From: Clostridium minihomine
GTDB lineage: Bacteria > Bacillota > Clostridia > Oscillospirales > Acutalibacteraceae
Direction: 5' to 3'
Length of the DNA stretch: 64,000 nucleotides
NCBI RefSeq assembly: GCF_900240385.1
Contig: NZ_OEQH01000002.1
Span: 384,488-448,487 of the forward strand
The number at the start of each line of letters is the position of its first letter. Position 1 is the stretch's first letter. The notes beneath the pieces are model-generated. The model saw only the letters and a program-made list of their open reading frames with translations, did no database searches and had not been told where the DNA came from. Made by a program: the position numbers and the translations under genes. Shown piece after piece: positions 1 through 64,000 of the stretch.

Positions 1-11
1 CGAATGATCAT
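1..11 (-). CDS. Possible 5' end of a CDS leaving the window
   Basis: On the minus strand an ATG at 11-9 is preceded by a good Shine-Dalgarno sequence (AGAAAGGA, about 20-27) and reads Met-Ile-Ile before the window ends. Only three codons are visible, so no family can be named. The neighbouring ribbon-helix-helix gene and broken regulator suggest a mobile element continues to the left. Confidence 0.25.
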
Positions 12-164
12 AATACACTATCCTTTCTAAGTGATTGGTTGTCCCATAGAGCCTTGAAAGACACAACAGTGTATGATAAACTATTTACACCGTATGTTTG
101 CCTTTTGGCATCTGACGGGTTTGAGGAAGCGGCGGTTATCTTTTGTGGGATACGTCGCTTCTTT

Positions 165-353
165 TCATTTTTCCTTAGGTTTATACAAATTGGTATAGAT
201 AGATTCAATACCAGCCCGTATTACCTCTGACCTCGACATCTTTGTTATTTCACAGCAGTAATCCAGTTTTTCAAGTTCTTTCTCTGTCATTCTCGTTTCT
301 ACTTTTTTCTGCCGTGTATTTCCGGATGGAGGTCGACCTGTGCGTGGACTCAA
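165..353 (-). CDS. Ribbon-helix-helix (CopG/Arc-type) DNA-binding protein
   Basis: A 62-residue basic protein. After a short basic tail (RTGRPPSGNTRQKK) comes the ribbon-helix-helix pattern: beta strand VETRMTEKE, helix ELEKLDYCCEITK, the turn MSRSEV, then helix IRAGIESIY. The segment TEKELEKLDYC followed by MSRSEVIRAGI is typical of small regulators on plasmids, conjugative elements and toxin-antitoxin loci of Firmicutes (family knowledge). A perfect 17-bp inverted repeat lies 13 bp upstream of its start and is a plausible autoregulatory operator, since RHH dimers bind palindromes. It could also be a relaxosome accessory protein, but no relaxase is visible. Family confidence is good; the biological role is inferred. 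Confidence 0.75.
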   Translation of the reverse strand: MSPRTGRPPSGNTRQKKVETRMTEKELEKLDYCCEITKMSRSEVIRAGIESIYTNLYKPKEK

Positions 354-365
354 ATCATCACCTCA

Positions 366-411
366 CTTTTTGTCCTGACAATATATACCATATAATTGTC
401 AGGACAAAAAG
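366..411. promoter_or_regulatory. Perfect 17-bp inverted repeat, candidate operator
   Basis: Arms 366-382 (CTTTTTGTCCTGACAAT) and 395-411 are exact reverse complements separated by a 12-nt AT-rich centre (383-394). The repeat sits between the divergent ribbon-helix-helix gene (start 353) and the broken Xre-type gene (start 445), where a shared operator/promoter is expected. The symmetrical TGTCCTGACA core suggests a protein site rather than a terminator; the AT-rich centre could hold a -10 element in either direction. Confidence 0.55.
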
Positions 412-444
412 TCAATCTTTATTTTTAAAGTAAAGGGTAACTAT

Positions 445-554
445 ATGAAATATGAGCGTATCCGGCTTCTTCGAGAAGAAAAAGAACTGACCAGGCCGAA
501 ATGGGAAAAGCATCCTCTTTTTTAAGACATAGAACAGGAACACCAAACGGATAA
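445..554 (+). pseudogene. Frameshifted Xre-type helix-turn-helix regulator remnant
   Basis: The ATG at 445 reads MKYERIRLLREEKELT, a typical start of an Xre/Cro-family HTH regulator, but the frame then runs into nonsense and stops at 523-525. Adding one base near position 493 restores (Q)AEMGK, the expected next helix, in another frame that ends at TAA 552-554. Only the first part of an HTH (about 33 residues) is recognisable, so the gene is both frameshifted and truncated. It is divergent from the RHH gene across the 17-bp inverted repeat. A sequencing error could explain the shift but not the missing C-terminal half. From 555 to 674 I see no gene. Confidence 0.45.
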
Positions 555-674
555 ATTAAAATCGTTGAAAATGAAAACAGATTCTTTCCAAACCGTTGGA
601 AGAGCCTGTTTTAACGAAGAATATCAAAAATATGATGTTTTTAAATCAGTTTGTTCTAAACATACACAGGAAAG

Positions 675-715
675 AAAAAGGCACTCTGCTTCAAATGGAA
701 GCAGAGTGCCTTTTT
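675..715. terminator. Bidirectional rho-independent terminator
   Basis: An 18-nt arm (675-692) pairs exactly with 698-715 across a 5-nt loop. The ends are A-rich on the left and T-rich on the right, so the hairpin can terminate on either strand. It lies just past the stop of the metallo-hydrolase gene (723), whose terminator it most likely is. Confidence 0.85.
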
Positions 716-722
716 GATCTCT

Positions 723-1775
723 TTAAGATGCTTTTGCGCTGTTCCCTTTTGGGGAAGAATCGGATGCTAAAGAAGGCAGATTCATTTGCGCCGAAAGCCG
801 TTTGCCGTCTGTGCGGAACACAATGGTTCCCTGCAAATCGGTACGATAGACCTTTACGCCCGCCTTTTCCAGCCGGTTCATTACCTCTGAATGAGGGTGG
901 CCGTAGTCATTATCAACCCCGCAAGAGATAATCCCGTATTCCGGCGCAACCTCTTTTAAAAACACAGCGGTGCTGGAACTGTTGCTGCCATGATGCCCCA
1001 CTTTGAGCACATCACAGTGCAAATCCGGATATTTTTCTATCATTTCGCGTTCAATTTCTTTTTCTGCATCACCGGTAAATAAGAAGCTTTTTTCCCCAAA
1101 CGTCAGCTTGACCACAATAGAATAATTATTTAAATTATCATATTCTTCCTTTTGCGGGGCCAAAAATTCCAAACGCACGTCCTCTTCGTCCACAATGGTC
1201 ATGCCCGCTTTGCCTTGGGTAAGCCGCAGCTCTTTTTCTGACGCCGCATCCAGCATTTTTTCATAGGTGCGGGTGGTGGGAACCTGATCATCCGCCACAC
1301 GGGGAAGATACACTTTGCCAATTTCTAAGTCCTGAATCACTTGGGCCATGCCGCCGATGTGGTCGGCGTGGGGATGCGTGGCAATCAAATAATCAATCCG
1401 GCTGACACCCAACTGGTGCAGATACGAAGTCAACTTTTGCGCACCGCCAGAAAGCCCCGCGTCTATCAGGATGTTTTCTCCATTGGGCAAGCGAATCAGT
1501 TCGCTGTCCCCTTGCCCCACATCCAGATAATAGACCGACACCTGTCGGGAATCACTGATAAAATCTCCCGATGGGATCCCTGTGTTCCAGATTTGCATGT
1601 TCTGCTCAGAGGAAAAAAACCAGCTGGCCAAAATCAGAATCAGTGCTGCGATAACCGCCGGAGCAGAAAGTTTTTTTCGCCGTGTGATATAAAACAACCC
1701 TTTCAATGAAAAAACCGCCCACCAGGAGCGGCTTCTGTTTTTGTAAGTCATGCATGTATTCAAAATGCGGATCAT
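723..1775 (-). CDS. Membrane-anchored ComEC/Rec2-type metallo-beta-lactamase-fold hydrolase
   Basis: The protein has a basic N-terminus (ITRRKKLSAP), one hydrophobic segment (AVIAALILILASWFF), then a complete MBL-fold domain placed outside the membrane. Visible motifs are LDVGQGDSELI with DAG, the metal-binding HPHADHIGG (HxHxDH), FTGDAE, and the late GHHGSNSS with a DYGHPHSE segment. This is the arrangement of the C-terminal domain of ComEC, but the competence-channel domain is absent, so it is a stand-alone paralogue, common in Clostridia and possibly a nuclease or phosphodiesterase (inference). The start is uncertain: the frame stays open to a TTG at 1829, ATGs lie at 1775 and 1751, and a TTG with a purine-rich stretch upstream sits just before the transmembrane segment. 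None has a convincing Shine-Dalgarno sequence. Confidence 0.8.
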   Translation of the reverse strand: MIRILNTCMTYKNRSRSWWAVFSLKGLFYITRRKKLSAPAVIAALILILASWFFSSEQNMQIWNTGIPSGDFISDSRQVSVYYLDVGQGDSELIRLPNGENILIDAGLSGGAQKLTSYLHQLGVSRIDYLIATHPHADHIGGMAQVIQDLEIGKVYLPRVADDQVPTTRTYEKMLDAASEKELRLTQGKAGMTIVDEEDVRLEFLAPQKEEYDNLNNYSIVVKLTFGEKSFLFTGDAEKEIEREMIEKYPDLHCDVLKVGHHGSNSSSTAVFLKEVAPEYGIISCGVDNDYGHPHSEVMNRLEKAGVKVYRTDLQGTIVFRTDGKRLSAQMNLPSLASDSSPKGNSAKAS

Positions 1776-1800
1776 CAAACCGTTTCTTTTAGATAGTCCA

Positions 1801-1826
1801 AAGCCGCTCGGTTTGAGCGGCTTTTT
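1801..1826 (+). terminator. Terminator-like hairpin between two minus-strand genes
   Basis: AAGCCGCTC (1801-1809) pairs with GAGCGGCTT (1815-1823) and is followed on the plus strand by five T. Both flanking genes lie on the minus strand, so as a plus-strand terminator it would only stop antisense transcription. On the minus strand it falls at the predicted transcript start of the metallo-hydrolase gene (TATAAT at 1834-1829) and may act as a 5' stabilising hairpin. Confidence 0.45.
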
Positions 1827-1848
1827 CAATTATATCAGATTTGCACCT

Positions 1849-2100
1849 TTAAGATTTTTGAAACAAATTATAGCGAAACAGCATCGTTTCGTCCTCTGGA
1901 TCTTCGCATTCCAAAAAAGCTTCCGCTATTTTGCCGCCCTCGATCAAATGAGTTAGCCCCACTAACTGACACAATTTGCTGCGCAAATTGAGCCGATCCC
2001 CTTCTCGGGTTACCAAAAACACATTGCCCTGACATTTTTCTAAAACTCGCAGAAACCCCGGAACATCTAAATCATGTAATTCCAATACAGATTTTCCCAT
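1849..2100 (-). CDS. Small HPr-like protein of unknown function
   Basis: An 83-residue acidic protein with its own strong promoter (TTGACA, 16 bp, TATAAT at 2176-2149) and a GGGGGA ribosome-binding site. The pattern GDRLNLRSKLCQLVGL followed by an alternating strand AEAFLECEDPEDE resembles the fold of HPr phosphocarriers, where NLKSIMGVMSL is the equivalent helix. The phosphorylated His and the usual ARPA segment of real HPr are missing, so it cannot be a PTS phosphocarrier. Similar short HPr-like proteins are widespread in Oscillospiraceae (recollection, not searched). It stands alone between the metallo-hydrolase and the ABC ATPase. The function is unknown. Confidence 0.6.
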   Translation of the reverse strand: MGKSVLELHDLDVPGFLRVLEKCQGNVFLVTREGDRLNLRSKLCQLVGLTHLIEGGKIAEAFLECEDPEDETMLFRYNLFQKS

Positions 2101-2148
2101 TGACAGATTCCCCCATTCAGGATAAGGATCATGGTACTATTTAAGAAT

Positions 2149-2176
2149 ATTATAGCAGTTTCGCTCTATTTGTCAA
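2149..2176 (-). promoter_or_regulatory. Sigma-A promoter of the HPr-like gene
   Basis: On the minus strand a perfect TTGACA (2176-2171) and a perfect TATAAT (2154-2149) are 16 bp apart, about 50 bp before the ATG at 2100. This is a near-consensus vegetative promoter. Confidence 0.75.
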
Positions 2177-2186
2177 TCATTGTATT

Positions 2187-2867
2187 TTAGCGGATTTCTA
2201 CAATTTTTCCATCCTGCAAGCGGATTCGCCTGCGCGCGGTGGACGCAATTTTATCGTCGTGCGTAATCAAGATAATGGTTTTTCCTTCTTCGTTAAGCTC
2301 CTGTAACACCTGCATCACTTCCTGCCCCGATTTCGAATCCAGATTCCCGGTGGGCTCGTCTGCCAAAATGACCGGCGGATGCGCCGCAATGGCTCTTGCA
2401 ATGGCCACTCGCTGCTGCTGGCCGCCGCTCATCTGGCTGGGGCGGTGCCGCATGCGATCCGAAAGCCCCACCCGAACCAACGCTTCTTCGCTTAATTGGC
2501 GGCGTTCTGCCCGGCTGATACGCCGGTAAACCAAGGGCAGCTCGACGTTTTCCAGTGCGTCTAACGTCGGAATTAAATTAAATCCCTGAAACACAAACCC
2601 GATTTCGGTATTGCGGATTTTAGAAAGCTTGTCTTCTGTCATTTGTGCCACGTTTTCCCCTTTTAAATAGTAGGCGCCCCCGGTTGGCAGATCTAAACAG
2701 CCCAGCACATTCATCAAAGTCGATTTTCCTGATCCCGACGGCCCCACAATGGCCAAAAACTCGCCTTGATCAATGGTGAGGTTCACATGATCCAGTGCCC
2801 AAACTTCCCCTTCTCCGCTTTGGTACCGTTTTTCAATTCCTTCAATCCGTATCAAATCCATACTCAT
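2187..2867 (-). CDS. ABC transporter ATP-binding protein, MacB/LolD type
   Basis: A 226-residue nucleotide-binding subunit with every motif intact: Walker [11 protein letters not shown]-loop [21 protein letters not shown], signature MSGGQQQR, Walker [13 protein letters not shown] and the switch His in ITHDD. The sequence around the Q-loop and the ADEPTGNLD box is characteristic of the MacB/LolD/FtsE class that pairs with FtsX-fold permeases acting on lipoproteins or peptides at the membrane. No permease lies beside it: the downstream gene is the HPr-like protein and upstream is a long gap. Its partner must be encoded elsewhere, or it was lost. Length and start (ATG after a GGGGGA site) are standard. 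Confidence 0.9.
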
Positions 2868-2979
2868 TCCCCCTTGCTTCTATTTTGTTCCGCCCCTGTA
2901 AAATTATAAGCCAACCAAAACAGCGATTTACTTTCCCGGTGCTTTATCCTATAATAACTTTAGCGAGTGCGCCATCCAC

Positions 2980-3145
2980 GATTAAGCGGCGCCTTACACC
3001 AGACTTTCGTCTTACCTTGATTTTAAACGGGTTCCAAAGGCGGAGCCTTGGCGAATCTTTTCCCACTTTCTTTTTGCAAGAAAGCGAGGGCCTGCCCCGG
3101 CCAGCGGAGCGAAGTAGTAAAAGAAGAATCTTTTTCTAAAAATAA
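2980..3145. repeat. Candidate dispersed non-coding repeat unit
   Basis: The 460-nt gap between the ABC ATPase (starts 2867) and the phosphohexomutase holds no convincing gene. Its centre is built of small palindromes: AAGGCGGAGCCTT near 3038-3050, CTTTC(TTTTTGCAA)GAAAG near 3068-3086, and a GC-rich block GGGCCTGCCCCGGCC. Sequence of this style (AGAAAGTGGGAAAAGATT read on the minus strand) recurs between genes in many Oscillospiraceae genomes (recollection). Only one copy is present here, so repetition cannot be shown from the window. Confidence 0.3.
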
Positions 3146-3328
3146 TAAAGTAAAAGCTTAATAAACAAAAAAGGCTTTTCCGGCACGGGAATAAACAAGC
3201 CCGCACCGAGAGCAACGTAACAGTTTTCAGTAGAATAATTTTGAATAAAGCAATAATGTGATTTTGTTTTAGAAACATTTGCAATATTTTCGGCGCACCA
3301 GCGCCCGTCATAAAAGGAGCAGGATTTT

Positions 3329-4831
3329 ATGTTGACAAAAGAATGGAAGCAATTTAAAAGCGGTACCGATATCCGCGGGGTCGCCAGCGAAGGCCCGGAT
3401 CCGGTAAACCTGACCGATGAAGTAGTGGAACGCATTGCCGGCGGCTTTGCTCTTTGGCTTTCTAACCACCTTCAAAAAGAAAGCTTGTCTGTTGCAGTGG
3501 GACACGATTCCCGTATTTCTGCACCCCGAATCAGCGCGGCGGTCATCCGGGCTTTAACCGGCTGCGGCGTTCATGTTTTGGACTGCGGTTTGGCTTCGAC
3601 CCCTTCCATGTTTATGGCAACGCTGGACATTCCCTGTGATGGGGCGATTCAAATTACTGCAAGCCACCATCCCTATAACCGCAACGGGCTGAAATTTTTT
3701 ACAAAAACCGGCGGACTGGATGCACCGGATATTGAAGCTCTTTTGCTGTATGCACAGGAAGCCAAAAAGCTGCAAGCAGCGGCGCCGGGCAGCGCAGAAA
3801 AAAACGATCACATGAAAATTTACAGCGCGCACCTTCGCAATGTGATTAAAAAAGGCGTCAACGCAGAAGATTACGATTATCCCCTTCAAGGATTTCACAT
3901 TGTAGTGGATGCCGGAAACGGCGCCGGGGGCTTTTATGCCTATGACGTTTTGGAGCCTTTGGGCGCCAACATCAACGGCAGCCAGTTCTTGGAACCGGAC
4001 GGCATGTTCCCGAACCACGTTCCCAATCCGGAAAATCAACAGGCCATGGATTCGGTTTGCACCGCAACAGCAATGGCAGGCGCAGATTTGGGCGTTATTT
4101 TTGACACCGATGTGGATAGGGGCGGCGCTGTGGACCGTCAGGGCCGCGAAATTAACCGAAACCGTTTGGTGGCCATTGCTTCTGCCATTGCGCTGGAAGG
4201 CAACTCCGGCGGCACCATCGTCACCGACTCCATTACTTCTAATGGATTAAAGCAATACATTGAAACCACCTTGGGCGGCGTCCATCACCGTTTTAAGCGC
4301 GGCTATAAAAATGTAATCAACGAGGCAATCCGCCTGAATGATGAAGGCATTAACTGCCCGTTAGCCATTGAAACCTCTGGCCATGCGGCACTGCGTGAAA
4401 ATTATTTTCTGGATGACGGCGCCTATTTGGTAACCAAAATCATCATCAAAATGGCCGTGCTGCGCAAAGAAGGCAAATCTTTGGAAAGCCTGCTGGAACC
4501 CTTGGCCGAACCCAAAGAAGCGGTGGAAATCCGCTTGCCGATTACGCAGGAAGCCTTTCGGGAATGCGGCGAGGGAATTTTATCCCAGCTGGAACAATAT
4601 GCGAAAGAACACAACTGGCAAATTGCACCCGATAACCGAGAAGGTTTGCGGATTTCTTTTGGCAAAAGCGAAGGGGACGGCTGGTTCCTGCTTCGGCTGA
4701 GCGTGCACGATCCTATCATGCCCCTGAACATTGAAAGTGACACTCAGGGCGGCACAAAACAAATTCGCGATAAACTGGCCGAATTCCTGAAAACCTGTGG
4801 TAGCCTGAATCTGGAACCACTGTTTGCCTAA
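3329..4831 (+). CDS. Phosphomannomutase/phosphoglucomutase
   Basis: A 500-residue alpha-D-phosphohexomutase that interconverts hexose 1- and 6-phosphates for nucleotide-sugar and cell-wall synthesis. The four family signatures are in order: the N-terminal substrate loop (GTDIRGVA), the phosphoserine loop ITASHHPYNRNG with the catalytic Ser, the Mg-binding loop FDTDVDRGG, and the sugar-specificity loop ETSGHAA. The C-terminal phosphate-binding segment (NREGLRISFG...GWFLLRLS) is also present. The length is slightly above the usual 450-480. An AAAGGAGC ribosome-binding site sits 10 bp before the ATG. It is monocistronic, with a strong terminator after it. The substrate (mannose or glucose) cannot be fixed from sequence. 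Confidence 0.9.
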   Translation: MLTKEWKQFKSGTDIRGVASEGPDPVNLTDEVVERIAGGFALWLSNHLQKESLSVAVGHDSRISAPRISAAVIRALTGCGVHVLDCGLASTPSMFMATLDIPCDGAIQITASHHPYNRNGLKFFTKTGGLDAPDIEALLLYAQEAKKLQAAAPGSAEKNDHMKIYSAHLRNVIKKGVNAEDYDYPLQGFHIVVDAGNGAGGFYAYDVLEPLGANINGSQFLEPDGMFPNHVPNPENQQAMDSVCTATAMAGADLGVIFDTDVDRGGAVDRQGREINRNRLVAIASAIALEGNSGGTIVTDSITSNGLKQYIETTLGGVHHRFKRGYKNVINEAIRLNDEGINCPLAIETSGHAALRENYFLDDGAYLVTKIIIKMAVLRKEGKSLESLLEPLAEPKEAVEIRLPITQEAFRECGEGILSQLEQYAKEHNWQIAPDNREGLRISFGKSEGDGWFLLRLSVHDPIMPLNIESDTQGGTKQIRDKLAEFLKTCGSLNLEPLFA

Positions 4832-4907
4832 CTATTTTTAAGGTAAAATTCTTTTGTAATTTGCGTTTTAAAAACGATTTTATGCGAATTAAAATCCTAT
4901 AAAAAAT

Positions 4908-4956
4908 AAAAAAAGCCTTGCTTCAGTTTTATGAAAACTGTATGCAAGGCTTTTTT
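4908..4956 (+). terminator. Terminator after the phosphohexomutase
   Basis: A long hairpin: AAAAAAGCCTTGC pairs with GCAAGGCTTTTTT and, inside it, CAGTTTT pairs with AAAACTG. It is followed by T residues. Its right end touches the predicted spoVAC promoter. Confidence 0.85.
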
Positions 4957-4988
4957 GCATATTCTGTCTGCCGACGGAAAAGATAGAA
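4957..4988 (+). promoter_or_regulatory. Possible sigma-G-type forespore promoter of spoVAC
   Basis: GCATATT (4957-4963) and GATAGAA (4982-4988) are 18 bp apart, about 30 bp before the spoVAC start. This resembles the sigma-G pattern (-35 GNATR, -10 CATNNTA) only partly; the -10 match is imperfect. spoVA operons are known sigma-G targets, which supports the reading. Confidence 0.3.
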
Positions 4989-5018
4989 GTGCTACTGTTG
5001 AAAAGGAGATGAAATTCC

Positions 5019-5465
5019 TTGAAAAAAATTACAAATGAAGAATATGCAAAGATGACAGAAAAGGCATCGCCGCCCAGTACCATCTTTAAAAATTGCCTTT
5101 TGGCGTTTTTGGTGGGCGGGGCCATCTGTACTTTCGGCCAGTTTTTAGTAAATTACTTTTTAAATAGCGGATTGGAGATACAAGAAGCGCGGGCGGCAGA
5201 ATCCATTACTTTAATTGGGTTGACTGCCATTTTAACAGCGCTGAAAATTTATGATAATCTGGCAAAGCATGCCGGAGCAGGTACTTTAGTTCCGATCACG
5301 GGATTTGCTAACTCGATGGTGTCGCCTGCAATGGAATTTAAGCCGGAGGGGTATATTTTGGGAATCGGCGCAAAAATGTTTATTATTGCCGGCCCGGTTT
5401 TAGTATACGGAATTACCTCTTCCGCTATTTACGGTATCATTATTTACCTGTTCGGTTGGTATTAA
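5019..5465 (+). CDS. spoVAC: Stage V sporulation protein AC
   Basis: A 148-residue integral membrane protein of the SpoVA complex, which moves dipicolinic acid (Ca-DPA) into the forespore and releases it at germination; SpoVAC is described as the mechanosensitive channel subunit. Four hydrophobic segments are visible (CLLAFLVGGAICTFGQFLV, SITLIGLTAILTALKIYD, the GAGTLVPITGFANSMVSPA region and AKMFIIAGPVLVYGI). The motif GAGTLVPITGFANS is highly characteristic of the family. The start is TTG at 5019, placed 10 bp after AAGGAG; no ATG fits better. spoVAD follows 13 bp later, so the two are co-transcribed. Confidence 0.95.
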   Translation: MKKITNEEYAKMTEKASPPSTIFKNCLLAFLVGGAICTFGQFLVNYFLNSGLEIQEARAAESITLIGLTAILTALKIYDNLAKHAGAGTLVPITGFANSMVSPAMEFKPEGYILGIGAKMFIIAGPVLVYGITSSAIYGIIIYLFGWY

Positions 5466-5478
5466 AGGAGGCGAAATC

Positions 5479-6489
5479 ATGACAAAACGAATCGGTCGGT
5501 ATACCCTGCAAATGGAAAACCGCCCCACTGTGGAGGGATTCGCCTCTGTTGTCGGAAAAAAAGAAATGGAAGGGCCTTTAAGTGAATATTTTGATTTATC
5601 ATTTGAAGACACCACTTTAGGAGAAAGCAGTTGGGAAAAAGCAGAAAGCCGCCTGCAAAAAGAAGCCGTCACTTTAGCGCTGAAAAAAGCGGGTGTGACA
5701 TCTCAGGACATTGACTATATTTTTGCCGGCGACCTTTTAAACCAGTGTATCTCTTCCACCTTTGGCCTTCGCAGCCTGGATATCCCCATGCTGGGACAGT
5801 TCGGAGCTTGTTCCACCATGGCGCAAACCATGGCATTGGCTTCTATCTTTGTAGAAACCGGGGCAGCCCGGCTGGCAGCGGCTGTGACTTCCTCTCACTT
5901 TTGCTCTGCAGAGCGCCAGTTCCGCTTGCCGCTGGAATACGGCGGCCAGCGCACCCCCACAGCCCAGTGGACTGCCACTGCTTCGGGCTCGGTGATTCTG
6001 GGAACAAGCGGAAAAGGGCCTTTTGTTTCCGCTGTCACCGTAGGAAGAATTTCGGATTTGGGAATTAAGGATGCGGCCAACATGGGTGCTGCCATGGCTC
6101 CGGCCGCGGCACAAACCATCCATGACTTTTTACACGATACTGGAACGGTGCCCAATGATTATGATCTCATTCTCACCGGTGATTTGGGTCTGATTGGCAC
6201 AGAGCTGGTACGAGAGATTTTAATTCAAAACAATCTGGATATCACCGATGTACACAACGACTGCGGCATGATGCTGTTTCATCGGGAAAAGCAAGACGTC
6301 CATGCGGGTGGCTCTGGCTGCGGATGTTCCGCCTCGGTATTATGCTCTGTTATTTTGCAGCGCCTGCAAAGCCGCGAACTGAATAACGTGTTGTTCGTAG
6401 CCACCGGCGCACTGATGTCCCCCACCTCTCAGCAACAAGGGGAAAGCGTGCCGGGCATCGCCCATCTGTTACACCTTACCTCAACTTAA
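5479..6489 (+). CDS. spoVAD: Stage V sporulation protein AD
   Basis: A 336-residue thiolase-fold protein; SpoVAD binds dipicolinic acid directly and is essential for its uptake into the forespore. The N-terminal GRYTLQMENRP, the FAGDLLNQC block, the thiolase-like nucleophile region GQFGACSTMAQ and SSHFCSAERQFR are typical of SpoVAD. An AAAGGAGG site precedes the ATG. The usual third gene, spoVAE/spoVAEB, does not follow: a terminator comes 30 bp after the stop and then unrelated accessory genes. Confidence 0.95.
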   Translation: MTKRIGRYTLQMENRPTVEGFASVVGKKEMEGPLSEYFDLSFEDTTLGESSWEKAESRLQKEAVTLALKKAGVTSQDIDYIFAGDLLNQCISSTFGLRSLDIPMLGQFGACSTMAQTMALASIFVETGAARLAAAVTSSHFCSAERQFRLPLEYGGQRTPTAQWTATASGSVILGTSGKGPFVSAVTVGRISDLGIKDAANMGAAMAPAAAQTIHDFLHDTGTVPNDYDLILTGDLGLIGTELVREILIQNNLDITDVHNDCGMMLFHREKQDVHAGGSGCGCSASVLCSVILQRLQSRELNNVLFVATGALMSPTSQQQGESVPGIAHLLHLTST

Positions 6490-6518
6490 TTCCGCTTGCA
6501 GTTCGCAATACAATATTG

Positions 6519-6552
6519 AAAATCCCTGGAATTTTCCGGGGGTTTTTTATTT
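6519..6552 (+). terminator. Terminator of the spoVA operon
   Basis: AAAATCCCTGGAA pairs with TTCCGGGGGTTTT (one mismatch) and continues into TTTTTTATTTTC. It lies 30 bp after the spoVAD stop. Confidence 0.8.
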
Positions 6553-6606
6553 TCTCTTAACCTTTTAGGAGGGAAAGCCCCTAAACATTCCATTAAAGAA
6601 CAATCA

Positions 6607-6629
6607 TGTTATAAAAAATTTTTATAACA
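6607..6629. promoter_or_regulatory. 23-bp palindrome upstream of the bacteriocin-like gene
   Basis: TGTTATAAAAA (6607-6617) and TTTTTATAACA (6619-6629) are exact inverted arms around one base. A second small palindrome, TTTGTCACAAA, follows at once. It lies about 75 bp upstream of the broken peptide gene, a position suited to an operator or activator site. It is too AT-rich, and lacks an RNA-like loop, to be a terminator. Confidence 0.4.
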
Positions 6630-6702
6630 TTTGTCACAAACCAAGATTTTAATTTGTTATATAAAGAGAGAACTATTTTAATTCTGAAAGGATGTGATAA
6701 AA

Positions 6703-6987
6703 ATGCAATGCCCTTATGGTGAAAAAGCCATCAAGTTTGGCAGCATTCCGATATTAAAACTGATGCAATAACTGCAGCGGGCTGGGCCACCGCAATTGCG
6801 GCTGCTCGGCGTTCCGGTTTCTTCCTCCGCTGTCAAAGCAATTGCGAAAACAGCTGTTGCAGCGGCATTGCCAACTATTTATTATAAAGTCGAATTCTAT
6901 TACATTGATTCGGTAACGACATCTCGTCCGAACATAGCTTATTATTATACTTTTTATAAGAACAAAAATGATACCAAAAAAAATTGA
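6703..6987 (+). pseudogene. Frameshifted Ala-rich bacteriocin-like peptide gene
   Basis: An AAAGGATG ribosome-binding site precedes ATG 6703, which reads MQCPYGEKAIKFGSIPI and then stops at 6769-6771. One missing base near 6750-6760 moves the frame to DAITAAGWATAIAAA, and one extra base near 6795 (GCTGCTCGG where GCTGCCGG is expected) returns to the original frame, continuing GVPVSSSAVKAIAKTAVAAAL, then a Tyr-rich tail (TIYYKVEFYYIDSV...NIAYYYTFYK) to the TGA at 6985. The corrected product is about 95 residues: short leader, Gly/Ala-rich amphipathic middle and aromatic C-terminus, a composition seen in small antimicrobial peptides. I do not recognise a named family. The three tandem membrane proteins just downstream would suit immunity functions. 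Confidence 0.45.
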
Positions 6988-7011
6988 AAGCCATGACTTC
7001 AGGTACAAATT

Positions 7012-7339
7012 ATGAAATTTGACAAAAAGCAAAATATTATTTATGGATTTTTTTTATTCGTCATTGTGGCAGGCTTCACCATTAAAAAAGTATTGCCCCC
7101 ATGGCATCCAGCACGAAATTGGGTTCATCTGCTATTTGGGATTCTATTCCTGCTTTTTTTTCTACAGCATATACAACGTATTTCGCTTAAAGCGTTCTCA
7201 TACGGAAGAACACCCCGGCAGAACCCCCCTGAATCAAAAAAAGGAATTATTTTGGAACATCGTATTGCTGCTGGCAAGTGCTTGGGGAGCCTTCCTCTAT
7301 TTTTCAGACTTTTTAGGATACAGTCTCTACCCTTTATAG
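7012..7339 (+). pseudogene. Small membrane protein, paralogue 1, broken at a T8 run
   Basis: The ATG at 7012 reads MKFDKKQNIIYGFFLFVIVAG and the motif PPWHPARNW, then enters a run of eight T (7154-7161). Removing one T joins it to the overlapping frame ending at 7339 (YNVFRLKRSH...SDFLGYSLYPL), giving a 108-residue protein that matches paralogues 2 and 3 along its length: a hydrophobic segment, P-W-x-P-x-R-x-W, a second hydrophobic segment, a charged loop, a third segment and the C-terminal motif FxDFLGYSL. As written the gene is frameshifted and the first frame runs on to 7428 with unrelated sequence. The homopolymer could be a slippery, phase-variable or miscalled site. The ribosome-binding site is weak. 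Confidence 0.6.
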
Positions 7340-7348
7340 AGATATGCT

Positions 7349-7378
7349 ATAAGGCCGCCGCAATCGCGACGGCCTTAT
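7349..7378 (+). terminator. Hairpin after membrane paralogue 1
   Basis: ATAAGGCCG (7349-7357) pairs with CGGCCTTAT (7370-7378). The following sequence (ATATTG) lacks a proper T-tract, so termination would be weak. It lies just after the corrected stop at 7339, which supports 7339 as the true gene end. Confidence 0.45.
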
Positions 7379-7538
7379 ATATTGAAACATATCCCATTGA
7401 TTTACTGAATCAAATTAAAAAACATTAGAAAACAGCAAAGAAAAAACAAAGACTTGGCTTACAAAACGGCCAGTTATATAAAGATATTTTTAAAATCAAT
7501 AAAATCGCCGTTAAATCATGGTGAAAGTTCACAGTTTC

Positions 7539-7567
7539 TTGCCGGGAATAAGAGCTTATGGTAAAAT
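7539..7567 (+). promoter_or_regulatory. Promoter candidate for membrane paralogue 2
   Basis: TTGCCG (7539-7544) and TAAAAT (7562-7567) with a 17-bp spacer, about 80 bp before the ATG at 7648. Each paralogue seems to be a separate transcription unit, since gaps of about 200 bp separate them. Confidence 0.4.
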
Positions 7568-7647
7568 GAAAAATAAATCACTGTGGTTTTGGTTAAAGTA
7601 ATTCGCATTAAATTTTAGAAAAAGAATTTTTTATGGGGGTAACCGGA

Positions 7648-7968
7648 ATGAAATATGTCAGGGAACACAATGGGATTCTTTTGATTATTCTTGTACTTTG
7701 TCTTCTTGTCAGCATGGCGGAATCTTCCTTTGCACCATGGAACCCTTCCCGGCGGTGGTTTAGCCTGTCTTATTGTATTTTCTTCGCTCTCTTTTTTATC
7801 GATGCTTTGTATGACAACAGGCATATGAGGCGCTATTATCAAGAGCAGGGAACGCAGGCCTCGGCGAAAATTCGCCTCAAACAGATTTTGGCAAACATAA
7901 CGCTGCTTATTCTCTGTGCATCAGCCAGCGTTCTAAGCTTTCATCGATTTTTGTATTGGTCATATTAA
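7648..7968 (+). CDS. Small three-helix membrane protein, paralogue 2
   Basis: A 106-residue hydrophobic protein of unknown function. Segment 1 is GILLIILVLCLLVSM (about 9-23), followed by the motif APWNPSRRW (29-37), segment 2 LSYCIFFALFFIDALY, a charged cytoplasmic-type stretch (RHMRRYYQEQ...RLKQ) and segment 3 ITLLILCASASVLSF, ending FLYWSY. The layout and the PW(H/N)P(S/A)RxW motif match paralogues 1 and 3. I chose ATG 7648, which has GGGGGT upstream, over the in-frame ATG at 7633, which has no ribosome-binding site. Small multi-helix proteins next to a peptide gene are often immunity proteins; this is inference only. Confidence 0.6.
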   Translation: MKYVREHNGILLIILVLCLLVSMAESSFAPWNPSRRWFSLSYCIFFALFFIDALYDNRHMRRYYQEQGTQASAKIRLKQILANITLLILCASASVLSFHRFLYWSY

Positions 7969-8199
7969 ATGAATCCCTTATAAGAGCAATTTCATATATA
8001 AGCTTTGTGCAAAAAAATTCTGCTCTTCGCAAAGCTGAATCTATGGTTGTCTTTCCAAAAACCTATTGAAAAGAAATATAACCTTATTTTGTGAAAATAG
8101 CGGGAACCATTGCATCTGTTCGCAGAATATGATAAGTTGTAAAAAAGTCGGTTTTTGTCTCATAAAAAAATCGGCCGAATAAGAAAACGAGGCGAAACG

Positions 8200-8589
8200 A
8201 TGAAACAGTTAAAGAATGAAAGCAAAGAAAAAGAAAATAAATTTCTTCGGGGAGCCTCTACCGCCATTGTCCTGATTGGCTTTGTAAAAAAGTTTTTCCC
8301 CTCAGGGGAGCCGCAAACCCGTTGGTTTGGTCTTCTTTTTGCCATTACGGTTGTCGTCGCTTTGGCCGCCACTTTATACGAACTGAGAAAAAAACTCCGC
8401 TCCTATCGAGAAGAAGAAATTGAGCCTTTGCTGGAAGCGAGTCAAACACCGAGGTCCCAGCGTATCAAGCAAATTGCGGGCAGCCTTACTTCTGCCGTAT
8501 GTTTGACTTTAGTCTCTGTTTATTTCTTCTGTGATTTTTTCGGCTATTCTCTCATGGAGCTTGCTAACCTGATTACCGGAAACGGATGA
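8200..8589 (+). CDS. Small three-helix membrane protein, paralogue 3
   Basis: A 129-residue paralogue of the two preceding genes. It has a longer charged N-terminus (KQLKNESKEKENK), segment 1 GASTAIVLIGFVKKFF, a diverged motif PSGEPQTRW, segment 2 LLFAITVVVALAATLY, a charged loop with an acidic patch (YREEEIEPLLE), segment 3 TSAVCLTLVSVYFFC and the C-terminal DFFGYSL motif shared with paralogue 1. The start ATG 8200 has a GAGGCG site; an upstream in-frame ATG at 8155 lacks one. The sequence is more diverged than 1 and 2, so the array is old or under diversifying selection. Function unknown. Confidence 0.65.
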   Translation: MKQLKNESKEKENKFLRGASTAIVLIGFVKKFFPSGEPQTRWFGLLFAITVVVALAATLYELRKKLRSYREEEIEPLLEASQTPRSQRIKQIAGSLTSAVCLTLVSVYFFCDFFGYSLMELANLITGNG

Positions 8590-8619
8590 AAAAAGGCTGC
8601 CGCAATTGCGGCAGCCTTT
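8588..8619 (-). terminator. Terminator of the serC-serA operon
   Basis: AAAGGCTGCCGCAA is a perfect inverted repeat with TTGCGGCAGCCTTT. On the minus strand it is followed by TTTTTTC. It also abuts the stop of paralogue 3 (8589) and may work from that side too. Confidence 0.85.
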
Positions 8620-8639
8620 GCTGTTTGAAAAAGGAAGAA

Positions 8640-9803
8640 TCAGCGGATCACTCGCAGGCGAATGATCTCTTCCCGCTGCTGCAACGTAGAAAGCGCAGCG
8701 TCGTCCACCTCTCCGGTGACATCCAAGATAGTATAAGCATAACCCTTTTTCGATTTGCTCTGCATGTTTTCAATGTTAATACCAGATCCCGCCATCACAC
8801 CCGAAAACAAGCTGATGGTATTGGGTACATTCCGATGGAAAATGCAGATTCGAACCGCGTGGGCACGGGGCATAGAAATGGAAGGCATATTCACAGAGTT
8901 GCGAATATTGCCGGTTTCCAAGAATTCCTTCAGTTCATCCACCGCCATGCGTGCGCAGTTTTCTTCCGATTCCGGTGTGGATGCACCCAGATGGGGAATT
9001 GCCAAAACACCGTCTACGCCGATCAGCTCGTCGGTGGGGAAATCGGTGGCATAGGCGCTGATTTTTCCGGATTTTAGTCCGGCTATCATCGCTGCGGTTT
9101 CTACCAGTTCGCCGCGGGCAAAGTTCAGAATCCGAACTTCGTCTTTCATCTTCTGAATGGATTCTTCGTTAATCAGGTATTTGGTATCCGGAGTCAGCGG
9201 CACATGCACCGTCAAATAGTCACAGTTTGCAAACACTTCATCCAATGTGCGGGCATGGTGTACCCAGCGGGACAACCCCCAGGCCGCATCTACAGAAAGG
9301 TATGGGTCGTAACCATAAACTTCCATGCCCAGGTTTTTAGCGGCATTCGCCACCTGAATTCCAATTGCCCCAAGGCCGATGACGCCAAGGCTTTTTCCTT
9401 TAATTTCAGGCCCGGCAAACTGGCTTTTTCCTTTTTCCACCAGCTTGCTGACTTCACTGCCTTTTCCCTTGAGTGTTTTCACCCATTCCAAAGCAGGAAG
9501 CATCCGGCGAGAAGTCAAAAACAGTGCCGAAATCACCAATTCCTTCACCGCATTGGCATTGGCACCGGGTGTGTTAAACACCACAATGCCCTGCTCGCTG
9601 CATTTGTCTACCGGAATATTATTCACCCCGGCCCCGGCTCTGGCAATGGCCAAAAGCTCCTCGGGAAGCTCCATTTCATGCATCGATGCGGAACGCACCA
9701 GAATTCCTTGGGGGTTTTCCATGTCACTGCTATATTCATAGTTCTGCCCAAAGCGGGTTAAACCTGTTTCTGCAATATTATTCAATGTTTTAATGCGGTA
9801 CAT
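8640..9803 (-). CDS. serA: D-3-phosphoglycerate dehydrogenase
   Basis: A 387-residue NAD-dependent dehydrogenase oxidising 3-phosphoglycerate to phosphohydroxypyruvate, the first step of serine synthesis. Visible features: the substrate-binding N-terminal part (ILVRSASMHEM, GAGVNNIPVDKC), the Rossmann NAD site GVIGLGAIGIQVANAAKNLG with the acidic YDPY, the catalytic Arg in NFARGELV, Glu in the DFPTDELIG region and His in IPHLGASTPESEENCA, and a C-terminal ACT-type domain (SGINIENMQSKSKKGYAYTILDV) that suggests serine feedback control. ATG 9803 follows AGGAAGAG; the frame extends to 9845 without a ribosome-binding site. serC lies 50 bp upstream and is transcribed first. Confidence 0.95.
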   Translation of the reverse strand: MYRIKTLNNIAETGLTRFGQNYEYSSDMENPQGILVRSASMHEMELPEELLAIARAGAGVNNIPVDKCSEQGIVVFNTPGANANAVKELVISALFLTSRRMLPALEWVKTLKGKGSEVSKLVEKGKSQFAGPEIKGKSLGVIGLGAIGIQVANAAKNLGMEVYGYDPYLSVDAAWGLSRWVHHARTLDEVFANCDYLTVHVPLTPDTKYLINEESIQKMKDEVRILNFARGELVETAAMIAGLKSGKISAYATDFPTDELIGVDGVLAIPHLGASTPESEENCARMAVDELKEFLETGNIRNSVNMPSISMPRAHAVRICIFHRNVPNTISLFSGVMAGSGINIENMQSKSKKGYAYTILDVTGEVDDAALSTLQQREEIIRLRVIR

Positions 9804-9853
9804 TCTATCTCTTCCTCTGTTCTTTCTGCAAGATAACAATATCAAAAATCGTT

Positions 9854-10939
9854 TTATGCGTTTTTCTTTTCAAAATCTGCCATGAATTCCACCAGCGCCT
9901 CTACACCCTTGATGGGCATGGCATTGTAAATGGAAGCGCGCATTCCGCCCACGCTGCGGTGACCTTTCAGGTTCACAAAACCGACGGCTTCCGCTTCTTT
10001 TACAAATTTGGCGTCCAGTTCCTCATTGCCGGTGACAAAGGGAACGTTCATCAAAGAACGATCTTTCTTTTCCACCGTGCCGCGGAATAGTTTGGATTGA
10101 TCCAGATAATTATAAAGAATTGCAGCCTTTTTCTCATTATGAGCTTTCATGCCTTCCAAAGAACCAAATTCCTTTTTAATCCATTCCAGCACCAAGCCGC
10201 AAATATAAATCGGGTAGCAGGGCGGCGTATTGAACATAGAGCCGTTGTCTGCATGAACCTTGTAATTAAACATAGTGGGGGTAATTTCCATAGCGTGGCC
10301 AATCAAGTCCTCACGGATGATCACAATGGTCAGGCCCGCAGGTGCCACATTCTTTTGGGCGCCTGCATACAGCACGCCAAACTTGGTCACATCAACCGGT
10401 TCGCTCAAAATGCAAGAAGAAATATCCGCTACCAGCGGCACATTTCCGGTTTCCGGCAACTTAGTATAGCGGGTGCCGTAAATGGTGTTGTTCATGCAAA
10501 TGTGGAAATAATCCGCATCAGGAGAAAAAGTGGACGGGTCAAGCTCTGGTATGTAGCTGAACATTTTATCTTTGGAAGAAGCCACAATACGAGCTTCACC
10601 GTAACGAGCCGCTTCTTTCTGGGCGTTAGCCGCCCATTGGCCTGTCACCACAAAATCAGCCTTACCGTTTTTCACCATCAGGTTCATGGGCACCATAGAA
10701 AACTGGGACCAGCCGCCCCCCTGCAAAAACAGCACCTTATAATTCTCGGGTATATTCATGAGCTCACGCAGGGAACTTTCCGCGGAGCCAATAATTCCTT
10801 CGTAGATTTTAGATCGGTGGGACATCTCCATCACAGACTGGCCGCTGCCCTGATAATCTAACATTTCTTCTGCCGCACGGCGCAGTACCGACTCCGGCAG
10901 GACGGAAGGACCCGCAGAAAAGTTGTAAACGCGTTTCAT
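9854..10939 (-). CDS. serC: Phosphoserine aminotransferase
   Basis: A 361-residue PLP-dependent class V aminotransferase converting 3-phosphohydroxypyruvate and glutamate to O-phosphoserine. It begins with the invariant YNFSAGPSVLP, has the phosphate/PLP segment LFLQGGGWSQFSM, the PLP Lys in YAGAQKNVAPAGL, and the C-terminal GHRSVGGMRASIYNAMP with the substrate-binding Arg. The length is the family standard. It has a good promoter (TTGACT, 17 bp, TATAAT) and a GGAGG site, and is followed by serA. No separate phosphoserine phosphatase is nearby; the histidine phosphatase at 16211 is too far away to be linked. Confidence 0.96.
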   Translation of the reverse strand: MKRVYNFSAGPSVLPESVLRRAAEEMLDYQGSGQSVMEMSHRSKIYEGIIGSAESSLRELMNIPENYKVLFLQGGGWSQFSMVPMNLMVKNGKADFVVTGQWAANAQKEAARYGEARIVASSKDKMFSYIPELDPSTFSPDADYFHICMNNTIYGTRYTKLPETGNVPLVADISSCILSEPVDVTKFGVLYAGAQKNVAPAGLTIVIIREDLIGHAMEITPTMFNYKVHADNGSMFNTPPCYPIYICGLVLEWIKKEFGSLEGMKAHNEKKAAILYNYLDQSKLFRGTVEKKDRSLMNVPFVTGNEELDAKFVKEAEAVGFVNLKGHRSVGGMRASIYNAMPIKGVEALVEFMADFEKKNA

Positions 10940-10975
10940 AAATAAACCTCCAATTGGTTATAAAATAATAGTTCA

Positions 10976-11004
10976 ATTATAGCTCTTTCAAAAAATCAAG
11001 TCAA
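10976..11004 (-). promoter_or_regulatory. Sigma-A promoter of serC-serA
   Basis: Minus-strand TTGACT (11004-10999), a 17-bp spacer and TATAAT (10981-10976), about 37 bp before the serC ATG. The rest of the 10940-11271 gap shows no gene, T-box or riboswitch that I recognise. Confidence 0.75.
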
Positions 11005-11271
11005 TTGCTGACAAGGAAAAAGCCTTTGCAATATTGCCCGTATTTCATGCCCAAAAACAGCCGATTTCCGGCATTTGTTCCTGTTTCAGACATTCTTCAC
11101 AGATGGGATCTGTTCAATTCTTGCTGACTTTGTTATACTAAAAACAAAAAAACGCTGTGCAAGGCTACTGGTAAAAAGCTCTAATTCCATTTCTTTGATG
11201 CTTTGAAAACCGCATTACGCCTAGATTTATAAAGAAAAAACATCCATAACTGCCAGAAAGGAAATAAAAAA

Positions 11272-12033
11272 ATGAAAAGGCTGATTTTGCTCTTACCCGC
11301 CGCAGGGCTGATTTGGTTTTGTATTCCCGCCCGCATCGGCATTTTAAACATCGGCAATTTGCTTGGCATAGGGCTTTGCGTCTTTCTAATTTTGTGGGGA
11401 CTGGTTCTTTCTCCGCTGAAAAAATGGGCGGAACGTTCCGGTCACACCAAAAGGTTACGGACAGTAAACCGTGTGCTGGCTTCCTTTCTTGCCGCGGGAC
11501 TTCTGTGGACAGCCATTTTAAGCATTCAAATGGCCGTTGCCTGTGCCGCCAAACCGCCGGCCAACACCCCCGCCGTGGTGTTGGGCAGTCAAGTGCAGGG
11601 AACCAACCCCAGCCGGGATTTGTGGGCGCGCATTCAGGCTGCCGAACAGTATCTGAAAGAAAATCCCCAGGCGGTCTGCATCGCCAGCGGCGGACAAGGC
11701 CCGGGGGAACAAATCAGCGAGGCCGTTGCCATTCGGGATAATCTGATCAAACGGGGCATTGAGCCGGAACGGATTTTTCTGGAGGATCAGTCCCGCAGCA
11801 CCGAAGAAAACATTCGGTTTTCCAAAGAAATTCTCATGCAGAAAGGGTTGGGAACAGACATTGCCGTGGTAACCGACGAATATCACCAGCTGCGATCCTC
11901 CTGGCTGGCCAAACGGCAAAACCTGACCCCCTATGCGGTAAATGCCAATACCCCTTGGTATATTTTTTCTGCCATGTATGCCCGGGAACTTCTTGCATTG
12001 ACCGCGGCTTCGCTTCCCTTCCCGGTCAGATAG
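11272..12033 (+). CDS. YdcF/SanA-type DUF218 membrane protein
   Basis: A 253-residue protein with two N-terminal hydrophobic regions (LILLLPAAGLIWFCIP and LGIGLCVFLILWGLVL), a third around LASFLAAGLLWTAIL, then the DUF218 domain outside the membrane: AVVLGSQVQGTNPSRDLWARI, CIASGGQGPGEQISEA, the acidic DQSRSTEENIRFSKEI and VTDEYHQLRSSWLA. These match the conserved blocks of the YdcF/SanA family (GS/A, SGG, SRST-EN, T-x-x-H-R). The family's biochemical role is unsettled; SanA affects envelope integrity. It is probably monocistronic: pyrC has its own promoter 60 bp after this stop. Confidence 0.85.
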   Translation: MKRLILLLPAAGLIWFCIPARIGILNIGNLLGIGLCVFLILWGLVLSPLKKWAERSGHTKRLRTVNRVLASFLAAGLLWTAILSIQMAVACAAKPPANTPAVVLGSQVQGTNPSRDLWARIQAAEQYLKENPQAVCIASGGQGPGEQISEAVAIRDNLIKRGIEPERIFLEDQSRSTEENIRFSKEILMQKGLGTDIAVVTDEYHQLRSSWLAKRQNLTPYAVNANTPWYIFSAMYARELLALTAASLPFPVR

Positions 12034-12089
12034 ACAGATTAGCAAATAAGTTGCGGCAAATGTCTTTGTTTTTCGGGACAGTTGTGCGG

Positions 12090-12118
12090 TTTACGGAATA
12101 TCTCAAATCATGTATAAT
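12090..12118 (+). promoter_or_regulatory. Promoter of pyrC
   Basis: TTTACG (12090-12095), a 17-bp spacer and a perfect TATAAT (12113-12118), 30 bp before the pyrC ATG. The short leader leaves no room for a PyrR-type attenuator. Confidence 0.65.
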
Positions 12119-12148
12119 AAGTAAAATAGAAAGTGGGAGGCGGCAAAC

Positions 12149-13429
12149 ATGGGGGAACAACTCTTGCTCATACGGGGTGCCCGGGTTTTGGATCCGGAAA
12201 GCAAAACCGATCGGATTCTGGACATCCTGATACAAAACGGAATCATCGCCCGTATCGGAGAAGATCTTTCGGCACAAGACGCACAGGTGATTGAGGCCGA
12301 AGGGCTCACAGCGGCACCGGGACTGGTGGACATGCATGTGCATCTTCGCGATCCGGGTTTTACTGAAAAAGAAGATATTCTAAGCGGCTGCCGGGCCGCG
12401 GCGGCCGGAGGCGTCACCAGCCTTTTGGCAATGCCAAACACCAACCCGGTTACGGACACGCCCCAGGTGGCACAGGATATTTTGTCCCGGGCCAAGGAAG
12501 CAGACGCGCGGGTCTATGTAACGGCTGCCATTACCACCGGGCTGAAAAGCGAACGCCTGACCGATCTTGCCGCACTAAAACAAGCGGGAATCACCGCTGT
12601 GTCTGACGATGGCCGCCCGGTCACCGACACCCGCCTGATGGCTCAGGGAATGATCCATGCAGCGGAGTTGGGACTGAAAGTCGTGTCCCACTGCGAAGAT
12701 TTGTATCTGGCAGAAGGCGGCATTATGAATGAAGGCGAAATCAGCCGTCAGCTGGGTGTTCCCGGAATTCCCGGCGCAGCAGAAGACTGCGGCACTGCCC
12801 GTGATATTACGTTAGCAGAATCATATGGCGTACCCATTCACATCTGCCACGTAAGCACCGCTGTTTCTGCCGCGATGATTCGAGATGCCAAGCGCCGCGG
12901 CGTGGGTGTTACCGCAGAAACTGCCCCCCATTACTTTTCTCTGACTGACAAAGCCCTGCTGGGCAAAAATCCGGACTGCCGGATGAATCCTCCCCTTCGC
13001 ACCGAAGAGGACAGGCTGGCCATTCAAAAGGCGTTGCAAGACGGCACCTTAGATGCCATCGCCACCGACCACGCCCCCCATACTCCCGCTGAAAAATCCA
13101 ACTTTTTAACTGCCCCCAACGGCTCCATCGGAATGGAAACTTCCCTTTCTGTGGGAATTACTTATCTGGTGAACACCGGTATTCTCACGCTTGGCCAATT
13201 GATTCACAAAATGTCCACGGCTCCGGCGGATATTTTAGGAATTCCCGGGGGAAGGCTTCGGGAAGGTCAGCCGGCAGATCTGGTGCTGTTTGACGAAACT
13301 GAGCGCTGGACAGTGGATCCCGCCCAATTGCACGGCAAAAGCCGCAATGTTCCCTTCGCCGGAATGGAACTGACCGGCAAGGTCAAATATACGGTTTGCC
13401 GGGGAAAAATCGTTTATCCGAAAGCATAA
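12149..13429 (+). CDS. pyrC: Dihydroorotase
   Basis: A 426-residue class I dihydroorotase (Bacillus PyrC type, amidohydrolase superfamily) that cyclises carbamoyl aspartate to dihydroorotate, step three of pyrimidine synthesis. Metal ligands lie in DMHVHLRDPG, SHCEDL and ICHVST, and in the catalytic ATDHAPHTPAEK; NTNPVTDTP and the MNPPLR substrate segment are also there. The length is normal. An AAGTGGGAGG site precedes the ATG. It is followed by a terminator, so pyrF-pyrK-pyrD are probably expressed separately. pyrB, carA/B and pyrE are not in the window. Confidence 0.96.
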   Translation: MGEQLLLIRGARVLDPESKTDRILDILIQNGIIARIGEDLSAQDAQVIEAEGLTAAPGLVDMHVHLRDPGFTEKEDILSGCRAAAAGGVTSLLAMPNTNPVTDTPQVAQDILSRAKEADARVYVTAAITTGLKSERLTDLAALKQAGITAVSDDGRPVTDTRLMAQGMIHAAELGLKVVSHCEDLYLAEGGIMNEGEISRQLGVPGIPGAAEDCGTARDITLAESYGVPIHICHVSTAVSAAMIRDAKRRGVGVTAETAPHYFSLTDKALLGKNPDCRMNPPLRTEEDRLAIQKALQDGTLDAIATDHAPHTPAEKSNFLTAPNGSIGMETSLSVGITYLVNTGILTLGQLIHKMSTAPADILGIPGGRLREGQPADLVLFDETERWTVDPAQLHGKSRNVPFAGMELTGKVKYTVCRGKIVYPKA

Positions 13430-13460
13430 AACGTCTGCCCCTTGCGGGCGGCGTTTTTCC
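13427..13460 (+). terminator. Terminator after pyrC
   Basis: AAAACGTCTGCCC pairs with GGGCGGCGTTTTT (one G-T pair, one mismatch) around a short loop and ends in five T. It starts at the pyrC stop codon. Confidence 0.75.
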
Positions 13461-13581
13461 ATAAGCAGAACTATTGTAATCCGGAATAGTTTACTTTTTC
13501 AGACAATCAGCTGAAATGAAATTCATCGCCATTTTACCACACCGGTTTTTCCGGTGATTAGATTCAGGAGGATACTGTTTT

Positions 13582-14511
13582 ATGTCATTGGATACCCTTA
13601 TTGAGAAAATCATTCAGAAACAAAACCCCACCGTGGCGGGTCTTGACCCCAAATTGGAATATATTCCTTCTTATTTGAAAGAAGAATCTTATCAAAAGTT
13701 CGGCAAAACATTGGAAGGCGCAGCCGACGCGGTGCTTCACTTTAACAAGGCTTTGATTGACGAACTGGCTCCCATCGTCCCCGCCATCAAACCCCAATGC
13801 GCTTACTATGAGGCGCTGGGATGGCCGGGCATGCGCGCTTTGGCAGAAACCATTTCCTATGCCAAGGAAAAGGGATTATTTGTAATTACCGACGGAAAGC
13901 GCAATGACATCGGCAGCACCATGGAAGCGTATGCGGATGCCCATTTGGGCAAAACCGAGGTAGAAGGTCAGAAATTTGCCGCCTTTGACGGCGATGCCCT
14001 GACGGTTAACGGCTATCTGGGCTCCGACGGCATCAAGCCCCTTTTGGGACTGTGCAAGCGAGAGGACAAAGGTATTTTTGTTCTGGTAAAAACCTCAAAT
14101 CCTTCTTCTGGCGAATTGCAGGATCAAAAACTGAAAAATGGCAAAACGATTTATTACACTATGGGTATGATGTGTGAACAGTGGGGCGAACTGCTACCAG
14201 GTGCTTATGTGTATTCGGGAGTAGGCGCTGTGGTGGGCGCTACCTATCCGGAACAGCTTCGCGAGCTGCGCATTGAATTCCCCCATACCTTTTTCCTGGT
14301 TCCCGGTTACGGGGCACAGGGCGGCGGCGCCAGCGACGTGGCCCCGGCTTTTGATGCCAGCGGGCTGGGTGCCGTCATTAACGCCTCCCGCAGCATCCTG
14401 TGTGCCTGGCAAAAGGAAAACGCCCCTGAGCAGGAATTCGCCAAGGCGGCTGCCCGGGAGGCCATTCGGATGCGGGATGACATTACAGAAAAAATCGGGA
14501 GGATTGGATAA
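13582..14511 (+). CDS. pyrF: Orotidine-5'-phosphate decarboxylase, long form
   Basis: A 309-residue decarboxylase making UMP from OMP. The catalytic DxKxxD motif is DGKRNDIGST, preceded by the substrate strand VAGLDPKLEYIP and followed by the phosphate-binding end (FLVPGYGAQGGGASDV, INASRSILCA). The length (309 against about 235 for the short form) and the GWPGMRAL segment place it in subfamily 2, common in Clostridia. An AGGAGG site precedes the ATG. It overlaps the ribosome-binding region of pyrK, so the two are translationally close. No PyrR or attenuator sequence is recognised in the 150-bp gap upstream. Confidence 0.95.
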   Translation: MSLDTLIEKIIQKQNPTVAGLDPKLEYIPSYLKEESYQKFGKTLEGAADAVLHFNKALIDELAPIVPAIKPQCAYYEALGWPGMRALAETISYAKEKGLFVITDGKRNDIGSTMEAYADAHLGKTEVEGQKFAAFDGDALTVNGYLGSDGIKPLLGLCKREDKGIFVLVKTSNPSSGELQDQKLKNGKTIYYTMGMMCEQWGELLPGAYVYSGVGAVVGATYPEQLRELRIEFPHTFFLVPGYGAQGGGASDVAPAFDASGLGAVINASRSILCAWQKENAPEQEFAKAAAREAIRMRDDITEKIGRIG

Positions 14512-14513
14512 TA

Positions 14514-15278
14514 GTGATGGACACCAAATTGTGTGAGATTATCTATCAAAAACAGCCTGCTCCGGGCGTACATGACTGGATTGTAGATGCAGAAGAGTTG
14601 GCAAAGGATTCCTGTCCAGGCCAGTTCGTCCATGTTCTGGTTCCGGGCAAAACGCTGCGCCGCCCCATTTCTATTTGTGACATTGATGCAGAAAACGGAA
14701 CCCTGCGGCTGGTTTTTCAGGAACGGGGCGAAGGCACCGAAATTTTGGGGCAAAAAAAGCTGGGTGACACGTTGGATTTGCTGGGGCCTTTGGGCCACGG
14801 CTTTGATTTGGGTGACACCGGCCGCCGGGCGCTCTTTGTGGGCGGCGGAATTGGCGTTCCTCCCCTTCTGGCGGCGGCGCGGCCCTTTGGCAAAAATGCA
14901 ACGGTAGTGCTGGGCTTTCAAAATAAGGAATCGGTAATTCTGGCCCGGGATTTCGCACTGGCGGGCTGTCAGGTCTTTGTGGCCACCGACGACGGAAGCA
15001 TGGGCTTTCACGGGTTGGTTACAGACTGTGCCAGACAGTATGCGGATGTAGATGTTCTGTTTGCCTGCGGGCCAAAGCCCATGCTGAAATCTCTTTTGAC
15101 ACTGGCGGAGGAAAAACAAATTCCTGCCCAATTTTCACTGGAAGAACGCATGGCCTGCGGCGTGGGCGCCTGTCTTGGCTGCGCCACCAAAACCATAGTG
15201 GACGGCAAAGAGCAGTATCTTCACGTCTGTAAGAACGGCCCTGTGTTTGACAGCCGCAGTATTGTTTGGGAGGGTTAA
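14514..15278 (+). CDS. pyrK: Dihydroorotate dehydrogenase B, electron transfer subunit
   Basis: A 254-residue FAD/[2Fe-2S] subunit that passes electrons from dihydroorotate oxidation by PyrD to NAD. Order of domains: FAD-binding barrel (GQFVHVLV, LRRPISICD), NAD-binding domain (ALFVGGGIGVPPLLAAA), and the C-terminal cluster loop ERMACGVGACLGCATK with the fourth Cys in YLHVCKNGPVF. GTG 14514 is 10 bp after GGGAGG and is directly followed by an ATG at 14517, so either could be used. The gene begins 3 bp after pyrF and ends 3 bp before pyrD, as expected for a heterotetrameric enzyme. Confidence 0.95.
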   Translation: MMDTKLCEIIYQKQPAPGVHDWIVDAEELAKDSCPGQFVHVLVPGKTLRRPISICDIDAENGTLRLVFQERGEGTEILGQKKLGDTLDLLGPLGHGFDLGDTGRRALFVGGGIGVPPLLAAARPFGKNATVVLGFQNKESVILARDFALAGCQVFVATDDGSMGFHGLVTDCARQYADVDVLFACGPKPMLKSLLTLAEEKQIPAQFSLEERMACGVGACLGCATKTIVDGKEQYLHVCKNGPVFDSRSIVWEG

Positions 15279-15281
15279 GAA

Positions 15282-16193
15282 ATGGCGGATTTACGGGTAA
15301 CAATCGCCGGGGTGGAATTTCAGAACCCGCTGATAGCGGCTTCGGGCACCTTCGGCTTTGGTCATGAATATCAGGAATTCTATCCCCTTTCCACCTTGGG
15401 CGGAATTTCCTGCAAGGGGATTACCTTAAAAGAACGGCTGGGTAATCCGCCGCCCCGCATTGCCGAAACCCCCGGCGGTATGCTCAATGCGGTGGGGCTG
15501 CAAAATCCCGGGGTGGATGCTTTTATCCAGAAAGAACTGCCTTGGCTGTCTCAGCAGGGAACACGGATTATTGCCAACATCGCAGGCAATACCCCGGCGG
15601 AATACTGTGAAATGGCCGAAAAGCTTTCAGACACCTGTGTAGATATGCTGGAACTGAATATCTCCTGCCCCAATGTAAAAGAAGGCGGCGTGCATTTTGG
15701 CACCAGCTGCGCTGGGGTGGAAGATATCACCGCCCAAGTGCGGCGCTACTGCAAAAAGCCTTTGATGGTAAAGCTTTCTCCAAACGTAGCGGATATCGGC
15801 GAGATTGCCGCGGCGGCAGAAAGTGCCGGCGCAGATGCACTGTCTTTGATTAACACCCTGACGGGCATGCGGATTGATATTAAAAACCGCCGCCCTATTT
15901 TGCATAACAACACCGGCGGGCTGTCTGGCCCTGCACTTCTTCCGGTTGCCATTCGCATGGTGTGGCAGGCGGCAAACCGGGTATCTATCCCCATCGTGGG
16001 CATGGGGGGAATCTCAACCTGGAAAGACGCAGTAGAAATGCTGCTGGCAGGTGCCAGCGCCGTACAAATCGGCACAGTGCTGTTCTCTAACCCCAAGGCA
16101 CCCTTGCACATTGTAAAGGGTTTAAACGAATATATGACACAAAACGGCATCTCTTCCGTCACAGAACTAACTGGCGGTATTATGCCTTGGTAA
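15282..16193 (+). CDS. pyrD: Dihydroorotate dehydrogenase B, catalytic subunit
   Basis: A 303-residue FMN-dependent class 1B enzyme forming orotate. It shows the N-terminal NPLIAASGTFGFG, the substrate loop LNISCPNVKEGG with FGTSCAGVE (the active-site Cys used by class 1 enzymes), the Lys in PLMVKLSPNV, NTLTGMRID, and FMN phosphate binding by GMGGISTW and GASAVQIGTV. Pairing with pyrK directly upstream confirms the NAD-linked B type. The operon continues to the histidine phosphatase 17 bp downstream. Confidence 0.96.
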   Translation: MADLRVTIAGVEFQNPLIAASGTFGFGHEYQEFYPLSTLGGISCKGITLKERLGNPPPRIAETPGGMLNAVGLQNPGVDAFIQKELPWLSQQGTRIIANIAGNTPAEYCEMAEKLSDTCVDMLELNISCPNVKEGGVHFGTSCAGVEDITAQVRRYCKKPLMVKLSPNVADIGEIAAAAESAGADALSLINTLTGMRIDIKNRRPILHNNTGGLSGPALLPVAIRMVWQAANRVSIPIVGMGGISTWKDAVEMLLAGASAVQIGTVLFSNPKAPLHIVKGLNEYMTQNGISSVTELTGGIMPW

Positions 16194-16210
16194 AGAAAGG
16201 GAGCGTGTGA

Positions 16211-16891
16211 ATGACAAGAGTAATTTTAATTCGCCATTGCGAAGCAGAAGGAAATGTAAAGCGGATTTTTCAAGGGCATACCGATGCGGAAGTCAGTGAA
16301 AACGGCCTGCGCCAGCTGGATCTGTTGAGCCTGCGCCTGCGCAACACAAAAATCGACGTGCTGTATTCCAGCCCCCTGAAACGGGCCTATATAACGGCTC
16401 AGGCAGTCAACCGATACCACAACCTGCCCATTCTTCAGGAAAAAGACCTGATGGAATTGGACGGCGGCGAGTGGGAAGGCATCCCTTGGGCAGAACTGCC
16501 CGAAAAATATCCCGAGATGGCCTCGGTCTGGTGGAATACTCCCCACGACTTTGCATCTGAAAAAGGGGAAAGTATGCGCCAGTTGTATGACCGCATCTGG
16601 AATGCGGTGATTCGCCTGGTAAAAGAACACCCGGGCAAAACCATTGCCGTTACTTCTCACGGCTGTGCCATTCGGAATTTCCTGTGCCGCGCCAATGGCT
16701 GGCCCATTGAACGGCTGAACGATATCGACTGGTGCGACAACACCGCAGTCACCATTGTGGATTTTGATGAAGAGTTAAACGCAGACATTCAGCTCGTAAA
16801 CGATGCTTCTCATCTGACGGAGGAAGTCTCCACTTTTTCCAAACAGGACTGGTGGCGCCCGGAAAACAAAGACAAAGAGCATTTTGAATGA
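16211..16891 (+). CDS. Histidine phosphatase superfamily protein
   Basis: A 226-residue phosphatase of the phosphoglycerate mutase-like (GpmB/CobC) branch. The phospho-acceptor motif is LIRHCEAEGNVKRIFQG, with the second Arg in YSSPLKRAYITAQ, the acid Glu in MELDGGEWEG, and the second catalytic His in AVTSHGCAIRNFL. The substrate is not predictable; relatives act on phosphosugars, phosphoserine or cobalamin precursors. It is co-transcribed with pyrD (17-bp gap) and ruvX (12-bp gap), neither of which points to a particular substrate. The charged C-terminus is a family variation. Confidence 0.85.
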   Translation: MTRVILIRHCEAEGNVKRIFQGHTDAEVSENGLRQLDLLSLRLRNTKIDVLYSSPLKRAYITAQAVNRYHNLPILQEKDLMELDGGEWEGIPWAELPEKYPEMASVWWNTPHDFASEKGESMRQLYDRIWNAVIRLVKEHPGKTIAVTSHGCAIRNFLCRANGWPIERLNDIDWCDNTAVTIVDFDEELNADIQLVNDASHLTEEVSTFSKQDWWRPENKDKEHFE

Positions 16892-16903
16892 GGAGGCTCC
16901 CCT

Positions 16904-17332
16904 ATGAAAATATTGGCGGTGGATTTGGGAAAGGCGCGCACCGGGCTGGCGGTCTGTGATGAAGGCGAACTGCTGGCCAGTCCTTTAACGGTAATTTACG
17001 AACACAATGCAGAAAAGCTTTGCGCAAAAATTACTGAACTCGCCGCTGAAAACCGAGTGAAAATGGTGGTTGTGGGACTGCCCCGAAACATGGACGGCAG
17101 CGAGGGCGAAAGCGCCCAGAATGCCCGTGCCTTCGGCGCCCGGCTGGAAGAAGCCAGCGGTCTGCCCATAGCCTTTGGTGACGAACGGGGAACCACTATT
17201 ACCGCACACAATTACCTAAACGTAACCGGAACCCGGGGCAAAAAACGCAAGGCAGTGGTAGATGCGGTAGCCGCCACCATCATTTTGCAGGATTATCTGG
17301 AATACCGGAAAAATCAGAAAAACAAAGACTAG
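16904..17332 (+). CDS. ruvX: RuvX/YqgF Holliday junction resolvase-like nuclease
   Basis: A 142-residue RNase H-fold protein. The first catalytic Asp is in ILAVDLGKARTGLAV, the Glu-containing strand follows VVVGLPRNMDGSEG, and the last Asp is in VVDAVAATIILQDYL; FGDERGTT is also typical. YqgF proteins take part in 16S rRNA 5' end maturation and possibly recombination. The length is the family standard. It is the last gene of the pyr-linked operon, with an AGGAGG site and a terminator 15 bp after the stop. Confidence 0.92.
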   Translation: MKILAVDLGKARTGLAVCDEGELLASPLTVIYEHNAEKLCAKITELAAENRVKMVVVGLPRNMDGSEGESAQNARAFGARLEEASGLPIAFGDERGTTITAHNYLNVTGTRGKKRKAVVDAVAATIILQDYLEYRKNQKNKD

Positions 17333-17347
17333 ATTTCTCTAACAGAT

Positions 17348-17386
17348 AAGGCTGTTTTATGCAAAAGTGCGTAAAACAGCTTTTTA
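17348..17386 (+). terminator. Terminator after ruvX
   Basis: A hairpin of AAGGCTGTTTTATGC with GCGTAAAACAGCTTTTT around AAAAGT, ending in five T. The rest of the gap to hflX (17387-17532) shows no gene. Confidence 0.8.
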
Positions 17387-17532
17387 ACTTACGATACTTG
17401 TTACTCTTATTTTGCCAGCAATATTTCCATATCCGAAATCGATTTCAAACAGATAGAAAACCGCACCAGACTTTGCAAAATATCACTTTTTAAGGCTCAA
17501 ACGCGCCTTTATTCATCTGTTTGTTCACCATT

Positions 17533-17577
17533 AAAAAGGCCCACAGGAACGGTATAAACGTCCCTGTAGGCCTTTTA
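17533..17577 (-). terminator. Terminator of hflX
   Basis: AAAAAGGCC, then ACAGG, pairs with CCTGT then GGCCTTTT across the loop GTATAAA. On the minus strand it ends in TTTTTAA, 48 bp past the hflX stop. Confidence 0.8.
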
Positions 17578-17624
17578 TTTTTCTTTTGTATCAATAAACT
17601 GTCTTGCTGCTTTACAGCAAATTT

Positions 17625-18881
17625 TTATTCCGACTCTACTTCATACCGCGAAAGAACACTCAGCAGTTCTGACCCAACCCGGGCAGAAATCAAAAGACCA
17701 TTTTCGGTATATTCCTCACTCAATAAAACGCCATCCTTGCGAACTCTTGCCGCCAACCCGCTTTCAGAAAAAGGAAGCAGCACATCTACCTGCACCGTTT
17801 TGACCGGCAGATTTTTTTCAATGGTTTCCAGCAATCGGTCAACTCCCGCGCCGGTGGCCGCACTGATGCGCACGGCGTTGCCTATCATGGGAATTGCGTC
17901 CAGCTTGGGAACCAGATCACATTTATTGAGAACGGGCAGCACCGGACAAACTTTCCACCCCAGTTCCGCCAGCAAAGAGCGGGTAACCTCCAGGTGAGTC
18001 TGTGCTTCCGGACTGGAAGCATCGCACACATTTAAAATCAAGTCCGCCAAAGCGGCTTGCTCCAGTGTGGAACGGAACGCATTCACCAAATGGTGAGGCA
18101 GCCGGCGCACAAAGCCAACCGTATCAATCAGCATAACCGTAATGCCGCTGGGCAGCTTTAATGCCCTTGCCGTCGGGTCCAGCGTGGCAAACAGCTGATC
18201 TTTTGCCAAAACCCCTGCTTGGGTTAAATAATTCATCAAAGTGCTTTTGCCCGCGTTGGTATATCCCACCAAGGCCACCGTAATCACGCCATCCTTTTGG
18301 CGGCGGCGGTTGATCTGTTCCCGGTGCTTTTCCACTTCTTCCAGCTGTTCCTTCAGGCTTTCAATCCGGCGCCGAATATGACGGCGATCGGTTTCCAGCT
18401 TGGTTTCACCCGGGCCTCGGGTGCCGATTCCGCCGCCCAAGCGGGACAAAGCAATTCCCTTTCCGGTCAGCCGGGGCATCATATAGCGAAGCTGGGCAAG
18501 CTCCACTTGCAGCTTGCCTTCTTTGGATTTTGCCCGGGCGGCAAAAATGTCCAAAATCAGCATGGTACGGTCAATCACCCGAACCTGCGTAATGCCCTCT
18601 ATGTTGCGTATTTGGGTCGGTGACAGCTCACAATCGAAAATCAACACATCGATTTCATACCGTTGGCAGTAATCAGCAATATCCTTTGCCAAGCCGGAGC
18701 CAACACAGGTGGCCGTATCCGGGGATGGCCGCTTTTGCGTCATGGAGCCGAAGGGTTCGGCGCCTGCACTTCGGGTCAGCTCGTACAATTCCGACAAAGA
18801 CGCCTCCACATCATATTCCCCTGTATCCACCGCCACCAAAAGCGCACGCTCCGGGCGGATCTCGTTTTCAAAAAATTCCAT
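17625..18881 (-). CDS. hflX: GTPase HflX
   Basis: A 418-residue ribosome-associated GTPase that splits stalled 70S ribosomes. The N-terminal domain (GSGLAKDIADYCQRYEIDVLIFD, TQVRVIDRTMLILDIFA) carries the glycine-rich RLTGKGIALSRLGGGIGTRGPGETKLE motif, followed by a coiled helix pair and the G domain: G1 GYTNAGKST, G3 DTVGFVRRLPH, G4 NKCD, G5 ISAATGAG. The length is standard. It has its own promoter (18956-18928) and an AGGAG site. It borders the left end of the phage-like cluster, whose last stop is only about 7 bp from this promoter. Confidence 0.95.
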   Translation of the reverse strand: MEFFENEIRPERALLVAVDTGEYDVEASLSELYELTRSAGAEPFGSMTQKRPSPDTATCVGSGLAKDIADYCQRYEIDVLIFDCELSPTQIRNIEGITQVRVIDRTMLILDIFAARAKSKEGKLQVELAQLRYMMPRLTGKGIALSRLGGGIGTRGPGETKLETDRRHIRRRIESLKEQLEEVEKHREQINRRRQKDGVITVALVGYTNAGKSTLMNYLTQAGVLAKDQLFATLDPTARALKLPSGITVMLIDTVGFVRRLPHHLVNAFRSTLEQAALADLILNVCDASSPEAQTHLEVTRSLLAELGWKVCPVLPVLNKCDLVPKLDAIPMIGNAVRISAATGAGVDRLLETIEKNLPVKTVQVDVLLPFSESGLAARVRKDGVLLSEEYTENGLLISARVGSELLSVLSRYEVESE

Positions 18882-18927
18882 GCAAAGCTCCTATCCGCAG
18901 ACTAGATTCAAAATATCCGTGTCCTTA

Positions 18928-18956
18928 ATGATAGTATAAAAATGATAGTTCGTCAA
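18928..18956 (-). promoter_or_regulatory. Promoter of hflX
   Basis: Minus-strand TTGACG (18956-18951), a 17-bp spacer and TATCAT (18933-18928), about 46 bp before the hflX ATG. It starts just past the last phage-like gene, so that operon can read through into hflX; no terminator separates them. Confidence 0.65.
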
Positions 18957-18962
18957 TTGCCG

Positions 18963-19436
18963 CTAACGCAAAGCAAAATAAGTGTATTGACTGTAAGATT
19001 TATTCAGGTTTAGATAAAGCCCTCCCGCGGCAGGCGCCGCTTGGCTTTGGCGAAAATATATCTTATTTCCGCTGAGCCGAATTCCCGCAGTGGAGCCCAC
19101 ACGAGTGGCAATTCCGCTGTTCACCACGAGATAATTTTCTCTAGAGTTGTATTCTGTAAAGGGCTTTTCCTGTAAAAAAGCAACTACCACCTGTGGTTCA
19201 AAATCGAGTGTTATAAAGTCCTCTTCTGCTCCGCTTCCATCGCGGGACGAACACACGATACCATCTTCCAGACGAATTCGATCTGCCTGTGTCAGGTGCA
19301 GAATCGTATCTTTCAAATGATTTTCAATGACAGTGTCCAGAATCCGGTTATCTTCCACAAAGTCTTCTCGGCGCGGCTTATCGGTGTCTACCCAGCTATT
19401 TAGCCCAAGCCCGGGCGTTTTATTCGTTGACGGCAT
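18963..19436 (-). CDS. Phage tail fibre-like protein, short
   Basis: A 157-residue protein. The N-terminal TPGLGLNSWVDTDKPRREDF with VEDNRILDTVIENHL and LHLTQADRIRLEDG is the conserved baseplate-attachment region of many clostridial phage tail fibres. Normally a long repetitive fibre and receptor-binding part follows; here only about 90 residues of beta-rich sequence (VVVAFLQEKPFTEYNSRENYLVVNSG) with a Gly/Tyr end remain. It is therefore a minimal fibre, either cut short or adapted to a small particle. It is the last gene of the cluster, has a GGAGG site, and no separate chaperone gene follows. Confidence 0.75.
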   Translation of the reverse strand: MPSTNKTPGLGLNSWVDTDKPRREDFVEDNRILDTVIENHLKDTILHLTQADRIRLEDGIVCSSRDGSGAEEDFITLDFEPQVVVAFLQEKPFTEYNSRENYLVVNSGIATRVGSTAGIRLSGNKIYFRQSQAAPAAGGLYLNLNKSYSQYTYFALR

Positions 19437-19469
19437 GCCAGTTCCTCCTGATTCCAGTCATTTCCATCC

Positions 19470-20036
19470 CTATTCCAATTCTTGGATTTGCTCCCAGGTC
19501 AAGTCTGCCCGTGCAAGTTCCCCAAAGCTTTTTTTCGTTTGATGAAGATAGTCCCAAGTGATTTTTCCAAAATCAAAACTCAGTTCCAAATGAGCAGGCA
19601 AAAAACGAATGACGGAATCTATCAGTCTGGCCCGCTCCATTGTTTGATCAAGGAGCTCCACACAGGAAATATAAAGTTTTTGATCCCTGAAATTTTCAAA
19701 AATAGAAGTGCGGATTCCCACTGCCAGCAAAGCCCGCTCCATGCCCGCTTTTGTGTTATCGTTAACGGTAACAGCGTTTCTGTGCATCAGCATATTCCGC
19801 CGATGGTTTAACGAAAGATCCCTTCGTTCTGACCCAAAGGCCAGCTCCCGCATGGCAAGCCCCAGTTCCCGAGCCGTGGGCAAAAAAGCCTCTTGCAAAA
19901 GCCTGTCTAGTTCTTCATAGACACAATCCAGCCCCTGTGCGGTAGCGGCCAGTTCTGCTTCTACAATCGTATTCCCGGTCAGCTGGTACAATCCCATGGG
20001 CCGAAGTTTTCGCACCATCGAATCCAGTGCCCGCAT
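19470..20036 (-). CDS. Phage tail protein, XkdU/DUF2313 (Mu gp48) family
   Basis: A 188-residue baseplate wedge-associated protein. The N-terminal helical part (AELAATAQGLDCVYEELDRLLQEAFLPTA...GLAMRELAFG) and the following RRNMLMHRNAV section correspond to the DUF2313/Mu gp48 group that links baseplate J to the fibres. Its gene follows baseplate J with one base between, the standard order. The C-terminus (HLELSFDFGKITWDYLHQTKKSF) is also typical (YLHQ, W). Function assignment rests on order and overall pattern. Confidence 0.75.
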   Translation of the reverse strand: MRALDSMVRKLRPMGLYQLTGNTIVEAELAATAQGLDCVYEELDRLLQEAFLPTARELGLAMRELAFGSERRDLSLNHRRNMLMHRNAVTVNDNTKAGMERALLAVGIRTSIFENFRDQKLYISCVELLDQTMERARLIDSVIRFLPAHLELSFDFGKITWDYLHQTKKSFGELARADLTWEQIQELE

Positions 20037-20037
20037 G

Positions 20038-21111
20038 CTACACTACACTCCCCATCAATTGTACATAAACGGGATCCGCCACCGCCAACTGTGAAATATC
20101 CATTTTTTTATCTTTGGTCAGCCCTCCGTCAAACCGATAATTCCGCACCATTCCGGTGTCCAGAATACGCTTGCCCAAATGCACCAAAATTACCGATTCC
20201 CCCACAGAAAGCAAGTCAAAATATCTTTGTATTTCTTGCAGAACCTGCTCTGTAGCAGCAGAAAACGTGCACCCCTGAGCAGGCTCGATATAAAGGGATA
20301 AAGGCACCGCCACCAGTTCTGCCGCCTGAACGGTAACCGCCACATTGATTTCTCGCAGGCGGTTCAGCTCCGCCTGAATCTGTACCAGCAAATCCTTTGG
20401 TGGTGCGGCTCCCTTGCCGGCCGCATACACAGTAACCGTACCGATTCCATCGGCTCGGGGCAAAACGCTGGCCGACTGAATCCCGTCATACTGCACCACA
20501 TAACTGCGGTAAAATTCCGCATTGGTTCCGTTTGGCACTACCTCATAGCTTTTCAGCAGGCGCTTGCGCAGTTCTTCATCGGTTTCCGCATCTGCTCCGC
20601 CTGAAAATGCCTGGGGATTGGTAACGGTTTCTATCCCGGCCGGCGGGGTCAGCAAAAAGGTAATGGTTCCAGCCGCCGCGTTAGAAACTCGCCCGCCCTC
20701 CTGCGCAGCGGCCGCAACCTGCACTATCCGTTCTCCGGCTGCCAGCACCGCATCCTCTTCTGTCACAAACCGAAAACAACTTTCCCCCGAAGCGGCACAA
20801 ACCGTTCCTTTGGGAATCGGCACTTCATAAGGCAATGGAACTGATCGGCCAAACGTCAGCATTCCGGCAGAAGGCACTGCGTCCTTGCGGGAAATTCCCC
20901 GCTGGGCGGCGTGCATCTCCAAATATTCCTGTTGTGCTGTCTGGGGGAACATCTGGTTTTTCAGCCACTCTGCCCCATGAAGCAACGAGTAGATTTCCCC
21001 AGCCAACACCTTGAGCCGAATTCCCAAATCTGACGCATCATCCGCATGAAATCCGGCCAGTTCCGAAAAGGTATTGTTCATTCGTTCCAGTATGGCATCG
21101 TAGCTTTCCAT
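20038..21111 (-). CDS. Baseplate J-like protein (XkdT/gpJ family)
   Basis: A 357-residue baseplate wedge component. It shows the family's features: the N-terminal helical stretch, PIPKGTVCAASG, then FSGGADAETDEELRKRLLKSY with the invariant GG-x-D-x-E-[ST]-DEE-L-R-x-R motif, and the NAEFYRSYVVQYDGIQSASVLPRADGIGTVTVYAAG section. The length matches XkdT (about 350). It sits between the gp25/gp46-like and DUF2313 genes as in PBSX and Mu. Baseplate J is a hallmark of contractile (myovirus-type) tails, which makes the missing sheath gene notable. Confidence 0.92.
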   Translation of the reverse strand: MESYDAILERMNNTFSELAGFHADDASDLGIRLKVLAGEIYSLLHGAEWLKNQMFPQTAQQEYLEMHAAQRGISRKDAVPSAGMLTFGRSVPLPYEVPIPKGTVCAASGESCFRFVTEEDAVLAAGERIVQVAAAAQEGGRVSNAAAGTITFLLTPPAGIETVTNPQAFSGGADAETDEELRKRLLKSYEVVPNGTNAEFYRSYVVQYDGIQSASVLPRADGIGTVTVYAAGKGAAPPKDLLVQIQAELNRLREINVAVTVQAAELVAVPLSLYIEPAQGCTFSAATEQVLQEIQRYFDLLSVGESVILVHLGKRILDTGMVRNYRFDGGLTKDKKMDISQLAVADPVYVQLMGSVV

Positions 21112-21112
21112 C

Positions 21113-21472
21113 TTATTCCCCCTTATTTTCCAGTTTTAGAGATATACTGCCCAATCCGTAAGGTGTCACCAATTCCACTTTTAAAAGGGCATGATTTTGA
21201 TCCACAAGATCACAGCGTACTTTTTCCACAGAAAGCTCCGTCATTTTAGCCAGCGCTTCTTCCGTCAGTTCCCGGGCTCTTGCGTTTAAATCGCTTCCGG
21301 ACAGTTTCAGCGTATGCAGCCTGCTGCCCAGCTGCGAATCATAAGAAAAACTTCCCTTCGGTACCGACAACCGTATTTTGGCCCGCTGCAGAAGCTCCTC
21401 TTTTGTGCTGACAGAAAAGGGCAGCCCATTCTGCCCCACGGCAAAGTCCCCCTGTTCCAGCTTTATGTCCAC
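21113..21472 (-). CDS. Baseplate wedge protein, XkdS/gp46-like (DUF2634/GPW_gp25 group)
   Basis: A 119-residue protein. The GSRLHTLKLSGSDLNARARELTEEALAKM section and the PKGSFSYDSQLGSRL segment match the lysozyme-like fold of the T4 gp25/Mu gp46/XkdS group, and the terminal strands (VEKVRCDLVDQNHALLKVELVTPYG) fit. It stands directly before baseplate J and overlaps the preceding spike-like gene by 10 bp. gp25-type proteins normally trigger sheath assembly around the tube, yet no sheath gene is present. Confidence 0.8.
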   Translation of the reverse strand: MDIKLEQGDFAVGQNGLPFSVSTKEELLQRAKIRLSVPKGSFSYDSQLGSRLHTLKLSGSDLNARARELTEEALAKMTELSVEKVRCDLVDQNHALLKVELVTPYGLGSISLKLENKGE

Positions 21473-21822
21473 TCCGTTTCCTCCTCAGCGGCAAAAGTCT
21501 TTCCGTTAATCACAACTTCTCCCGAATTTTTCAGACAAATCCTCGCGCCTCCGGCAGAAAAGAGCATCAGCTCGCCCGGTTCTAGCCCGGATTCCTCCAC
21601 AATAGTTCCGGCGCACACCGGTTTTTCCGCACCGCCAAGAATCACCGCCCGGGCTCCAGCCGGCGGAAGATAGGCGATTCCCCAGGGAGCCGCCAGCTCT
21701 AAATGGCGATATTCCTGTTCCCCCTGAACAGCAATCCGGGCACCTTGTCCTGCGGTTACCTGACCAGAGGCTACCGGATTTTCCGCCAAACGGTTCCCGG
21801 CTATTTTTCGTGAAATCCACAT
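21463..21822 (-). CDS. Baseplate assembly/spike protein, gpV/gp45-like
   Basis: A 119-residue beta-rich protein. An OB-like part (GARIAVQGEQEYRHLELAAPWGIAYLPPAGARAVIL) is followed by GTIVEESGLEPGELMLFSAGGARICLKNSGEVVINGK. The GE-x-x-LFS...G-x-x-I-x-L-x-x-x-GEVVINGK repeat is the trimeric beta-helix seen in Mu gp45 and P2 gpV spikes. A short protein of this sort would make the tip of the cell-puncturing device. No C-terminal metal-binding apex is evident. Confidence 0.75.
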   Translation of the reverse strand: MWISRKIAGNRLAENPVASGQVTAGQGARIAVQGEQEYRHLELAAPWGIAYLPPAGARAVILGGAEKPVCAGTIVEESGLEPGELMLFSAGGARICLKNSGEVVINGKTFAAEEETEWT

Positions 21823-21834
21823 GATAGTTCCTCC

Positions 21835-22764
21835 TTACGAATATGCGCGGCGCAAAATAACGGAACAAAACATTCCATCTGCATCCAAAATACGGTTTAC
21901 GCTCCAAATCTGAAGCCCTTCCTGCACGCCCAGATACGGGTTTTCCAGCCGTACATACATTCCGGGGCTTAGCCTTGGCCAGCCGGGAACCTGAAGAACC
22001 CATTCCCATGCCTTTTGGCGCGATCTTTGAAGAATCTGTTCGGCCCCGAGTCCGGCTGCGGAAAAAGCACTGAAACAACGGCGGCGCTGAACCCCATTGC
22101 GCATCGCCTCTGTGTCCGATACGCATCCCTCATAGTTTCCATTTCGAGCCGATTGCAATCTTATCTGGCTGATGCGCTCATAATTTTTTTGTTTTTTCGT
22201 AAAGGAACTATACGAAATTCCCTGCCCGGAATGAGAAAACAGTATTGTGTCCTGTCGATTCTCCGGGGTGACTGTCAGTACCTGATTTGGCCCTATCATA
22301 GGAACGGTGTTCCAAGCAAGGCGGCAAAAAAGTTCCAGCACCTGCCATTCACTCATCCCTTTTGTCACGGTCAATTCGCCAATTCTCTTCTGTCCGTCCG
22401 GCACCCGGTATTGTGTAAGACCGTAAGGGGCGGTATGGCGAGAAAAAATCGTAGAAAAAGGCGGAGAATAATAAGTTTGGGGCAAAGCTTGATTATCCAG
22501 CAAAAGGGCAGCCAAACTGCGTGCTGTCAGCCGAAGAACGGCTCCCTGTTCCGAAAATTGCTCCGTCTGCTCATCCACAATTCCATAAAATATAGTTTTA
22601 CCATTTTGCTCCACATGCAGCCGAAACAAAGGGGGTAGTTTTTGCCACGGGAATTCCCCCGTTAAATCATCGGCGGGCGCATCCACCGCCTGACTAATCC
22701 GCACGGCAATGGGCCTCCCCAATAAAATGCGCATCCCCTGAGGGGTAATCCCTTCAAATTTCAT
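21835..22764 (-). CDS. Tail hub protein, XkdQ/gpD-like
   Basis: A 309-residue protein. The pattern GRPIAVRISQAVDAPADDLTGEFPWQKLP (a strand, then a short acidic loop) and RLHVEQNGKTIFYGIVDEQTEQFSEQGAVLRLTARSLAALLLDNQA is that of the P2 gpD/Mu gp44/XkdQ hub family (RS-x-A-x-L-L-D-N). The C-terminal strand GMYVRLENPYLGVQEGLQIWSVNRILDADG is also typical. The start is ATG 22764, overlapping the LysM gene's stop as ATGA; upstream in-frame codons have no ribosome-binding site. It would form the trimeric hub holding the spike. Confidence 0.8.
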   Translation of the reverse strand: MKFEGITPQGMRILLGRPIAVRISQAVDAPADDLTGEFPWQKLPPLFRLHVEQNGKTIFYGIVDEQTEQFSEQGAVLRLTARSLAALLLDNQALPQTYYSPPFSTIFSRHTAPYGLTQYRVPDGQKRIGELTVTKGMSEWQVLELFCRLAWNTVPMIGPNQVLTVTPENRQDTILFSHSGQGISYSSFTKKQKNYERISQIRLQSARNGNYEGCVSDTEAMRNGVQRRRCFSAFSAAGLGAEQILQRSRQKAWEWVLQVPGWPRLSPGMYVRLENPYLGVQEGLQIWSVNRILDADGMFCSVILRRAYS

Positions 22765-23285
22765 GAAATTACCACCTTTTGCCCCTCTGTTAAATAATTT
22801 GGCCATCGAATCATGGGGTTTTGCTTTAAAAGAGCTTCCACTGTGGTGGAATACGCGGAGGCAATTTGCCACAAATTATCGCCTTCCCGGCACTCATAAA
22901 TTTGCCCCGAAACTGATTGGGATGTAATATCGGTCTTGCCGTCTTCCCAAAACACAAAATGGTATCGCACCAAATCAGGCTCCGGATTTCCCATCATTTG
23001 CAAAGAAACAAACCGGGCGAAAAAGGGCAAAACATTCGGCAAAGACAGCACTGCACAACTGGTTTTTTCCAGATGAGAAGAAAGGTGCTGAAATTGCTGA
23101 ATACAGTCTGAACCGTAAAATTCCCCCTCTCCTTCCACCACCCGTTTTTGTACCCCGTAATCCTGCATCACACTTCCGGAAAAGGGCATTGAAAGTTCCC
23201 TAATATTCCGTTTTAGGGAAATCGTCAATTTCTCCGGATTATGGGGCCAGGTATACTCCCCATATTTCATCGGCAAGAGCTTCAT
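22761..23285 (-). CDS. LysM-domain tail protein, XkdP/gpX-like
   Basis: A 174-residue protein. The N-terminal part (about 1-125) begins PMKYGEYTWPHNPEKLTISLKRN, the tube-binding domain of XkdP-type proteins; the LysM domain fills about 127-174 (YECREGDNLWQIASAYSTTVEALLKQNPMI). Such proteins join the tail tube end to the hub. In PBSX the tape-measure gene lies directly upstream; here the upstream gene is a 45-residue ORF. Its ATG overlaps that ORF's stop (ATGA). Confidence 0.85.
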   Translation of the reverse strand: MKLLPMKYGEYTWPHNPEKLTISLKRNIRELSMPFSGSVMQDYGVQKRVVEGEGEFYGSDCIQQFQHLSSHLEKTSCAVLSLPNVLPFFARFVSLQMMGNPEPDLVRYHFVFWEDGKTDITSQSVSGQIYECREGDNLWQIASAYSTTVEALLKQNPMIRWPNYLTEGQKVVIS

Positions 23286-23419
23286 AACAGCTCCTCCTCT
23301 AAAATCAGGTGGGGATACCGCCGATAATCCTGCTCCAACAATTCAGACAACCGTTCTGCCGCCAGTGCATCTCGAACCAGCGAGGCATTCCATTTTGGAA
23401 TTTCTGGTTTTTGTTCCAT
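23282..23419 (-). CDS. 45-residue protein in the tape-measure position
   Basis: A 45-residue acidic protein (MEQKPEIPKWNASLVRDAL, then RLSELLEQDYRRYPHLI, ending EEELL) with a good GGAGG site. It overlaps the LysM gene by 4 bp and starts 3 bp after the tube-like gene, so it is part of the translationally coupled chain. In PBSX-type clusters this is where the tail-assembly chaperone and the long tape measure are encoded. It might be a shrunken chaperone or an adaptor; I recognise no family. The 79-residue extension of the frame to 23521 is rejected because it has no ribosome-binding site and overlaps the tube gene. Confidence 0.6.
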   Translation of the reverse strand: MEQKPEIPKWNASLVRDALAAERLSELLEQDYRRYPHLILEEELL

Positions 23420-23421
23420 TC

Positions 23422-23805
23422 CTATTCCTCCCGCACCCGTTTTTTGGCGGTTATCACAGCCCGCTCCGCCAGCACACCATCCCCCGGTTCTGCCAGCTCT
23501 TCCAGCTCTTCCCACTCGCATCCGCTATAAGTGGTTCTTACACCGTCCTGCACCGCAACCAGCCGAAAGTTACTCATGCCGTAAAGAGATGTTTGGGCTG
23601 CGCCTTCCCCACACAGACTTAGCTGCCGAAGCTCCAGCCGATATATGCTTGGACGTTCCAAAAAGGCCACGGGTTCCGCCTCCCCAAAAGCCCGTATCGC
23701 TCGCCGTTCCCGCACACAGCGGCATGTTACTTTTTGCGCAAAAGCCAAACGAATTCCATTCATCTCTATAAATACGCTTTGTCTGCGGGGAATAAAAATT
23801 TCCAT
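23422..23805 (-). CDS. Tail tube-like structural protein
   Basis: A 127-residue protein. The pattern FIEMNGIRLAFAQKVTCRCV, then RAIRAFGEAEPVAFLERPSIYRLELRQLSL, and the end FRLVAVQDGVRTTYSGCEWEEL, is like short tail tube proteins of clostridial prophages: NG-x-x-[LV]-A, ...AFGEAEPV..., YSGCEW. Placement after the connector genes and before the LysM gene agrees with XkdM. It may form a short tube, or only a ring if there is no tape measure. The identification is by pattern and position and is moderate. Confidence 0.6.
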   Translation of the reverse strand: MEIFIPRRQSVFIEMNGIRLAFAQKVTCRCVRERRAIRAFGEAEPVAFLERPSIYRLELRQLSLCGEGAAQTSLYGMSNFRLVAVQDGVRTTYSGCEWEELEELAEPGDGVLAERAVITAKKRVREE

Positions 23806-23806
23806 T

Positions 23807-24220
23807 TTACTTCCCGCTTTCCCGGCAGTATCCTGTCATACCCACTTGACTTTCCATTCGGAACGTCCCCGTTACTTCGGAATATTCCACCTTACCACAA
23901 GAGATGGTTTGCAGGCACAGTCCATTTTCGCCGAACAGTAATGCATCGCTGATTCGCGAAAAAGCATCCACACAGGCATTGGAGCCGTATTCTCTTGGCG
24001 CAGAGATCCAAATCCGAACTGTTAAATCCGCTCGGCGCAAAGAGCTGTCTAAAGAAGCCGGTGCAAACCGCACGGGGGAAATCTTTAAAAAAGCACTTAC
24101 CCCTGCGCTCAACCTTCCCCTGCGTTTTTCCCCGCCCAGTTCAAACCGGATATCCCCAAGGGATTCTTCCGATTGCAGCTTGTGCAGCAGCTGCTGTTCC
24201 AATTGATCAAATTCCGTCAT
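23807..24220 (-). CDS. Tail-completion/terminator-like protein
   Basis: A 137-residue protein that starts MTEFDQLEQQLLHKLQS and has a basic middle (KRRGRLSAGVSAFLKIS) and beta strands (LTVRIWISAPREYGSNACVDAF). Its size and position, after two connector genes and before the tube gene, suit the tail-terminator/head-tail joining protein (XkdI/XkdJ position). It overlaps the previous gene by 14 bp. Sequence similarity to a named family is not evident to me, so the call is positional. Confidence 0.55.
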   Translation of the reverse strand: MTEFDQLEQQLLHKLQSEESLGDIRFELGGEKRRGRLSAGVSAFLKISPVRFAPASLDSSLRRADLTVRIWISAPREYGSNACVDAFSRISDALLFGENGLCLQTISCGKVEYSEVTGTFRMESQVGMTGYCRESGK

Positions 24221-24563
24221 CTATTTCCTCCTTTGGCATTTCCCTGAGAACTGCCCATACATATAAAAGTTGATTTTGCATCCAATATCCCCGGGAACGG
24301 ATCACCATGTAATCGCCGTCATCCTGACTAACCACCGCATTTTTCATCTGATCCAAACGGCAGTCGGCCGGGCCCAAATAAAAGAAATGAGAATTGTCAT
24401 AATATCCTTCCGGCAGCCAAACATCTTCGGGATACGCCTTATGTTTTACGCCCATTGCCTGTATCAAAGCATAGGCACAAACCGGTTCCGCATCCCGGCA
24501 CCGCACCATCGTCTTTGCTCCGTATTGCCGAAGCATGCGCCGAACAAATTCTTTCTGGTTCAT
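24207..24563 (-). CDS. Head closure-like protein
   Basis: A 118-residue protein, MNQKEFVRRMLRQYGAKTMV, then LPEGYYDNSHFFYLGPADCRLD and DGDYMVIRSRGYWMQNQLLYVWAVL. It is rich in beta strands and aromatic residues, and lies where head-closure proteins (SPP1 gp16/XkdI-type) are found. It starts at ATG 24563 overlapping the stop of the connector gene (ATGA). The call is positional; the segment DYMVIRSRGYW, a strand with a conserved aromatic, agrees with that family. Confidence 0.55.
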   Translation of the reverse strand: MNQKEFVRRMLRQYGAKTMVRCRDAEPVCAYALIQAMGVKHKAYPEDVWLPEGYYDNSHFFYLGPADCRLDQMKNAVVSQDDGDYMVIRSRGYWMQNQLLYVWAVLREMPKEEIDDGI

Positions 24564-24913
24564 GAGCGCACCTGATAAAACGAAAAGGTATCATCCCGAA
24601 GATACGGCACGGCGGCACGGTAAGAATCCAGCCAAAGCTGTTTTGCCGCCCTGATTCCTCCAGAATCCTTTGTGATTTTAATTTCCCCGGCAGAAAAACT
24701 GCTTTCCGGCCCACAGGACTGAAACAAAGAGTAACGATAAAAAGCCAAGGCAGCACCGGCAGCATTCAAAAGGCTCTCCCCCCGGTCGGTATATCTTGCT
24801 TTGGCAGACAGCTCTTCCATTGCCTCCTGACAAAGCCCCTGCCAAAGAAGGGATTCTTCCCCAGAAAGCCCGGCCAGCTGCGCAAAACGCTCCAGAATTT
24901 TTTCCTGACTCAT
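24560..24913 (-). CDS. Head-tail connector-like protein
   Basis: A 117-residue, mainly helical protein: ILERFAQLAGLSGEESLLWQGLCQEAMEELSAKAR, then ESLLNAAGAALAFYRYSLFQS and IRAAKQLWLDSYRAA. The helical bundle, the A-x-A-x-A-x-Y-R-Y segment and the position directly after the capsid gene fit the XkdH/gp6-like connector that docks under the portal. It has a good GGAGAGG site and a 22-bp gap from the capsid gene. Confidence 0.65.
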   Translation of the reverse strand: MSQEKILERFAQLAGLSGEESLLWQGLCQEAMEELSAKARYTDRGESLLNAAGAALAFYRYSLFQSCGPESSFSAGEIKITKDSGGIRAAKQLWLDSYRAAVPYLRDDTFSFYQVRS

Positions 24914-24935
24914 CGCCTTCCCTCTCCTTCATTCT

Positions 24936-25946
24936 TTATATTTCGGAATAGCAAACCGCGCGCCCGGCCCCGGCAAAAATTTTTGCAAAGCCTGCAATGG
25001 TGCTGATAGAGGCTCTTTCCAGCTGACGGTCAATCAGTTTGTCCGAATCCGTAATAATATCCCCGGCCTGCACCATTTCCAAAGCACAGTTTTTGTCCAG
25101 ACCAATCAGGCAGTTCCCAGACAAAGACGGCACATGAAGCAGATTGGCACCCAAAGGGGTTGCCAGTTTTCCGGTTCCCTGAAAATTTAGTCCTGCCGCG
25201 GAATCCTGAAATTCTTTCAGGGTAAGAATATCTTCCATGGCAGGAGTAGAAGCCAGAATCGTATTTAGCTCATAGGGCTGAAGATTGCTCCACAGGCTGA
25301 CCATATCCCGATAGGATAAGCCTGTGTCGAGTTCCGTTACCGGTGTGGGGTTGTCATTTCCATCACCTTCCAAAAGAACCTGAACCGCGTCTTCCAGTTG
25401 GGCGCGGGCAATATAAGCGCCAATTTGCCGCAGGGTAACCGTAAACAAATCCAACTTTTGAAACCGAAGTGCTTCATAAGAGGCCACCAGCATTCGGCCG
25501 CGTTTTTTCAGGCACACCAGGTTTTCCTGCGTTTTAATCACCGTGCGGGGAATTTCCGCTCCCTCTGCCACCGGCATCAATTCCTTCTCTTTCGGTGAAG
25601 GATCCGAAGTGATGGTGCGATAATCCATGGAATTGATTTTAGTGACCGTGGCCACAATGGCGGGCAGCAAATCGGTTCGTTCCATCCCCTGACGCACCGC
25701 CCGAGTCACATATTCGGGGAATAAAGCGGCACTGTCGCTGGTTTGAAAGAATTTTTCCACCGGATCCGACCCCGGCCCTCCCACACGAATGTCAAACCGT
25801 TTCAGCTGACGCTGATAAGCATCCAGCCCGGCCAAAGCAGTCCCTTCGTAATTTTCGGAAGGATCCAATTCCTCCAATCGCTGGGCAAAGCCCTTACCGT
25901 TCCCATACATGCCTTTTTCCAGCTTCAAAGAATCATAATAAGCCAT
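24936..25946 (-). CDS. Phage major capsid protein (XkdG-like)
   Basis: A 336-residue capsid subunit. The N-terminal RLEELDPSENYEGTALAGLDAYQRQLKRFDIRV is the typical delta-domain start. The core AALFPEYVTRAVRQGMERTDLLPAIVATVTKI and the NLVCLKKRGRMLVASYEALRFQKLDLFTVTLRQIGAYIARAQLEDAVQVLL helix, with RTITSDPS, match capsids of the PBSX/XkdG group (HK97 fold). It lies after the decoration protein in the usual order. Size and composition are normal with no sign of decay. Confidence 0.88.
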   Translation of the reverse strand: MAYYDSLKLEKGMYGNGKGFAQRLEELDPSENYEGTALAGLDAYQRQLKRFDIRVGGPGSDPVEKFFQTSDSAALFPEYVTRAVRQGMERTDLLPAIVATVTKINSMDYRTITSDPSPKEKELMPVAEGAEIPRTVIKTQENLVCLKKRGRMLVASYEALRFQKLDLFTVTLRQIGAYIARAQLEDAVQVLLEGDGNDNPTPVTELDTGLSYRDMVSLWSNLQPYELNTILASTPAMEDILTLKEFQDSAAGLNFQGTGKLATPLGANLLHVPSLSGNCLIGLDKNCALEMVQAGDIITDSDKLIDRQLERASISTIAGFAKIFAGAGRAVCYSEI

Positions 25947-25964
25947 GTCTTTTTCCTCCCCTGA

Positions 25965-26306
25965 TTAAAGAATCACGCCGCAAAGCGCATTGGCAGTGTC
26001 TACATCCACCACCAGCAAAGAGCGCCCTGCTGCATCTGATTTGATTTTTCCGCTTCCCGCCCCGGCCAGTGTTTGGTAACCCACTGCCGGGGCTGTGCCG
26101 GAATAAGGCAGCCTTACATACCCGGCCAACTGAATGGCGGCAAAGCCTTCTCTAACATTCACTGCTACACCGCAAAAGTTTTTCCCCGCTTCACAGGGTG
26201 ACACCAAGCCGTTTTGGGTCACCTGTACCGGCATGCGGGCCGTTACCCCATCCGTGGCCTCAAAGGTTGCCGTTTTTTCTCCATATCCGCCAAATGATAC
26301 TTCCAT
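25965..26306 (-). CDS. Head decoration/DUF2190-like protein
   Basis: A 113-residue beta-rich, Gly/Ala-rich protein: SFGGYGEKTATFEATDGVTARMPVQVTQNGLVSPC, then GFAAIQLAGYVRLPYSGTAPAVGYQTLAGAGSGKI and LVVDVDTANALCGVIL. This is the pattern of small phage head decoration proteins and DUF2190, with G-x-A-x-x-Q-x-x-G-x-V and the terminal VV-D-x-D-x-x-x-x-x-x-G-x-x-L. The neighbours are the protease and the capsid gene, which is where such a protein is expected. It would stabilise the capsid surface. Confidence 0.75.
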   Translation of the reverse strand: MEVSFGGYGEKTATFEATDGVTARMPVQVTQNGLVSPCEAGKNFCGVAVNVREGFAAIQLAGYVRLPYSGTAPAVGYQTLAGAGSGKIKSDAAGRSLLVVDVDTANALCGVIL

Positions 26307-26331
26307 GTTTTTTCCCCTTTTCTACTTTTGA

Positions 26332-27324
26332 TTAAATGCGGAACATCTCGTTTCCACCCCTTGGCAGTTCACCCTTTTCCGGGGCCAGCTGCGGCCGAAG
26401 CGGAAGCACCTTATCCACTTGTTTTTGAAAGGCCTTCTCAAAATCCAGCAAATCCTCCAGACTCATGCTCTCGGCTGCACGCCGCATTGCTTCCGGTGAA
26501 ATTCCTGTTTTGGCCAGCCCACACAGGCGCACTACACGATTACAAACTTTTTCCCGATACATCTGCCCCGTTTCTGCCAACTGCTCTAACTCTTCCATTC
26601 GTTTTTCCAATTGCCGCGCCTGACTGCCGGAAAGGATCACTTGATCTTCCGCCTGCCGCAATGCCTTTTTTAACTCCTCCATATTGTCCTCCTCCTTTTG
26701 GGGCAAAAATGCTTTGATAACCCCCGCCGCCCGCTGGGCAGGAACCGCCACAAACGACCATTCATAGGCGTCCCGGGGCTCATCCAGAACGGTACAGCAA
26801 ATTTGTTCCTGCCCAGCCTGTTGATACATTTTTCCTTTTCTATGTTCGCAGCTTTTTTGGCTTCGATCCATCCCGCAAACCGAACAGCTCGAAATTCCCA
26901 CTGCACATCCCACACTCACTTCTTTTTTAATTCCGGACTCCAATTCCAAAATTAAATCGGCATTTTTTTGGATTTTAGGCAGATACGCTCTGGCTGTCAG
27001 CCGGGTATACGGTTCCCCGGCCTGCGTCATTTTGCCCTCCACCGTTTCCACCTGAGTGGAATAAATTCGGGCAGTTTGGTCACCGCTTTTCATACTGTGG
27101 TCAAAAATGCCGGTCTTTCCCAAGAAAAGTTGACCGAGCTTATGAAGCGCTGGAATCGTAAACCGCTCAAAATCTCGATCCACCTCGTTGTCACACAGCA
27201 CTACCGAAAACACATAAATTTCCTCCGGAAGAAAGGTGCGTCTGGTGTAACAGTTAATCTTCTCCATTTCTTCCGGTGAGGCAAAACCTCCCGATTCTCC
27301 CTTATAAACATAACCATCCCTCAT
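26332..27324 (-). CDS. XkdF-like prohead protease with scaffold-like C-terminus
   Basis: A 330-residue protein. Residues 31-190 form a protease core like HK97/U35 prohead proteases: EEIYVFSVVLCDNEVDRDFERF, GIFDHSMKSG with candidate catalytic His76, GIKKEVSVGCAV with candidate nucleophile Ser137, and YEWSFVAVPAQRA. Inside the core is a Cys/His cluster (C147, C150, C159, H161: CSVC...SCEH), a likely zinc knuckle also seen in XkdF relatives. Residues about 205-330 are charged and coiled (EELKKALRQAEDQ...RMEELEQLAE), as expected of a scaffold. The start ATG 27324 overlaps the portal stop and follows AAAAGGAG; the longer frame to 27585 is rejected. Confidence 0.8.
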   Translation of the reverse strand: MRDGYVYKGESGGFASPEEMEKINCYTRRTFLPEEIYVFSVVLCDNEVDRDFERFTIPALHKLGQLFLGKTGIFDHSMKSGDQTARIYSTQVETVEGKMTQAGEPYTRLTARAYLPKIQKNADLILELESGIKKEVSVGCAVGISSCSVCGMDRSQKSCEHRKGKMYQQAGQEQICCTVLDEPRDAYEWSFVAVPAQRAAGVIKAFLPQKEEDNMEELKKALRQAEDQVILSGSQARQLEKRMEELEQLAETGQMYREKVCNRVVRLCGLAKTGISPEAMRRAAESMSLEDLLDFEKAFQKQVDKVLPLRPQLAPEKGELPRGGNEMFRI

Positions 27325-28484
27325 GCTCGCGGCTCCTTTTCCTTTTGAATTTCCCATTCCATCTTTTCGGCCTGGGCGTTTTTCAGCCGGGCTTCTGCCA
27401 AAATCACCATATCCTGCAAGCTGATATCGTCCCACAGAATTTCCACTTTCTCTGGGTACCCGTTCATACATAGCCACATGCGGCAAATTTTCTGAATAAC
27501 CGGATCCAACAAACGGCGATAACTTTCCAATTCGCTGGTCAGCAAATCCGATTGCTGAGAAGACATCCTTTCGGTGGATGACCATGACAACCCCAAAAGA
27601 AAAGGAGGAATCCCCAGTTTTGCCACAATCTGTTCCAGCAGCTGGCGCACGGGGATTTCGCTGTCCAAAATTTGATTGTCCGCCCCAATCACCTGAATCC
27701 GAACATCGCCTACCGCCACAAAATCACTGACCCCGGTGCCGGGCTGCATGGCACGACTCCACTGTTCGGCAATTTGCCGGGCTCGTTCCCCGGCCCAGGC
27801 TCGGTCCCCTTCTCCATTTGGTTTATAGGTAACGGCAAAACGGGTATTTCCCACCCTGTCCCAATTCACGCCAATCACATGATATATTTTCAAAAGCACA
27901 TTCCCCAAAAAAGGCAGCCCCCGCAGCAAAGAAACCCCCTTCACCTGGCCAGGTTCCGGGTTCAGTGCCGTAAACAGAATCAAGTCCGGATATCGAACCG
28001 ATTCTGCCTCTCCGGCTCCGGTTCTGAGACAAACCTGAACATCAAAGGGAGTATCCCCCTGCCGCAGTTCCAGATCCTCTAAATTAGCATTGTACAGTCC
28101 GGCAATACTTGTCCCATCCGAAAGCGGAACCATCTCCCCAACGGCAGTTCCATACATCAGAAGCTGATCTAAATAGGTATTTAGAAAGCTTTGAATTCCC
28201 GTTTGAGCAGCATTGACCTGCACATAACGCAAAAAACTTTCCAGTTCCTTTTGCGCCAGAACATTGGGGCACGCCACCTGAAAGGAACCGATCAGCCGCG
28301 TGGTTTTTTCCAACGCGGCAGCCACCATGGGTACTGCTTCCCGCAAAGCGGTATACAGCCTTTGCTCGTTTCCCACCAGCGGAACTCGCCTTTCCAGTTC
28401 CCACCCCACCTGCTGTTCCGGGCGCAGAGCCGTCTGCACCACGGGGTCGGCTGCCGGCCGTTTTGTTTTAAACCAACCCATCAT
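27321..28484 (-). CDS. Phage portal protein (XkdE-like)
   Basis: A 387-residue portal subunit. The order is normal: N-terminal ALREAVPMVAAALEKTTRLIGSF, the wing segment YVQVNAAQTGIQSFLNTYLDQLLMYGTAVGEMV, then GVSLLRGLPFLGNVLLKIYHVIGVNWDRVGNTRFAVTYK, and the long clip/stem section ending with LGIPPFLLGLSWSSTERMSSQQSDLL. The motif LG-[IV]-PPF-[LM]-[LI]-G-x-x-x-x-[ST]-[ST]-E is highly conserved in SPP1/HK97-type portals. It overlaps the terminase large gene by 17 bp. It would drive DNA into the capsid. Confidence 0.88.
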   Translation of the reverse strand: MMGWFKTKRPAADPVVQTALRPEQQVGWELERRVPLVGNEQRLYTALREAVPMVAAALEKTTRLIGSFQVACPNVLAQKELESFLRYVQVNAAQTGIQSFLNTYLDQLLMYGTAVGEMVPLSDGTSIAGLYNANLEDLELRQGDTPFDVQVCLRTGAGEAESVRYPDLILFTALNPEPGQVKGVSLLRGLPFLGNVLLKIYHVIGVNWDRVGNTRFAVTYKPNGEGDRAWAGERARQIAEQWSRAMQPGTGVSDFVAVGDVRIQVIGADNQILDSEIPVRQLLEQIVAKLGIPPFLLGLSWSSTERMSSQQSDLLTSELESYRRLLDPVIQKICRMWLCMNGYPEKVEILWDDISLQDMVILAEARLKNAQAEKMEWEIQKEKEPRA

Positions 28485-29742
28485 ACTCTCCCATCCGGCG
28501 CGGAGCCGCTATCGCAAAACAATCCCCCGCGTCCTGCTGTAATATCGTCGCAACAAAATAGCGGATATCATCCATGGCATGGTCGTTTTCTTTTACCGGC
28601 GCGTCCCGCGTCAAATCGGCGTTCCAGCGGTAAAGAGAAAATTCCCGCATCGCATCGATACACGTGTCACAAATACAGACATCCCCTTGTTTCAAGGCAA
28701 CCCCCACCAGCCGAATCCCGTCCAGCACGTCGTTATTGGCTGGAACCACCCGATATTTTCCATGGCGGCCGATCACTGCCATAAAGCTGGCGGCAGAAGG
28801 ATCTGCCACCACACAATCAATGTTCCTGCCATCAATCAGCTGTTCCAGCCCGGTGTAATGTTCCTCGTCTGTTCGCTGCAATCCCTCGCGGCGAGAATCG
28901 TAATAATACTCTTCCAAACGGTACCAGCAGCCATTTTGTTTTCCCCACAGCCCAAAGGAAGAAGGATTTGCCGTTCCATAATCGCAAGAAACCACAAACC
29001 GCTCAAAATCCCCTTTGGGCATCGGGCAAAATCGCTCAGCCGTCATAAACGGATACACCAAGCCCTGAGCGGCCACCCATTTTCCCAGCACAAAACGCTG
29101 ATAGAAGGTTCCGGAATAAAGATCCCGGTATCGATCCAGCACCTGGCGGGACAAAGAAGGATTATCTTCCATCCGAAAATGTAGATACAAGGCATTTTTT
29201 CGCTTTGGATCTCGAATCCATTCCTGATAAAACCAATGGCCCGGATGTTCCGGATTGCAGTTAAACCAAAAGGCCGCACCTTCCACCGAACATCGGGCCA
29301 AAGCCTGCTCCACAAAAGAGCGGGGCATCAAAGCCACCTCGTCAAACAACACCCCAGCCAAAGTCATTCCCTGAATCAAAGCGGAAGAGGATTCATCTTT
29401 CCCTCCAAATAAATAAAAACGATTCGTGTACTGTCCTGCCGAAACTTCCAAAAGGTTCTCTGTCAAGCGAAAGGTACAGTCAAATCCATTGTCCTTTAAA
29501 ATCGGCAGCATAGGGGTAACCAAATTTCGTTTGACCGATCGAATGGTTTTTCCACACAAGGCAAAAGACTGCCCTTGAAATCGATAAAAAGACCAAGCAA
29601 TAAAAGAAATGCTCAGGCAAAGGGTTTTTCCGCTTCGAACCGCTCCGTCACAAATAACTGCATTGCAATGCTCATAAGGGCTGCCTTTGCACCACCAGCT
29701 CAAGGCCTGAAGCTGCTTTTGAGAAAAAGAATGAAATCCCAC
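28468..29742 (-). CDS. Phage terminase large subunit (XtmB-like)
   Basis: A 424-residue ATPase-nuclease. The ATPase domain has the adenine motif near its start (FSQKQLQALSWWCKGSPYEH), Walker A GAVRSGKTLCLS, Walker B GVLFDEVALMP with the Glu, and the coupling motif FWFNCNPEHPGHWF. The nuclease domain follows with VVSCDYGTANPSSFGLW (first Asp), YYYDSRREG, DCVVADPSAASF and the late HAMDDIRYFVATIL Asp pair. The start is GTG 29742, 7 bp after GGAGG. All catalytic residues are present, so packaging should be possible in principle. Confidence 0.93.
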   Translation of the reverse strand: MGFHSFSQKQLQALSWWCKGSPYEHCNAVICDGAVRSGKTLCLSISFIAWSFYRFQGQSFALCGKTIRSVKRNLVTPMLPILKDNGFDCTFRLTENLLEVSAGQYTNRFYLFGGKDESSSALIQGMTLAGVLFDEVALMPRSFVEQALARCSVEGAAFWFNCNPEHPGHWFYQEWIRDPKRKNALYLHFRMEDNPSLSRQVLDRYRDLYSGTFYQRFVLGKWVAAQGLVYPFMTAERFCPMPKGDFERFVVSCDYGTANPSSFGLWGKQNGCWYRLEEYYYDSRREGLQRTDEEHYTGLEQLIDGRNIDCVVADPSAASFMAVIGRHGKYRVVPANNDVLDGIRLVGVALKQGDVCICDTCIDAMREFSLYRWNADLTRDAPVKENDHAMDDIRYFVATILQQDAGDCFAIAAPRRMGEYDGLV

Positions 29743-29744
29743 CG

Positions 29745-30065
29745 TCAGTCCTCCTTCGGATCTGCCGAGTCAAAACACCGGACACTTTGCTCCAAAGCAC
29801 GGTAAAATTCCCCTAGCCCGCCAGTCTGTTCATCACTGATTTGCTCCAAACACTGCAGTGCTTTGATCCGATCAAAAAACCTTATCTCCATGCCGCCACC
29901 CTTGGGCCGTTTGATTTCTGCCACATTAAACAAATCCATATTTTCAATTTCCGTCACATCCATGTTTTCGCAGAACATCAGGCGCACCGCGTCAGAAATT
30001 CCACCGAAAGCTAACTTATCATAGCCCCGCATGATTTTTCGTTTGGATCTGCTTTGGTTTGCCAT
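29745..30065 (-). CDS. Terminase small subunit-like protein
   Basis: A 106-residue basic protein before terminase large. The tract RKIMRGYDKLAFGGISDAVRLMF and the following DMDLFNVAEIKRPKGGGMEIRFFDRIKALQCLEQI is reminiscent of XtmA-type small subunits (the second part, F-[FD]-R-x-K-A-L-x-x-L-x-x-I, is very typical) but it lacks the usual full N-terminal HTH, so it is shorter than the 150-260 residues of normal examples. It has an AAAGGAGG site and the frame is intact. A small subunit missing its DNA-binding end could mean headful packaging without a specific pac site (inference). Confidence 0.7.
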   Translation of the reverse strand: MANQSRSKRKIMRGYDKLAFGGISDAVRLMFCENMDVTEIENMDLFNVAEIKRPKGGGMEIRFFDRIKALQCLEQISDEQTGGLGEFYRALEQSVRCFDSADPKED

Positions 30066-30084
30066 ACGCCCTCCTTTTAAAACA

Positions 30085-30115
30085 ATAGGTATAATATTTA
30101 AATAAAATTACCTAT
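30085..30115 (-). promoter_or_regulatory. Inverted repeat upstream of the phage-like operon
   Basis: ATAGGTA (30085-30091) and TACCTAT (30109-30115) are exact inverted arms around an AT-rich 17-nt centre, 20 bp before the ribosome-binding site of the first phage-like gene. The spacing of about 24 bp between arm centres suits a dimeric repressor or activator. I found no confident -35/-10 pair for the operon. Confidence 0.35.
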
Positions 30116-30213
30116 AGTAAGACATTTTTTACCCATTCATCCTGCCTTTTTTCAAAATCCAATTTTTCTAACATCATTTCTCTGAAAAAACTTTCGATTC
30201 TTCTGTAACCGAC

Positions 30214-30246
30214 AAAAAGAAAAAAACTTTCCCTAAAAAGGGAAAG
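30214..30246 (-). terminator. Terminator or leader hairpin upstream of the phage-like operon
   Basis: CTTTCCC (30227-30233) pairs with GGGAAAG (30240-30246); on the minus strand it is followed by a long T-rich tract (30226-30214). No minus-strand gene lies upstream that would need it, because the next gene is on the plus strand. It would therefore either block antisense transcription or act as a leader terminator keeping the phage-like operon silent. Confidence 0.5.
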
Positions 30247-30362
30247 CTTTGAAAAAGAAAGAGAAAAAACAGAAAAAATAAGTTTTTATTTAACTTTATT
30301 GTAATTATATAAGTTTTTAATACATTTAGTATAAATGATTTTTTAATTTGAAAAAGTTTGAA

Positions 30363-30413
30363 TTGACAAATATCTCCACCGTAACTATACTGTATATATA
30401 AGGTATACACAGT
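30363..30413 (+). promoter_or_regulatory. Promoter and operator of the GntR/ABC operon
   Basis: A perfect TTGACA (30363-30368), a 17-bp spacer and TATACT (30386-30391). An imperfect palindrome ACTGTATA...TATACACAGT (30389-30413) overlaps the -10 element and includes GTATA-N-TATAC, the core bound by YtrA-subfamily regulators. This predicts autorepression by the first gene of the operon. Confidence 0.7.
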
Positions 30414-30432
30414 ATAGAAAGGAGGCAGGCTT

Positions 30433-30813
30433 GTGAATATCATCATCAGCAATTCCGACAGCAAACCCATTTATGAGCAAATCACCTTTCAGATAAAAAA
30501 TCAAATTATCAGCGGGGTGCTCAAAGAAGGGGACGCTCTCCCCTCTATACGAATGCTGGCCAAGGAACTGCGTATTAGTGTGATCACAACCAAGCGTGCC
30601 TATGAAGACTTGGAAAGAGAAGGCTTTCTCATTACCAAGGCGGGAAAGGGAAGCTTTGTGGCTCCAAAAAACCTGGAGGCCATTCACGAAGAATATCTCA
30701 GCCGAATCAATCATCTGTTGCTTCAGGCGGTGCATCTGGCTCAGGCAGGCTCCATTCCTTTGGAACAGCTTTGCCAAACACTCACTTCTGTTTATAAAGG
30801 AGAATCGGTATGA
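30433..30813 (+). CDS. GntR-family regulator, YtrA subfamily
   Basis: A 126-residue transcription factor. The N-terminal winged helix is of the GntR type (PIYEQITFQIKNQIISGVLKEGDALPSIRMLAKELRISVITTKRAYEDLEREGFLITKAGKGSFVA), followed by a short two-helix dimerisation part (about 75-126), the small C-terminal domain that defines YtrA. YtrA regulators repress ABC transporter operons and respond to cell-envelope stress such as peptide antibiotics (family knowledge). The start is GTG 30433 after GGAGG. It overlaps the ABC ATPase gene by 4 bp. Confidence 0.92.
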   Translation: MNIIISNSDSKPIYEQITFQIKNQIISGVLKEGDALPSIRMLAKELRISVITTKRAYEDLEREGFLITKAGKGSFVAPKNLEAIHEEYLSRINHLLLQAVHLAQAGSIPLEQLCQTLTSVYKGESV

Positions 30814-31670
30814 ACTCTATTTTAGAAATAAAAAACTTATCAAAAGAATTCCCCACTTTCTCTTTGAACAAGATTAGTTTCTCCCTTCCCGGCGGCTGCA
30901 TTATGGGCATGGTGGGGGAAACAGGGGCTGGAAAAACCACAACAATTAAGCTAATTCTAAATGAGCTGCATGCAGACAGCGGAGAAATCAAAATTTTCGG
31001 ATTGGATCTCAAAGAACATGAGCGCAAAATCAAGGAACAAATCGGTGTGGTATTTGATGACGCCTATTTCCCCTCTGAATTTAACGCCATACATGTCAAC
31101 GATATGCTCAGCCATTTTTTCGCCAATTGGGATAAAGACTTATATGAAACTTATCTGCGCGAGTTTCAACTGCCCAAAGAGCAAAAAATCAAAGAATTTT
31201 CTAAAGGCATGCGCATGAAGCTTTCCCTTGCGGCCGCACTCTCTCATCATCCCAAATTTTTAATTCTGGATGAAGCTACAGGGGGCTTGGATCCGGTCGC
31301 TCGAAACGAAATTTTGGATCTTTTATTAAACTTTGTACAGGATGAGGAACATTCGATTTTATTCTCTTCTCATCTTACCGCTGACCTGGAACGCATATCT
31401 GACTACATGACTTACATCCACAACGGCTCTATTCTATTCAGTGAATCCAAGATGGAACTGCTGGAGTCGTATGGCCTTGTGAAATGCACGCAAGAGGAAC
31501 TGGAAAAAATAAACCCGGACGAGATTCTGGGAATCCGTGAAAATTTGTTTGGATGCGAAGCTTTGGTAAAAAACCGGGCAGATATGCTCAAACAGTACCC
31601 CCATCTGGTTATTGACCCCGCTTCTATTGAAGAAATTATGATCTTCTGGGGCAGGAGGCAGAAAAAATGA
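30810..31670 (+). CDS. ABC transporter ATP-binding protein
   Basis: A 286-residue ABC ATPase of the drug/lantibiotic-export type (YtrB-like). Walker A is GETGAGKTT, the Q-loop region is IGVVFDDAYFPSEF (the usual Gln is replaced by Asp), the signature FSKGMRMKLSLA is a relaxed form of LSGGQ, Walker B is LILDEATGGLD and the switch His lies in FSSH. The C-terminal extension (about 215-286) is normal for this group. It sits between the YtrA regulator and two permeases, so it powers their transport. Confidence 0.92.
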   Translation: MNSILEIKNLSKEFPTFSLNKISFSLPGGCIMGMVGETGAGKTTTIKLILNELHADSGEIKIFGLDLKEHERKIKEQIGVVFDDAYFPSEFNAIHVNDMLSHFFANWDKDLYETYLREFQLPKEQKIKEFSKGMRMKLSLAAALSHHPKFLILDEATGGLDPVARNEILDLLLNFVQDEEHSILFSSHLTADLERISDYMTYIHNGSILFSESKMELLESYGLVKCTQEELEKINPDEILGIRENLFGCEALVKNRADMLKQYPHLVIDPASIEEIMIFWGRRQKK

Positions 31671-32299
31671 AGGGATTACTTTATAAAGATCTGATGAATT
31701 CCAAAGGCCCTCTCATCGGTACTTTCTTTTACTTTCTGGTTTTTGCTATCTTTGCAATTCCAAAACATGCCGATGGCAGAAGCCTGCCGGGCACACTATT
31801 TTCTGTTTTCTTGTTTTACAGTTCCTTAGCGTTAGCACACAACTCTTTTCAACAGGATGAGCAGAACAAGTGGAATGTTTATGCTCTTTCTCTCCCCATC
31901 GATAAAAAACTATTGATCCAAAGTAAATACCTTTTTCTGACCGCCTATTTACTGTTGGGCCATGCTTTGGCACTTGGCCTTACGGCGATTCAGCCGTCTA
32001 TCGGTTCTGAAATACTCCTGGTACAAATAATGCTCATCGCTCGAACCTTCCTGTTTCTCAGCATGTTTCTTCCTTTGATTTATCGGTTCGGTTCCCGAAA
32101 TGCAACCGTATTAATTGTATGTACTTTCTTCGCCCTGGGCTTACTAAAACTGGCAATCAATGATTCTGAAATTTTAAATTTGTTAACACAAAATCAGCAA
32201 ACCATAGTTTTTTATTGCTGGTGTGCCGGTTGTGTAATCCTCTATTGTGCATCCTATCATTTTTCTTATAAAATGCTCGAAAAAGGCGATGTGCATTAG
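31667..32299 (+). CDS. ABC-2 type permease
   Basis: A 210-residue protein with six hydrophobic segments, starting MKGLLYKDLMNSKGPLIGTF. The motif FQQDEQNKWNVYALSLPIDKKLLIQSKY, between the second and third segments, is the hallmark of the ABC-2 permease group paired with YtrA regulators. Its start overlaps the ATPase gene's stop (ATGA). It is paralogous to the following gene over its whole length. Substrate unknown; relatives act in bacitracin-type stress. Confidence 0.85.
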   Translation: MKGLLYKDLMNSKGPLIGTFFYFLVFAIFAIPKHADGRSLPGTLFSVFLFYSSLALAHNSFQQDEQNKWNVYALSLPIDKKLLIQSKYLFLTAYLLLGHALALGLTAIQPSIGSEILLVQIMLIARTFLFLSMFLPLIYRFGSRNATVLIVCTFFALGLLKLAINDSEILNLLTQNQQTIVFYCWCAGCVILYCASYHFSYKMLEKGDVH

Positions 32300-32372
32300 C
32301 ATTGCCAAATATTTCGCCGGGATTTAATCTGACCTCCCGGATTTTGAATATTTTATGTAAGGAGCGAAACAA

Positions 32373-32987
32373 ATGAAAGGGTTATTCTATAAGGATGTGA
32401 AGAACTCCCGATGGGCACTGCTCATAACAACACTTCTCCTAATTATTGACACCTTGATGTGTCCCTTCTTTATAAATTTTGTCGCTATGAATGGCTTGTT
32501 TATCACCAAATGGATCTACTGGTTTTTATTTTTATTGGTTTACACCTCATTCCAGCACGATGAGGCCAGCAAATGGAACCTTTATGCTCTTTCGTTGCCG
32601 GTAACGAAAAAAATGTTGGTACAAAGCAAATATATTCTTTTTACCCTCATCCTTTTTGTATTCAATATTTTTGCAATTTTGGTTTCCTATGGTTTCGGCA
32701 ATTTGACCTTCGATATTGCTTGGGCACACTTGATGCTCATTGCCCTGTCGATGTTGATAATCGGCCTCTTTATTCCAATGATTTATCGCCTGGGCACCCA
32801 AAAAGCTTTTCTGTTTCTGATCCTCCTGATTTTATTGGCAAATGGAGTCTGTTTTGTCTTTGAGGAAAATAGATTTTATCTGATATATAAAAATTCGATC
32901 AACGTTGTTTTCTGCCTGTTGAGCCTATTTTCCTATTACTATTCCTATCGATTCTCCTGCCAGCTTATGGAACAAAAAGACTTCTGA
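32373..32987 (+). CDS. ABC-2 type permease, paralogue
   Basis: A 204-residue six-helix protein clearly paralogous to its neighbour: MKGLFYKDVKNSRWALLIT, FQHDEASKWNLYALSLPVTKKMLVQSKY and PMIYRLGTQKA align with the equivalents of the first permease. The two probably form a heterodimeric channel for the single ATPase. It lies 73 bp downstream, with AAGGAGCG as ribosome-binding site, and is followed after about 160 bp by a terminator. Confidence 0.85.
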   Translation: MKGLFYKDVKNSRWALLITTLLLIIDTLMCPFFINFVAMNGLFITKWIYWFLFLLVYTSFQHDEASKWNLYALSLPVTKKMLVQSKYILFTLILFVFNIFAILVSYGFGNLTFDIAWAHLMLIALSMLIIGLFIPMIYRLGTQKAFLFLILLILLANGVCFVFEENRFYLIYKNSINVVFCLLSLFSYYYSYRFSCQLMEQKDF

Positions 32988-33145
32988 CGAATGCCTAACT
33001 GCTACCCCTTTACTCAATGGTATTGCTGCGCCTTTCATCTTGCGTTTGTTGTTCCATGTTTCAAAATATCCAAAAAAATAATGCAAATCCAAAAGAAAAG
33101 GCAGCAAAAAAACACCCTCTTTTTCAACATATACAATAAAAAAAC

Positions 33146-33185
33146 CCAAGAAGGTCAACCCTTAATTGAGGGCTGACCTTCTTGG
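33146..33185 (+). terminator. Terminator after the ABC-2 operon
   Basis: CCAAGAAGGTCA, CCCT pairs with AGGG, TGACCTTCTTGG around TAATTG, preceded by an A-run and followed by ATTTTCG. The stem is long and near perfect. The flanking A and T tracts suggest function in either direction. Confidence 0.75.
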
Positions 33186-33352
33186 ATTTTCGCTCTGCGC
33201 TGAATGCATTTTTATCTAAAAAACTCATAGTTCAGAAAACCTTTCGATTGCTATTTTTCTTCGACATTTCTCTACCGCTTTCAAAACAGTTCATGAAAAA
33301 CAAACAAAAGGCGGTCAAGTCATTTCCTAGAACCAGCCATAAGAAAAAACTA

Positions 33353-33369
33353 TATAGTTAAAATCTATG
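33353..33369 (+). promoter_or_regulatory. Possible methionine-regulator box upstream of metE
   Basis: TATAGTTAAAATCTATG has dyad symmetry (ATAG...CTAT) and resembles the LysR-type MtaR/MetR box (TATAGTT-N3-AACTATA) upstream of met genes in some Firmicutes. It lies 83 bp before metE, ahead of a weak TTACCA/TAGAAT promoter. The 265-bp leader has no S-box (SAM riboswitch) or T-box that I recognise. Confidence 0.35.
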
Positions 33370-33451
33370 GCACAGCATAAAAAATACGAATTACCATATA
33401 ACTCTCATTGCATGATAGAATAACTCAACCGATAACGAAAGGAAGATTATC

Positions 33452-35728
33452 ATGCAGGTATCCGTTGTCAATTACCCCAGAGTGGGTGCGTTAAGGGAAT
33501 TAAAATTTGCCACTGAAGCCTATTTTAAAGGCAATTCGTCAAAAGAAGAGCTGCAGGAGATCGCCGCTCAGCTCAAAGAATCGCACTGGAACATGCAAGA
33601 CAAAAATCAAATTGATTTTATCTCATCGAATGATTTCTCTTTTTACGATACGATGTTAGATACTGCCGTTTTGCTCAACGCGGTTCCCAAACGCTATCAG
33701 CAATTAAATCTGGATCCTTTAGACGAGTATTTTGCCATGGCAAGAGGATACCAAGGCAAAAACGGCGATGTCAAAGCGCTGGCAATGAAAAAATGGTTTA
33801 ATACCAATTATCATTATATGGTGCCTGAAATTGAGGACGACGCTGCAATTTCTCTGGTGGGAACCAAGCCATTTGATGAGTTCGCCGAAGCAAAAAAACT
33901 TGGAATAACAACAAAGCCTTCCATAATCGGGGCATTTACCTTTTTGAAGCTTGCCAAACGAACCGGACAAAAAACAAGTGAAGATTTTCTGCCGGATCTA
34001 ATTCAGGCGTATGCCGATCTGTTAAAGAAATGGAACGAATTGGGCGCAGAATGGGTTCAATTGGAAGAACCGGCCCTTGTTATGGATTTGTCCTTAAAAG
34101 ACATTCGTCTGTTTCATCAGCTGTATCGTGGAATTCTGCCTTTTAAAGGCAACGTAAAAATCCTTCTGCAAACATATTTTGGGGATATCCGAGACTGCTA
34201 TGACAATGTAATTACAATGCCTTTTGATGGAATTGGATTAGATTTTGTTGAAGGCAGCAAATCACTGGAACTGGTGAAGCATTTTGGATTCCCCGCAGAT
34301 AAAACGCTTTTTGCAGGAGTAATTAACGGAAAAAACATCTGGCGCAACCGCTATTCCAACACAGTAGCTCTTATGAAAGAATTAAGGCGGCATTGTCAGT
34401 CCATTGTTTTAAATACCTCCTGCTCACTTCTTCACGTTCCCTATACTCTAAGGAATGAAAGCAAGCTGACAGAAGATTACAAAAAACACTTTGCTTTTGC
34501 AGAAGAAAAGCTTTCAGAACTGTCGGAGCTAAAACGTATTTTATCCCGCAGTGCGCCAACATCAGCCGAAGAATATATTCAAAACGAAAAGGCATTCCGT
34601 CAAACCAGAAACAGCGAAAACTCAGCTGTTCAGTCTTCCGTTTCCGCTCTTTCTGAAAAAGATTTTATTCGTTCTCCCGCTTTCTCTGAACGTGAAAAAA
34701 TACAAAAGGCCACATTCCGCCTGCCCTTTCTCCCAACCACCACAATCGGTTCCTTCCCGCAAACGGCAGAAGTAAAGACAAACCGTTCCCAATATAAAAG
34801 CGGTAAAATTTCATTGGAACAGTACACGGCTTTTAATCAGAAAAAAATTGCGGAATGCATTGCTTTGCAAGAAAAAATCGGTTTGGATGTACTGGTTCAC
34901 GGTGAATTTGAACGCAATGATATGGTGGAGTATTTCGGCGAAAATCTAAGCGGATGTATCTTTACCGAAAAAGCATGGGTGCAGTCTTACGGAACCCGAT
35001 GCGTAAAACCACCTGTGATCTGGGGGGATATTTCCCGCACCCGGCCAATGACAGTGGACTATGCTGTGTATGCGCAGTCCCTGACCCAAAAACCGGTCAA
35101 AGGAATGTTAACCGGGCCCGTTACCATTTTAAACTGGTCATTTCCCCGCGAAGATCTTTCACTCAAAGAATCTGCTTTCCAAATTGCTTTGGCAATTCGG
35201 GAAGAGGTTCTGGAGCTGGAGGCAAACGGAATTAAAATAATCCAGATTGACGAGGCTGCCCTTCGGGAAAAACTGCCTTTGCGAAAAAGCGACTGGCACC
35301 AAGGGTATCTGGACTGGGCCATCCCCGCTTTTCGTCTGGTTCACAGCGGCGTAAAACCCGAAACGCAAATTCACACCCATATGTGTTACAGTGAATTTGC
35401 AGACATCATCAAAGAGATCGACAATATGGATGCGGACGTCATCACCTTTGAAGCATCGCGATCTGACTTAACCATTATCGACACGCTGAAAGAATCTGAA
35501 TTTCAAACAGAAGTCGGGCCCGGGGTGTACGATATTCATTCCCCGCGCGTACCTGACATTCTTGAAATGAAAGAAACCATATTAAAAATGCTGGAAAAAA
35601 TCCCGGCAGAAAAACTATGGGTAAACCCCGACTGCGGCCTGAAAACCAGAGGAAATTCTGAAACAATTGCCAGCCTGACCAATCTGACTGCCGCTGTAAA
35701 AGAGATTAGAGAGAGTTTATTGCTATGA
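33452..35728 (+). CDS. metE: Cobalamin-independent methionine synthase
   Basis: A 758-residue 5-methyltetrahydropteroyltriglutamate-homocysteine methyltransferase of full length. The N-terminal barrel starts with NYPRVGALRELKFATEAYF; the C-terminal catalytic barrel begins at LPTTTIGSFPQT and has the metal site IHTHMCYSEF (His, Cys), an active-site region FEASRSDLTII, and the zinc Cys in VNPDCGLKTR. It makes methionine using methyl-THF, which metF, overlapping its 3' end by 4 bp (ATGA), supplies. A GAAAGGAAG site precedes the ATG. Because no B12-dependent MetH is visible, it may be the main enzyme, but that cannot be known from the window. Confidence 0.97.
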   Translation: MQVSVVNYPRVGALRELKFATEAYFKGNSSKEELQEIAAQLKESHWNMQDKNQIDFISSNDFSFYDTMLDTAVLLNAVPKRYQQLNLDPLDEYFAMARGYQGKNGDVKALAMKKWFNTNYHYMVPEIEDDAAISLVGTKPFDEFAEAKKLGITTKPSIIGAFTFLKLAKRTGQKTSEDFLPDLIQAYADLLKKWNELGAEWVQLEEPALVMDLSLKDIRLFHQLYRGILPFKGNVKILLQTYFGDIRDCYDNVITMPFDGIGLDFVEGSKSLELVKHFGFPADKTLFAGVINGKNIWRNRYSNTVALMKELRRHCQSIVLNTSCSLLHVPYTLRNESKLTEDYKKHFAFAEEKLSELSELKRILSRSAPTSAEEYIQNEKAFRQTRNSENSAVQSSVSALSEKDFIRSPAFSEREKIQKATFRLPFLPTTTIGSFPQTAEVKTNRSQYKSGKISLEQYTAFNQKKIAECIALQEKIGLDVLVHGEFERNDMVEYFGENLSGCIFTEKAWVQSYGTRCVKPPVIWGDISRTRPMTVDYAVYAQSLTQKPVKGMLTGPVTILNWSFPREDLSLKESAFQIALAIREEVLELEANGIKIIQIDEAALREKLPLRKSDWHQGYLDWAIPAFRLVHSGVKPETQIHTHMCYSEFADIIKEIDNMDADVITFEASRSDLTIIDTLKESEFQTEVGPGVYDIHSPRVPDILEMKETILKMLEKIPAEKLWVNPDCGLKTRGNSETIASLTNLTAAVKEIRESLLL

Positions 35729-36588
35729 AAACATCAGAATTGTTTAAAAGGAAGCGAGTGCTGTCCTTTGAAATATTCCCGCCAAAACGCACCGATCCGA
35801 TTGACACGATTTATGATACGGTAGAAAAGCTAAAAGATCTTTCTCCCGATTTTATCAGTGTAACCTATGGTGCCGGAGGAAACGAAAGCAATCGAAATAC
35901 GTTTGAAATAGCGTCTGCGGTGAAAAATCGCTATGGCGTTGAAAGCGTTGCCCACCTTCCCTGCATCAACCTGACAAAAGAAGCTGTCCTTGACATGCTG
36001 GATAATCTAAAAAAAGCGGGAATTGAAAATATGCTGGCTCTGCGTGGGGATATCAATCCCGATTTTACCCCTAAAAATGATTTTAAACACGCCAGCGATT
36101 TAATTTCCTTTATCAAAGAGCACAGCGATTTTAACATCATTGGGGCTTGCTATCCCGAAAGACATATCGAATGCGGATCTGTCATTGAGGATATCCGCAA
36201 CCTAAAAACCAAAGTGGATGCAGGAACCGATCATTTAATCACCCAACTGTTCTTTGACAACTCCTATTTCTATTCCTTTCAAGAACGAGCCGCCATTGCA
36301 GGAATCAACGTTCCGATTCAAGCTGGAATTATGCCTGTGGTTAATAAAAAACAAATTGAAAGAATGGTTAGCTTATGCGGTGTCGATCTTCCAAAAAAGT
36401 TTTTGTCCATTATGAATCGATATGAAAACAATCCAGAAGCAATGCGCGATGCCGGAATCGCTTATGCGGTGGATCAGATGGTGGATTTAATTGCACAAGG
36501 GGTGGACGGAATTCACCTGTACACCATGAATAACCCCTACATTGCATTCCGCATTTACGAAGCCATAAATGTTTTGCTGGCGGCTTGA
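35725..36588 (+). CDS. metF: 5,10-methylenetetrahydrofolate reductase
   Basis: A 287-residue FAD enzyme reducing methylene-THF to methyl-THF. The family signature SFEIFPPKR near the start, followed by DFISVTYGAGG, HLPCINLTK, LALRGDINP, ACYPERH, DHLITQLFFDN, PIQAGIMPVVN and GIHLYTMNNP are in the usual order and place. It overlaps metE, so translation is coupled and the pair delivers and uses the methyl group together. The length is a little below the E. coli enzyme. Confidence 0.96.
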   Translation: MKTSELFKRKRVLSFEIFPPKRTDPIDTIYDTVEKLKDLSPDFISVTYGAGGNESNRNTFEIASAVKNRYGVESVAHLPCINLTKEAVLDMLDNLKKAGIENMLALRGDINPDFTPKNDFKHASDLISFIKEHSDFNIIGACYPERHIECGSVIEDIRNLKTKVDAGTDHLITQLFFDNSYFYSFQERAAIAGINVPIQAGIMPVVNKKQIERMVSLCGVDLPKKFLSIMNRYENNPEAMRDAGIAYAVDQMVDLIAQGVDGIHLYTMNNPYIAFRIYEAINVLLAA

Positions 36589-36652
36589 CAAATTCTTTCT
36601 TACTCAAAAGGAAAACATTTTTTCTATTTCAAACGAAAACAGATCTGTATAC

Positions 36653-36695
36653 AAAAAAAGAGGCGCTGTCCCGGCTGGGATGGCTGCCTCTTTTT
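36653..36695 (+). terminator. Terminator of metE-metF
   Basis: AAAAAAAGAGGC pairs with GCCTCTTTTT, and inside the loop TCCC can pair with GGGA. It ends in five T, 65 bp past the metF stop. It also lies downstream of the convergent htrA gene. Confidence 0.75.
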
Positions 36696-36817
36696 GTAAT
36701 AAATGAAAAATCTCTCTGTTTTTAAACTCACCGGTTGTCGAAAATCGCAAAACAACATAACAAAATGTAGTAAAAAGCAGGATAATACCAACAGTAAATA
36801 AATTTACAACGATTCTA

Positions 36818-38821
36818 CTATTCTTGTATTGTTTTTTGGGTTTCTCCGGTATCGGCCAAAAGCTTCACGCTGACTTCAAAGGTTTCCCCTTGCTTGCCCA
36901 GTGAACCCGGACGATAAATCGTTACCTTTAAAGAATCCCCCGCTTTGTGAAGCCCCAATTTCTGATATAATTCTGCCATAGTGGAAATTTGAACCCCTTC
37001 CACTTTGGTAATAATATCGTTGGCTCTTACCTTCGTTCCCTGAAAAGAACTGTCCTCATCCACACGAACGATAATCACCCCGCGTGGCCATCCCTGCACC
37101 TGTGCCTGTAAGTCAGACACCTGATTGGCACCAATGCCCAAGCGTGCCCGGCCGGAAACATATCCGCGCAAAATAAGATCATCCACAATGTTCTTGGCTT
37201 TGGTAATGGGAATGGAAAACCCCATGCCCTCATATCCTTCTGCCACCAGTTTAGAAGTATTGACACCAATCACCTGACCGTGCATATTCAGCAAAGCGCC
37301 ACCGGAAGCACCGGGGCTGATAGCGGTATCCGTCTGAATATATGTCATGTTTCCTGCGTCGCTGTAACCCACCGAACGGTTCAGTCCAGAAACGACTCCC
37401 CGGGTCAAAGAACTGGCAAACGTCATGCCGCCGGGGTTCCCAATGGCCAGCACCCAATCGCCCACTGCAATGGCATTGGAATCACCAAAAACAGCAACCG
37501 GCAAACCGGATGCGTCAATTTTCAGAACTGCCAAATCGGTAGTTTTATCAAACCCAACCACAACGGCGTTATACTTCTTGTTATCGTGCAGAATAACATG
37601 CACCTGAAGATTATTCTTCGTATCATTGATCACATGAGAATTGGTAATAATATAGCCATCCGTGCGGCAAATAATCCCGGAGCCGGAGTTCTGCCCTTGC
37701 TCTGTCAGGCACACCACTCCTACTATAGAAGGGGAAACTTGATTATAAATCTCTCGGGCGCTGTGCTCCATCTCAGTGGGCAACGGCGTAATTACAACAC
37801 CGGTAAACTTGGGATCCACCGCGGCTCCGGACGGAGCTTTCACCGCATCATCTGCCGCGTCAATCGGCGGCACACTGGATTCAGGAGAAGGCTCATAAGG
37901 ACCCTCATCCGGCCCCGGTTCCGAAACAGATGGGGTTTCCGGTGCAGGGGCCAAGGCGGAATAAACACCAAAAGAAAAGAAACCCAGCACAAAAACCGCT
38001 CCCAGAACCGCCAAAGAACCCACAAACAGACGATATCCCCGATTCTTCGGCGGCCTCGGGGAAAAATCCGGCTGCGGCGGCTCAGAATAAGGAGCCTGAC
38101 CGTAAGGCGCATAAATTCGCTGCGGCGGCACCCCAAAAGGCTGCCTTCTCTGGGAATCCGATGGATATCCATAGGGCGGGGTTGGTGACGGATGCGCAGG
38201 CGGGGTCTGATTTTGCTCCTGCGTTTCTGGAATTTCAGATGGCTGTTCCAAAGGAATCGACTGGGGTTCCTTTGGATGTTCCGGTACGGATGAGTCCGGT
38301 TGTTCCGGCGCAGAAAGTCTCACAGACTGTTCAAAAGGAGTAGCCTGCCGTTCCGGCTCCACCTGATGAACCGGCTCCGGGTGAACCAGTGTTTCTGCTT
38401 TTTCTGGCACAAAAGAGCTTGCAGACTCTTCAAAAGGAACCGCCTGCCGTTCCGGCTCTGCCTGATGAACAGGTTCTGCAGAAACCAGCGGAGTTTCCTC
38501 TGTTTTCGGCGAAAAAGAGCTTGCAGACTGTTCAAAAGGGGCAGCCTGCCGTTCCGGCTCCACCTGATGAATCGGCTTCTCTTCTTTTTCCTCAAAAGAA
38601 AAACTAGATGGGTTCTGCCGCACAGAAGATTCCTCCGTATTCTTCGGCGATTCTTCTTGCCGCCAAAAGGTATGTTGTTCTTCTGCTTTGGGTGAGTTTT
38701 CCTCTTTCAGGGAACGTCCCACACTCTCTAAAAAATCCCGGGGAAAAGAAGAATCCTCCTCCGGTTCCACACCCGAATGTTCCTCTTTTGAATCAGGTCT
38801 TTTCCATTCAAAATCACTCAT
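36818..38821 (-). CDS. HtrA/DegP-type membrane serine protease with long disordered N-terminus
   Basis: A 667-residue protein. Residues 1-263 are cytoplasmic and disordered, rich in Glu, Pro and Gln; three 33-34-residue repeats start at 85, 119 and 152 (HQVEPERQAAPFEQS and variants). A transmembrane segment covers about 267-292. The protease domain has its triad in ITNSHV (His396), TTDLAVLKI (Asp429) and SPGASGG (Ser506); a PDZ domain (GVIIVRVDEDSSFQGTKVRANDIITKVEG) ends the protein. It degrades misfolded envelope proteins. It follows a histidine kinase and response regulator in one operon, like CssRS-HtrA. The start ATG 38821 has GGAGGG; the frame to 38959 is not supported. Confidence 0.9.
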   Translation of the reverse strand: MSDFEWKRPDSKEEHSGVEPEEDSSFPRDFLESVGRSLKEENSPKAEEQHTFWRQEESPKNTEESSVRQNPSSFSFEEKEEKPIHQVEPERQAAPFEQSASSFSPKTEETPLVSAEPVHQAEPERQAVPFEESASSFVPEKAETLVHPEPVHQVEPERQATPFEQSVRLSAPEQPDSSVPEHPKEPQSIPLEQPSEIPETQEQNQTPPAHPSPTPPYGYPSDSQRRQPFGVPPQRIYAPYGQAPYSEPPQPDFSPRPPKNRGYRLFVGSLAVLGAVFVLGFFSFGVYSALAPAPETPSVSEPGPDEGPYEPSPESSVPPIDAADDAVKAPSGAAVDPKFTGVVITPLPTEMEHSAREIYNQVSPSIVGVVCLTEQGQNSGSGIICRTDGYIITNSHVINDTKNNLQVHVILHDNKKYNAVVVGFDKTTDLAVLKIDASGLPVAVFGDSNAIAVGDWVLAIGNPGGMTFASSLTRGVVSGLNRSVGYSDAGNMTYIQTDTAISPGASGGALLNMHGQVIGVNTSKLVAEGYEGMGFSIPITKAKNIVDDLILRGYVSGRARLGIGANQVSDLQAQVQGWPRGVIIVRVDEDSSFQGTKVRANDIITKVEGVQISTMAELYQKLGLHKAGDSLKVTIYRPGSLGKQGETFEVSVKLLADTGETQKTIQE
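38323..38590 (-). repeat. Intragenic tandem-like repeats in the htrA 5' region
   Basis: Three near-identical blocks of about 47 nt start near 38323, 38422 and 38524 (plus-strand CAGACT, then TTCAAAAGG, then CCTGCCGTTCCGGCTC). The period is 99-102 nt, in frame, and produces the HQxEPERQAxPFE repeats. Variation in number by slippage or recombination is likely. Confidence 0.85.
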
Positions 38822-38844
38822 GCTCACAAGCCCTCCAGAAAAAA

Positions 38845-40365
38845 TTACTGCCCCTTTGGTTCCTTTTTCTCTTTGGATATTTCCTTGAAGGGAGCATCCT
38901 CCGCTTCTATTTTTAACTGTTTCTCTTTGTTCTTCGGCAGCCAGAACTGGAATTTGCAATATTCATTTTCTACGCTGGACACTGTAATTTCACCACCGTG
39001 CAAACCAATAATAGTACGCACAATATATAGGCCCAGCCCCATTCCGTTTTTATCCTGACTGCGGGATTTATCCGTTTTATAGAAACGTTCAAAAATCATA
39101 TCCACTTCATCCGGAGGAATTCCCGCGCCACTGTTCTTCACGCTGACAATATCTTTATCCGGCTTATCTTCCACATGAATTTCAATGTAGCCGCCAATGT
39201 TTGTAAATTTTACGGCATTCTCAATTAAATTATACAACACCTGATGAATCATATCCGGATCCCCGTCTACAAACAGGCTTTCCGCATCTTCCAGTCCACG
39301 AACTTCCAGATGTTTTTCTTCAATCGCTTTTTCAAATGAAAGCAAAGCGGACAAAATTGTATTGGTCAAATCAAACCGGCCCGGCCGAAGCTTTAGCTCC
39401 CCGTTGTCAATCCGGGACAAGTCCAGCATGGTTCGTACCAGCCGAGACAGCCTTTTGACTTCGGTAGAAACAATTTTCAGGTAATGCTCCTGCTTTTCCG
39501 GCGGAATGGTTCCATCCAGAATGCCATCGATAAAACCCGCGATTGTTGTCATCGGTGTTTTCAATTCGTGGGACACATTGGCAATAAAATTACGGCGCAC
39601 CGTTTCACCGGACGCAAGAGAGGCCGCCATATTATTAAAAGCCAAAGCCAGCTGGCCAATTTCATCATTGCTGGTAACCGGTACCCGCACGGCAAAATTC
39701 CCTTCGCCAAAGCTGTGTGCCGCCAAAGACATATCATGCAAAGGCCGCACCAGCTGATACGAAAACAGCCACACCAGCGCAAAAGACAGCATAAACACCA
39801 TCACGGCAGCAAGCAAAAACATTCGCAAAGCTTCTGTTCGGTATACCTGCAGCGAATAGATATTCGAAGCGGTAAAAACTGCCCCAATGCTGACGGATAC
39901 TCCGTCCTCTCCCTTTACCTGTATGGGAACACCAACAATATAATGGGGCTGCTGATAGATATCCCCCAAGGTTCCGGTTCCAAGATATCCACCCCGAAGA
40001 GCCTGAGCCATAATTTGCGCTTCCACATCTGCGCCGCCGACATCGCCCCCGCCCGCATAGGCAGAAAGAAGCCGCACCCCATTTTTATCGGTAACAAAAA
40101 TGTCTGCATCAATATTCACAGAAAAGGCCGAAATAAACGCCTGCATGCGCTTTCCGTCCACCATATACTGGTTATCCTGAATCATAATAACGCTCTCTGA
40201 GGCTACGCTGGCCACGCTCTGAGCATTTTTGCTGAGCAAATCCCGCTTTTCATCCTGCCAATAGCGAGAGATAAAGCTGATCATCACCACGCCCAGAAAA
40301 ATAAAACTGACCAGAATAATCAGCAGGGTGATGCGCAAATATTTTTTAAACAGCGTTTTTCTCAC
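38845..40365 (-). CDS. Sensor histidine kinase
   Basis: A 506-residue membrane kinase. Transmembrane 1 (about 11-33), an extracytoplasmic sensor of about 140 residues with a Cache-like look (ADIFVTDKNGVRLLSA, PHYIVGVPIQV), transmembrane 2 (about 182-204), HAMP (about 205-257), then the HisKA domain with phosphorylated His266 in FIANVSHELKTPMTTIAGF. The ATPase part has the N box YNLIENAVKFT, and G1/G2 boxes (SGAGIPPDE, GMGLGLYIV). It is encoded 30 bp after its response regulator and 23 bp before htrA, so it is likely to sense envelope stress (inference). Confidence 0.93.
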   Translation of the reverse strand: MRKTLFKKYLRITLLIILVSFIFLGVVMISFISRYWQDEKRDLLSKNAQSVASVASESVIMIQDNQYMVDGKRMQAFISAFSVNIDADIFVTDKNGVRLLSAYAGGGDVGGADVEAQIMAQALRGGYLGTGTLGDIYQQPHYIVGVPIQVKGEDGVSVSIGAVFTASNIYSLQVYRTEALRMFLLAAVMVFMLSFALVWLFSYQLVRPLHDMSLAAHSFGEGNFAVRVPVTSNDEIGQLALAFNNMAASLASGETVRRNFIANVSHELKTPMTTIAGFIDGILDGTIPPEKQEHYLKIVSTEVKRLSRLVRTMLDLSRIDNGELKLRPGRFDLTNTILSALLSFEKAIEEKHLEVRGLEDAESLFVDGDPDMIHQVLYNLIENAVKFTNIGGYIEIHVEDKPDKDIVSVKNSGAGIPPDEVDMIFERFYKTDKSRSQDKNGMGLGLYIVRTIIGLHGGEITVSSVENEYCKFQFWLPKNKEKQLKIEAEDAPFKEISKEKKEPKGQ

Positions 40366-40395
40366 GCAACCAGACGTCCTTTCCCAGAATTAATC

Positions 40396-41085
40396 TTATT
40401 CCTTAACCTCAAATTTATAACCAACACCCCATACGGTTTTCAAAGCCCATCTGTCCGAAACGCCTTCCAGCTTTTCGCGCAACCGTTTTACATGTACGTC
40501 AACCGTGCGGGAATCACCGTAATAGTCAAAGCCCCAAACCTCATCCAACAGTTGATCTCGGGTGAATACTCGGTTCGGATTGCTTGCCAGATGATAAATC
40601 AGTTCCATTTCTTTGGGTGGTGTATCCACCTGCACGCCCTTTACCCGCAGCTCATAGTTGGTCAGGTTGATAGAAAGCTGATCAAATTTCACTTCTTTAA
40701 TTAATTCGTCGGTATTCTGGCCCATGCGGCGAAGAACCGCTTTGATGCGGGCCACCACTTCCTTGGCCTCAAAAGGCTTGACCACATAATCGTCAGCACC
40801 CAGCTCGAGCCCAAGAACCTTGTCAAACACTTCGCCCTTGGCTGTCAGCATAATAATCGGGCACTGCGACTTTTTGCGAATTTCTCGACAGACCTGCCAC
40901 CCGTCCAATTCCGGCAGCATAATGTCCAGAAGAATCAGATCCGGGTTTTCCGAATCAAAAATATCCACTGCCCTTTTTCCATCATTGGCAATTGCCACAT
41001 GAAAGCCTTCTTTTTCCAGATACAGCCGCAGCAGTTCGCAGATGTTCTGATCATCGTCTACCACAAGGATTTTTCCTGCCGCCAT
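40396..41085 (-). CDS. OmpR-family response regulator
   Basis: A 229-residue regulator. The receiver domain (about 1-118) has the acidic pocket VVDDD, the phospho-acceptor Asp54 in LILLDIMLPELDG, Thr in MLTA and the conserved Lys in VVKPF. A winged-helix DNA-binding domain (about 130-228) has PPKEMELIYHLASNPNRVFTRDQLLDEVWG and TVDVHVKRLREKL. It is the first gene of the regulator-kinase-htrA operon and probably activates htrA. An AGGAGGAG site precedes the ATG. Confidence 0.95.
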   Translation of the reverse strand: MAAGKILVVDDDQNICELLRLYLEKEGFHVAIANDGKRAVDIFDSENPDLILLDIMLPELDGWQVCREIRKKSQCPIIMLTAKGEVFDKVLGLELGADDYVVKPFEAKEVVARIKAVLRRMGQNTDELIKEVKFDQLSINLTNYELRVKGVQVDTPPKEMELIYHLASNPNRVFTRDQLLDEVWGFDYYGDSRTVDVHVKRLREKLEGVSDRWALKTVWGVGYKFEVKE

Positions 41086-41229
41086 TGCGATTCTCCTCCT
41101 GTAAAAATAAATAGGTATAAAAACACGCGGGCCATCTTGCCAAACCAGACTTTACGCGCATGGTATTCCAATCATTATTGTACTAAACCGGGACGAAAAA
41201 AGGATGAATATTTTATAAAACTTTTTTTC

Positions 41230-41679
41230 TCAACCTTCCTTAATCATTTGAAGATAAGGCAAGGCGGAATACCCCAAACGACAGTACAAATCTCGTGCCC
41301 GCTCATTATCCGGCTCCGTTTCCAGCCGCAGGCGCCTCACCTGCTTGCCCAAAAGCTGATCCATCTGCATCAGCACCTTGCTTCCGAGCCCTTTGCCCTG
41401 AAATTCCGGGCGCAGATACAGTTCTTCTACCCACAGCACCAAGCCGCCTGCTTCCTGCGAAAACGTTTTCGACAAAAGCACATATCCGGCCGTTTTTCCT
41501 TCTTCCTCCAGAATATATGCCTTGGCATATTGATCCGAGCGCATCAGCTCCTCAAAAGTTGCCTCACAGTGCTCCTTGGGAATATCATGCACAACCGCAT
41601 CTGAAGCGTAAAATTCTCCCGTCATTTCCAAATATACATCTTTATCTTGCTGCGTCAATTCACGCATCATCTGAATCAC
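41230..41679 (-). CDS. GNAT-family acetyltransferase
   Basis: A 149-residue N-acetyltransferase. Core strands AYILEEEGKTAGYVLLSK and WVEELYLRPEFQGKGLGSKVLMQM form the acetyl-CoA pyrophosphate loop (R/Q-x-x-G-x-G/S as PEFQGKGLGSK); the end LETEPDNERARDLYCRLGY is the motif B pattern. The acceptor is unknown; relatives act on aminoglycosides, protein N-termini or polyamines. GTG 41679 lies very close to the GGAGAG site, so ATG 41670 or 41667 may be the real start. It is a single-gene unit. Confidence 0.87.
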   Translation of the reverse strand: MIQMMRELTQQDKDVYLEMTGEFYASDAVVHDIPKEHCEATFEELMRSDQYAKAYILEEEGKTAGYVLLSKTFSQEAGGLVLWVEELYLRPEFQGKGLGSKVLMQMDQLLGKQVRRLRLETEPDNERARDLYCRLGYSALPYLQMIKEG

Positions 41680-41892
41680 ACTCTCCGTTCTCTGTCTCTT
41701 TTTATCGTATCCAATCAGGATTTTTCTTCCTGTTCAGCATAGCATATTCTTTCGTTTTGGGCAAATTCTATTCCCGGCTTACGAATAGTATTCCTATTCA
41801 CCTTTCTTTCTTCCCGCTTTGTGTAAATTTGCTTGCAGGAAGCGTCGGGGAATGTTACACTATAGTGTATGGCTATACGGGAGGAATTACCG

Positions 41893-42315
41893 ATGGAAAA
41901 GCTAAAAAAAGCATGGCGGTTCCTGACTTCGCCGGAAATGCTTTCTTATCTGGTGTTCGGGGTCCTGACGACACTGATTAATATTTTGCTGGCTGGCCTT
42001 TTATATGATGCCCTTCACTGGAATTTGTATGTTGCCAACACGCTGGCCTGGGTGGCTTCCGTTGCCTTTGCCTTTATCACCAACAAGCTGTTTGTGTTTC
42101 AAAGCAAAAGCTTTGAGCCTTCTGTCCTGATGCATGAATCCATATCCTTTTTGGGGGCACGCCTGTTTTCTTTGGGTGTCGATACCTTGGGAATGGGGCT
42201 TTTGGTGCAGTTGTTTCATTGGAATTTCTGGTTGTCCAAGATCCTGATGAACGTGATCGTGGTCGTCCTGAATTATATTTTTAGCAAGCTGCTTATTTTC
42301 AACCAGAAAAAATAA
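41893..42315 (+). CDS. GtrA-like membrane protein
   Basis: A 140-residue protein with four hydrophobic segments (YLVFGVLTTLINILLAGLLY, LYVANTLAWVASVAFAFI, a weak third one, WLSKILMNVIVVVLNYIFSKLLIF). The pattern F-G-x-x-T-T-L-I-N and S-V-x-x-A-F-[IL]-x-N-[KR]-x-[FW]-V-F (FAFITNKLFVFQS) identifies the GtrA/DPMS-TMD family that helps move polyprenyl-linked sugars across the membrane. ATG 41893 follows GGGAGG; an upstream in-frame ATG at 41869 does not. It is followed by glyQS after 38 bp. Confidence 0.9.
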   Translation: MEKLKKAWRFLTSPEMLSYLVFGVLTTLINILLAGLLYDALHWNLYVANTLAWVASVAFAFITNKLFVFQSKSFEPSVLMHESISFLGARLFSLGVDTLGMGLLVQLFHWNFWLSKILMNVIVVVLNYIFSKLLIFNQKK

Positions 42316-42353
42316 AGGGGCGCAGCCAGCGTCCCGAAATCGGAGGATGAATT

Positions 42354-43730
42354 ATGTTAAAGAACAGCGAAAAAACCATGGATAAAGTTGTCGGCCTATG
42401 TAAAAACCGGGGATTTGTCTATTCCGGCTCTGAGATTTACGGCGGATTATCCAACACTTGGGATTATGGCCCGCTGGGAGTGGAATTTAAAAATAACGTG
42501 AAAGCGGCGTGGCGCCAGAAGTTTGTTCAGGAAAGCCCCCATAACGTGGGGTTAGACGCTGCAATTCTGATGAACCCGCAAGTATGGGTGGCCTCGGGCC
42601 ATGTGGGCGGATTTTCCGACCCGCTGATGGACTGCCGCGACTGCCATACCCGCCACCGTGCCGATAAGCTGATTGAAGATAAAGGCGGCGATGCCAACGG
42701 CATGACCTTCCAGCAAATGGCAGACTATATTCAGGAGCACGAAATTACATGCCCCGGCTGTGGTGCGAAAAACTTTACGGATATCCGCAAATTTAACCTG
42801 ATGTTTAAAACCTTTCAAGGCGTTACCGAAGATGCTAAAAACGAAATCTTTCTGCGCCCCGAAACCGCTCAGGGCATTTTTGTAAACTTTGCGAACATTC
42901 AGCGCACCACCCGCCGCAAAATTCCTTTCGGCGTTTGCCAAATCGGCAAATCTTTCCGCAATGAAATCACTCCCGGAAACTTTACCTTCCGCACCCGTGA
43001 GTTCGAGCAGATGGAACTGGAGTTCTTCTGTAAACCAGGCACCGATTTGGATTGGTTCTATTACTGGAAAGATTTCTGCAAAAACTGGCTTTTGAATCTG
43101 GGACTCAGAGAAGAAAACTTGCGCCTGCGTGACCATGAAGCAGAAGAGTTGTCTTTCTATTCCAAAGCCACCACCGATATTGAATTCCTGTTCCCCTTTG
43201 GCTGGGGTGAGCTTTGGGGAATTGCAGACCGTACCGATTACGATCTCAAACAGCATCAGGATCATTCCGGCAAAGCGCTGGACTATTTTGATCCGGAACT
43301 GAACGAGCGCTATATCCCCTATGTGGTAGAGCCTTCCCTCGGCGCAGATCGCGTGGCTCTGGCCTTTTTAGTGGATGCTTACGACGAGGAACAGCTGGGT
43401 GAAAATGACAGCCGCATCGTCATGCACCTGCATCCGGCGCTGGCGCCTTATAAGGCGGCCATTCTCCCCCTTTCCAAAAAGCTGGGCGAAAAAGCGCAGG
43501 AAGTTTATGCACTGTTAGCCAAACACTTTATGGTGGAATATGACGATGCCGGCTCCATCGGCAAGCGTTACCGCCGCCAAGACGAAATTGGCACTCCCTT
43601 CTGCCTGACGTATGATTTTGAAAGTGAAGCCGATGGCTGTGTCACGGTTCGCGACCGCGATACCATGCAGCAAGAACGCATTTCCATCGACAAGCTGGTG
43701 GATTATATTAAAGAGCGCTTGCAATTCTAA
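42354..43730 (+). CDS. glyQS: Glycyl-tRNA synthetase, single-chain dimeric type
   Basis: A 458-residue class II synthetase. It shows [28 protein letters not shown] at the start, motif 2 [34 protein letters not shown], motif 3 region [14 protein letters not shown], and the C-terminal anticodon-binding domain ([29 protein letters not shown]). A zinc-like Cys set (CRDC, CPGC) lies in the insertion. This is the alpha2 type found in many Firmicutes, not the alpha2beta2 one. It is co-transcribed with gtrA and has no T-box in the 38-bp gap. GGAGG precedes the ATG. Confidence 0.96.
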
Positions 43731-43754
43731 TTGATTTTGTAACGCATTCGTTTA

Positions 43755-43788
43755 CCCCTGTGGCAGCTTGCCACAGGGGTGCGCTTTT
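43755..43788 (+). terminator. Terminator of glyQS
   Basis: CCCCTGTGGCA pairs with TGCCACAGGGG with a 3-nt loop, followed by TGCGCTTTT. The T-tract is shifted by four bases but the stem is perfect. Confidence 0.75.
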
Positions 43789-43885
43789 ATCCTTCGCAAA
43801 TCAACAGTGTCCTGATAAAGATCATGAGGGCTCGCATTATAAGATTAAGGTACCGTATTCTTTCAAACGGTTGACGGAGGTTCCT

Positions 43886-44527
43886 ATGCTGGGCGCAGTG
43901 CTTTACTATACCATAAACACTCTACCTGTATTGATCTGTTTGTTTCTGGTTTTTCTATCGTTTTCCATCTATTCCAGCCGAAAAAAGAACAGCAAATTAA
44001 ACTGGAAATCGCTATTAATCCAATATGTATTTACCGCATATTTGGTTTTGGTCTTATCTATCGTCGGTGTCACATCCCTTCTGTTTTTCCTGCGAAACCC
44101 CCAGTACTTCAGGACATCAAACATAGATGTAAATCTGATTCCCTTTGTGAACATACGCTCCGACTTTAGTCAATACCTTGCAAATATTCTTTTATTTGTA
44201 CCGTTTGGCTTTCTTTTTCCTCTGCTCACTCCAGAAAATCGTCCGTGTTCCACCCTGTTATGGGGAATCGGCTTTTCCTTTTCCATTGAATTTCTGCAGC
44301 TTTTTTCCCTGCGCACCACAGACATTAACGATCTGATGATGAACAGCCTGGGTGTCCTATTGGGGTATCTTTTCTTTTCTATTTTACAAAGAACTCGTCT
44401 TCACGCTGGATTTCAGGCATTTTCCACTGATCTCTACAAGAAAAAATGGGAACGAAGTTATTATTTTCTGCTGGCATATGGATTTCTGTTTCTCTATGAT
44501 TTTTTCACTATGCTGAGAACAAAATAA
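43886..44527 (+). CDS. VanZ-family membrane protein
   Basis: A 213-residue protein with five to six hydrophobic segments. The VanZ blocks are: VNLIPFVNIRSDFSQYLANILLFVPFGFLFPLL (N-x-x-x-F-x-P-x-G-F), GIGFSFSIEFLQLFSLRTTDINDLMMNSLGVLLGYLFF (E-x-x-Q-x-x-x-x-R-x-x-D-I-x-D-x-x-x-N-x-x-G). These are the invariants of the family, named after the teicoplanin-resistance accessory gene; its molecular function is not settled. The ATG at 43886 has ACGGAGG upstream. It stands alone. Confidence 0.88.
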   Translation: MLGAVLYYTINTLPVLICLFLVFLSFSIYSSRKKNSKLNWKSLLIQYVFTAYLVLVLSIVGVTSLLFFLRNPQYFRTSNIDVNLIPFVNIRSDFSQYLANILLFVPFGFLFPLLTPENRPCSTLLWGIGFSFSIEFLQLFSLRTTDINDLMMNSLGVLLGYLFFSILQRTRLHAGFQAFSTDLYKKKWERSYYFLLAYGFLFLYDFFTMLRTK

Positions 44528-44643
44528 AGACCTCACATGATCAGAAAGAATATCCCCTTTCTAAAATGATTTTCCCTATGTAAAACAGGATATCCCTGGC
44601 TCAAAAAGTACAAGCCAAAGCACGAACCATTTCCTCACATGCG

Positions 44644-44685
44644 AAAAGAGCGGCAGAATGTAACGTTACATTCTGCCGCTCTTTT
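44644..44685. terminator. Perfect 42-nt palindromic terminator
   Basis: AAAAGAGCGGCAGAATGTAA followed by its exact reverse complement, with A/T ends for termination on either strand. It sits between the convergent VanZ and FabG-type genes (stop 44702). A cruciform is also possible, as there is no separate loop. Confidence 0.85.
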
Positions 44686-44701
44686 GGCGTTGTATTTTAT
44701 T

Positions 44702-45454
44702 TTACCCAATCACCATTCCACCGTTGACCCCCAACACCTGCCCGGTAATAAAATCGGACCGGCTGTCTGCCAAAAAGAACACGGCTTCCGCAATGTCGCG
44801 GCAAGTTCCCACCACCCCAAGCGGGGTTTCCTCACAAAGCTGTTCCAGGGTTTCCGGCGATAAGGCACAGTTCATTTCCGTATCAATCACACCGGGCGCA
44901 ACGCAGTTAACCTGAATTCCAGATGGCCCCACTTCTTTGGCCAAGGCCCGGGTTAATCCAATCAGCGCAGCCTTAGCGGCAGAATAGTGTACTTCGCAAG
45001 AGCCGCCAATCTGCCCCCACATGGAAGAAACATTGATAATTTTGCCCCGGTGACGATGAATCATTCCACGAAGCGCACATTGACTGCAATGAAAAGCCCC
45101 GTCTACATGCACGGCAAACATCCTGCGCCAATCATCTTCCGTCAAATCGGTAAACAGCTTTTGCTGGGCAATGCCTGCGTTGTTTACCAACACATCCACA
45201 TCCCCGAACCGCCCCTGAATTTGTGCAAACATCTGCTCCACCTGTTTGCGATCAGACACATCAGCATGAATGGGCAAAATCCGCTCCCCGGCAGAAACGC
45301 CCAAACATTCTTCCAGCGCTGCCGCCAATTCTTCCGCCTGCTTTTTGCTGGTATGATAATTCAGTGCCACCCGGCAGCCTTCCAACGCAAATCGGCGGGC
45401 AATTTCACTGCCGATTCCGCGGGATGCCCCGGTCACCAACACGGTCTTTTCCAT
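44702..45454 (-). CDS. Short-chain dehydrogenase, FabG-like
   Basis: A 250-residue SDR reductase. It has the NADP-binding VLVTGASRGIGSEIARRFA, the NNAG motif (LVNNAGIAQQKLF), the Ser in NVSSMWGQIGG, the catalytic YSAAKAALIG (Tyr-x-x-x-Lys), and the end VNCVAPGVIDTEM and GQVLGVNGGMVI. It most resembles 3-oxoacyl-ACP reductase FabG, but no other fatty acid gene is near, so the substrate may differ. It follows rsmE, with a gap of about 50 bp. Confidence 0.88.
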   Translation of the reverse strand: MEKTVLVTGASRGIGSEIARRFALEGCRVALNYHTSKKQAEELAAALEECLGVSAGERILPIHADVSDRKQVEQMFAQIQGRFGDVDVLVNNAGIAQQKLFTDLTEDDWRRMFAVHVDGAFHCSQCALRGMIHRHRGKIINVSSMWGQIGGSCEVHYSAAKAALIGLTRALAKEVGPSGIQVNCVAPGVIDTEMNCALSPETLEQLCEETPLGVVGTCRDIAEAVFFLADSRSDFITGQVLGVNGGMVIG

Positions 45455-45503
45455 TGTTTTCTCCTATCCCTGCCATCCTAAAAAATGAGATTACTCAGAT
45501 ATA

Positions 45504-46235
45504 TTACATATTTCCGGTCAAAAGCATCAAAGCAGAGAGTGCAGCTACCGGCGCGGTTTCTGTACGAAAAATCCGGGGTCCCAAGGTTGCCACGTGGGCA
45601 CCTTTCTGCTGGGTCAATTCCACCTCGCTGGTTTCAAATCCACCCTCCGGCCCGACAAACAAAGAAATCCGTTTTTCCTGTTCCACTGCAAGTGCCCTCA
45701 GGCTCTTCCCTTCCCCTTCATAAAAGAACAGCAGCCTGTCCCCATCCGCCACAGCCTGATCCAATGCCTTTGCAAAGGGGGTAATAGCCATTACCTGCGG
45801 CACAATTCCCCTGCCACACTGCTTGGCAGCTTCCAGTGCAATTTTCTGCCAGCGTTCCACCTTGCGGCGGGCAGCTTTTTCATCGGGCCGAGAAATACAT
45901 CGGGCACTAAACACAGGCACAATCCGGCAAGCGCCGCTTTCCACCGCTTTTTGCACCACCGTGTCCATTTTATCGGCTTTGGGCAAAGCTTGGTACAGTG
46001 TAATAAATACCGAAGGCTCCCCCGCGCTGAGCTGCTGATCCAGAACCCTTACCTGTGCCCGTCCGCTTTCGGTCTTTATTAAAACACAGCGGTAATCTGT
46101 CCCCTGGCCGTTACATAGAGTCAGTTCCTCCCCTTCGCGCATCCGCAGCGACTTTACAATATGAGTTCCATTTTCCCCGTCAACCCAAGGCTCATCGCCC
46201 AGTGCACAGAAAAAATCAATAAAAAATCTTGGCAA
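45504..46235 (-). CDS. rsmE: 16S rRNA m3U1498 methyltransferase
   Basis: A 243-residue SPOUT-family methyltransferase adding N3-methyl to U1498. The N-terminal PUA-like domain (MPRFFIDF, HIVKSLRMREGEELTLCNGQG) leads to the SPOUT knot: KADKMDTVVQKAVESGACRIVPVFSARC, KIALEAAKQCGRGIVPQV, ISLFVGPEGGFETSEVEL and LGPRIFRTETAPVAALSAL. All of these are family signatures. It stands upstream of the FabG-type gene and has an unusually long untranslated leader (see the promoter at 46529). Confidence 0.95.
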   Translation of the reverse strand: MPRFFIDFFCALGDEPWVDGENGTHIVKSLRMREGEELTLCNGQGTDYRCVLIKTESGRAQVRVLDQQLSAGEPSVFITLYQALPKADKMDTVVQKAVESGACRIVPVFSARCISRPDEKAARRKVERWQKIALEAAKQCGRGIVPQVMAITPFAKALDQAVADGDRLLFFYEGEGKSLRALAVEQEKRISLFVGPEGGFETSEVELTQQKGAHVATLGPRIFRTETAPVAALSALMLLTGNM

Positions 46236-46528
46236 AATACTCTCACTCTTTCCGGCTGAATGCCCTAGTCTGATCCCAATGGTTGGTTAAAAAGATCCGC
46301 TGGCTCCATATCCTTCTCTCGAATTCCAGATGCCTGCGGCAATTCCTGCTATTTGGTTCCCAGAAAAGGGCGCCTTTGCGCGGCAAAGATGCTTTTATAT
46401 TCCCTTCGGTTCCCCAGTATTTATGAATTTAATAAACCTATAAACCAGCACACAGCCATACAAAAGGCAACCACAGGCAACCCATGGTGTGCAACCAGTA
46501 AATAGTCAAAAACACAATGAATGCACTT
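46236..46528 (-). other. Long leader or possible small RNA upstream of rsmE
   Basis: About 290 nt without a convincing gene between the promoter at 46558-46529 and rsmE. It contains GCACACAGCCAT, which can fold back on ATGGTGTGC, two direct copies of GGCAACC spaced by ACA (about 46462-46478), and GCGCCTTTGCGCGGCAAAG near 46370-46388. This may be a structured 5' leader or a separate small RNA. I do not recognise 6S, tmRNA, RNase P or a known riboswitch. Confidence 0.35.
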
Positions 46529-46558
46529 ATTATATTCTACCGATAAACCCAAAGTCAA
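46529..46558 (-). promoter_or_regulatory. Promoter upstream of the rsmE leader
   Basis: Minus-strand TTGACT (46558-46553), an 18-bp spacer and TATAAT (46534-46529). The expected transcript start is near 46522, leaving a leader of about 287 nt before rsmE. Confidence 0.65.
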
Positions 46559-46570
46559 TGCCATAATTTG

Positions 46571-46609
46571 AAAAAAGGTTCGGCGGTCAAATTCCGCCGA
46601 ACCTTTTTT
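46571..46609 (-). terminator. Terminator of the cupin-hcp operon
   Basis: AAAAAAGGTTCGGCGG is an exact inverted repeat with CCGCCGAACCTTTTTT around a 7-nt loop; the minus-strand T-run lies 20 bp beyond the hcp stop. It overlaps nothing else and separates hcp from the rsmE promoter. Confidence 0.85.
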
Positions 46610-46628
46610 GTGGAACAGAAACAGAGGA

Positions 46629-48194
46629 TTATCCTAAAATTGTTTTAAGATCTTGTTCCGGAGTTGAAATGGGGGTCAGTCCAAAGGTTTCTACCAGAAC
46701 ATTCAGCACACCGGGAGAAACAAAGGCGGGCAAAGACGGCCCTAACAAAATGTTCTTAATTCCCAAGTGCAGAAGGGACAGCAGAATGCAAACGGCCTTC
46801 TGCTCGTACCAAGACAGAACTAAGGTCAGCGGCAAGTCGTTTACGCCGCACTCAAAGGCTTCTGCCAAAGCCACCGCCACACGAATGGCACTGAAAGCAT
46901 CGTTGCACTGTCCCATATCCATCAAACGGGGCAGACCGGCCACTTCGCCCAGATGCATGTCGTTAAAGCGGTATTTTCCGCAGGCCAATGTCAGGATAAT
47001 GGAGTCCTCGGGGGTTTGCTTTACAAAGTCGGTATAGTAATTACGCCCGGGTCTTGCTCCGTCACAGCCGCCCACCAAAAAGAAGTGGCTGATTTTTCCA
47101 TCTTTCACCGCCTGAATTACATCGCCGGCCACCGATAAAACCGTGCCGTGACCAAATCCGGTGGTGACATCTTTGCCGCCGTTGATTCCGGTCATCACAT
47201 GGTCTTCGGGATACCCGCCCAGCTCCAGCGCTTTTTCAATAACCGGAGTAAAGTCTTTGTCATCGTCAATATGCACCATTCCGGGATAGGCCACCACTTC
47301 AGTGGTAAAGATACGGTCGCGGTAATTGTCCTTGACTGGCATCAGACAGTTTGTGGTAAACAGAACCGGCCCGGGAATATCTAAAAATTCCTTCTGCTGG
47401 TTCTGCCAGGCGGTGCCGAAATTACCTTTCAGATGCGGATATGCTTTCAGCTTGGGGTACCCATGAGCCGGCAGCATTTCACCGTGTGTATAAATATTAA
47501 TTCCCTTGTCTTTGGTTTGTTCCAGCAGCAAATACAAATCATGCAAATCATGCCCGCTGATGACAATAAAGGGGCCTTTTTCAATGGTCAGCGGAACCGT
47601 GGTGGGAACGGGAGTGCCATAGCTTTCTGTATTGGCCTTATCCAGCATTTCCATACATTTCAGATTTACACGGCCCGTTTCCAGAACCAACGCCAGCAGC
47701 TCATCGCCGCTCATATTTTCGTCGCCGATAGCAGCCAGCGACCGCACGAAGAAATCGTTCACTTCGTCGTCGGAATATCCCAGCATCAGCGCATGAAACG
47801 CATATGCGGCCATCCCGCGAATTCCAAACAGAATCAACGACTTCAAAGAACGGACATCCTCGTTATCCTGCCAAAGTGTGTTCATGTCAAATCCCTGTTG
47901 GGGAACGGTTCCGGGCAACAATTTATGCTGCTCTTTGCGAATTCTTTGGGTGTGCTGCTCAATGGACTCATTGTCAAAACTAACATTGGTAATGGTGATA
48001 AACAGTCCTTCAATCAAAAGGCGGTAAGCAGCATCGGGCAGTTTCTTCCCGTTTGCCGCCTGACAGAAGTCCACCATTGCTCCGGTCAGTCCATCCTGAA
48101 AATTGGCGGTATCATCCTGCTTACCGCAAACACCTGCGCGTCCTGTGCAGCCTTTTCCTCCGGCTGTCTGCTCACACTGAAAACAAAACATCAT
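46629..48194 (-). CDS. hcp: Hybrid cluster protein (hydroxylamine/NO reductase)
   Basis: A 521-residue iron-sulfur protein that reduces NO or hydroxylamine under nitrosative stress. The N-terminal Cys motif FCFQCEQTAGGKGC...GVCG binds the [4Fe-4S] cluster. Hybrid-cluster ligands are seen in ISGHDLHDLYLLLEQ, TNCLMPV, LACGKYRFND and the C-terminal DMGQCNDAFSAIRVAVALAEAF with LVLSWYEQKAV. The length is near that of clostridial Hcp (about 530-550). The cupin gene lies 30 bp upstream and both are under a predicted FNR-like site. The electron donor Hcr is absent nearby. Confidence 0.95.
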   Translation of the reverse strand: MMFCFQCEQTAGGKGCTGRAGVCGKQDDTANFQDGLTGAMVDFCQAANGKKLPDAAYRLLIEGLFITITNVSFDNESIEQHTQRIRKEQHKLLPGTVPQQGFDMNTLWQDNEDVRSLKSLILFGIRGMAAYAFHALMLGYSDDEVNDFFVRSLAAIGDENMSGDELLALVLETGRVNLKCMEMLDKANTESYGTPVPTTVPLTIEKGPFIVISGHDLHDLYLLLEQTKDKGINIYTHGEMLPAHGYPKLKAYPHLKGNFGTAWQNQQKEFLDIPGPVLFTTNCLMPVKDNYRDRIFTTEVVAYPGMVHIDDDKDFTPVIEKALELGGYPEDHVMTGINGGKDVTTGFGHGTVLSVAGDVIQAVKDGKISHFFLVGGCDGARPGRNYYTDFVKQTPEDSIILTLACGKYRFNDMHLGEVAGLPRLMDMGQCNDAFSAIRVAVALAEAFECGVNDLPLTLVLSWYEQKAVCILLSLLHLGIKNILLGPSLPAFVSPGVLNVLVETFGLTPISTPEQDLKTILG

Positions 48195-48224
48195 TGCAAA
48201 TCCCTCCGTTTTTCTGTTTCTTTC

Positions 48225-48572
48225 TTATTCAGACTGCGGAAAAACCACAGTCAAAAGCATTTTAAATTGCTTCGGCGCATAAACAGCGTGGGGCTTTTGT
48301 GCCGGCATAATTAAAAACTGCCCGGATGTTACGGTATGTTTTTCTCCGTTTACGGTAAACTCGCCGGTTCCGTCCAGTACATATACCATGGCATCGCCCT
48401 TAGAATCGTGGGTACTGATTTCCTCCCCCTCAGCAAAAGCAAACAAAGTCATGCTCACATGTGGATTCTGTGAAATCGTGCGGCTTACAATTTGCCCCGG
48501 CAGATAAGAGACCTGATCGGCCAGATTTTGAACCGATTCCGGATCCAAATTTTTTATAATTGCCACTACCAT
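48225..48572 (-). CDS. Small cupin-domain protein
   Basis: A 115-residue single-domain cupin. Motif 1 is GEEISTHDSKGDAMVYVLDGTGEFTVNG (only one of the usual His residues) and motif 2 is GQFLIMPAQKPHAVYAP. Metal ligands His and Glu are partly kept (H in STHDS, H in KPHAV). The length and pattern match cupins often encoded beside hcp in Clostridia (recollection). It could bind a small stress molecule or a metal; no enzyme activity is predictable. The start at ATG 48572 has a weak ribosome-binding site. It is the first gene of the cupin-hcp operon. Confidence 0.8.
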   Translation of the reverse strand: MVVAIIKNLDPESVQNLADQVSYLPGQIVSRTISQNPHVSMTLFAFAEGEEISTHDSKGDAMVYVLDGTGEFTVNGEKHTVTSGQFLIMPAQKPHAVYAPKQFKMLLTVVFPQSE

Positions 48573-48630
48573 CCCAGCTTTCTTTTTAAAATTTGAATAG
48601 CAGCTTGTTCTGCACCCGCTTTCTAAAGTT

Positions 48631-48672
48631 ATTATATGTAAAAACCCCGTATAAATCGGTTGCTTATGCAAC
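48631..48672 (-). promoter_or_regulatory. Predicted FNR/HcpR-type site and -10 of the cupin-hcp operon
   Basis: Minus-strand TATAAT lies at 48636-48631 with no -35 element. The palindrome GTTGC-TTAT-GCAAC (48659-48672) is centred at 48665.5, about 41.5 bp upstream of the expected start near 48624. That is the class II position of CRP/FNR activators; HcpR, of this family, controls hcp in Clostridia. The exact motif differs from published HcpR consensus sequences as I remember them. Confidence 0.45.
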
Positions 48673-48701
48673 AAACTATAAATTTTTTATTTTTATAAAA
48701 A

Positions 48702-48742
48702 AACAGGTTCCCTTCGCCGAAATTCGACGAAAGGAACCTGCT
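48702..48742 (-). terminator. Terminator of nifJ
   Basis: CAGGTTCC (48704-48711) pairs with GGAACCTG (48733-48740), extended by TTCG/CGAA on the inside. On the minus strand the stem is followed by TTTTTTTATAAA. Confidence 0.8.
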
Positions 48743-48793
48743 CTATTGCAGCGGTGCTGTTAACCGCTCATTATAATTTGAATAAAAAAAGAT

Positions 48794-51700
48794 TCAGCGA
48801 CTTGCCCTGGCTTCCAGCTGCTCATAGCGGAGTTTTGCATCGAACTCAGCCTTTTCAAACAGCGTCTCAGCACGATCCGGGAAAGCACGGGTCAAAGCAC
48901 TGTAACGAACTTCACCCATAATAAAGTCACGATAGCTCTCTGTGGGAGCCTTGCTGTCAAGCTGGAAGGGGTTCTTGCCCTGATCCGCCAAACGGGGATC
49001 GAAGCGGAAGTTGTGCCAGTAACCGGCCGCAACCGCTTTCTTCTCTTCCTGCTGAGAAACAGTCATGCCACCCTTAATACCATGGTTAATGCAAGGTGCA
49101 TACGCAATGATAAGGGACGGGCCGTTGTAGCTTTCTGCCTCGTGGAAGGCTTTCAGGCACTGATTGTAATCTGCGCCCATGGCCACGTGAGCCACATAAA
49201 CATAACCATAGCTCATGGCGATGGCTGCCAAGTCTTTCTTCTTAATGGCCTTACCTGCCGCCGCAAACTGTGCCACAGAACCGGTAGGAGTTGCCTTAGA
49301 TGCCTGACCGCCGGTGTTAGAGTACACCTCGGTATCGAACACCAGAATGTTGACGTTCTCACCGGTAGCAATCACATGATCCAGGCCGCCAAAGCCGATA
49401 TCATAAGCCCAGCCGTCGCCGCCAAAGATCCACATGGACTTCTTGGCCAGATAATCTCTGTCGGCCAAAATCAGGTTTGCCAGTTCGCCCAGCTCGCCGT
49501 CTTTCTTTCCGTTTTCCAACAGGCTCAAAAGTGCCTGAGCGGCCTTTTTGTTTTCTCCGCTGCTGGAAAGGGTATCCAGATATTTCTGTGCCGCTTCCTT
49601 CAGCTCAGCAGATGCTTCACTCAAAGTCAGAATCTTTTCAACATATTCTGCCAAACGGTTGCGCACAGCCTTTTGTCCCAATGCCATACCCAAACCGAAC
49701 TCGGCGTTGTCCTCAAACAAAGAGTTTGCCCAAGCAGGACCATGGCCCTCACGGTTTACAGTATAGGGAGTTGCCGGTGCAGAACCACCCCAAATAGAGG
49801 AGCAGCCGGTGGCGTTGGCAATAAACATCCGGTCGCCGAACAGCTGAGTTGCCAGCTTGGCATAAGGTGTTTCACCGCAGCCTGCGCAAGCGCCGGAGAA
49901 TTCCAACAGCGGCTGACGGAACTGGCTTCCCTTAACGGTGGTATCCTTAAACTTCTCGAATACTTCCGGTTTGTCAGAAAGAGTTCTGCCATACTCAAAT
50001 ACTTCGGCAACCGGCAGCTGGGTGTCAATGGGTTTGAGAACCAAAGCCTTGTTGCCCTTCATACCGGGGCAAACCTGCGCGCAGGATCCGCATCCGGTGC
50101 AATCCAAAGTGGAAACCGCAATCGAGAATTTCAATCCCGGCAAGCCATTGAGATCCTTAGACTTGGTGTGGGCCGGAGCCTTTGCCAGTTCCTCAGGAGT
50201 CATAACCAGCGGGCGAATTACCGCGTGGGGACACACATAAGAGCAGAAGTTGCACTGAATGCAGTTTTCAGGCTGCCATTCGGGCACGTCCACTGCAATA
50301 CCGCGTTTTTCATAAGCCGCACTGCCCTGAGGCACGGTGCCGTCGGCGTAGTTCTTAAAGTCTGCAACGGTCAGTTTGCTGCCGCGGAAGGAGTTAACGG
50401 GGTTAAGAATGTTCTTAACATAATCGACCAATTCGGGGCGATCTCCCAGAACCGGCACTTCAATGTCATCATCCTGTGCAGTCTTCCAGCTCTCGGGAAC
50501 CGAAACCTCGTGTACGTCGGTAGCGCCTCTGTCAATCGCGGCATGGTTCATGGCAACAATCTTGTCACCCTTGGCGCTGTAAGACTTGGTCGCAGCATCT
50601 TTCATAAATTGTGCTGCCTGCTCAATGGGAATGATGTTGGCAATTTTAAAGAAAGCAGCCTGCAAAATGGTATTGATGCGTCCGCCCAGACCCAGTTCTT
50701 TACCGATTTTAATACCGTCGATAATATAGAAATGGATGTCGTTCTCCGCAATGTATCTCTTCATTTTACCGGGCAGGCGGTGCTCCAGCTCTTCTACACT
50801 CCAGGGGCAGTTCAGAAGGAAGCTTCCGCCTTTTTTCAGGTCTTCCACAATGTCATATTTGTGCAGATAAGAAGGATTGTGGCAGGCAACAAAGTCAGCC
50901 TGACTGATATAATAGGTGGATTTAATCGGCTTATCACCAAAACGAAGGTGAGAAACCGTCAGGCCACCAGATTTTTTGGAATCATAATCAAAATAACCCT
51001 GCGCATACATGTCGGTATGATCGCCAATAATCTTAATGGAGTTTTTGTTGGCACCAACCGTACCATCTGCGCCCAGTCCCCAGAATTTGCAGGAATGGGT
51101 TCCCTTGGGAACGGTATTCACACGCTCTGCATTGGTCAAAGACAAGTGGGTCAAATCATCCACGATACCGATAGTAAAACGTCTTTTGGGGGTCTCGCTC
51201 TGCATATTGCGGTAAACAGCGATGATATCATCCGGTGTGGTGTCTTTAGAACCCAATCCATAGCGGCCGCTATAAACCGAAACACCGTTAAAGTCGCTGT
51301 CTGCCAAAGCAGCCAGAATATCCAGGAACAAAGGCTCACCGATAGAGCCGGGCTCTTTGGTTCTGTCAAGAACAGAAATTCTTTTCACACTCTTGGGCAG
51401 AACATCCAGCAGATATTTTGCCACAAAAGGACGGTACAGATGAACTTTCACCAGACCTACCTTTTCGCCGGCAGCATTCAGGTAATCAATTACTTCTTCG
51501 GTACAGTCACAAACCGAACCCATGGCAACAATCACTCTGTCTGCCTCAGGATGTCCATAATAGTTAAAGGGTTTATAATCGGTACCGATTTTCGCGTTGA
51601 CCTGATTCATATAGTCAACCACAATCTCCGGCACAGCATCATAATAGGGGTTGGTGGCTTCACGAGCCTGGAAGAAAATATCACCGTTCTGGGCACTTCC

Positions 51701-52348
51701 GCGCAGTACAGGATGCTCAGGGTTCAGTGAACGGCGGCGAAAGCGGCTCAGAGCCTCTTTGTCCAGCATATCGTCCAGATCCTGATAATCCCACATCGCT
51801 ACCTTCTGAATTTCATGAGAGGTGCGGAAACCGTCAAAAAAGTGGAGGAAAGGCACTCTTCCACGGATAGCAGCCAAGTGTGCCACAGCACCCAAGTCCA
51901 TGACTTCTTGGGGGTTATTGGAACACAGCATTGCAAAACCCGTTTGACGACAAGCATAAATATCCGAATGATCACCAAAAATAGACAACGCATGGGTTGC
52001 CAGGGCGCGTGCGGAAACATGAATTACAGAAGGCAACAGCTCACCAGCCATTTTATACATGTTTGGAATCATGAGCAACAGCCCCTGAGAAGCCGTATAA
52101 GTGGTGGTCAACGCACCTGCTGCAAGAGAACCGTGTACCGCGCCGGCCGCACCGGCCTCGGACTGCATTTCTGTTACCTGGACTTCTCTGCCGAACAGAT
52201 TTTTTCGTCCGTTAGCGGCATACTTGTCCGTCTCATCCGCCATCACAGAGGAAGGCGTGATCGGATAGATGGCGGCAACATCCGTAAACGCATAAGAAAC
52301 ATGCGCTGCAGCGGTATTACCATCTATGGTTTTTGTTTTTCTTGCCAT
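48794..52348 (-). CDS. nifJ: Pyruvate:ferredoxin (flavodoxin) oxidoreductase
   Basis: A 1184-residue single-chain PFOR that makes acetyl-CoA, CO2 and reduced ferredoxin, a core enzyme of clostridial fermentation. Domain order: pyruvate-binding domain I (GNTAAAHVSYAFTDVAAIYPITPSS), domain II, the gamma region (FWGLGADGTVGANKNSIKIIG), the two-cluster ferredoxin domain (CIQCNFCSYVCPH and CTGCGSCAQVCPG), and the TPP domain with GACAGCGETPYAKLATQLFG, GGDGWAYDIGFGGLDHV and the final Cys in YAPCINHG. The length is typical. An AAGGAGGAA site precedes ATG 52348. No ferredoxin gene lies nearby. Confidence 0.97.
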   Translation of the reverse strand: MARKTKTIDGNTAAAHVSYAFTDVAAIYPITPSSVMADETDKYAANGRKNLFGREVQVTEMQSEAGAAGAVHGSLAAGALTTTYTASQGLLLMIPNMYKMAGELLPSVIHVSARALATHALSIFGDHSDIYACRQTGFAMLCSNNPQEVMDLGAVAHLAAIRGRVPFLHFFDGFRTSHEIQKVAMWDYQDLDDMLDKEALSRFRRRSLNPEHPVLRGSAQNGDIFFQAREATNPYYDAVPEIVVDYMNQVNAKIGTDYKPFNYYGHPEADRVIVAMGSVCDCTEEVIDYLNAAGEKVGLVKVHLYRPFVAKYLLDVLPKSVKRISVLDRTKEPGSIGEPLFLDILAALADSDFNGVSVYSGRYGLGSKDTTPDDIIAVYRNMQSETPKRRFTIGIVDDLTHLSLTNAERVNTVPKGTHSCKFWGLGADGTVGANKNSIKIIGDHTDMYAQGYFDYDSKKSGGLTVSHLRFGDKPIKSTYYISQADFVACHNPSYLHKYDIVEDLKKGGSFLLNCPWSVEELEHRLPGKMKRYIAENDIHFYIIDGIKIGKELGLGGRINTILQAAFFKIANIIPIEQAAQFMKDAATKSYSAKGDKIVAMNHAAIDRGATDVHEVSVPESWKTAQDDDIEVPVLGDRPELVDYVKNILNPVNSFRGSKLTVADFKNYADGTVPQGSAAYEKRGIAVDVPEWQPENCIQCNFCSYVCPHAVIRPLVMTPEELAKAPAHTKSKDLNGLPGLKFSIAVSTLDCTGCGSCAQVCPGMKGNKALVLKPIDTQLPVAEVFEYGRTLSDKPEVFEKFKDTTVKGSQFRQPLLEFSGACAGCGETPYAKLATQLFGDRMFIANATGCSSIWGGSAPATPYTVNREGHGPAWANSLFEDNAEFGLGMALGQKAVRNRLAEYVEKILTLSEASAELKEAAQKYLDTLSSSGENKKAAQALLSLLENGKKDGELGELANLILADRDYLAKKSMWIFGGDGWAYDIGFGGLDHVIATGENVNILVFDTEVYSNTGGQASKATPTGSVAQFAAAGKAIKKKDLAAIAMSYGYVYVAHVAMGADYNQCLKAFHEAESYNGPSLIIAYAPCINHGIKGGMTVSQQEEKKAVAAGYWHNFRFDPRLADQGKNPFQLDSKAPTESYRDFIMGEVRYSALTRAFPDRAETLFEKAEFDAKLRYEQLEARASR

Positions 52349-52433
52349 GTAATATTTCCTCCTTTAAGGATAAATGATTATGGTGAGCGAGCATAAGACT
52401 TGCACGGTCGCGCATCCATCTTTGCCTCGTTAC

Positions 52434-52462
52434 ATTTTATCATTTTTTTACAATAGTGTAAA
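52434..52462 (-). promoter_or_regulatory. nifJ promoter with overlapping inverted repeat
   Basis: Minus-strand TTTACA (52462-52457), 17 bp, TAAAAT (52439-52434). The -35 hexamer is one arm of TTTACA-N4-TGTAAA (52447-52462), which could be an operator, for example for a redox regulator; the sequence differs from the Rex consensus TTGTTAA-N4-TTAACAA. The leader to the ATG is about 80 nt. The remainder of the 445-bp gap (52463-52676) shows no gene. Confidence 0.5.
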
Positions 52463-52676
52463 GGCTAAGCAGCCCCATTTTCGGGGATTTCATTGCATGA
52501 AAAGACAATTTCAAAAAAAGTGTTACGGAATGAGGAAAAAAACTGGTACAATCTGCAAACAGCCAGATTTACTCATTTTGGGGTCAATCCGCCCAAAAAT
52601 GGCGCACTTTGCAACACTATATCTCTCTTTCTGAGCCGCACCTCTTCGCAGAAAGCGCTGCCCAGCCGCAAGCTGT

Positions 52677-52706
52677 TTGACACATTCGCGTAAAATAAGA
52701 TACAAT
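52677..52706 (+). promoter_or_regulatory. Promoter of the CNNM/CBS gene
   Basis: A perfect TTGACA (52677-52682), an 18-bp spacer and TACAAT (52701-52706), about 85 bp before the ATG. Confidence 0.6.
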
Positions 52707-52793
52707 AGAAAATAATTGAATCTTTTAGAAATCAATTGAATCCTTTTTGGCGGAAACACAATACTATTCTACATTTGAAAGGGGAAAAAATAC

Positions 52794-54275
52794 ATGCCTC
52801 CCGAACCTGCGGGCATATTATCCGACGCGCCCATGCTTTTGAGCGCGCAAACCACCGCTGTCGCTTCAGACTTTAATCCGTTTATCTCGCTGCTTATTCT
52901 GTTCCTTCTAATTTTGGTGAATGCATTTTTTGCGGCTTCTGAAATTGCTGTTATTACGCTTAACGACAATAAAATCAGAAAAATGGCCGAAGACGGCAAT
53001 AAAAAAGCGGAAAAGATCCTAAAGCTGACAGAAAACTCCAGCCGGTTCCTTTCTACCATACAAATCGGGGTTACACTTTCTGGCTTTCTGACTTCTGCCT
53101 CTGCATCACAAAGCTTTGCCTACATTTTGACAGAAAAGCTAAGCTTTTTACCTTTTTCTTCGTCCATGATTCAGGGCATTTCAACAGTTCTGATTACCAT
53201 TGTGTTGTCTTACTTTTCTTTGGTTCTGGGCGAACTGGTTCCGAAAAAAATTGCCATGCAAAAGGCCGAAGCGCTTACTTTTAAATTTGTGGGGATATTA
53301 AGTGCAACTGCCTCGATATTCAGTGTGTTTATTTCGTTCCTAACGCTATCCACCAACTTTGTACTAAAGATTCTGGGCTTTGACCCCAACTCTTCAGAAG
53401 ACACTGTTACTGAAGAAGAAATTCTGATGATGGTGGATGTTGGCGAAGAAAAGGGCCTGATTGTGGGCAGCGCCAAGGATATGATAGAAAATATTTTTGA
53501 TTTTTCTGACACAACAGTGGAAGAAATCATGACCCACCGTACCGACGTAACAGCGGTGGAAGACACCAGCACGGTACAAGATGTGGTAAACCTGGCCATT
53601 GAGGAAGGCTATTCCAGAATGCCGGTATTCCATGAAGATCTAGACACGGTTCTGGGCATTATTTATGTAAAAGATCTGCTGAAATATGTGGGCAGTGAAA
53701 TTAACGGCGATGTAAAGATCACCGACTTGATGCGCCCGGCTTATTTTGTTCCGGAAACACAGCGTTGTACGGAACTGTTTGCCGAAATGACCGAGAAAAA
53801 GGTGCAAATTGCTGTAATTGTAGATGAATACGGCGGTACATCGGGTATTATTACACTGGAAGATTTGCTGGAAGCAATTGTCGGTAACATTCAGGATGAA
53901 TTTGATGACGAAGAGGAAGAAATTCGCCGGGTCAGCGACAACAGCTACACCGTAGAAGGCAGTACCTCTATTGATGAAATATCCGACTTAGTAGGGGTTA
54001 CCTTACCGGAAGGCGATTATGATACCATTGCCGGCTTGGTGGTGGAAAAAATCAGACGAATTCCCAAATCAGGCGAACATCCTGTGGTTCGGGTGGAAAA
54101 CCTGACACTAACCGTACAGGAAGTGGAAGAGAATCGTATTTCCCGGATTTTAATTGTGAAAGATCTTCCTGTAAAAGAGGAAACTCCCCCGCCGGAACAA
54201 AAAGAAAAAAACAGCTTGTTCCGAAAAGAATCCGCCAAGGATACCGGGCCCTCTTTTATTGACACTGAATTATAA
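52794..54275 (+). CDS. CNNM/CorC-type membrane protein with CBS domains (hemolysin family)
   Basis: A 493-residue protein. N-terminal CNNM (DUF21) domain with hydrophobic segments near 29-50, 93-115, 120-145 and 165-190 (SLLILFLLILVNAFFAASEIAVITLNDNKI, LGELVPKKIAMQKAE). Then two CBS domains (about 210-330: IMTHRTDVTAVEDTSTVQDVV...GYSRMPVF, GIIYVKDLL, IVDEYGGTSGIITLEDLLEAIVG) and the C-terminal CorC/HlyC domain (about 345-430, VEGSTSIDEISDLVGVTLPEGDYDTIAGLV). The family mediates magnesium or cobalt export. A Pro/Glu-rich tail ends it. The start at 52794 has AAAGGGG upstream; the leading 26 residues are not very hydrophobic. Confidence 0.92.
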   Translation: MPPEPAGILSDAPMLLSAQTTAVASDFNPFISLLILFLLILVNAFFAASEIAVITLNDNKIRKMAEDGNKKAEKILKLTENSSRFLSTIQIGVTLSGFLTSASASQSFAYILTEKLSFLPFSSSMIQGISTVLITIVLSYFSLVLGELVPKKIAMQKAEALTFKFVGILSATASIFSVFISFLTLSTNFVLKILGFDPNSSEDTVTEEEILMMVDVGEEKGLIVGSAKDMIENIFDFSDTTVEEIMTHRTDVTAVEDTSTVQDVVNLAIEEGYSRMPVFHEDLDTVLGIIYVKDLLKYVGSEINGDVKITDLMRPAYFVPETQRCTELFAEMTEKKVQIAVIVDEYGGTSGIITLEDLLEAIVGNIQDEFDDEEEEIRRVSDNSYTVEGSTSIDEISDLVGVTLPEGDYDTIAGLVVEKIRRIPKSGEHPVVRVENLTLTVQEVEENRISRILIVKDLPVKEETPPPEQKEKNSLFRKESAKDTGPSFIDTEL

Positions 54276-54285
54276 TTGATTGATT

Positions 54286-54328
54286 AAAAAAACACCGTTG
54301 ACTCCAAGCGTGAGTCAACGGTGTTTTT
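54286..54328. terminator. Bidirectional terminator between two convergent genes
   Basis: AAAAACACCGTTGACTC (54286 on) is an exact inverted repeat with GAGTCAACGGTGTTTTT, ending at 54328, with A and T runs at the ends. It serves the CNNM gene (stop 54275) and the minus-strand secreted-protein gene (stop 54367). Confidence 0.85.
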
Positions 54329-54366
54329 CACATATTAAAATTAGATTGTTTCCATGTAAAAGTGCA

Positions 54367-55755
54367 TCAAGAAGTAAAATAGCTCAGATTTCTGGCTGCT
54401 ACTCCGCCCTGTTTGACTCCTGCAGTCACCATCACCCGAATGGAGGAGTGAACTCCCCGTACGGAAGAAAAGACGGTAGTGGGATCATTGCTGGCCCGGT
54501 GCGCAGTAATGCGGTAATACACATCCACCTGTCCGTTGCCCCTGTCTACCCGGCGCAGCTCCCGAACCGATGCAATATGCGGGCGGCTGGAATAGGTGTT
54601 AACCTCATTGGCAGAAGCGCCCTGCAGCGTTACCTTATAGTCATAAATATTACCCGGCGCAAACTGATAAGAAAGCGTATCAATCATAACCCAACCGGTC
54701 GCTGGCTGTACAGTCAGCGTGTAGCTGGTGCTGGATCCGTTGGAAGACGTCACTGTAATTACAGAAACACCGGTGGAAAGTCCCTGCACTTTATATTGGG
54801 TTCCGCCATTAACAGCGGTTCCGCCCCCAATCACCTGTGCCACCGTCGGATTTCCAGAAGTCACCGTAAAGGTTCCTGTGGTTGGTTTCTGAATCAAAAT
54901 CGATGCAGTAGCGCCAATCCCTACGGTTCCGGTATATGCACTAAGCTGTACCGAATCGGATGAACTGCTCCCCGAACTGGAAGAGCCGGAACCGGACAGG
55001 TTCAAATTCGTAGGAGTCAGCACATAAGTACCGCCGGTGGAAATGCCAAACCGAAACTCACAATCCTTATTCATCTTATATTTGCTGTTCGTTACATAAG
55101 CCAACTTCGAACCACTTTGCTTATACAGGAAAAAGGAATTTTTCTTGGCATACTCCAGCTCATCATCATAAAAAACCGGATAACCGATTTTTTCGTCATC
55201 ATCACTTTCTTTGTCCACCGGAATAATCAGTTCTGTGTTCTGAGGCAATTCGGTGGTGTGCTTCATCTGCACCGCCGCACTGTTCACCGTAATCGGGTCT
55301 GTCAGTTTTAAAGGGCTGACCGAAGTGGTTTTCAGCGCTAAATTAATGTCAGCCATCTTATCCATTTTCCCTTTGTGAAAAACCCAGGCATATTCCATGC
55401 CCATATCGCTGCCATTTTCCGAGCCATTGTTAGAAAACACCTTAAACGTTGCTTTCCGGCCCGTTTTCTGAATAACCTGTAAGGTAGACTGTGGAACTGT
55501 AATCTTGCTCATGTCCTGCACCTGTTTTGAAGTGCCGTCAAAATGCAGCTCCACCACTACATCTTCCCGTTCATTGGTCAGAACATATTCAATTTCTGAA
55601 AGCTGTTTGGTCGTAAAACTATAAGTAGAAGTATACTTAATATCACTATATATCAGCTCTGTTGTCGCTGCCCTTGCCACCTGTAAGGGTATAGCCGACA
55701 ACGTGAGTCCCAGCGATAAAGCAACCGCCAAACTCTTTTTCCACAAACCGCGCAT
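54367..55755 (-). CDS. Secreted protein with Ser-rich linker and Ig-like domain, function unknown
   Basis: A 462-residue exported protein. The signal peptide is clear (basic MRGLWKKS, then LAVALSLGLTLSAIPLQ and cleavage after VARA, about residue 29). Residues 30-245 are a beta-rich region without a family I recognise. A Ser/Gly linker (GSGSSSSGSSSSDS, about 255-270) precedes an Ig-like/BIG2-type domain (about 270-350: VGIGATASILIQKPTTGTFTVTSGNPTVAQVIGG...GLSTGVSVITVTSSNG). The end, 351-462, is a third beta-rich unit. No LPXTG or SLH anchor is seen. It stands alone on the minus strand with an AGGAGG site. Confidence 0.8.
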   Translation of the reverse strand: MRGLWKKSLAVALSLGLTLSAIPLQVARAATTELIYSDIKYTSTYSFTTKQLSEIEYVLTNEREDVVVELHFDGTSKQVQDMSKITVPQSTLQVIQKTGRKATFKVFSNNGSENGSDMGMEYAWVFHKGKMDKMADINLALKTTSVSPLKLTDPITVNSAAVQMKHTTELPQNTELIIPVDKESDDDEKIGYPVFYDDELEYAKKNSFFLYKQSGSKLAYVTNSKYKMNKDCEFRFGISTGGTYVLTPTNLNLSGSGSSSSGSSSSDSVQLSAYTGTVGIGATASILIQKPTTGTFTVTSGNPTVAQVIGGGTAVNGGTQYKVQGLSTGVSVITVTSSNGSSTSYTLTVQPATGWVMIDTLSYQFAPGNIYDYKVTLQGASANEVNTYSSRPHIASVRELRRVDRGNGQVDVYYRITAHRASNDPTTVFSSVRGVHSSIRVMVTAGVKQGGVAARNLSYFTS

Positions 55756-56050
55756 TGGCTCAATTCCTCCTTATCGGCGACGCCTCACACCGCGCCGCAA
55801 ATTCCCTGAATACTATCACAAATTCCCTATTTTTCCCTTTCATTATAAACAAAATCTAACCGGCAGTCAAGGTGATTGATTCTTTCCTCGTTATGTCAAT
55901 AGATTCGTAATCATAAAACTAATCCGGCAAAACGATACAAATTCCATTGATTGACATCGGCCAAATCAATATGCTATGATTTGGGCAAGAAGCCCGCTAT
56001 ACCGACATTTTTTGTCGGAACAGTCTTCAATATTACCGGGAGGATTTGTT

Positions 56051-56668
56051 ATGAAGAGAACCAAACCTTTAATGCTCTCTTTTCTGTCAATTGTCTTATT
56101 TCAGGTATTGTTTTTTACCACGCTGATTTTTTTATATCACATTATTCAAATTGCCCCGCCCTACATCAAACCCATTTCTTATGAATATTATAAACAGCTC
56201 ATCGAACTCCCCTTTGTGCCACAGGACTATTTTTTTACGAGTCTGGTTCTGATACTGAACAGCCTGTTTTTGGTGTGTTTTGTGTCGATGATCACCTACA
56301 TTTTGGTCACACGGGATCTGCGCCGGGCCGTGGGCGGAAAAAACTTTATTTTCTCAATTCTCATCGGTATTTTGGCGTATGTAATCTGTCTTTTGCTGAT
56401 TCGATTTATAGCAGAACACTATCGGCTATATATGATTTTAATCCCCAACCAGATCCTCTCCCTCATGCTGCTCTATTATCTGACTGTAATTGGGCTGCAC
56501 AAACTGTTTCGAAAAGATGCTGACGAGTCGGAGGAATCGGCAGAAGCCTTGGGTTCCTCTGTCAGTCAGGATACCGCCCCCATTCCAGAAATCCCAAATT
56601 TCAACCCGGATCTTAGTTCTGTGCCAACCGAAGAACCAATGGAAGATCAGGAAAACTCCTTGCCATAA
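56051..56668 (+). CDS. Conserved-looking membrane protein, function unknown
   Basis: A 205-residue protein with about four hydrophobic segments: MLSFLSIVLFQVLFFTTLIFLYHII (10-33), FTSLVLILNSLFLVCFVSMITYILV, NFIFSILIGILAYVICLLLI, and LYMILIPNQILSLMLLYYLTVIGL. A charged, Ser/Glu/Pro-rich tail of about 50 residues (DADESEESAEALGSS...) follows, presumably in the cytoplasm. No family is recognised. The start ATG 56051 follows CGGGAGG; the frame reaches back to 55976 without a site. The gap of about 290 bp upstream (55756-56050) shows nothing else. Confidence 0.7.
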   Translation: MKRTKPLMLSFLSIVLFQVLFFTTLIFLYHIIQIAPPYIKPISYEYYKQLIELPFVPQDYFFTSLVLILNSLFLVCFVSMITYILVTRDLRRAVGGKNFIFSILIGILAYVICLLLIRFIAEHYRLYMILIPNQILSLMLLYYLTVIGLHKLFRKDADESEESAEALGSSVSQDTAPIPEIPNFNPDLSSVPTEEPMEDQENSLP

Positions 56669-56745
56669 AATAAATAGCGCACCCTTTTATTTCATCCGTT
56701 GAAGGAATCAATCTGGATACTCCGAATTCAGCCTGACAAAAAAAC

Positions 56746-56775
56746 AAACAACCACCGGCATGGCCGGTGGTTGTT
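56746..56775 (+). terminator. Terminator after the membrane protein gene
   Basis: ACAACCACCGGC pairs exactly with GCCGGTGGTTGT around a 2-4-nt loop, preceded by an A-run. Its T-tract is short (TTGTTC). Confidence 0.6.
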
Positions 56776-56784
56776 CTGTAATAA

Positions 56785-56822
56785 AAAAAACACCCTTCTG
56801 CACTGGTCAGAAGGGTGTTTCT
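56785..56822 (-). terminator. Terminator of the ribosomal protein operon
   Basis: AAACACCCTTCTG pairs with CAGAAGGGTGTTT around CACTGGT. The minus-strand side runs into TTTTTTTATTAC, 30 bp past the rplQ stop. Confidence 0.85.
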
Positions 56823-56852
56823 CTATTTAAGAATTGATGGGAGAAACTCCAA

Positions 56853-57194
56853 TCAAATCAGCTCAATAATTGCCATCTCGGCAGCATCACCGCGGCGGGG
56901 TCCGATTTTTGTAATGCGGGTATAACCGCCTTTACGATCGGCATATTTGGGGCCAATCTCTGAAAACAGCTTATGGGTTACGTCTTCCTTTGTAATAAAG
57001 GCAAGCGCCATGCGCTGATTGTGCAGATTGTTCTCCTTCGCCAGGGTAATCAGCTTCTCTGTCAGGGAACGAACTTCCTTGGCACGAGTCACTGTGGTCT
57101 CAATTTTGCCGTTTTCCAGCAAAAAGGTAACCATCCCTCTCAGCATAGCAGTTCTATGAGCAGTATCTCTTCCGAGCTTTCTGGTTCCAGGCAT
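56853..57194 (-). CDS. rplQ: 50S ribosomal protein L17
   Basis: A 113-residue large-subunit protein near the exit tunnel. The start [41 protein letters not shown] and end [15 protein letters not shown] are diagnostic. The length is the normal short bacterial form. It lies after rpoA and ends the alpha operon, followed by a terminator. Confidence 0.97.
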
Positions 57195-57242
57195 CGAAAT
57201 ATCACTCCTTTTACCTTAGGTTGCAAGTTTTTTGCTAAAAAA

Positions 57243-58205
57243 TCATTCGTCGTCCTTGCGCAGGCTAAAGCCAAGGGAAGCCATTTTCCAAACAACTTCC
57301 TCCAGGGATTTACGGCCCAAGTTGCGAACCTTCATCATATCCTCTTCGGATTTATTGATCAGATCCTCCACTGTGTTAATGCCGGCGCGCTTCAGGCAGT
57401 TAAAGGAGCGAACGGAAAGATCCAACTCTTCGATGGTCATTTCCAGTACTTTTTCCTTGCCCTTTTCATCCTTTTCCACCATAATCTCGGTGCTGCTGCC
57501 CTTATCAGACAGGTCAACAAACAGATTCAGGTGTTCCGTCAGCACCTTGGCAGCCAAAGAAACTGCCTCTTGAGCGCTGATTACGCCGTTTGTCCACACT
57601 TCCATGGTTAACTTATCATAATCAATACTTTGACCAACGCGAGTATTTTCGACATTGTAATTTACTTTCAGAACCGGGGTATAAATAGAATCGACCGGAA
57701 GTTCACCAATCACGCTGCTGTTGCTGTTCCGCATATTCGCTTTATTCCGTTCAGCGGGAACATAGCCGCGGCCTCTATCCAGAGTCAGCTCCATATACAG
57801 CTTGGCGCCATCAGACAGCGTTGCAATATGCATATCGGGATTTAAAATCTCAACTTCACTGTCACATTTAATGGAATTAGCTGTCACTTCGCCGGGGCCC
57901 TCCACGCTGATTTCAACAGTCTTAGGACCGTCACAGTGCAGCTTGGCAGTTAAGCCCTTAATATTCAGTACGATCTCGGTGACATCCTCTTTCACGCCGG
58001 GGATTGTGGAAAACTCGTGCAGAACACCATCCAGCTTAATCGAAGTAACAGCCACACCGGGCAGGCTGGAAAGCAGCACGCGCCGCAGGCTGTTGCCAAG
58101 GGTAGTGCCAAATCCACGCTCCAGGGGCTCCACGACAAATTTGCCGTAGGTTCCGTCACTGGATAAGTCTTCTGTTTCGATTTTTGGCTTTTCAATCTCA
58201 ATCAT
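57243..58205 (-). CDS. rpoA: RNA polymerase alpha subunit
   Basis: A 320-residue subunit. The N-terminal dimerisation/assembly domain ([28 protein letters not shown]) and the C-terminal DNA/activator-binding domain ([44 protein letters not shown]) are complete. ATG 58205 follows GGAGG; the frame extends to 58232 but that part lies over the ribosome-binding site. It is between rpsD and rplQ as usual. Confidence 0.98.
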
Positions 58206-58272
58206 CAGCGAACCTCCTTCACACATAAGCAAATTGCTTTGCCGTCATGTACACTAGCCCTGCACAAAGGCA

Positions 58273-58899
58273 TTACTTGGAGTACAACTCAACGATGAGA
58301 GTTTCGTCAACTGCCAGGTCAATGTCTTCACGCTGGGGCAGTGCCAGAACTTTTCCCTCCAAGGTGTTACGGTTCAGTTCCACCCACTTGGGCACGGGAC
58401 GGGAAGCGTTCGCTTCCAGCACAGCCTTGATTTTCTCGCTGCTGCGGCTGGACTCTTTAATCGAAATGACCTCACCTGCTTTTGTCAGGTAAGAGGGGAT
58501 ATCCACACGCTTGCCATTGATGGTGAAGTGTCCGTGAACGACCAGCTGGCGAGCTTCCGCACGGGAGCTGCCCCAGCCCAGACGGTACACAACATTGTCC
58601 AGACGGCTTTCCAAGACGGCAAGCAAGTTGTCGCCTGTTTTTCCTTCGATGCGGGTAGCCATGTCATAATAGCCTCTGAACTGGCTCTCCAAAACGCCAT
58701 AAAAACGCTTGGTCATCTGCTTTGCACGCAGCTGCAGACCATACTCAGAAGTCTTTTTGCGGCCCTGGCCATGCTGACCCGGGGCATACGCTCTGCGGCC
58801 TACTCCGCACTTATCTGTGTAGCAGCGTTCGCCTTTCAAAAACAGCTTTTGGCCTTCGCGGCGGCACAGCTTGCACACAGCCTCTGTATATCTTGCCAT
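58273..58899 (-). CDS. rpsD: 30S ribosomal protein S4
   Basis: A 208-residue small-subunit assembly protein and, in many bacteria, a translational repressor of the alpha operon. The N-terminal Cys residues (CKLCRREG and CYTDKCG) form the zinc-binding C+ variant; the S4 RNA-binding domain follows ([41 protein letters not shown]). Position after rpsK is normal. Confidence 0.97.
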
Positions 58900-58935
58900 A
58901 ATAAGGTTGCACCTCCTAAAAAATCGGTTTGGGTA

Positions 58936-59343
58936 CTAGACGCGTCTTCTCTTGGGCGGACGGCATCCGTTGTGGGGGATGGGGGTAACGTCTTTAATCA
59001 TGCTGACTTCCAGCCCGGCGCCTTGCAGCGCACGGATGGCGGCTTCGCGGCCGGCCCCCGGCCCTTTCACAAAAACCTCTACCGACTTCATACCGTGCTC
59101 CATCGCAATTTTAGCGGCTGTTTCCGCTGCAGACTGCGCGGCAAAGGGGGTAGATTTTCTGGAGCCTCTAAAGCCCAGCTCGCCGGAGCTGGCCCAGGAA
59201 ATCGCGTTGCCCTGCACATCGGTAATGGTAACAATTGTATTATTAAAAGTGGACTGAATATGCGCAGCTCCGCGCTCAATGTTTTTGCGTTCGCGGCGTC
59301 TGCGGACTGCGGTATTTTTCTTACCGCCTTTTTGTGCTGCCAT
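58936..59343 (-). CDS. rpsK: 30S ribosomal protein S11
   Basis: A 135-residue platform protein. Signatures are [54 protein letters not shown] and the end [18 protein letters not shown]. It lies between rpsM and rpsD in the standard order. The N-terminus is lysine-rich as usual. Confidence 0.97.
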
Positions 59344-59367
59344 CTGAGTGATCCCTCCTGACTTAGC

Positions 59368-59736
59368 TTATTTCTTCTTGTTTGCCATGGTTTTTCTGGG
59401 TCCCTTACGGGTACGGGCATTCGTCTTAGAACGCTGTCCTCTTACGGGCAGGCCCTTACGGTGACGAATTCCACGGTAGCAGCCGATCTCAATCAATCGT
59501 TTGATGTCAAATGCCACGTCACGGCGCAGATCGCCTTCCACACGGCAACTACGGTCAATATATTCTCTCAGCTTGGCAGTGTCATCCTCGGTCAGATCCC
59601 TAACGCGGGTGTCCGGGCTAACGCCGGTTGCTTTCAGAATATCACTGGCGGTCTTGCGACCAATTCCAAAAATATAGGTAAGCCCAATTTCAATGCGTTT
59701 ATCTCTGGGCAAATCGATACCTGCTATACGCGCCAT
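59368..59736 (-). CDS. rpsM: 30S ribosomal protein S13
   Basis: A 122-residue head protein contacting tRNA and S19. The start [25 protein letters not shown], the central [22 protein letters not shown] and the end [25 protein letters not shown] are diagnostic. It follows rpmJ in the usual order. Confidence 0.97.
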
Positions 59737-59770
59737 ACTGGTTGCACCTCCATAAGATCAAATTACGCCA

Positions 59771-59884
59771 TCAACCCTGGCGCTGTTTATGCTTGGGATT
59801 TTCACAAATCACCATGATTTTTCCCTTGCGCTTGATAACCTTGCATTTTTCGCAGATTTTCTTTACAGAAGGTCTTACTTTCAT
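59771..59884 (-). CDS. rpmJ: 50S ribosomal protein L36
   Basis: A 37-residue protein read directly from the minus strand, ATG 59884 to TGA 59771. It starts [17 protein letters not shown] and ends with NPKHKQRQG. The zinc ligands C11, C14, C27 and H32 are all present, so it is the zinc-binding C+ form. An AAGGAGGG site precedes it. Its place between infA and rpsM is standard. Confidence 0.95.
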
Positions 59885-59933
59885 TCTGTGCGCCCTCCTT
59901 GATGAAGTCGTTAACAATCGGATTTATCTTGTT

Positions 59934-60152
59934 TTATTTAGAACGCCATGTAATACGTCCGCGGGTCAGGTCATAGGGCGACAGCTCTACGGTAACCTTA
60001 TCGCCGGGCAGAATGCGAATAAAATTCATACGCAGCTTGCCGGAAATATGCGCCAGTATTGTATGGCCGTTCGGCAGCTCCACCTGAAACATCGCATTGG
60101 GCAGAGCTTCTGTTACGGTACCTTCAATTTCGATAACATCTTGTTTTGACAT
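59934..60152 (-). CDS. infA: Translation initiation factor IF-1
   Basis: A 72-residue OB-fold factor of standard length: [19 protein letters not shown], then [19 protein letters not shown] and [24 protein letters not shown] took ATG 60152 (11 bp after GGAGG) over ATG 60161, which sits only two bases from the ribosome-binding site and would add three residues not usual in the family. Confidence 0.97.
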
Positions 60153-60179
60153 AATTAGCATAACCTCCTCTTGCAGAAA

Positions 60180-60419
60180 TCAACTGTTTTGCGAAAAGCT
60201 CCGCAAAGCACAGCGGATTTCACGGTTGGTGTTCATCGAGTCCAACAGGGTGTTCGTCGCGGCAAGGTGAATCGGGTTTTTTTTCTTTGGTTTTTCCAAG
60301 GTGCGGCGTTTGCCATCGCAAATAATGACTTCACCTGCGCCGGAATCCAGCACGACGAAAAACTCGCCCTTGTCGCGTCCTCTCAGCGACCGGACAACAA
60401 GCCCTCTAACAAAATCCAT
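60180..60419 (-). CDS. KOW-domain RNA-binding protein
   Basis: A 79-residue basic protein. The KOW motif is VRSLRGRDKGEFFVVLDSG, with the second strand GEVIICDGKRRTLEKPKKKNPIHL. Proteins of this kind, often labelled L14e/L27e-like, are encoded between map and infA in many Clostridia, which is the case here (11 bp from map). A role in ribosome function or assembly is probable. The C-terminus (TNREIRCALRSFSQ) is a short helix. Confidence 0.9.
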   Translation of the reverse strand: MDFVRGLVVRSLRGRDKGEFFVVLDSGAGEVIICDGKRRTLEKPKKKNPIHLAATNTLLDSMNTNREIRCALRSFSQNS

Positions 60420-60430
60420 CCTGATTCCCC

Positions 60431-61183
60431 TTAATCCGGTAAGGTCAAAATGACAGGACCATCGGCGGTAATCGCAATTGAATGCTCATAATGAGCAGCC
60501 AGCTTACCGTCCGTAGTAACGGTGGTCCAGCCGTCAGATAATGTTTTGACGGTATGCACTCCGGCATTCACCATTGGCTCAATAGCTATTGTCATGCCAG
60601 GCAACAATCGCACGCCCCGGCCGGGCGAGCCAAAATTTGGTACACTAGGATCTTCGTGCAGCTTCGCGCCTACTCCGTGGCCGACAAAATCGCGTACCAC
60701 CGAGTAACCGCGTGCTTCGACATAGGATTGCACCGCGTGACCGATATCGCCAACCCGGTTTCCCGCCTTGGCAGCGGCAATTCCCTGGTACAAACTTTCA
60801 CGGGTAGTATCCATCAGACGCTGGGCTTCAGGTGAAACATCGCCACACGCAAATGTGTATGCGTTATCACCGGTAAAACCCTCGAAGAAGGCCCCGATAT
60901 CAATGCTGACAATATCGCCTTGCTTCAAGATCTGATCCTTTTTAGGTATGCCGTGGATAACCACTTCGTTTACCGAAATACAGGCGCTGGCCGGAAAGCC
61001 GCCGTATCCCAGAAAGGAAGGTTTTGCACCTTCACTTTCGATATAACGGCGAACAATGCGGTCGATCTCCCAGGTGGAAATCCCTGGTTCGACCGCTTCG
61101 CCTGCCAGTTTTAACGCTCTGGCTGAAATTCTGCCGGCAACTCGCATGGCGGCGAGCTCTCGGCTTGTTTTTAGCACTATCAT
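60431..61183 (-). CDS. map: Methionine aminopeptidase, type I
   Basis: A 250-residue metalloprotease that removes N-terminal Met. Metal ligands lie in VSIDIGAFFEGFTGDNAYTF (two Asp), FVGHGVGAKLHEDP (His), IAIEPMV (Glu) and AHYEHSIAITADGP (Glu); a substrate His lies in NEVVIHGIP. The length is normal. It overlaps the 3' end of adk by 4 bp (ATGA). It sits between adk and the KOW gene, the common clostridial order. Confidence 0.97.
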   Translation of the reverse strand: MIVLKTSRELAAMRVAGRISARALKLAGEAVEPGISTWEIDRIVRRYIESEGAKPSFLGYGGFPASACISVNEVVIHGIPKKDQILKQGDIVSIDIGAFFEGFTGDNAYTFACGDVSPEAQRLMDTTRESLYQGIAAAKAGNRVGDIGHAVQSYVEARGYSVVRDFVGHGVGAKLHEDPSVPNFGSPGRGVRLLPGMTIAIEPMVNAGVHTVKTLSDGWTTVTTDGKLAAHYEHSIAITADGPVILTLPD

Positions 61184-61818
61184 GGTTGCGCCTCTATAAT
61201 GGAGAGGATTTTACGAGTCGTAGCCTCGATACCATCTTCTCCCTCCACAATAAACAGTTTTCCCTGCTGTTGGTAATATTCCTTCAGCGGTTCTGTCTGC
61301 TCATGATAAACCTTCAGCCGCTCCTTCACTGTTTCGGGTTGGTCATCCTTGCGCTGAATCAGGGTGCCGCCGCATTTGTCGCAAACGCCTTCTACCTTGC
61401 TGAGTTTGTACTTCACATGGTAGATAGCGCCGCAGCTGTCGCAGACACGGCGTCCGGATGTTCTGATGATAATATACTCATCGGCAACCTCAATATCAAG
61501 GACTTTGTCGATGGGAAACCCCATTTTATCCAGAGCCTCGGCCTGAACAATGGTTCTGGGGAAGCCGTCCAGAACAAAACCGTTTTTGCAGTCCTCTTCT
61601 TTCAGCCTTTCCTGAATGATCCCGATAACGGTCTCATCAGGAACCAGCTGGCCGGCATCCATATAAGACTTTGCCTTTCGGCCCATTTCAGTGCCGCTTT
61701 TCAGCGCTTCTCGAATTATCGTTCCCGTAGAAATAGCGGGAATGGACAAACGCTCGCAGATTATTTCCGCCTGCGTGCCCTTGCCGGCGCCCGGAGCGCC
61801 AAGAAGTATGATTTTCAT
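61180..61818 (-). CDS. adk: Adenylate kinase
   Basis: A 212-residue enzyme catalysing ATP + AMP to 2 ADP. The P-loop is LGAPGAGKGTQA; the AMP motif is SGTEMGRKAK and the DGFPRT block follows. The LID domain has the four zinc Cys (CDSC and CDKC), typical of Gram-positive enzymes. It is located between secY and map as in most Firmicutes. Confidence 0.98.
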   Translation of the reverse strand: MKIILLGAPGAGKGTQAEIICERLSIPAISTGTIIREALKSGTEMGRKAKSYMDAGQLVPDETVIGIIQERLKEEDCKNGFVLDGFPRTIVQAEALDKMGFPIDKVLDIEVADEYIIIRTSGRRVCDSCGAIYHVKYKLSKVEGVCDKCGGTLIQRKDDQPETVKERLKVYHEQTEPLKEYYQQQGKLFIVEGEDGIEATTRKILSIIEAQP

Positions 61819-61860
61819 AACCCTTCCTTCTTTCCCTATCTTATTTCAAAAGCTTACCTG

Positions 61861-63189
61861 TCAATCAAGAAAGCCCTTGTAGTGGCGCATCATCATCTGA
61901 GATTCCATTTGCTTCACTGTATCCAGAGCAACGCCTACCAAAATGATAAGAGAGGTACCACCCAACGACAGGTTATGCATACCGGTTGCCGCACCAAACA
62001 AAATGGGAAGCAAAGCAATGGCAGCCAGGAACAAGGCACCAATCAAGGTAATCTTGGAAAGGATCCGCGCAATGAAATCGGAGGTTGGCTTGCCCGGGCG
62101 AACTCCCGGGATAGTGCCGTTGCTTTGACGAAGATTATTGGCCATTTCAATCGGATTATACTGAATTGCTACATAGAAATAAGCAAACATAATAATCAAA
62201 AGGAAATACATGACCGAATACATCCAACCGGTGCTGGAAAACGCATCCAAAAAGCTTTTCCAAAACCCTTTTGTCGGGTTCGTAAACAGCTGGATGGTGC
62301 TGGGAATGGAAAGAATTGAGCTGGCAAAGATAATGGGAAGAACACCGGACATAGCCACTTTCAGCGGAATGTGGCTGGACTGTCCGCCGTACATTTTACG
62401 CCCCACCATACGCTTGGCGTACTGAATGGGAATACGGCGTTCGGAATTGTTCATCAGAACAATCACCCAAATAACTGCCAGGAACAAAATCACAAACAAA
62501 GGCACAAACGCATAGAATTTGCCATAGTTAGCCGGATCCTGATGCGCTGTCTGCAAATATTTGCCCAGCAAATTGATGGTATGCGGCAAACGCGCCACAA
62601 TGCCCGAAAACAGCAGGATAGAGATACCATTTCCAATCCCGTATTTATTGATTTGTTCACCCATCCACATCAAAAGGGCAGTGCCCGCAGTAAAGGTGAA
62701 GATGATAACAAATGCAGAGAAAATCTGCTCCCAGCCCTTGTTAAACATCGTAATCGGAGCTCCCTCAAAGGAACTGTTATACAGGTAAAAATAGAACGCG
62801 GTACCCTGAACTAAACCGAGCACAACAGTGCCGTAGCGTGTAATGGAAGCAATCTTCTTACGGCCCTCCTCGCCCTCCTTGGCCAAACGCTCCAAAGGAG
62901 GTAAAGCCACGGTCAGCAGCTGCATAATAATGGAGCTGTTAATGTAGGGAGTAACGCTCATGGCAAACAGGGTGGCGTTCGCAAAAGCGCCGCCGGAAAG
63001 CATGTCTAAATACCCCAGTGCATTGCCGCTTTCCCCTATTTGACCCATTAACCCCTGCAGGGCTTCGACGTTCAGGAAAGGCACCGTAATAACGGAGCCA
63101 AACCGGAACACCACAATAATGAACAGTGTAAACAAAATCTTTTTTCGCAGATCGGGAATGGCCCAGGCGTTCTTCATTGTGGTAAGCAA
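61861..63189 (-). CDS. secY: Protein translocase subunit SecY
   Basis: A 442-residue, ten-helix channel of the general export pathway. Diagnostic parts are LRKKILFTLFIIVVFRFGSVITVPFLN at the start, MSVTPYINSSIIMQLLTVALPPLE, the GNGISILLF region, RRIPIQYAKR with HIPLKVAMSGVLPIIFASSIL, and the C-terminal end GGTSLIILVGVALDTVKQMESQMMMRHYKGF. The length is normal. It follows rplO with one base between. Confidence 0.98.
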   Translation of the reverse strand: MLTTMKNAWAIPDLRKKILFTLFIIVVFRFGSVITVPFLNVEALQGLMGQIGESGNALGYLDMLSGGAFANATLFAMSVTPYINSSIIMQLLTVALPPLERLAKEGEEGRKKIASITRYGTVVLGLVQGTAFYFYLYNSSFEGAPITMFNKGWEQIFSAFVIIFTFTAGTALLMWMGEQINKYGIGNGISILLFSGIVARLPHTINLLGKYLQTAHQDPANYGKFYAFVPLFVILFLAVIWVIVLMNNSERRIPIQYAKRMVGRKMYGGQSSHIPLKVAMSGVLPIIFASSILSIPSTIQLFTNPTKGFWKSFLDAFSSTGWMYSVMYFLLIIMFAYFYVAIQYNPIEMANNLRQSNGTIPGVRPGKPTSDFIARILSKITLIGALFLAAIALLPILFGAATGMHNLSLGGTSLIILVGVALDTVKQMESQMMMRHYKGFLD

Positions 63190-63190
63190 T

Positions 63191-63631
63191 TTAGATCACC
63201 TCTGCCTTCCCACCGGCAGCCTCAATCTTCTGCTTTGCCGCTTCAGAGAAGGCGGTTGCCTTTACTGTCAAGCTCTTAGTCAGCTTGCCATTCGAAAGGA
63301 TCTTAATTCCATCAAAGGAATTTTTCACAATGCCTGCGTCAAGCAGCGCCTGAGCGTCAACCACTGCGCCGTTCTCAAAGGATTCCAGTGTACCAACATT
63401 AATTGCAACAATCTCTTTTGCAAAAATGTTGACAAAGCCTCTTTTAGGAATTCGTCTTTGCAGAGGCATCTGTCCGCCTTCAAACCCGGCTCTAAAACCG
63501 CGGCCGGCTCTGGCCTTCTGGCCCTTATGGCCTTTGCCAGAGGTTTTGCCCCAGCCGGAACCATGTCCTCTGCCGATCCGACGGGCCTTTTGGGTAGAGC
63601 CCGGGACTGCAGATAAGTCATGCAACTTCAT
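63191..63631 (-). CDS. rplO: 50S ribosomal protein L15
   Basis: A 146-residue protein. The start [41 protein letters not shown] and [18 protein letters not shown] are diagnostic, and the end has [22 protein letters not shown]. It lies between rpmD and secY. Confidence 0.98.
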
Positions 63632-63649
63632 TTACTCGCACCTCCTTGC

Positions 63650-63829
63650 TTACGCTTTGCTTACCTCGATGAGGTGGATAATCTTTGCCACCTTACCTTT
63701 GGTCTGTTCGTTGTCAGGCTGCGTGGTGCAATCCCCGATTTTTTTCAGACCAAGGGCCTGAGCGGTTGCAATCTGGTCCTTCTTGCTGCCGATAAGACTT
63801 TTTACCAGCTTGATATTAATCTGTGCCAT
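63650..63829 (-). CDS. rpmD: 50S ribosomal protein L30
   Basis: A 59-residue protein, typical length. It starts MAQINIKLVKSLIGSKKDQ and has LGLKKIGDCTTQPDNEQTKGKV as in all L30 of the bacterial type. ATG 63829 follows GAGGGGG; the frame to 63892 overlaps the end of rpsE and is not used. Confidence 0.95.
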   Translation of the reverse strand: MAQINIKLVKSLIGSKKDQIATAQALGLKKIGDCTTQPDNEQTKGKVAKIIHLIEVSKA

Positions 63830-63845
63830 ATTGCTGCCCCCTCTG

Positions 63846-64000
63846 TTACAGAATCTCTTTTGCGGTTTTTCCGCGGGTCTTTGCCACTTCATCGGCTGTG
63901 CGCAGCTGGGAAAGTCCCTCGATGGTGGCGCGTACCACGTTGCACGGATTGTTAGAGCGCAGCGCCTTGGTACGAATATCTTTAATGCCTGCAGCTTCCA
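63846..64000 (-). CDS. rpsE: 30S ribosomal protein S5, 3' end only
   Basis: The last 51 codons are visible: [20 protein letters not shown], then [22 protein letters not shown] and the end KTAKEIL before the TAA at 63848-63846. This is the C-terminal helix region of S5 (G-[VI]-x-D-[IV]-x-[ST]-K-x-x-[GR]-S-x-N). The 5' part lies beyond the window. It precedes rpmD, the normal spc operon order. Confidence 0.95.

Follow-up and report, generated by a model that had tools for sequence, protein, structure and literature searches.

A cluster of 18 minus-strand genes at positions 18963-30065 of the window (the whole stretch of Clostridium minihomine DNA analysed here, 64,000 nucleotides long) probably encodes a domesticated system resembling a gene transfer agent (GTA), a viriform whose particle would have a small head loaded with host DNA and a non-contractile, very short tail. 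About 75 other species carry the same genes in unchanged order, a recurrence that places the cluster far beyond chance. Gene content, conservation, co-descent with the host, selection, intact terminase motifs and the folds of the tube and capsid proteins were obtained directly from the comparisons below, and from these we infer the host DNA cargo, the shape of the particle, its delivery and its control.

Gene content of the cluster

The 18 coupled open reading frames lie between hflX and a GntR/ABC operon. Most of them have a ribosome-binding site and their ends overlap or almost abut. They code for a terminase and portal, for a protease and an HK97-fold capsid protein, and for connectors, a tail-tube protein and an entire baseplate; the list below also gives the leader upstream of terS.

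30223..30250, minus strand: leader stem-loop and T-tract upstream of terS, CTTTCCCT-TTTT-AGGGAAAG, TTTTTTTC
29745..30065, minus strand: TerS, 106 aa, lacking the N-terminal part that in many relatives matches the Terminase_2 helix-turn-helix
28468..29742, minus strand: TerL, large terminase, ATPase and nuclease motifs intact
27321..28484, minus strand: portal (phrog_30703, E=1e-133)
26332..27324, minus strand: prohead protease-like protein (phrog_16951; start at 27324 or 27267), putative function from its place between portal and capsid
25965..26306, minus strand: decoration-like virion structural protein (phrog_4588)
24936..25946, minus strand: major capsid protein, HK97 fold (PF25209, phrog_3922, structure model)
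24560..24913, minus strand: putative head-tail adaptor, by position; conserved, no family match
24207..24563, minus strand: putative head closure protein, by position; conserved, no family match
23807..24220, minus strand: putative tail completion/terminator protein, by position; conserved, no family match
23422..23805, minus strand: tail tube protein g9 (phrog_27038; fold of the AF2 model)
23282..23419, minus strand: g8, 45 aa, the smallest gene, at the position of a tail-assembly chaperone or tape measure; recognised in 46 loci
22761..23285, minus strand: LysM tail-hub protein, XkdP-like (Pfam/PHROGs)
21835..22764, minus strand: baseplate hub, XkdQ-like (phrog_177)
21463..21822, minus strand: XkdR-like/spike-like protein (phrog_25991; weak Mu gp45 match)
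21113..21472, minus strand: gp25/GP46 wedge, "sheath initiator" family (Pfam/PHROGs)
20038..21111, minus strand: Baseplate J wedge (PF04865, E=4e-47)
19470..20036, minus strand: Gp48/gpI wedge (Pfam/PHROGs)
18963..19436, minus strand: distal tail/fibre-like protein, first 41 aa similar to phrog_33092; recognised in 45 loci

Pfam and PHROGs matches were obtained for TerL, portal, capsid (PF25209), the phrog_4588 protein, LysM, hub, gp25/GP46 wedge, Baseplate_J and Gp48, while the protease and TerS were called from conserved families and position and the three connector genes from position and conservation. Together with the list of open reading frames these matches agree with the original prediction of 18 open, tightly coupled minus-strand genes with packaging, capsid and baseplate functions. 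That prediction had overlooked a tail-tube fold at 23422-23805. The protein g9 has no named family and was identified as a tube from its fold: its AlphaFold model (pLDDT 87) had its best PDB matches among tail tube and neck proteins, namely those of phage 812, Mu and diffocin. On this model, a tail tube gene is still present in the sheathless cluster. The structure model of the window capsid has the HK97 fold.

Within the sensitivity of the profiles, which limits all negative family searches, neither sheath nor tape-measure families were detected in the cluster by Pfam and PHROGs. Integrase, replication and lysis genes were likewise not found in the cluster, nor an integrase in its flanks, and a repeat search around it gave no long direct repeats or att sites. 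The absence of sheath, tape measure, integrase, lysis genes and att repeats, as originally described, was thus upheld by these searches, and the cluster lacks the integrase, replication genes and att sites of a complete prophage. There were no tRNA genes within the 64-kb window. An apparent tandem duplication was seen downstream of the GntR/ABC genes, where 104 nt at 31839-31942 and 32542-32645 are 70% identical and lie inside adjacent similar open reading frames of 210 aa (31667-32299) and 204 aa (32373-32987).

Distribution and gene order

The capsid gene occurs almost always as one copy per genome. Of 398 genomes from the host family, which in GTDB is probably Acutalibacteraceae, 228 had it. 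A draw of 394 genomes from the order gave 71 with the gene, 36 of these coming from five other families, and in one of those families (f26) it was present in 83 of 178 genomes. Among 216 genomes drawn from across the class there was one match outside the order, and it was distant. This order-wide inheritance was not foreseen in the original prediction. The cluster is missing from a large minority of genomes. The nearest named relatives are Faecalispora sporosphaeroides and F. jeddahensis.

In 80 loci and 40 regions from other genomes the order was TerS, TerL, portal, protease, decoration, capsid, three connectors, tube, small gene, LysM, hub, R, gp25, J, gpI and fibre. The recurrent neighbours were host genes (hflX in 16 loci, others sporulation- or germination-like) and no integrase family recurred among them. 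The location was constant within a clade and differed between clades. Five loci of family f26 (L139-L143) were reduced to terminase, portal, protease, capsid, adaptor and hub, with no J or gp25 detected nearby, and their remaining tail genes may lie elsewhere. The one distant capsid relative outside the order (G1176:C20:6136-7212, L211) adjoins protease-like and decoration-like genes; it could belong to an autonomous phage relative and serve as a potential outgroup.

Vertical inheritance and purifying selection

At the sequence level a GTA is characterised by phage-derived particle genes, full endogenisation and co-descent with the host, and at the level of experiment by packaging of mostly random host DNA, a head too small for the whole locus, and DNA delivery (PMC9662315). 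The particle genes of the present cluster derive from tailed phages, and the cluster is fully endogenised: it lies in the chromosome beside hflX or another fixed set of neighbours, and no integrase or att sites were found. An element tree built from TerL, portal, protease and capsid for 30 genomes of five families was compared with the rpoB tree, and 19 of 27 splits were common to both, where 2000 permutations gave 0.2 shared splits on average and never more than 3. This congruence with the host tree indicated vertical inheritance.

In five species pairs, every gene had a pairwise dN/dS within 0.02-0.42 (0.05-0.09 for hflX). The argument is carried by the closer pairs, since in the Faecalispora pair dS had reached saturation for some of the genes. 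Values nowhere near 1 bear out the proposal that the preserved frames reflect selection. The Walker A and B residues and the nuclease aspartates of TerL were invariant in 110-112 loci. The originally proposed status of a domesticated or GTA-like system was strengthened by rpoB congruence, by purifying selection in the five species pairs and by these invariant catalytic residues.

A defective prophage remnant that persists by accident would account for the lack of integrase, replication and lysis genes, but a dN/dS of 0.02-0.42 in every gene tested, invariant catalytic residues and a tree that agrees with that of the host in five families make its probability close to negligible. A recent or decaying prophage was ruled out by the dN/dS values, co-descent with the host and the intact motifs, and no full prophage was found at the same locus in relatives, as a recent deletion would have required. 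Selection on the cluster genes would also fit killing or another function.

Sheathed and sheathless forms

The distance between the capsid and LysM genes is conserved (median 1634 nt; 1651 nt in the window), which leaves no space for a sheath or tape measure in the host family. The sheathless layout was found in most of the host family, and sister families have sheathed versions: approximately 1050 extra bases holding a sheath gene were present in family f14, in parts of family f26, in f2, and in two loci of the host family (L061 and L077). The sheath was identified by PF04984 and PF17482 in the four loci tested, and profile matches were obtained in 18 loci. In the sheathed loci the space of the tape measure was filled by small open reading frames only. 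The sheathless layout described at the outset stands for this cluster, but relatives in other families carry a sheath and the layout is derived. On a tree of 101 loci the presence of the sheath switches at least six times, which we read as repeated loss, the tree itself being indifferent between gain and loss.

A genome-wide search for the PF04984 sheath gave no match in 12 of 15 cluster-bearing genomes of the family, single-contig genomes included, whereas in the sheathed families the match falls inside the cluster. A sheath supplied in trans was thus ruled out for these 12 genomes. These observations bear on the proposal that the particle is a killer of the PBSX type, in which DNA is packaged and the particle acts as a bacteriocin against relatives and not as a transfer vehicle. 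The PBSX-like order with LysM, hub, J and Gp48 and the sheathed versions in sister families speak for it, as does PBSX itself, which packages about 13 kb of host DNA and has been described as non-injecting (PMC12946183). However, killing driven by contraction would not be available without a sheath, which is missing in the 12 genomes, and killing would not need conserved terminase catalysis; we regard this alternative as rather unlikely.

The cluster lacks the tail sheath of a PBSX-like contractile particle, and the sole sheath match in the genome falls in a separate cluster (G000:C9:77919-90867, L200). This second cluster is headless. It encodes a contractile tail, with sheath, tube, a TMP-like protein of 504 aa, baseplate and fibres, as well as amidase and holin; from its genes it would be a tailocin-like element, and its good conservation does not extend beyond the genus. 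Since it lacks a head but has holin and amidase genes, the two loci might form one machine in which it gives sheath, tape measure and lysis to the head encoded in the window, and in FpGTA II the baseplate and lysis genes are likewise apart from the head operon (PMC12946183). However, the sheath of the second cluster was well matched in the same genus only (G000, G051) and more weakly in 15 more of 150 family genomes, whereas the head cluster is present in most family genomes. In addition, a complete baseplate is already encoded in the window cluster. With the two clusters not co-conserved, the tailocin was rejected as a second half and the two-locus arrangement is very unlikely. For a GTA-like particle encoded by the window cluster, the absence of sheath and tape measure leads us to expect a very short, non-contractile tail.

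Leader upstream of terS

Of 109 loci, 68 have a stem-loop followed by T-tracts on the sense strand upstream of terS, and 5 have one on the antisense strand. In one clade the half-sites were TTGCAT and ATGCAA, with 42 occurrences in the upstream zone of 112 loci compared with 0.25 expected; other clades had different bases with the pairing kept, the pair counts being no independent evidence of structure given that the stems were chosen for pairing. The stem-loop was also present in 31 of 64 loci with a divergent upstream gene, and is thus not merely the terminator of the neighbour. No Rfam match was obtained at the leader in six loci, and SOS (DinR-like) boxes upstream of terS occurred in 2 of 109 loci, the same as the rate in shuffled sequence. 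The leader could be an attenuator or an operator, and its conservation adds weight to the GTA-like reading.

Lone capsid copies in phages and virus databases

The capsid gene was found on 379 IMG/VR contigs, which would be expected of a satellite or active phage moving between lineages. However, many of these contigs are the cluster itself, a GenBank entry named "Bacteriophage sp." (MT835508.1) is bacterial chromosome with rpoA and secY, and the element tree tracks rpoB, making such mobility extremely improbable. Within L222-L363 many IMG/VR contigs are, like MT835508.1 (L302), copies of the chromosomal element filed as viruses in public databases.

One 34.5-kb contig (IMGVR_UViG_3300032038_000365, L301) is that of a genuine phage, which has a terminase, portal and capsid of its own and, in addition, a lone copy of the GTA-like capsid (L301:10001-10981). 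A second lone copy (L161:9551-10480, in G217:C72) adjoins NMN-transporter, NadR-like and RNA-ligase genes. The two copies lie in unrelated phage settings and are nearest to different GTA lineages, and both lack the same conserved segment, corresponding to residues 123-133 of the window capsid protein; no loss of this segment was seen in other capsids among 273 entries checked. Further searches for orphan capsids again returned L301 only. In the capsid model residues 123-133 lie in the extended loop preceding the long spine helix; we read this loop as the E-loop and the segment as its presumed tip.

Two cases constitute a lead only, though a strong one, and suggest a poisoned subunit made by phages. 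It is possible, though doubtful, that a capsid without the E-loop tip co-assembles with the capsids of the particle and poisons them as a dominant-negative protein, an anti-GTA weapon that would imply a particle active enough to be a phage target. The existence of phage-borne, E-loop-deleted copies suggests that the particle matters to phages, and it too adds weight to the GTA-like reading.

Discussion

Few GTAs have been defined genetically and in Gram-positive bacteria only PBSX and FpGTA have been described (PMC12946183). FpGTA I and II of Faecalibacterium, the closest system described so far, have heads of about 40 nm with 8.4-8.9 kb of random host DNA and are podovirus-like (PMC12946183, Nat Commun 2026). 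The window element resembles them in host order, in a small TerS/TerL/portal/MCP operon, in the lack of replication genes and in an expected podovirus-like shape, expected here from the genes, but differs in having the baseplate in the same operon and an order-wide distribution. The window TerL profile had no match in four genomes of genus code g235, taken as Faecalibacterium via the MAM protein leader peptide, and the MCP profile none in the g235 genomes tested, yet nearly half of the f26 genomes, which belong to the same family, match it. Loci L139-L143, which from gene order were candidates for an FpGTA I homologue, were dropped with both profiles empty in the Faecalibacterium-coded genomes. 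As far as the profiles reach, the window element is a lineage separate from FpGTA, with no detectable TerL or MCP homology, and may work in a similar manner.

PBSX of Bacillus subtilis is, like the proposed particle, a non-mobile DNA-packaging particle, and its gene order from terminase to baseplate is that of the window cluster. The latter differs in lacking a sheath, tape measure, adjacent lysis genes and a repressor, and in its vertical descent over several families. RcGTA and the Rhodogtaviriformidae share vertical co-descent with hosts, purifying selection and absence of autonomy genes, but occur in another phylum, whereas the window element has a PBSX-like baseplate set and sheathed sister forms. 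R-type tailocins and diffocins have homologues of the baseplate, tube and LysM proteins; in contrast to these, the window cluster retains head, portal and terminase and lacks the sheath.

The system probably originated from an ancestral PBSX-like contractile phage that became fixed in the chromosome, lost its autonomy and thereafter descended vertically. In some cells the operon would be expressed in response to a signal from the host at the terS leader, an HK97-type head would assemble, and the terminase would load non-selected host DNA. The absence of the helix-turn-helix from TerS in the window lineage fits packaging without a specific start site; many relatives retain this part and some of them could recognise a specific site. 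Adaptor proteins, together with a minimal tube and the baseplate, would then close the head, and lysis functions would have to come from elsewhere in the genome. In this lineage, with the sheath gone and no gene of tape-measure size, the particle would have a podovirus-like appearance and deliver DNA without contraction.

The lineage, known here from its genes, is inherited throughout an order of gut bacteria, and no earlier description was found in open-licence papers. Virus databases hold hundreds of copies of this chromosomal element labelled as viral. GTA-like packaging without an assigned operon has been reported for Onthomonas, CAG-115 and Ruminococcus callidus (4.6 kb) (PMC12946183), and a cluster of the window type is the natural first suspect in these cases. 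The presence of sheathed and sheathless forms within one inherited system makes the question of tail reduction testable.
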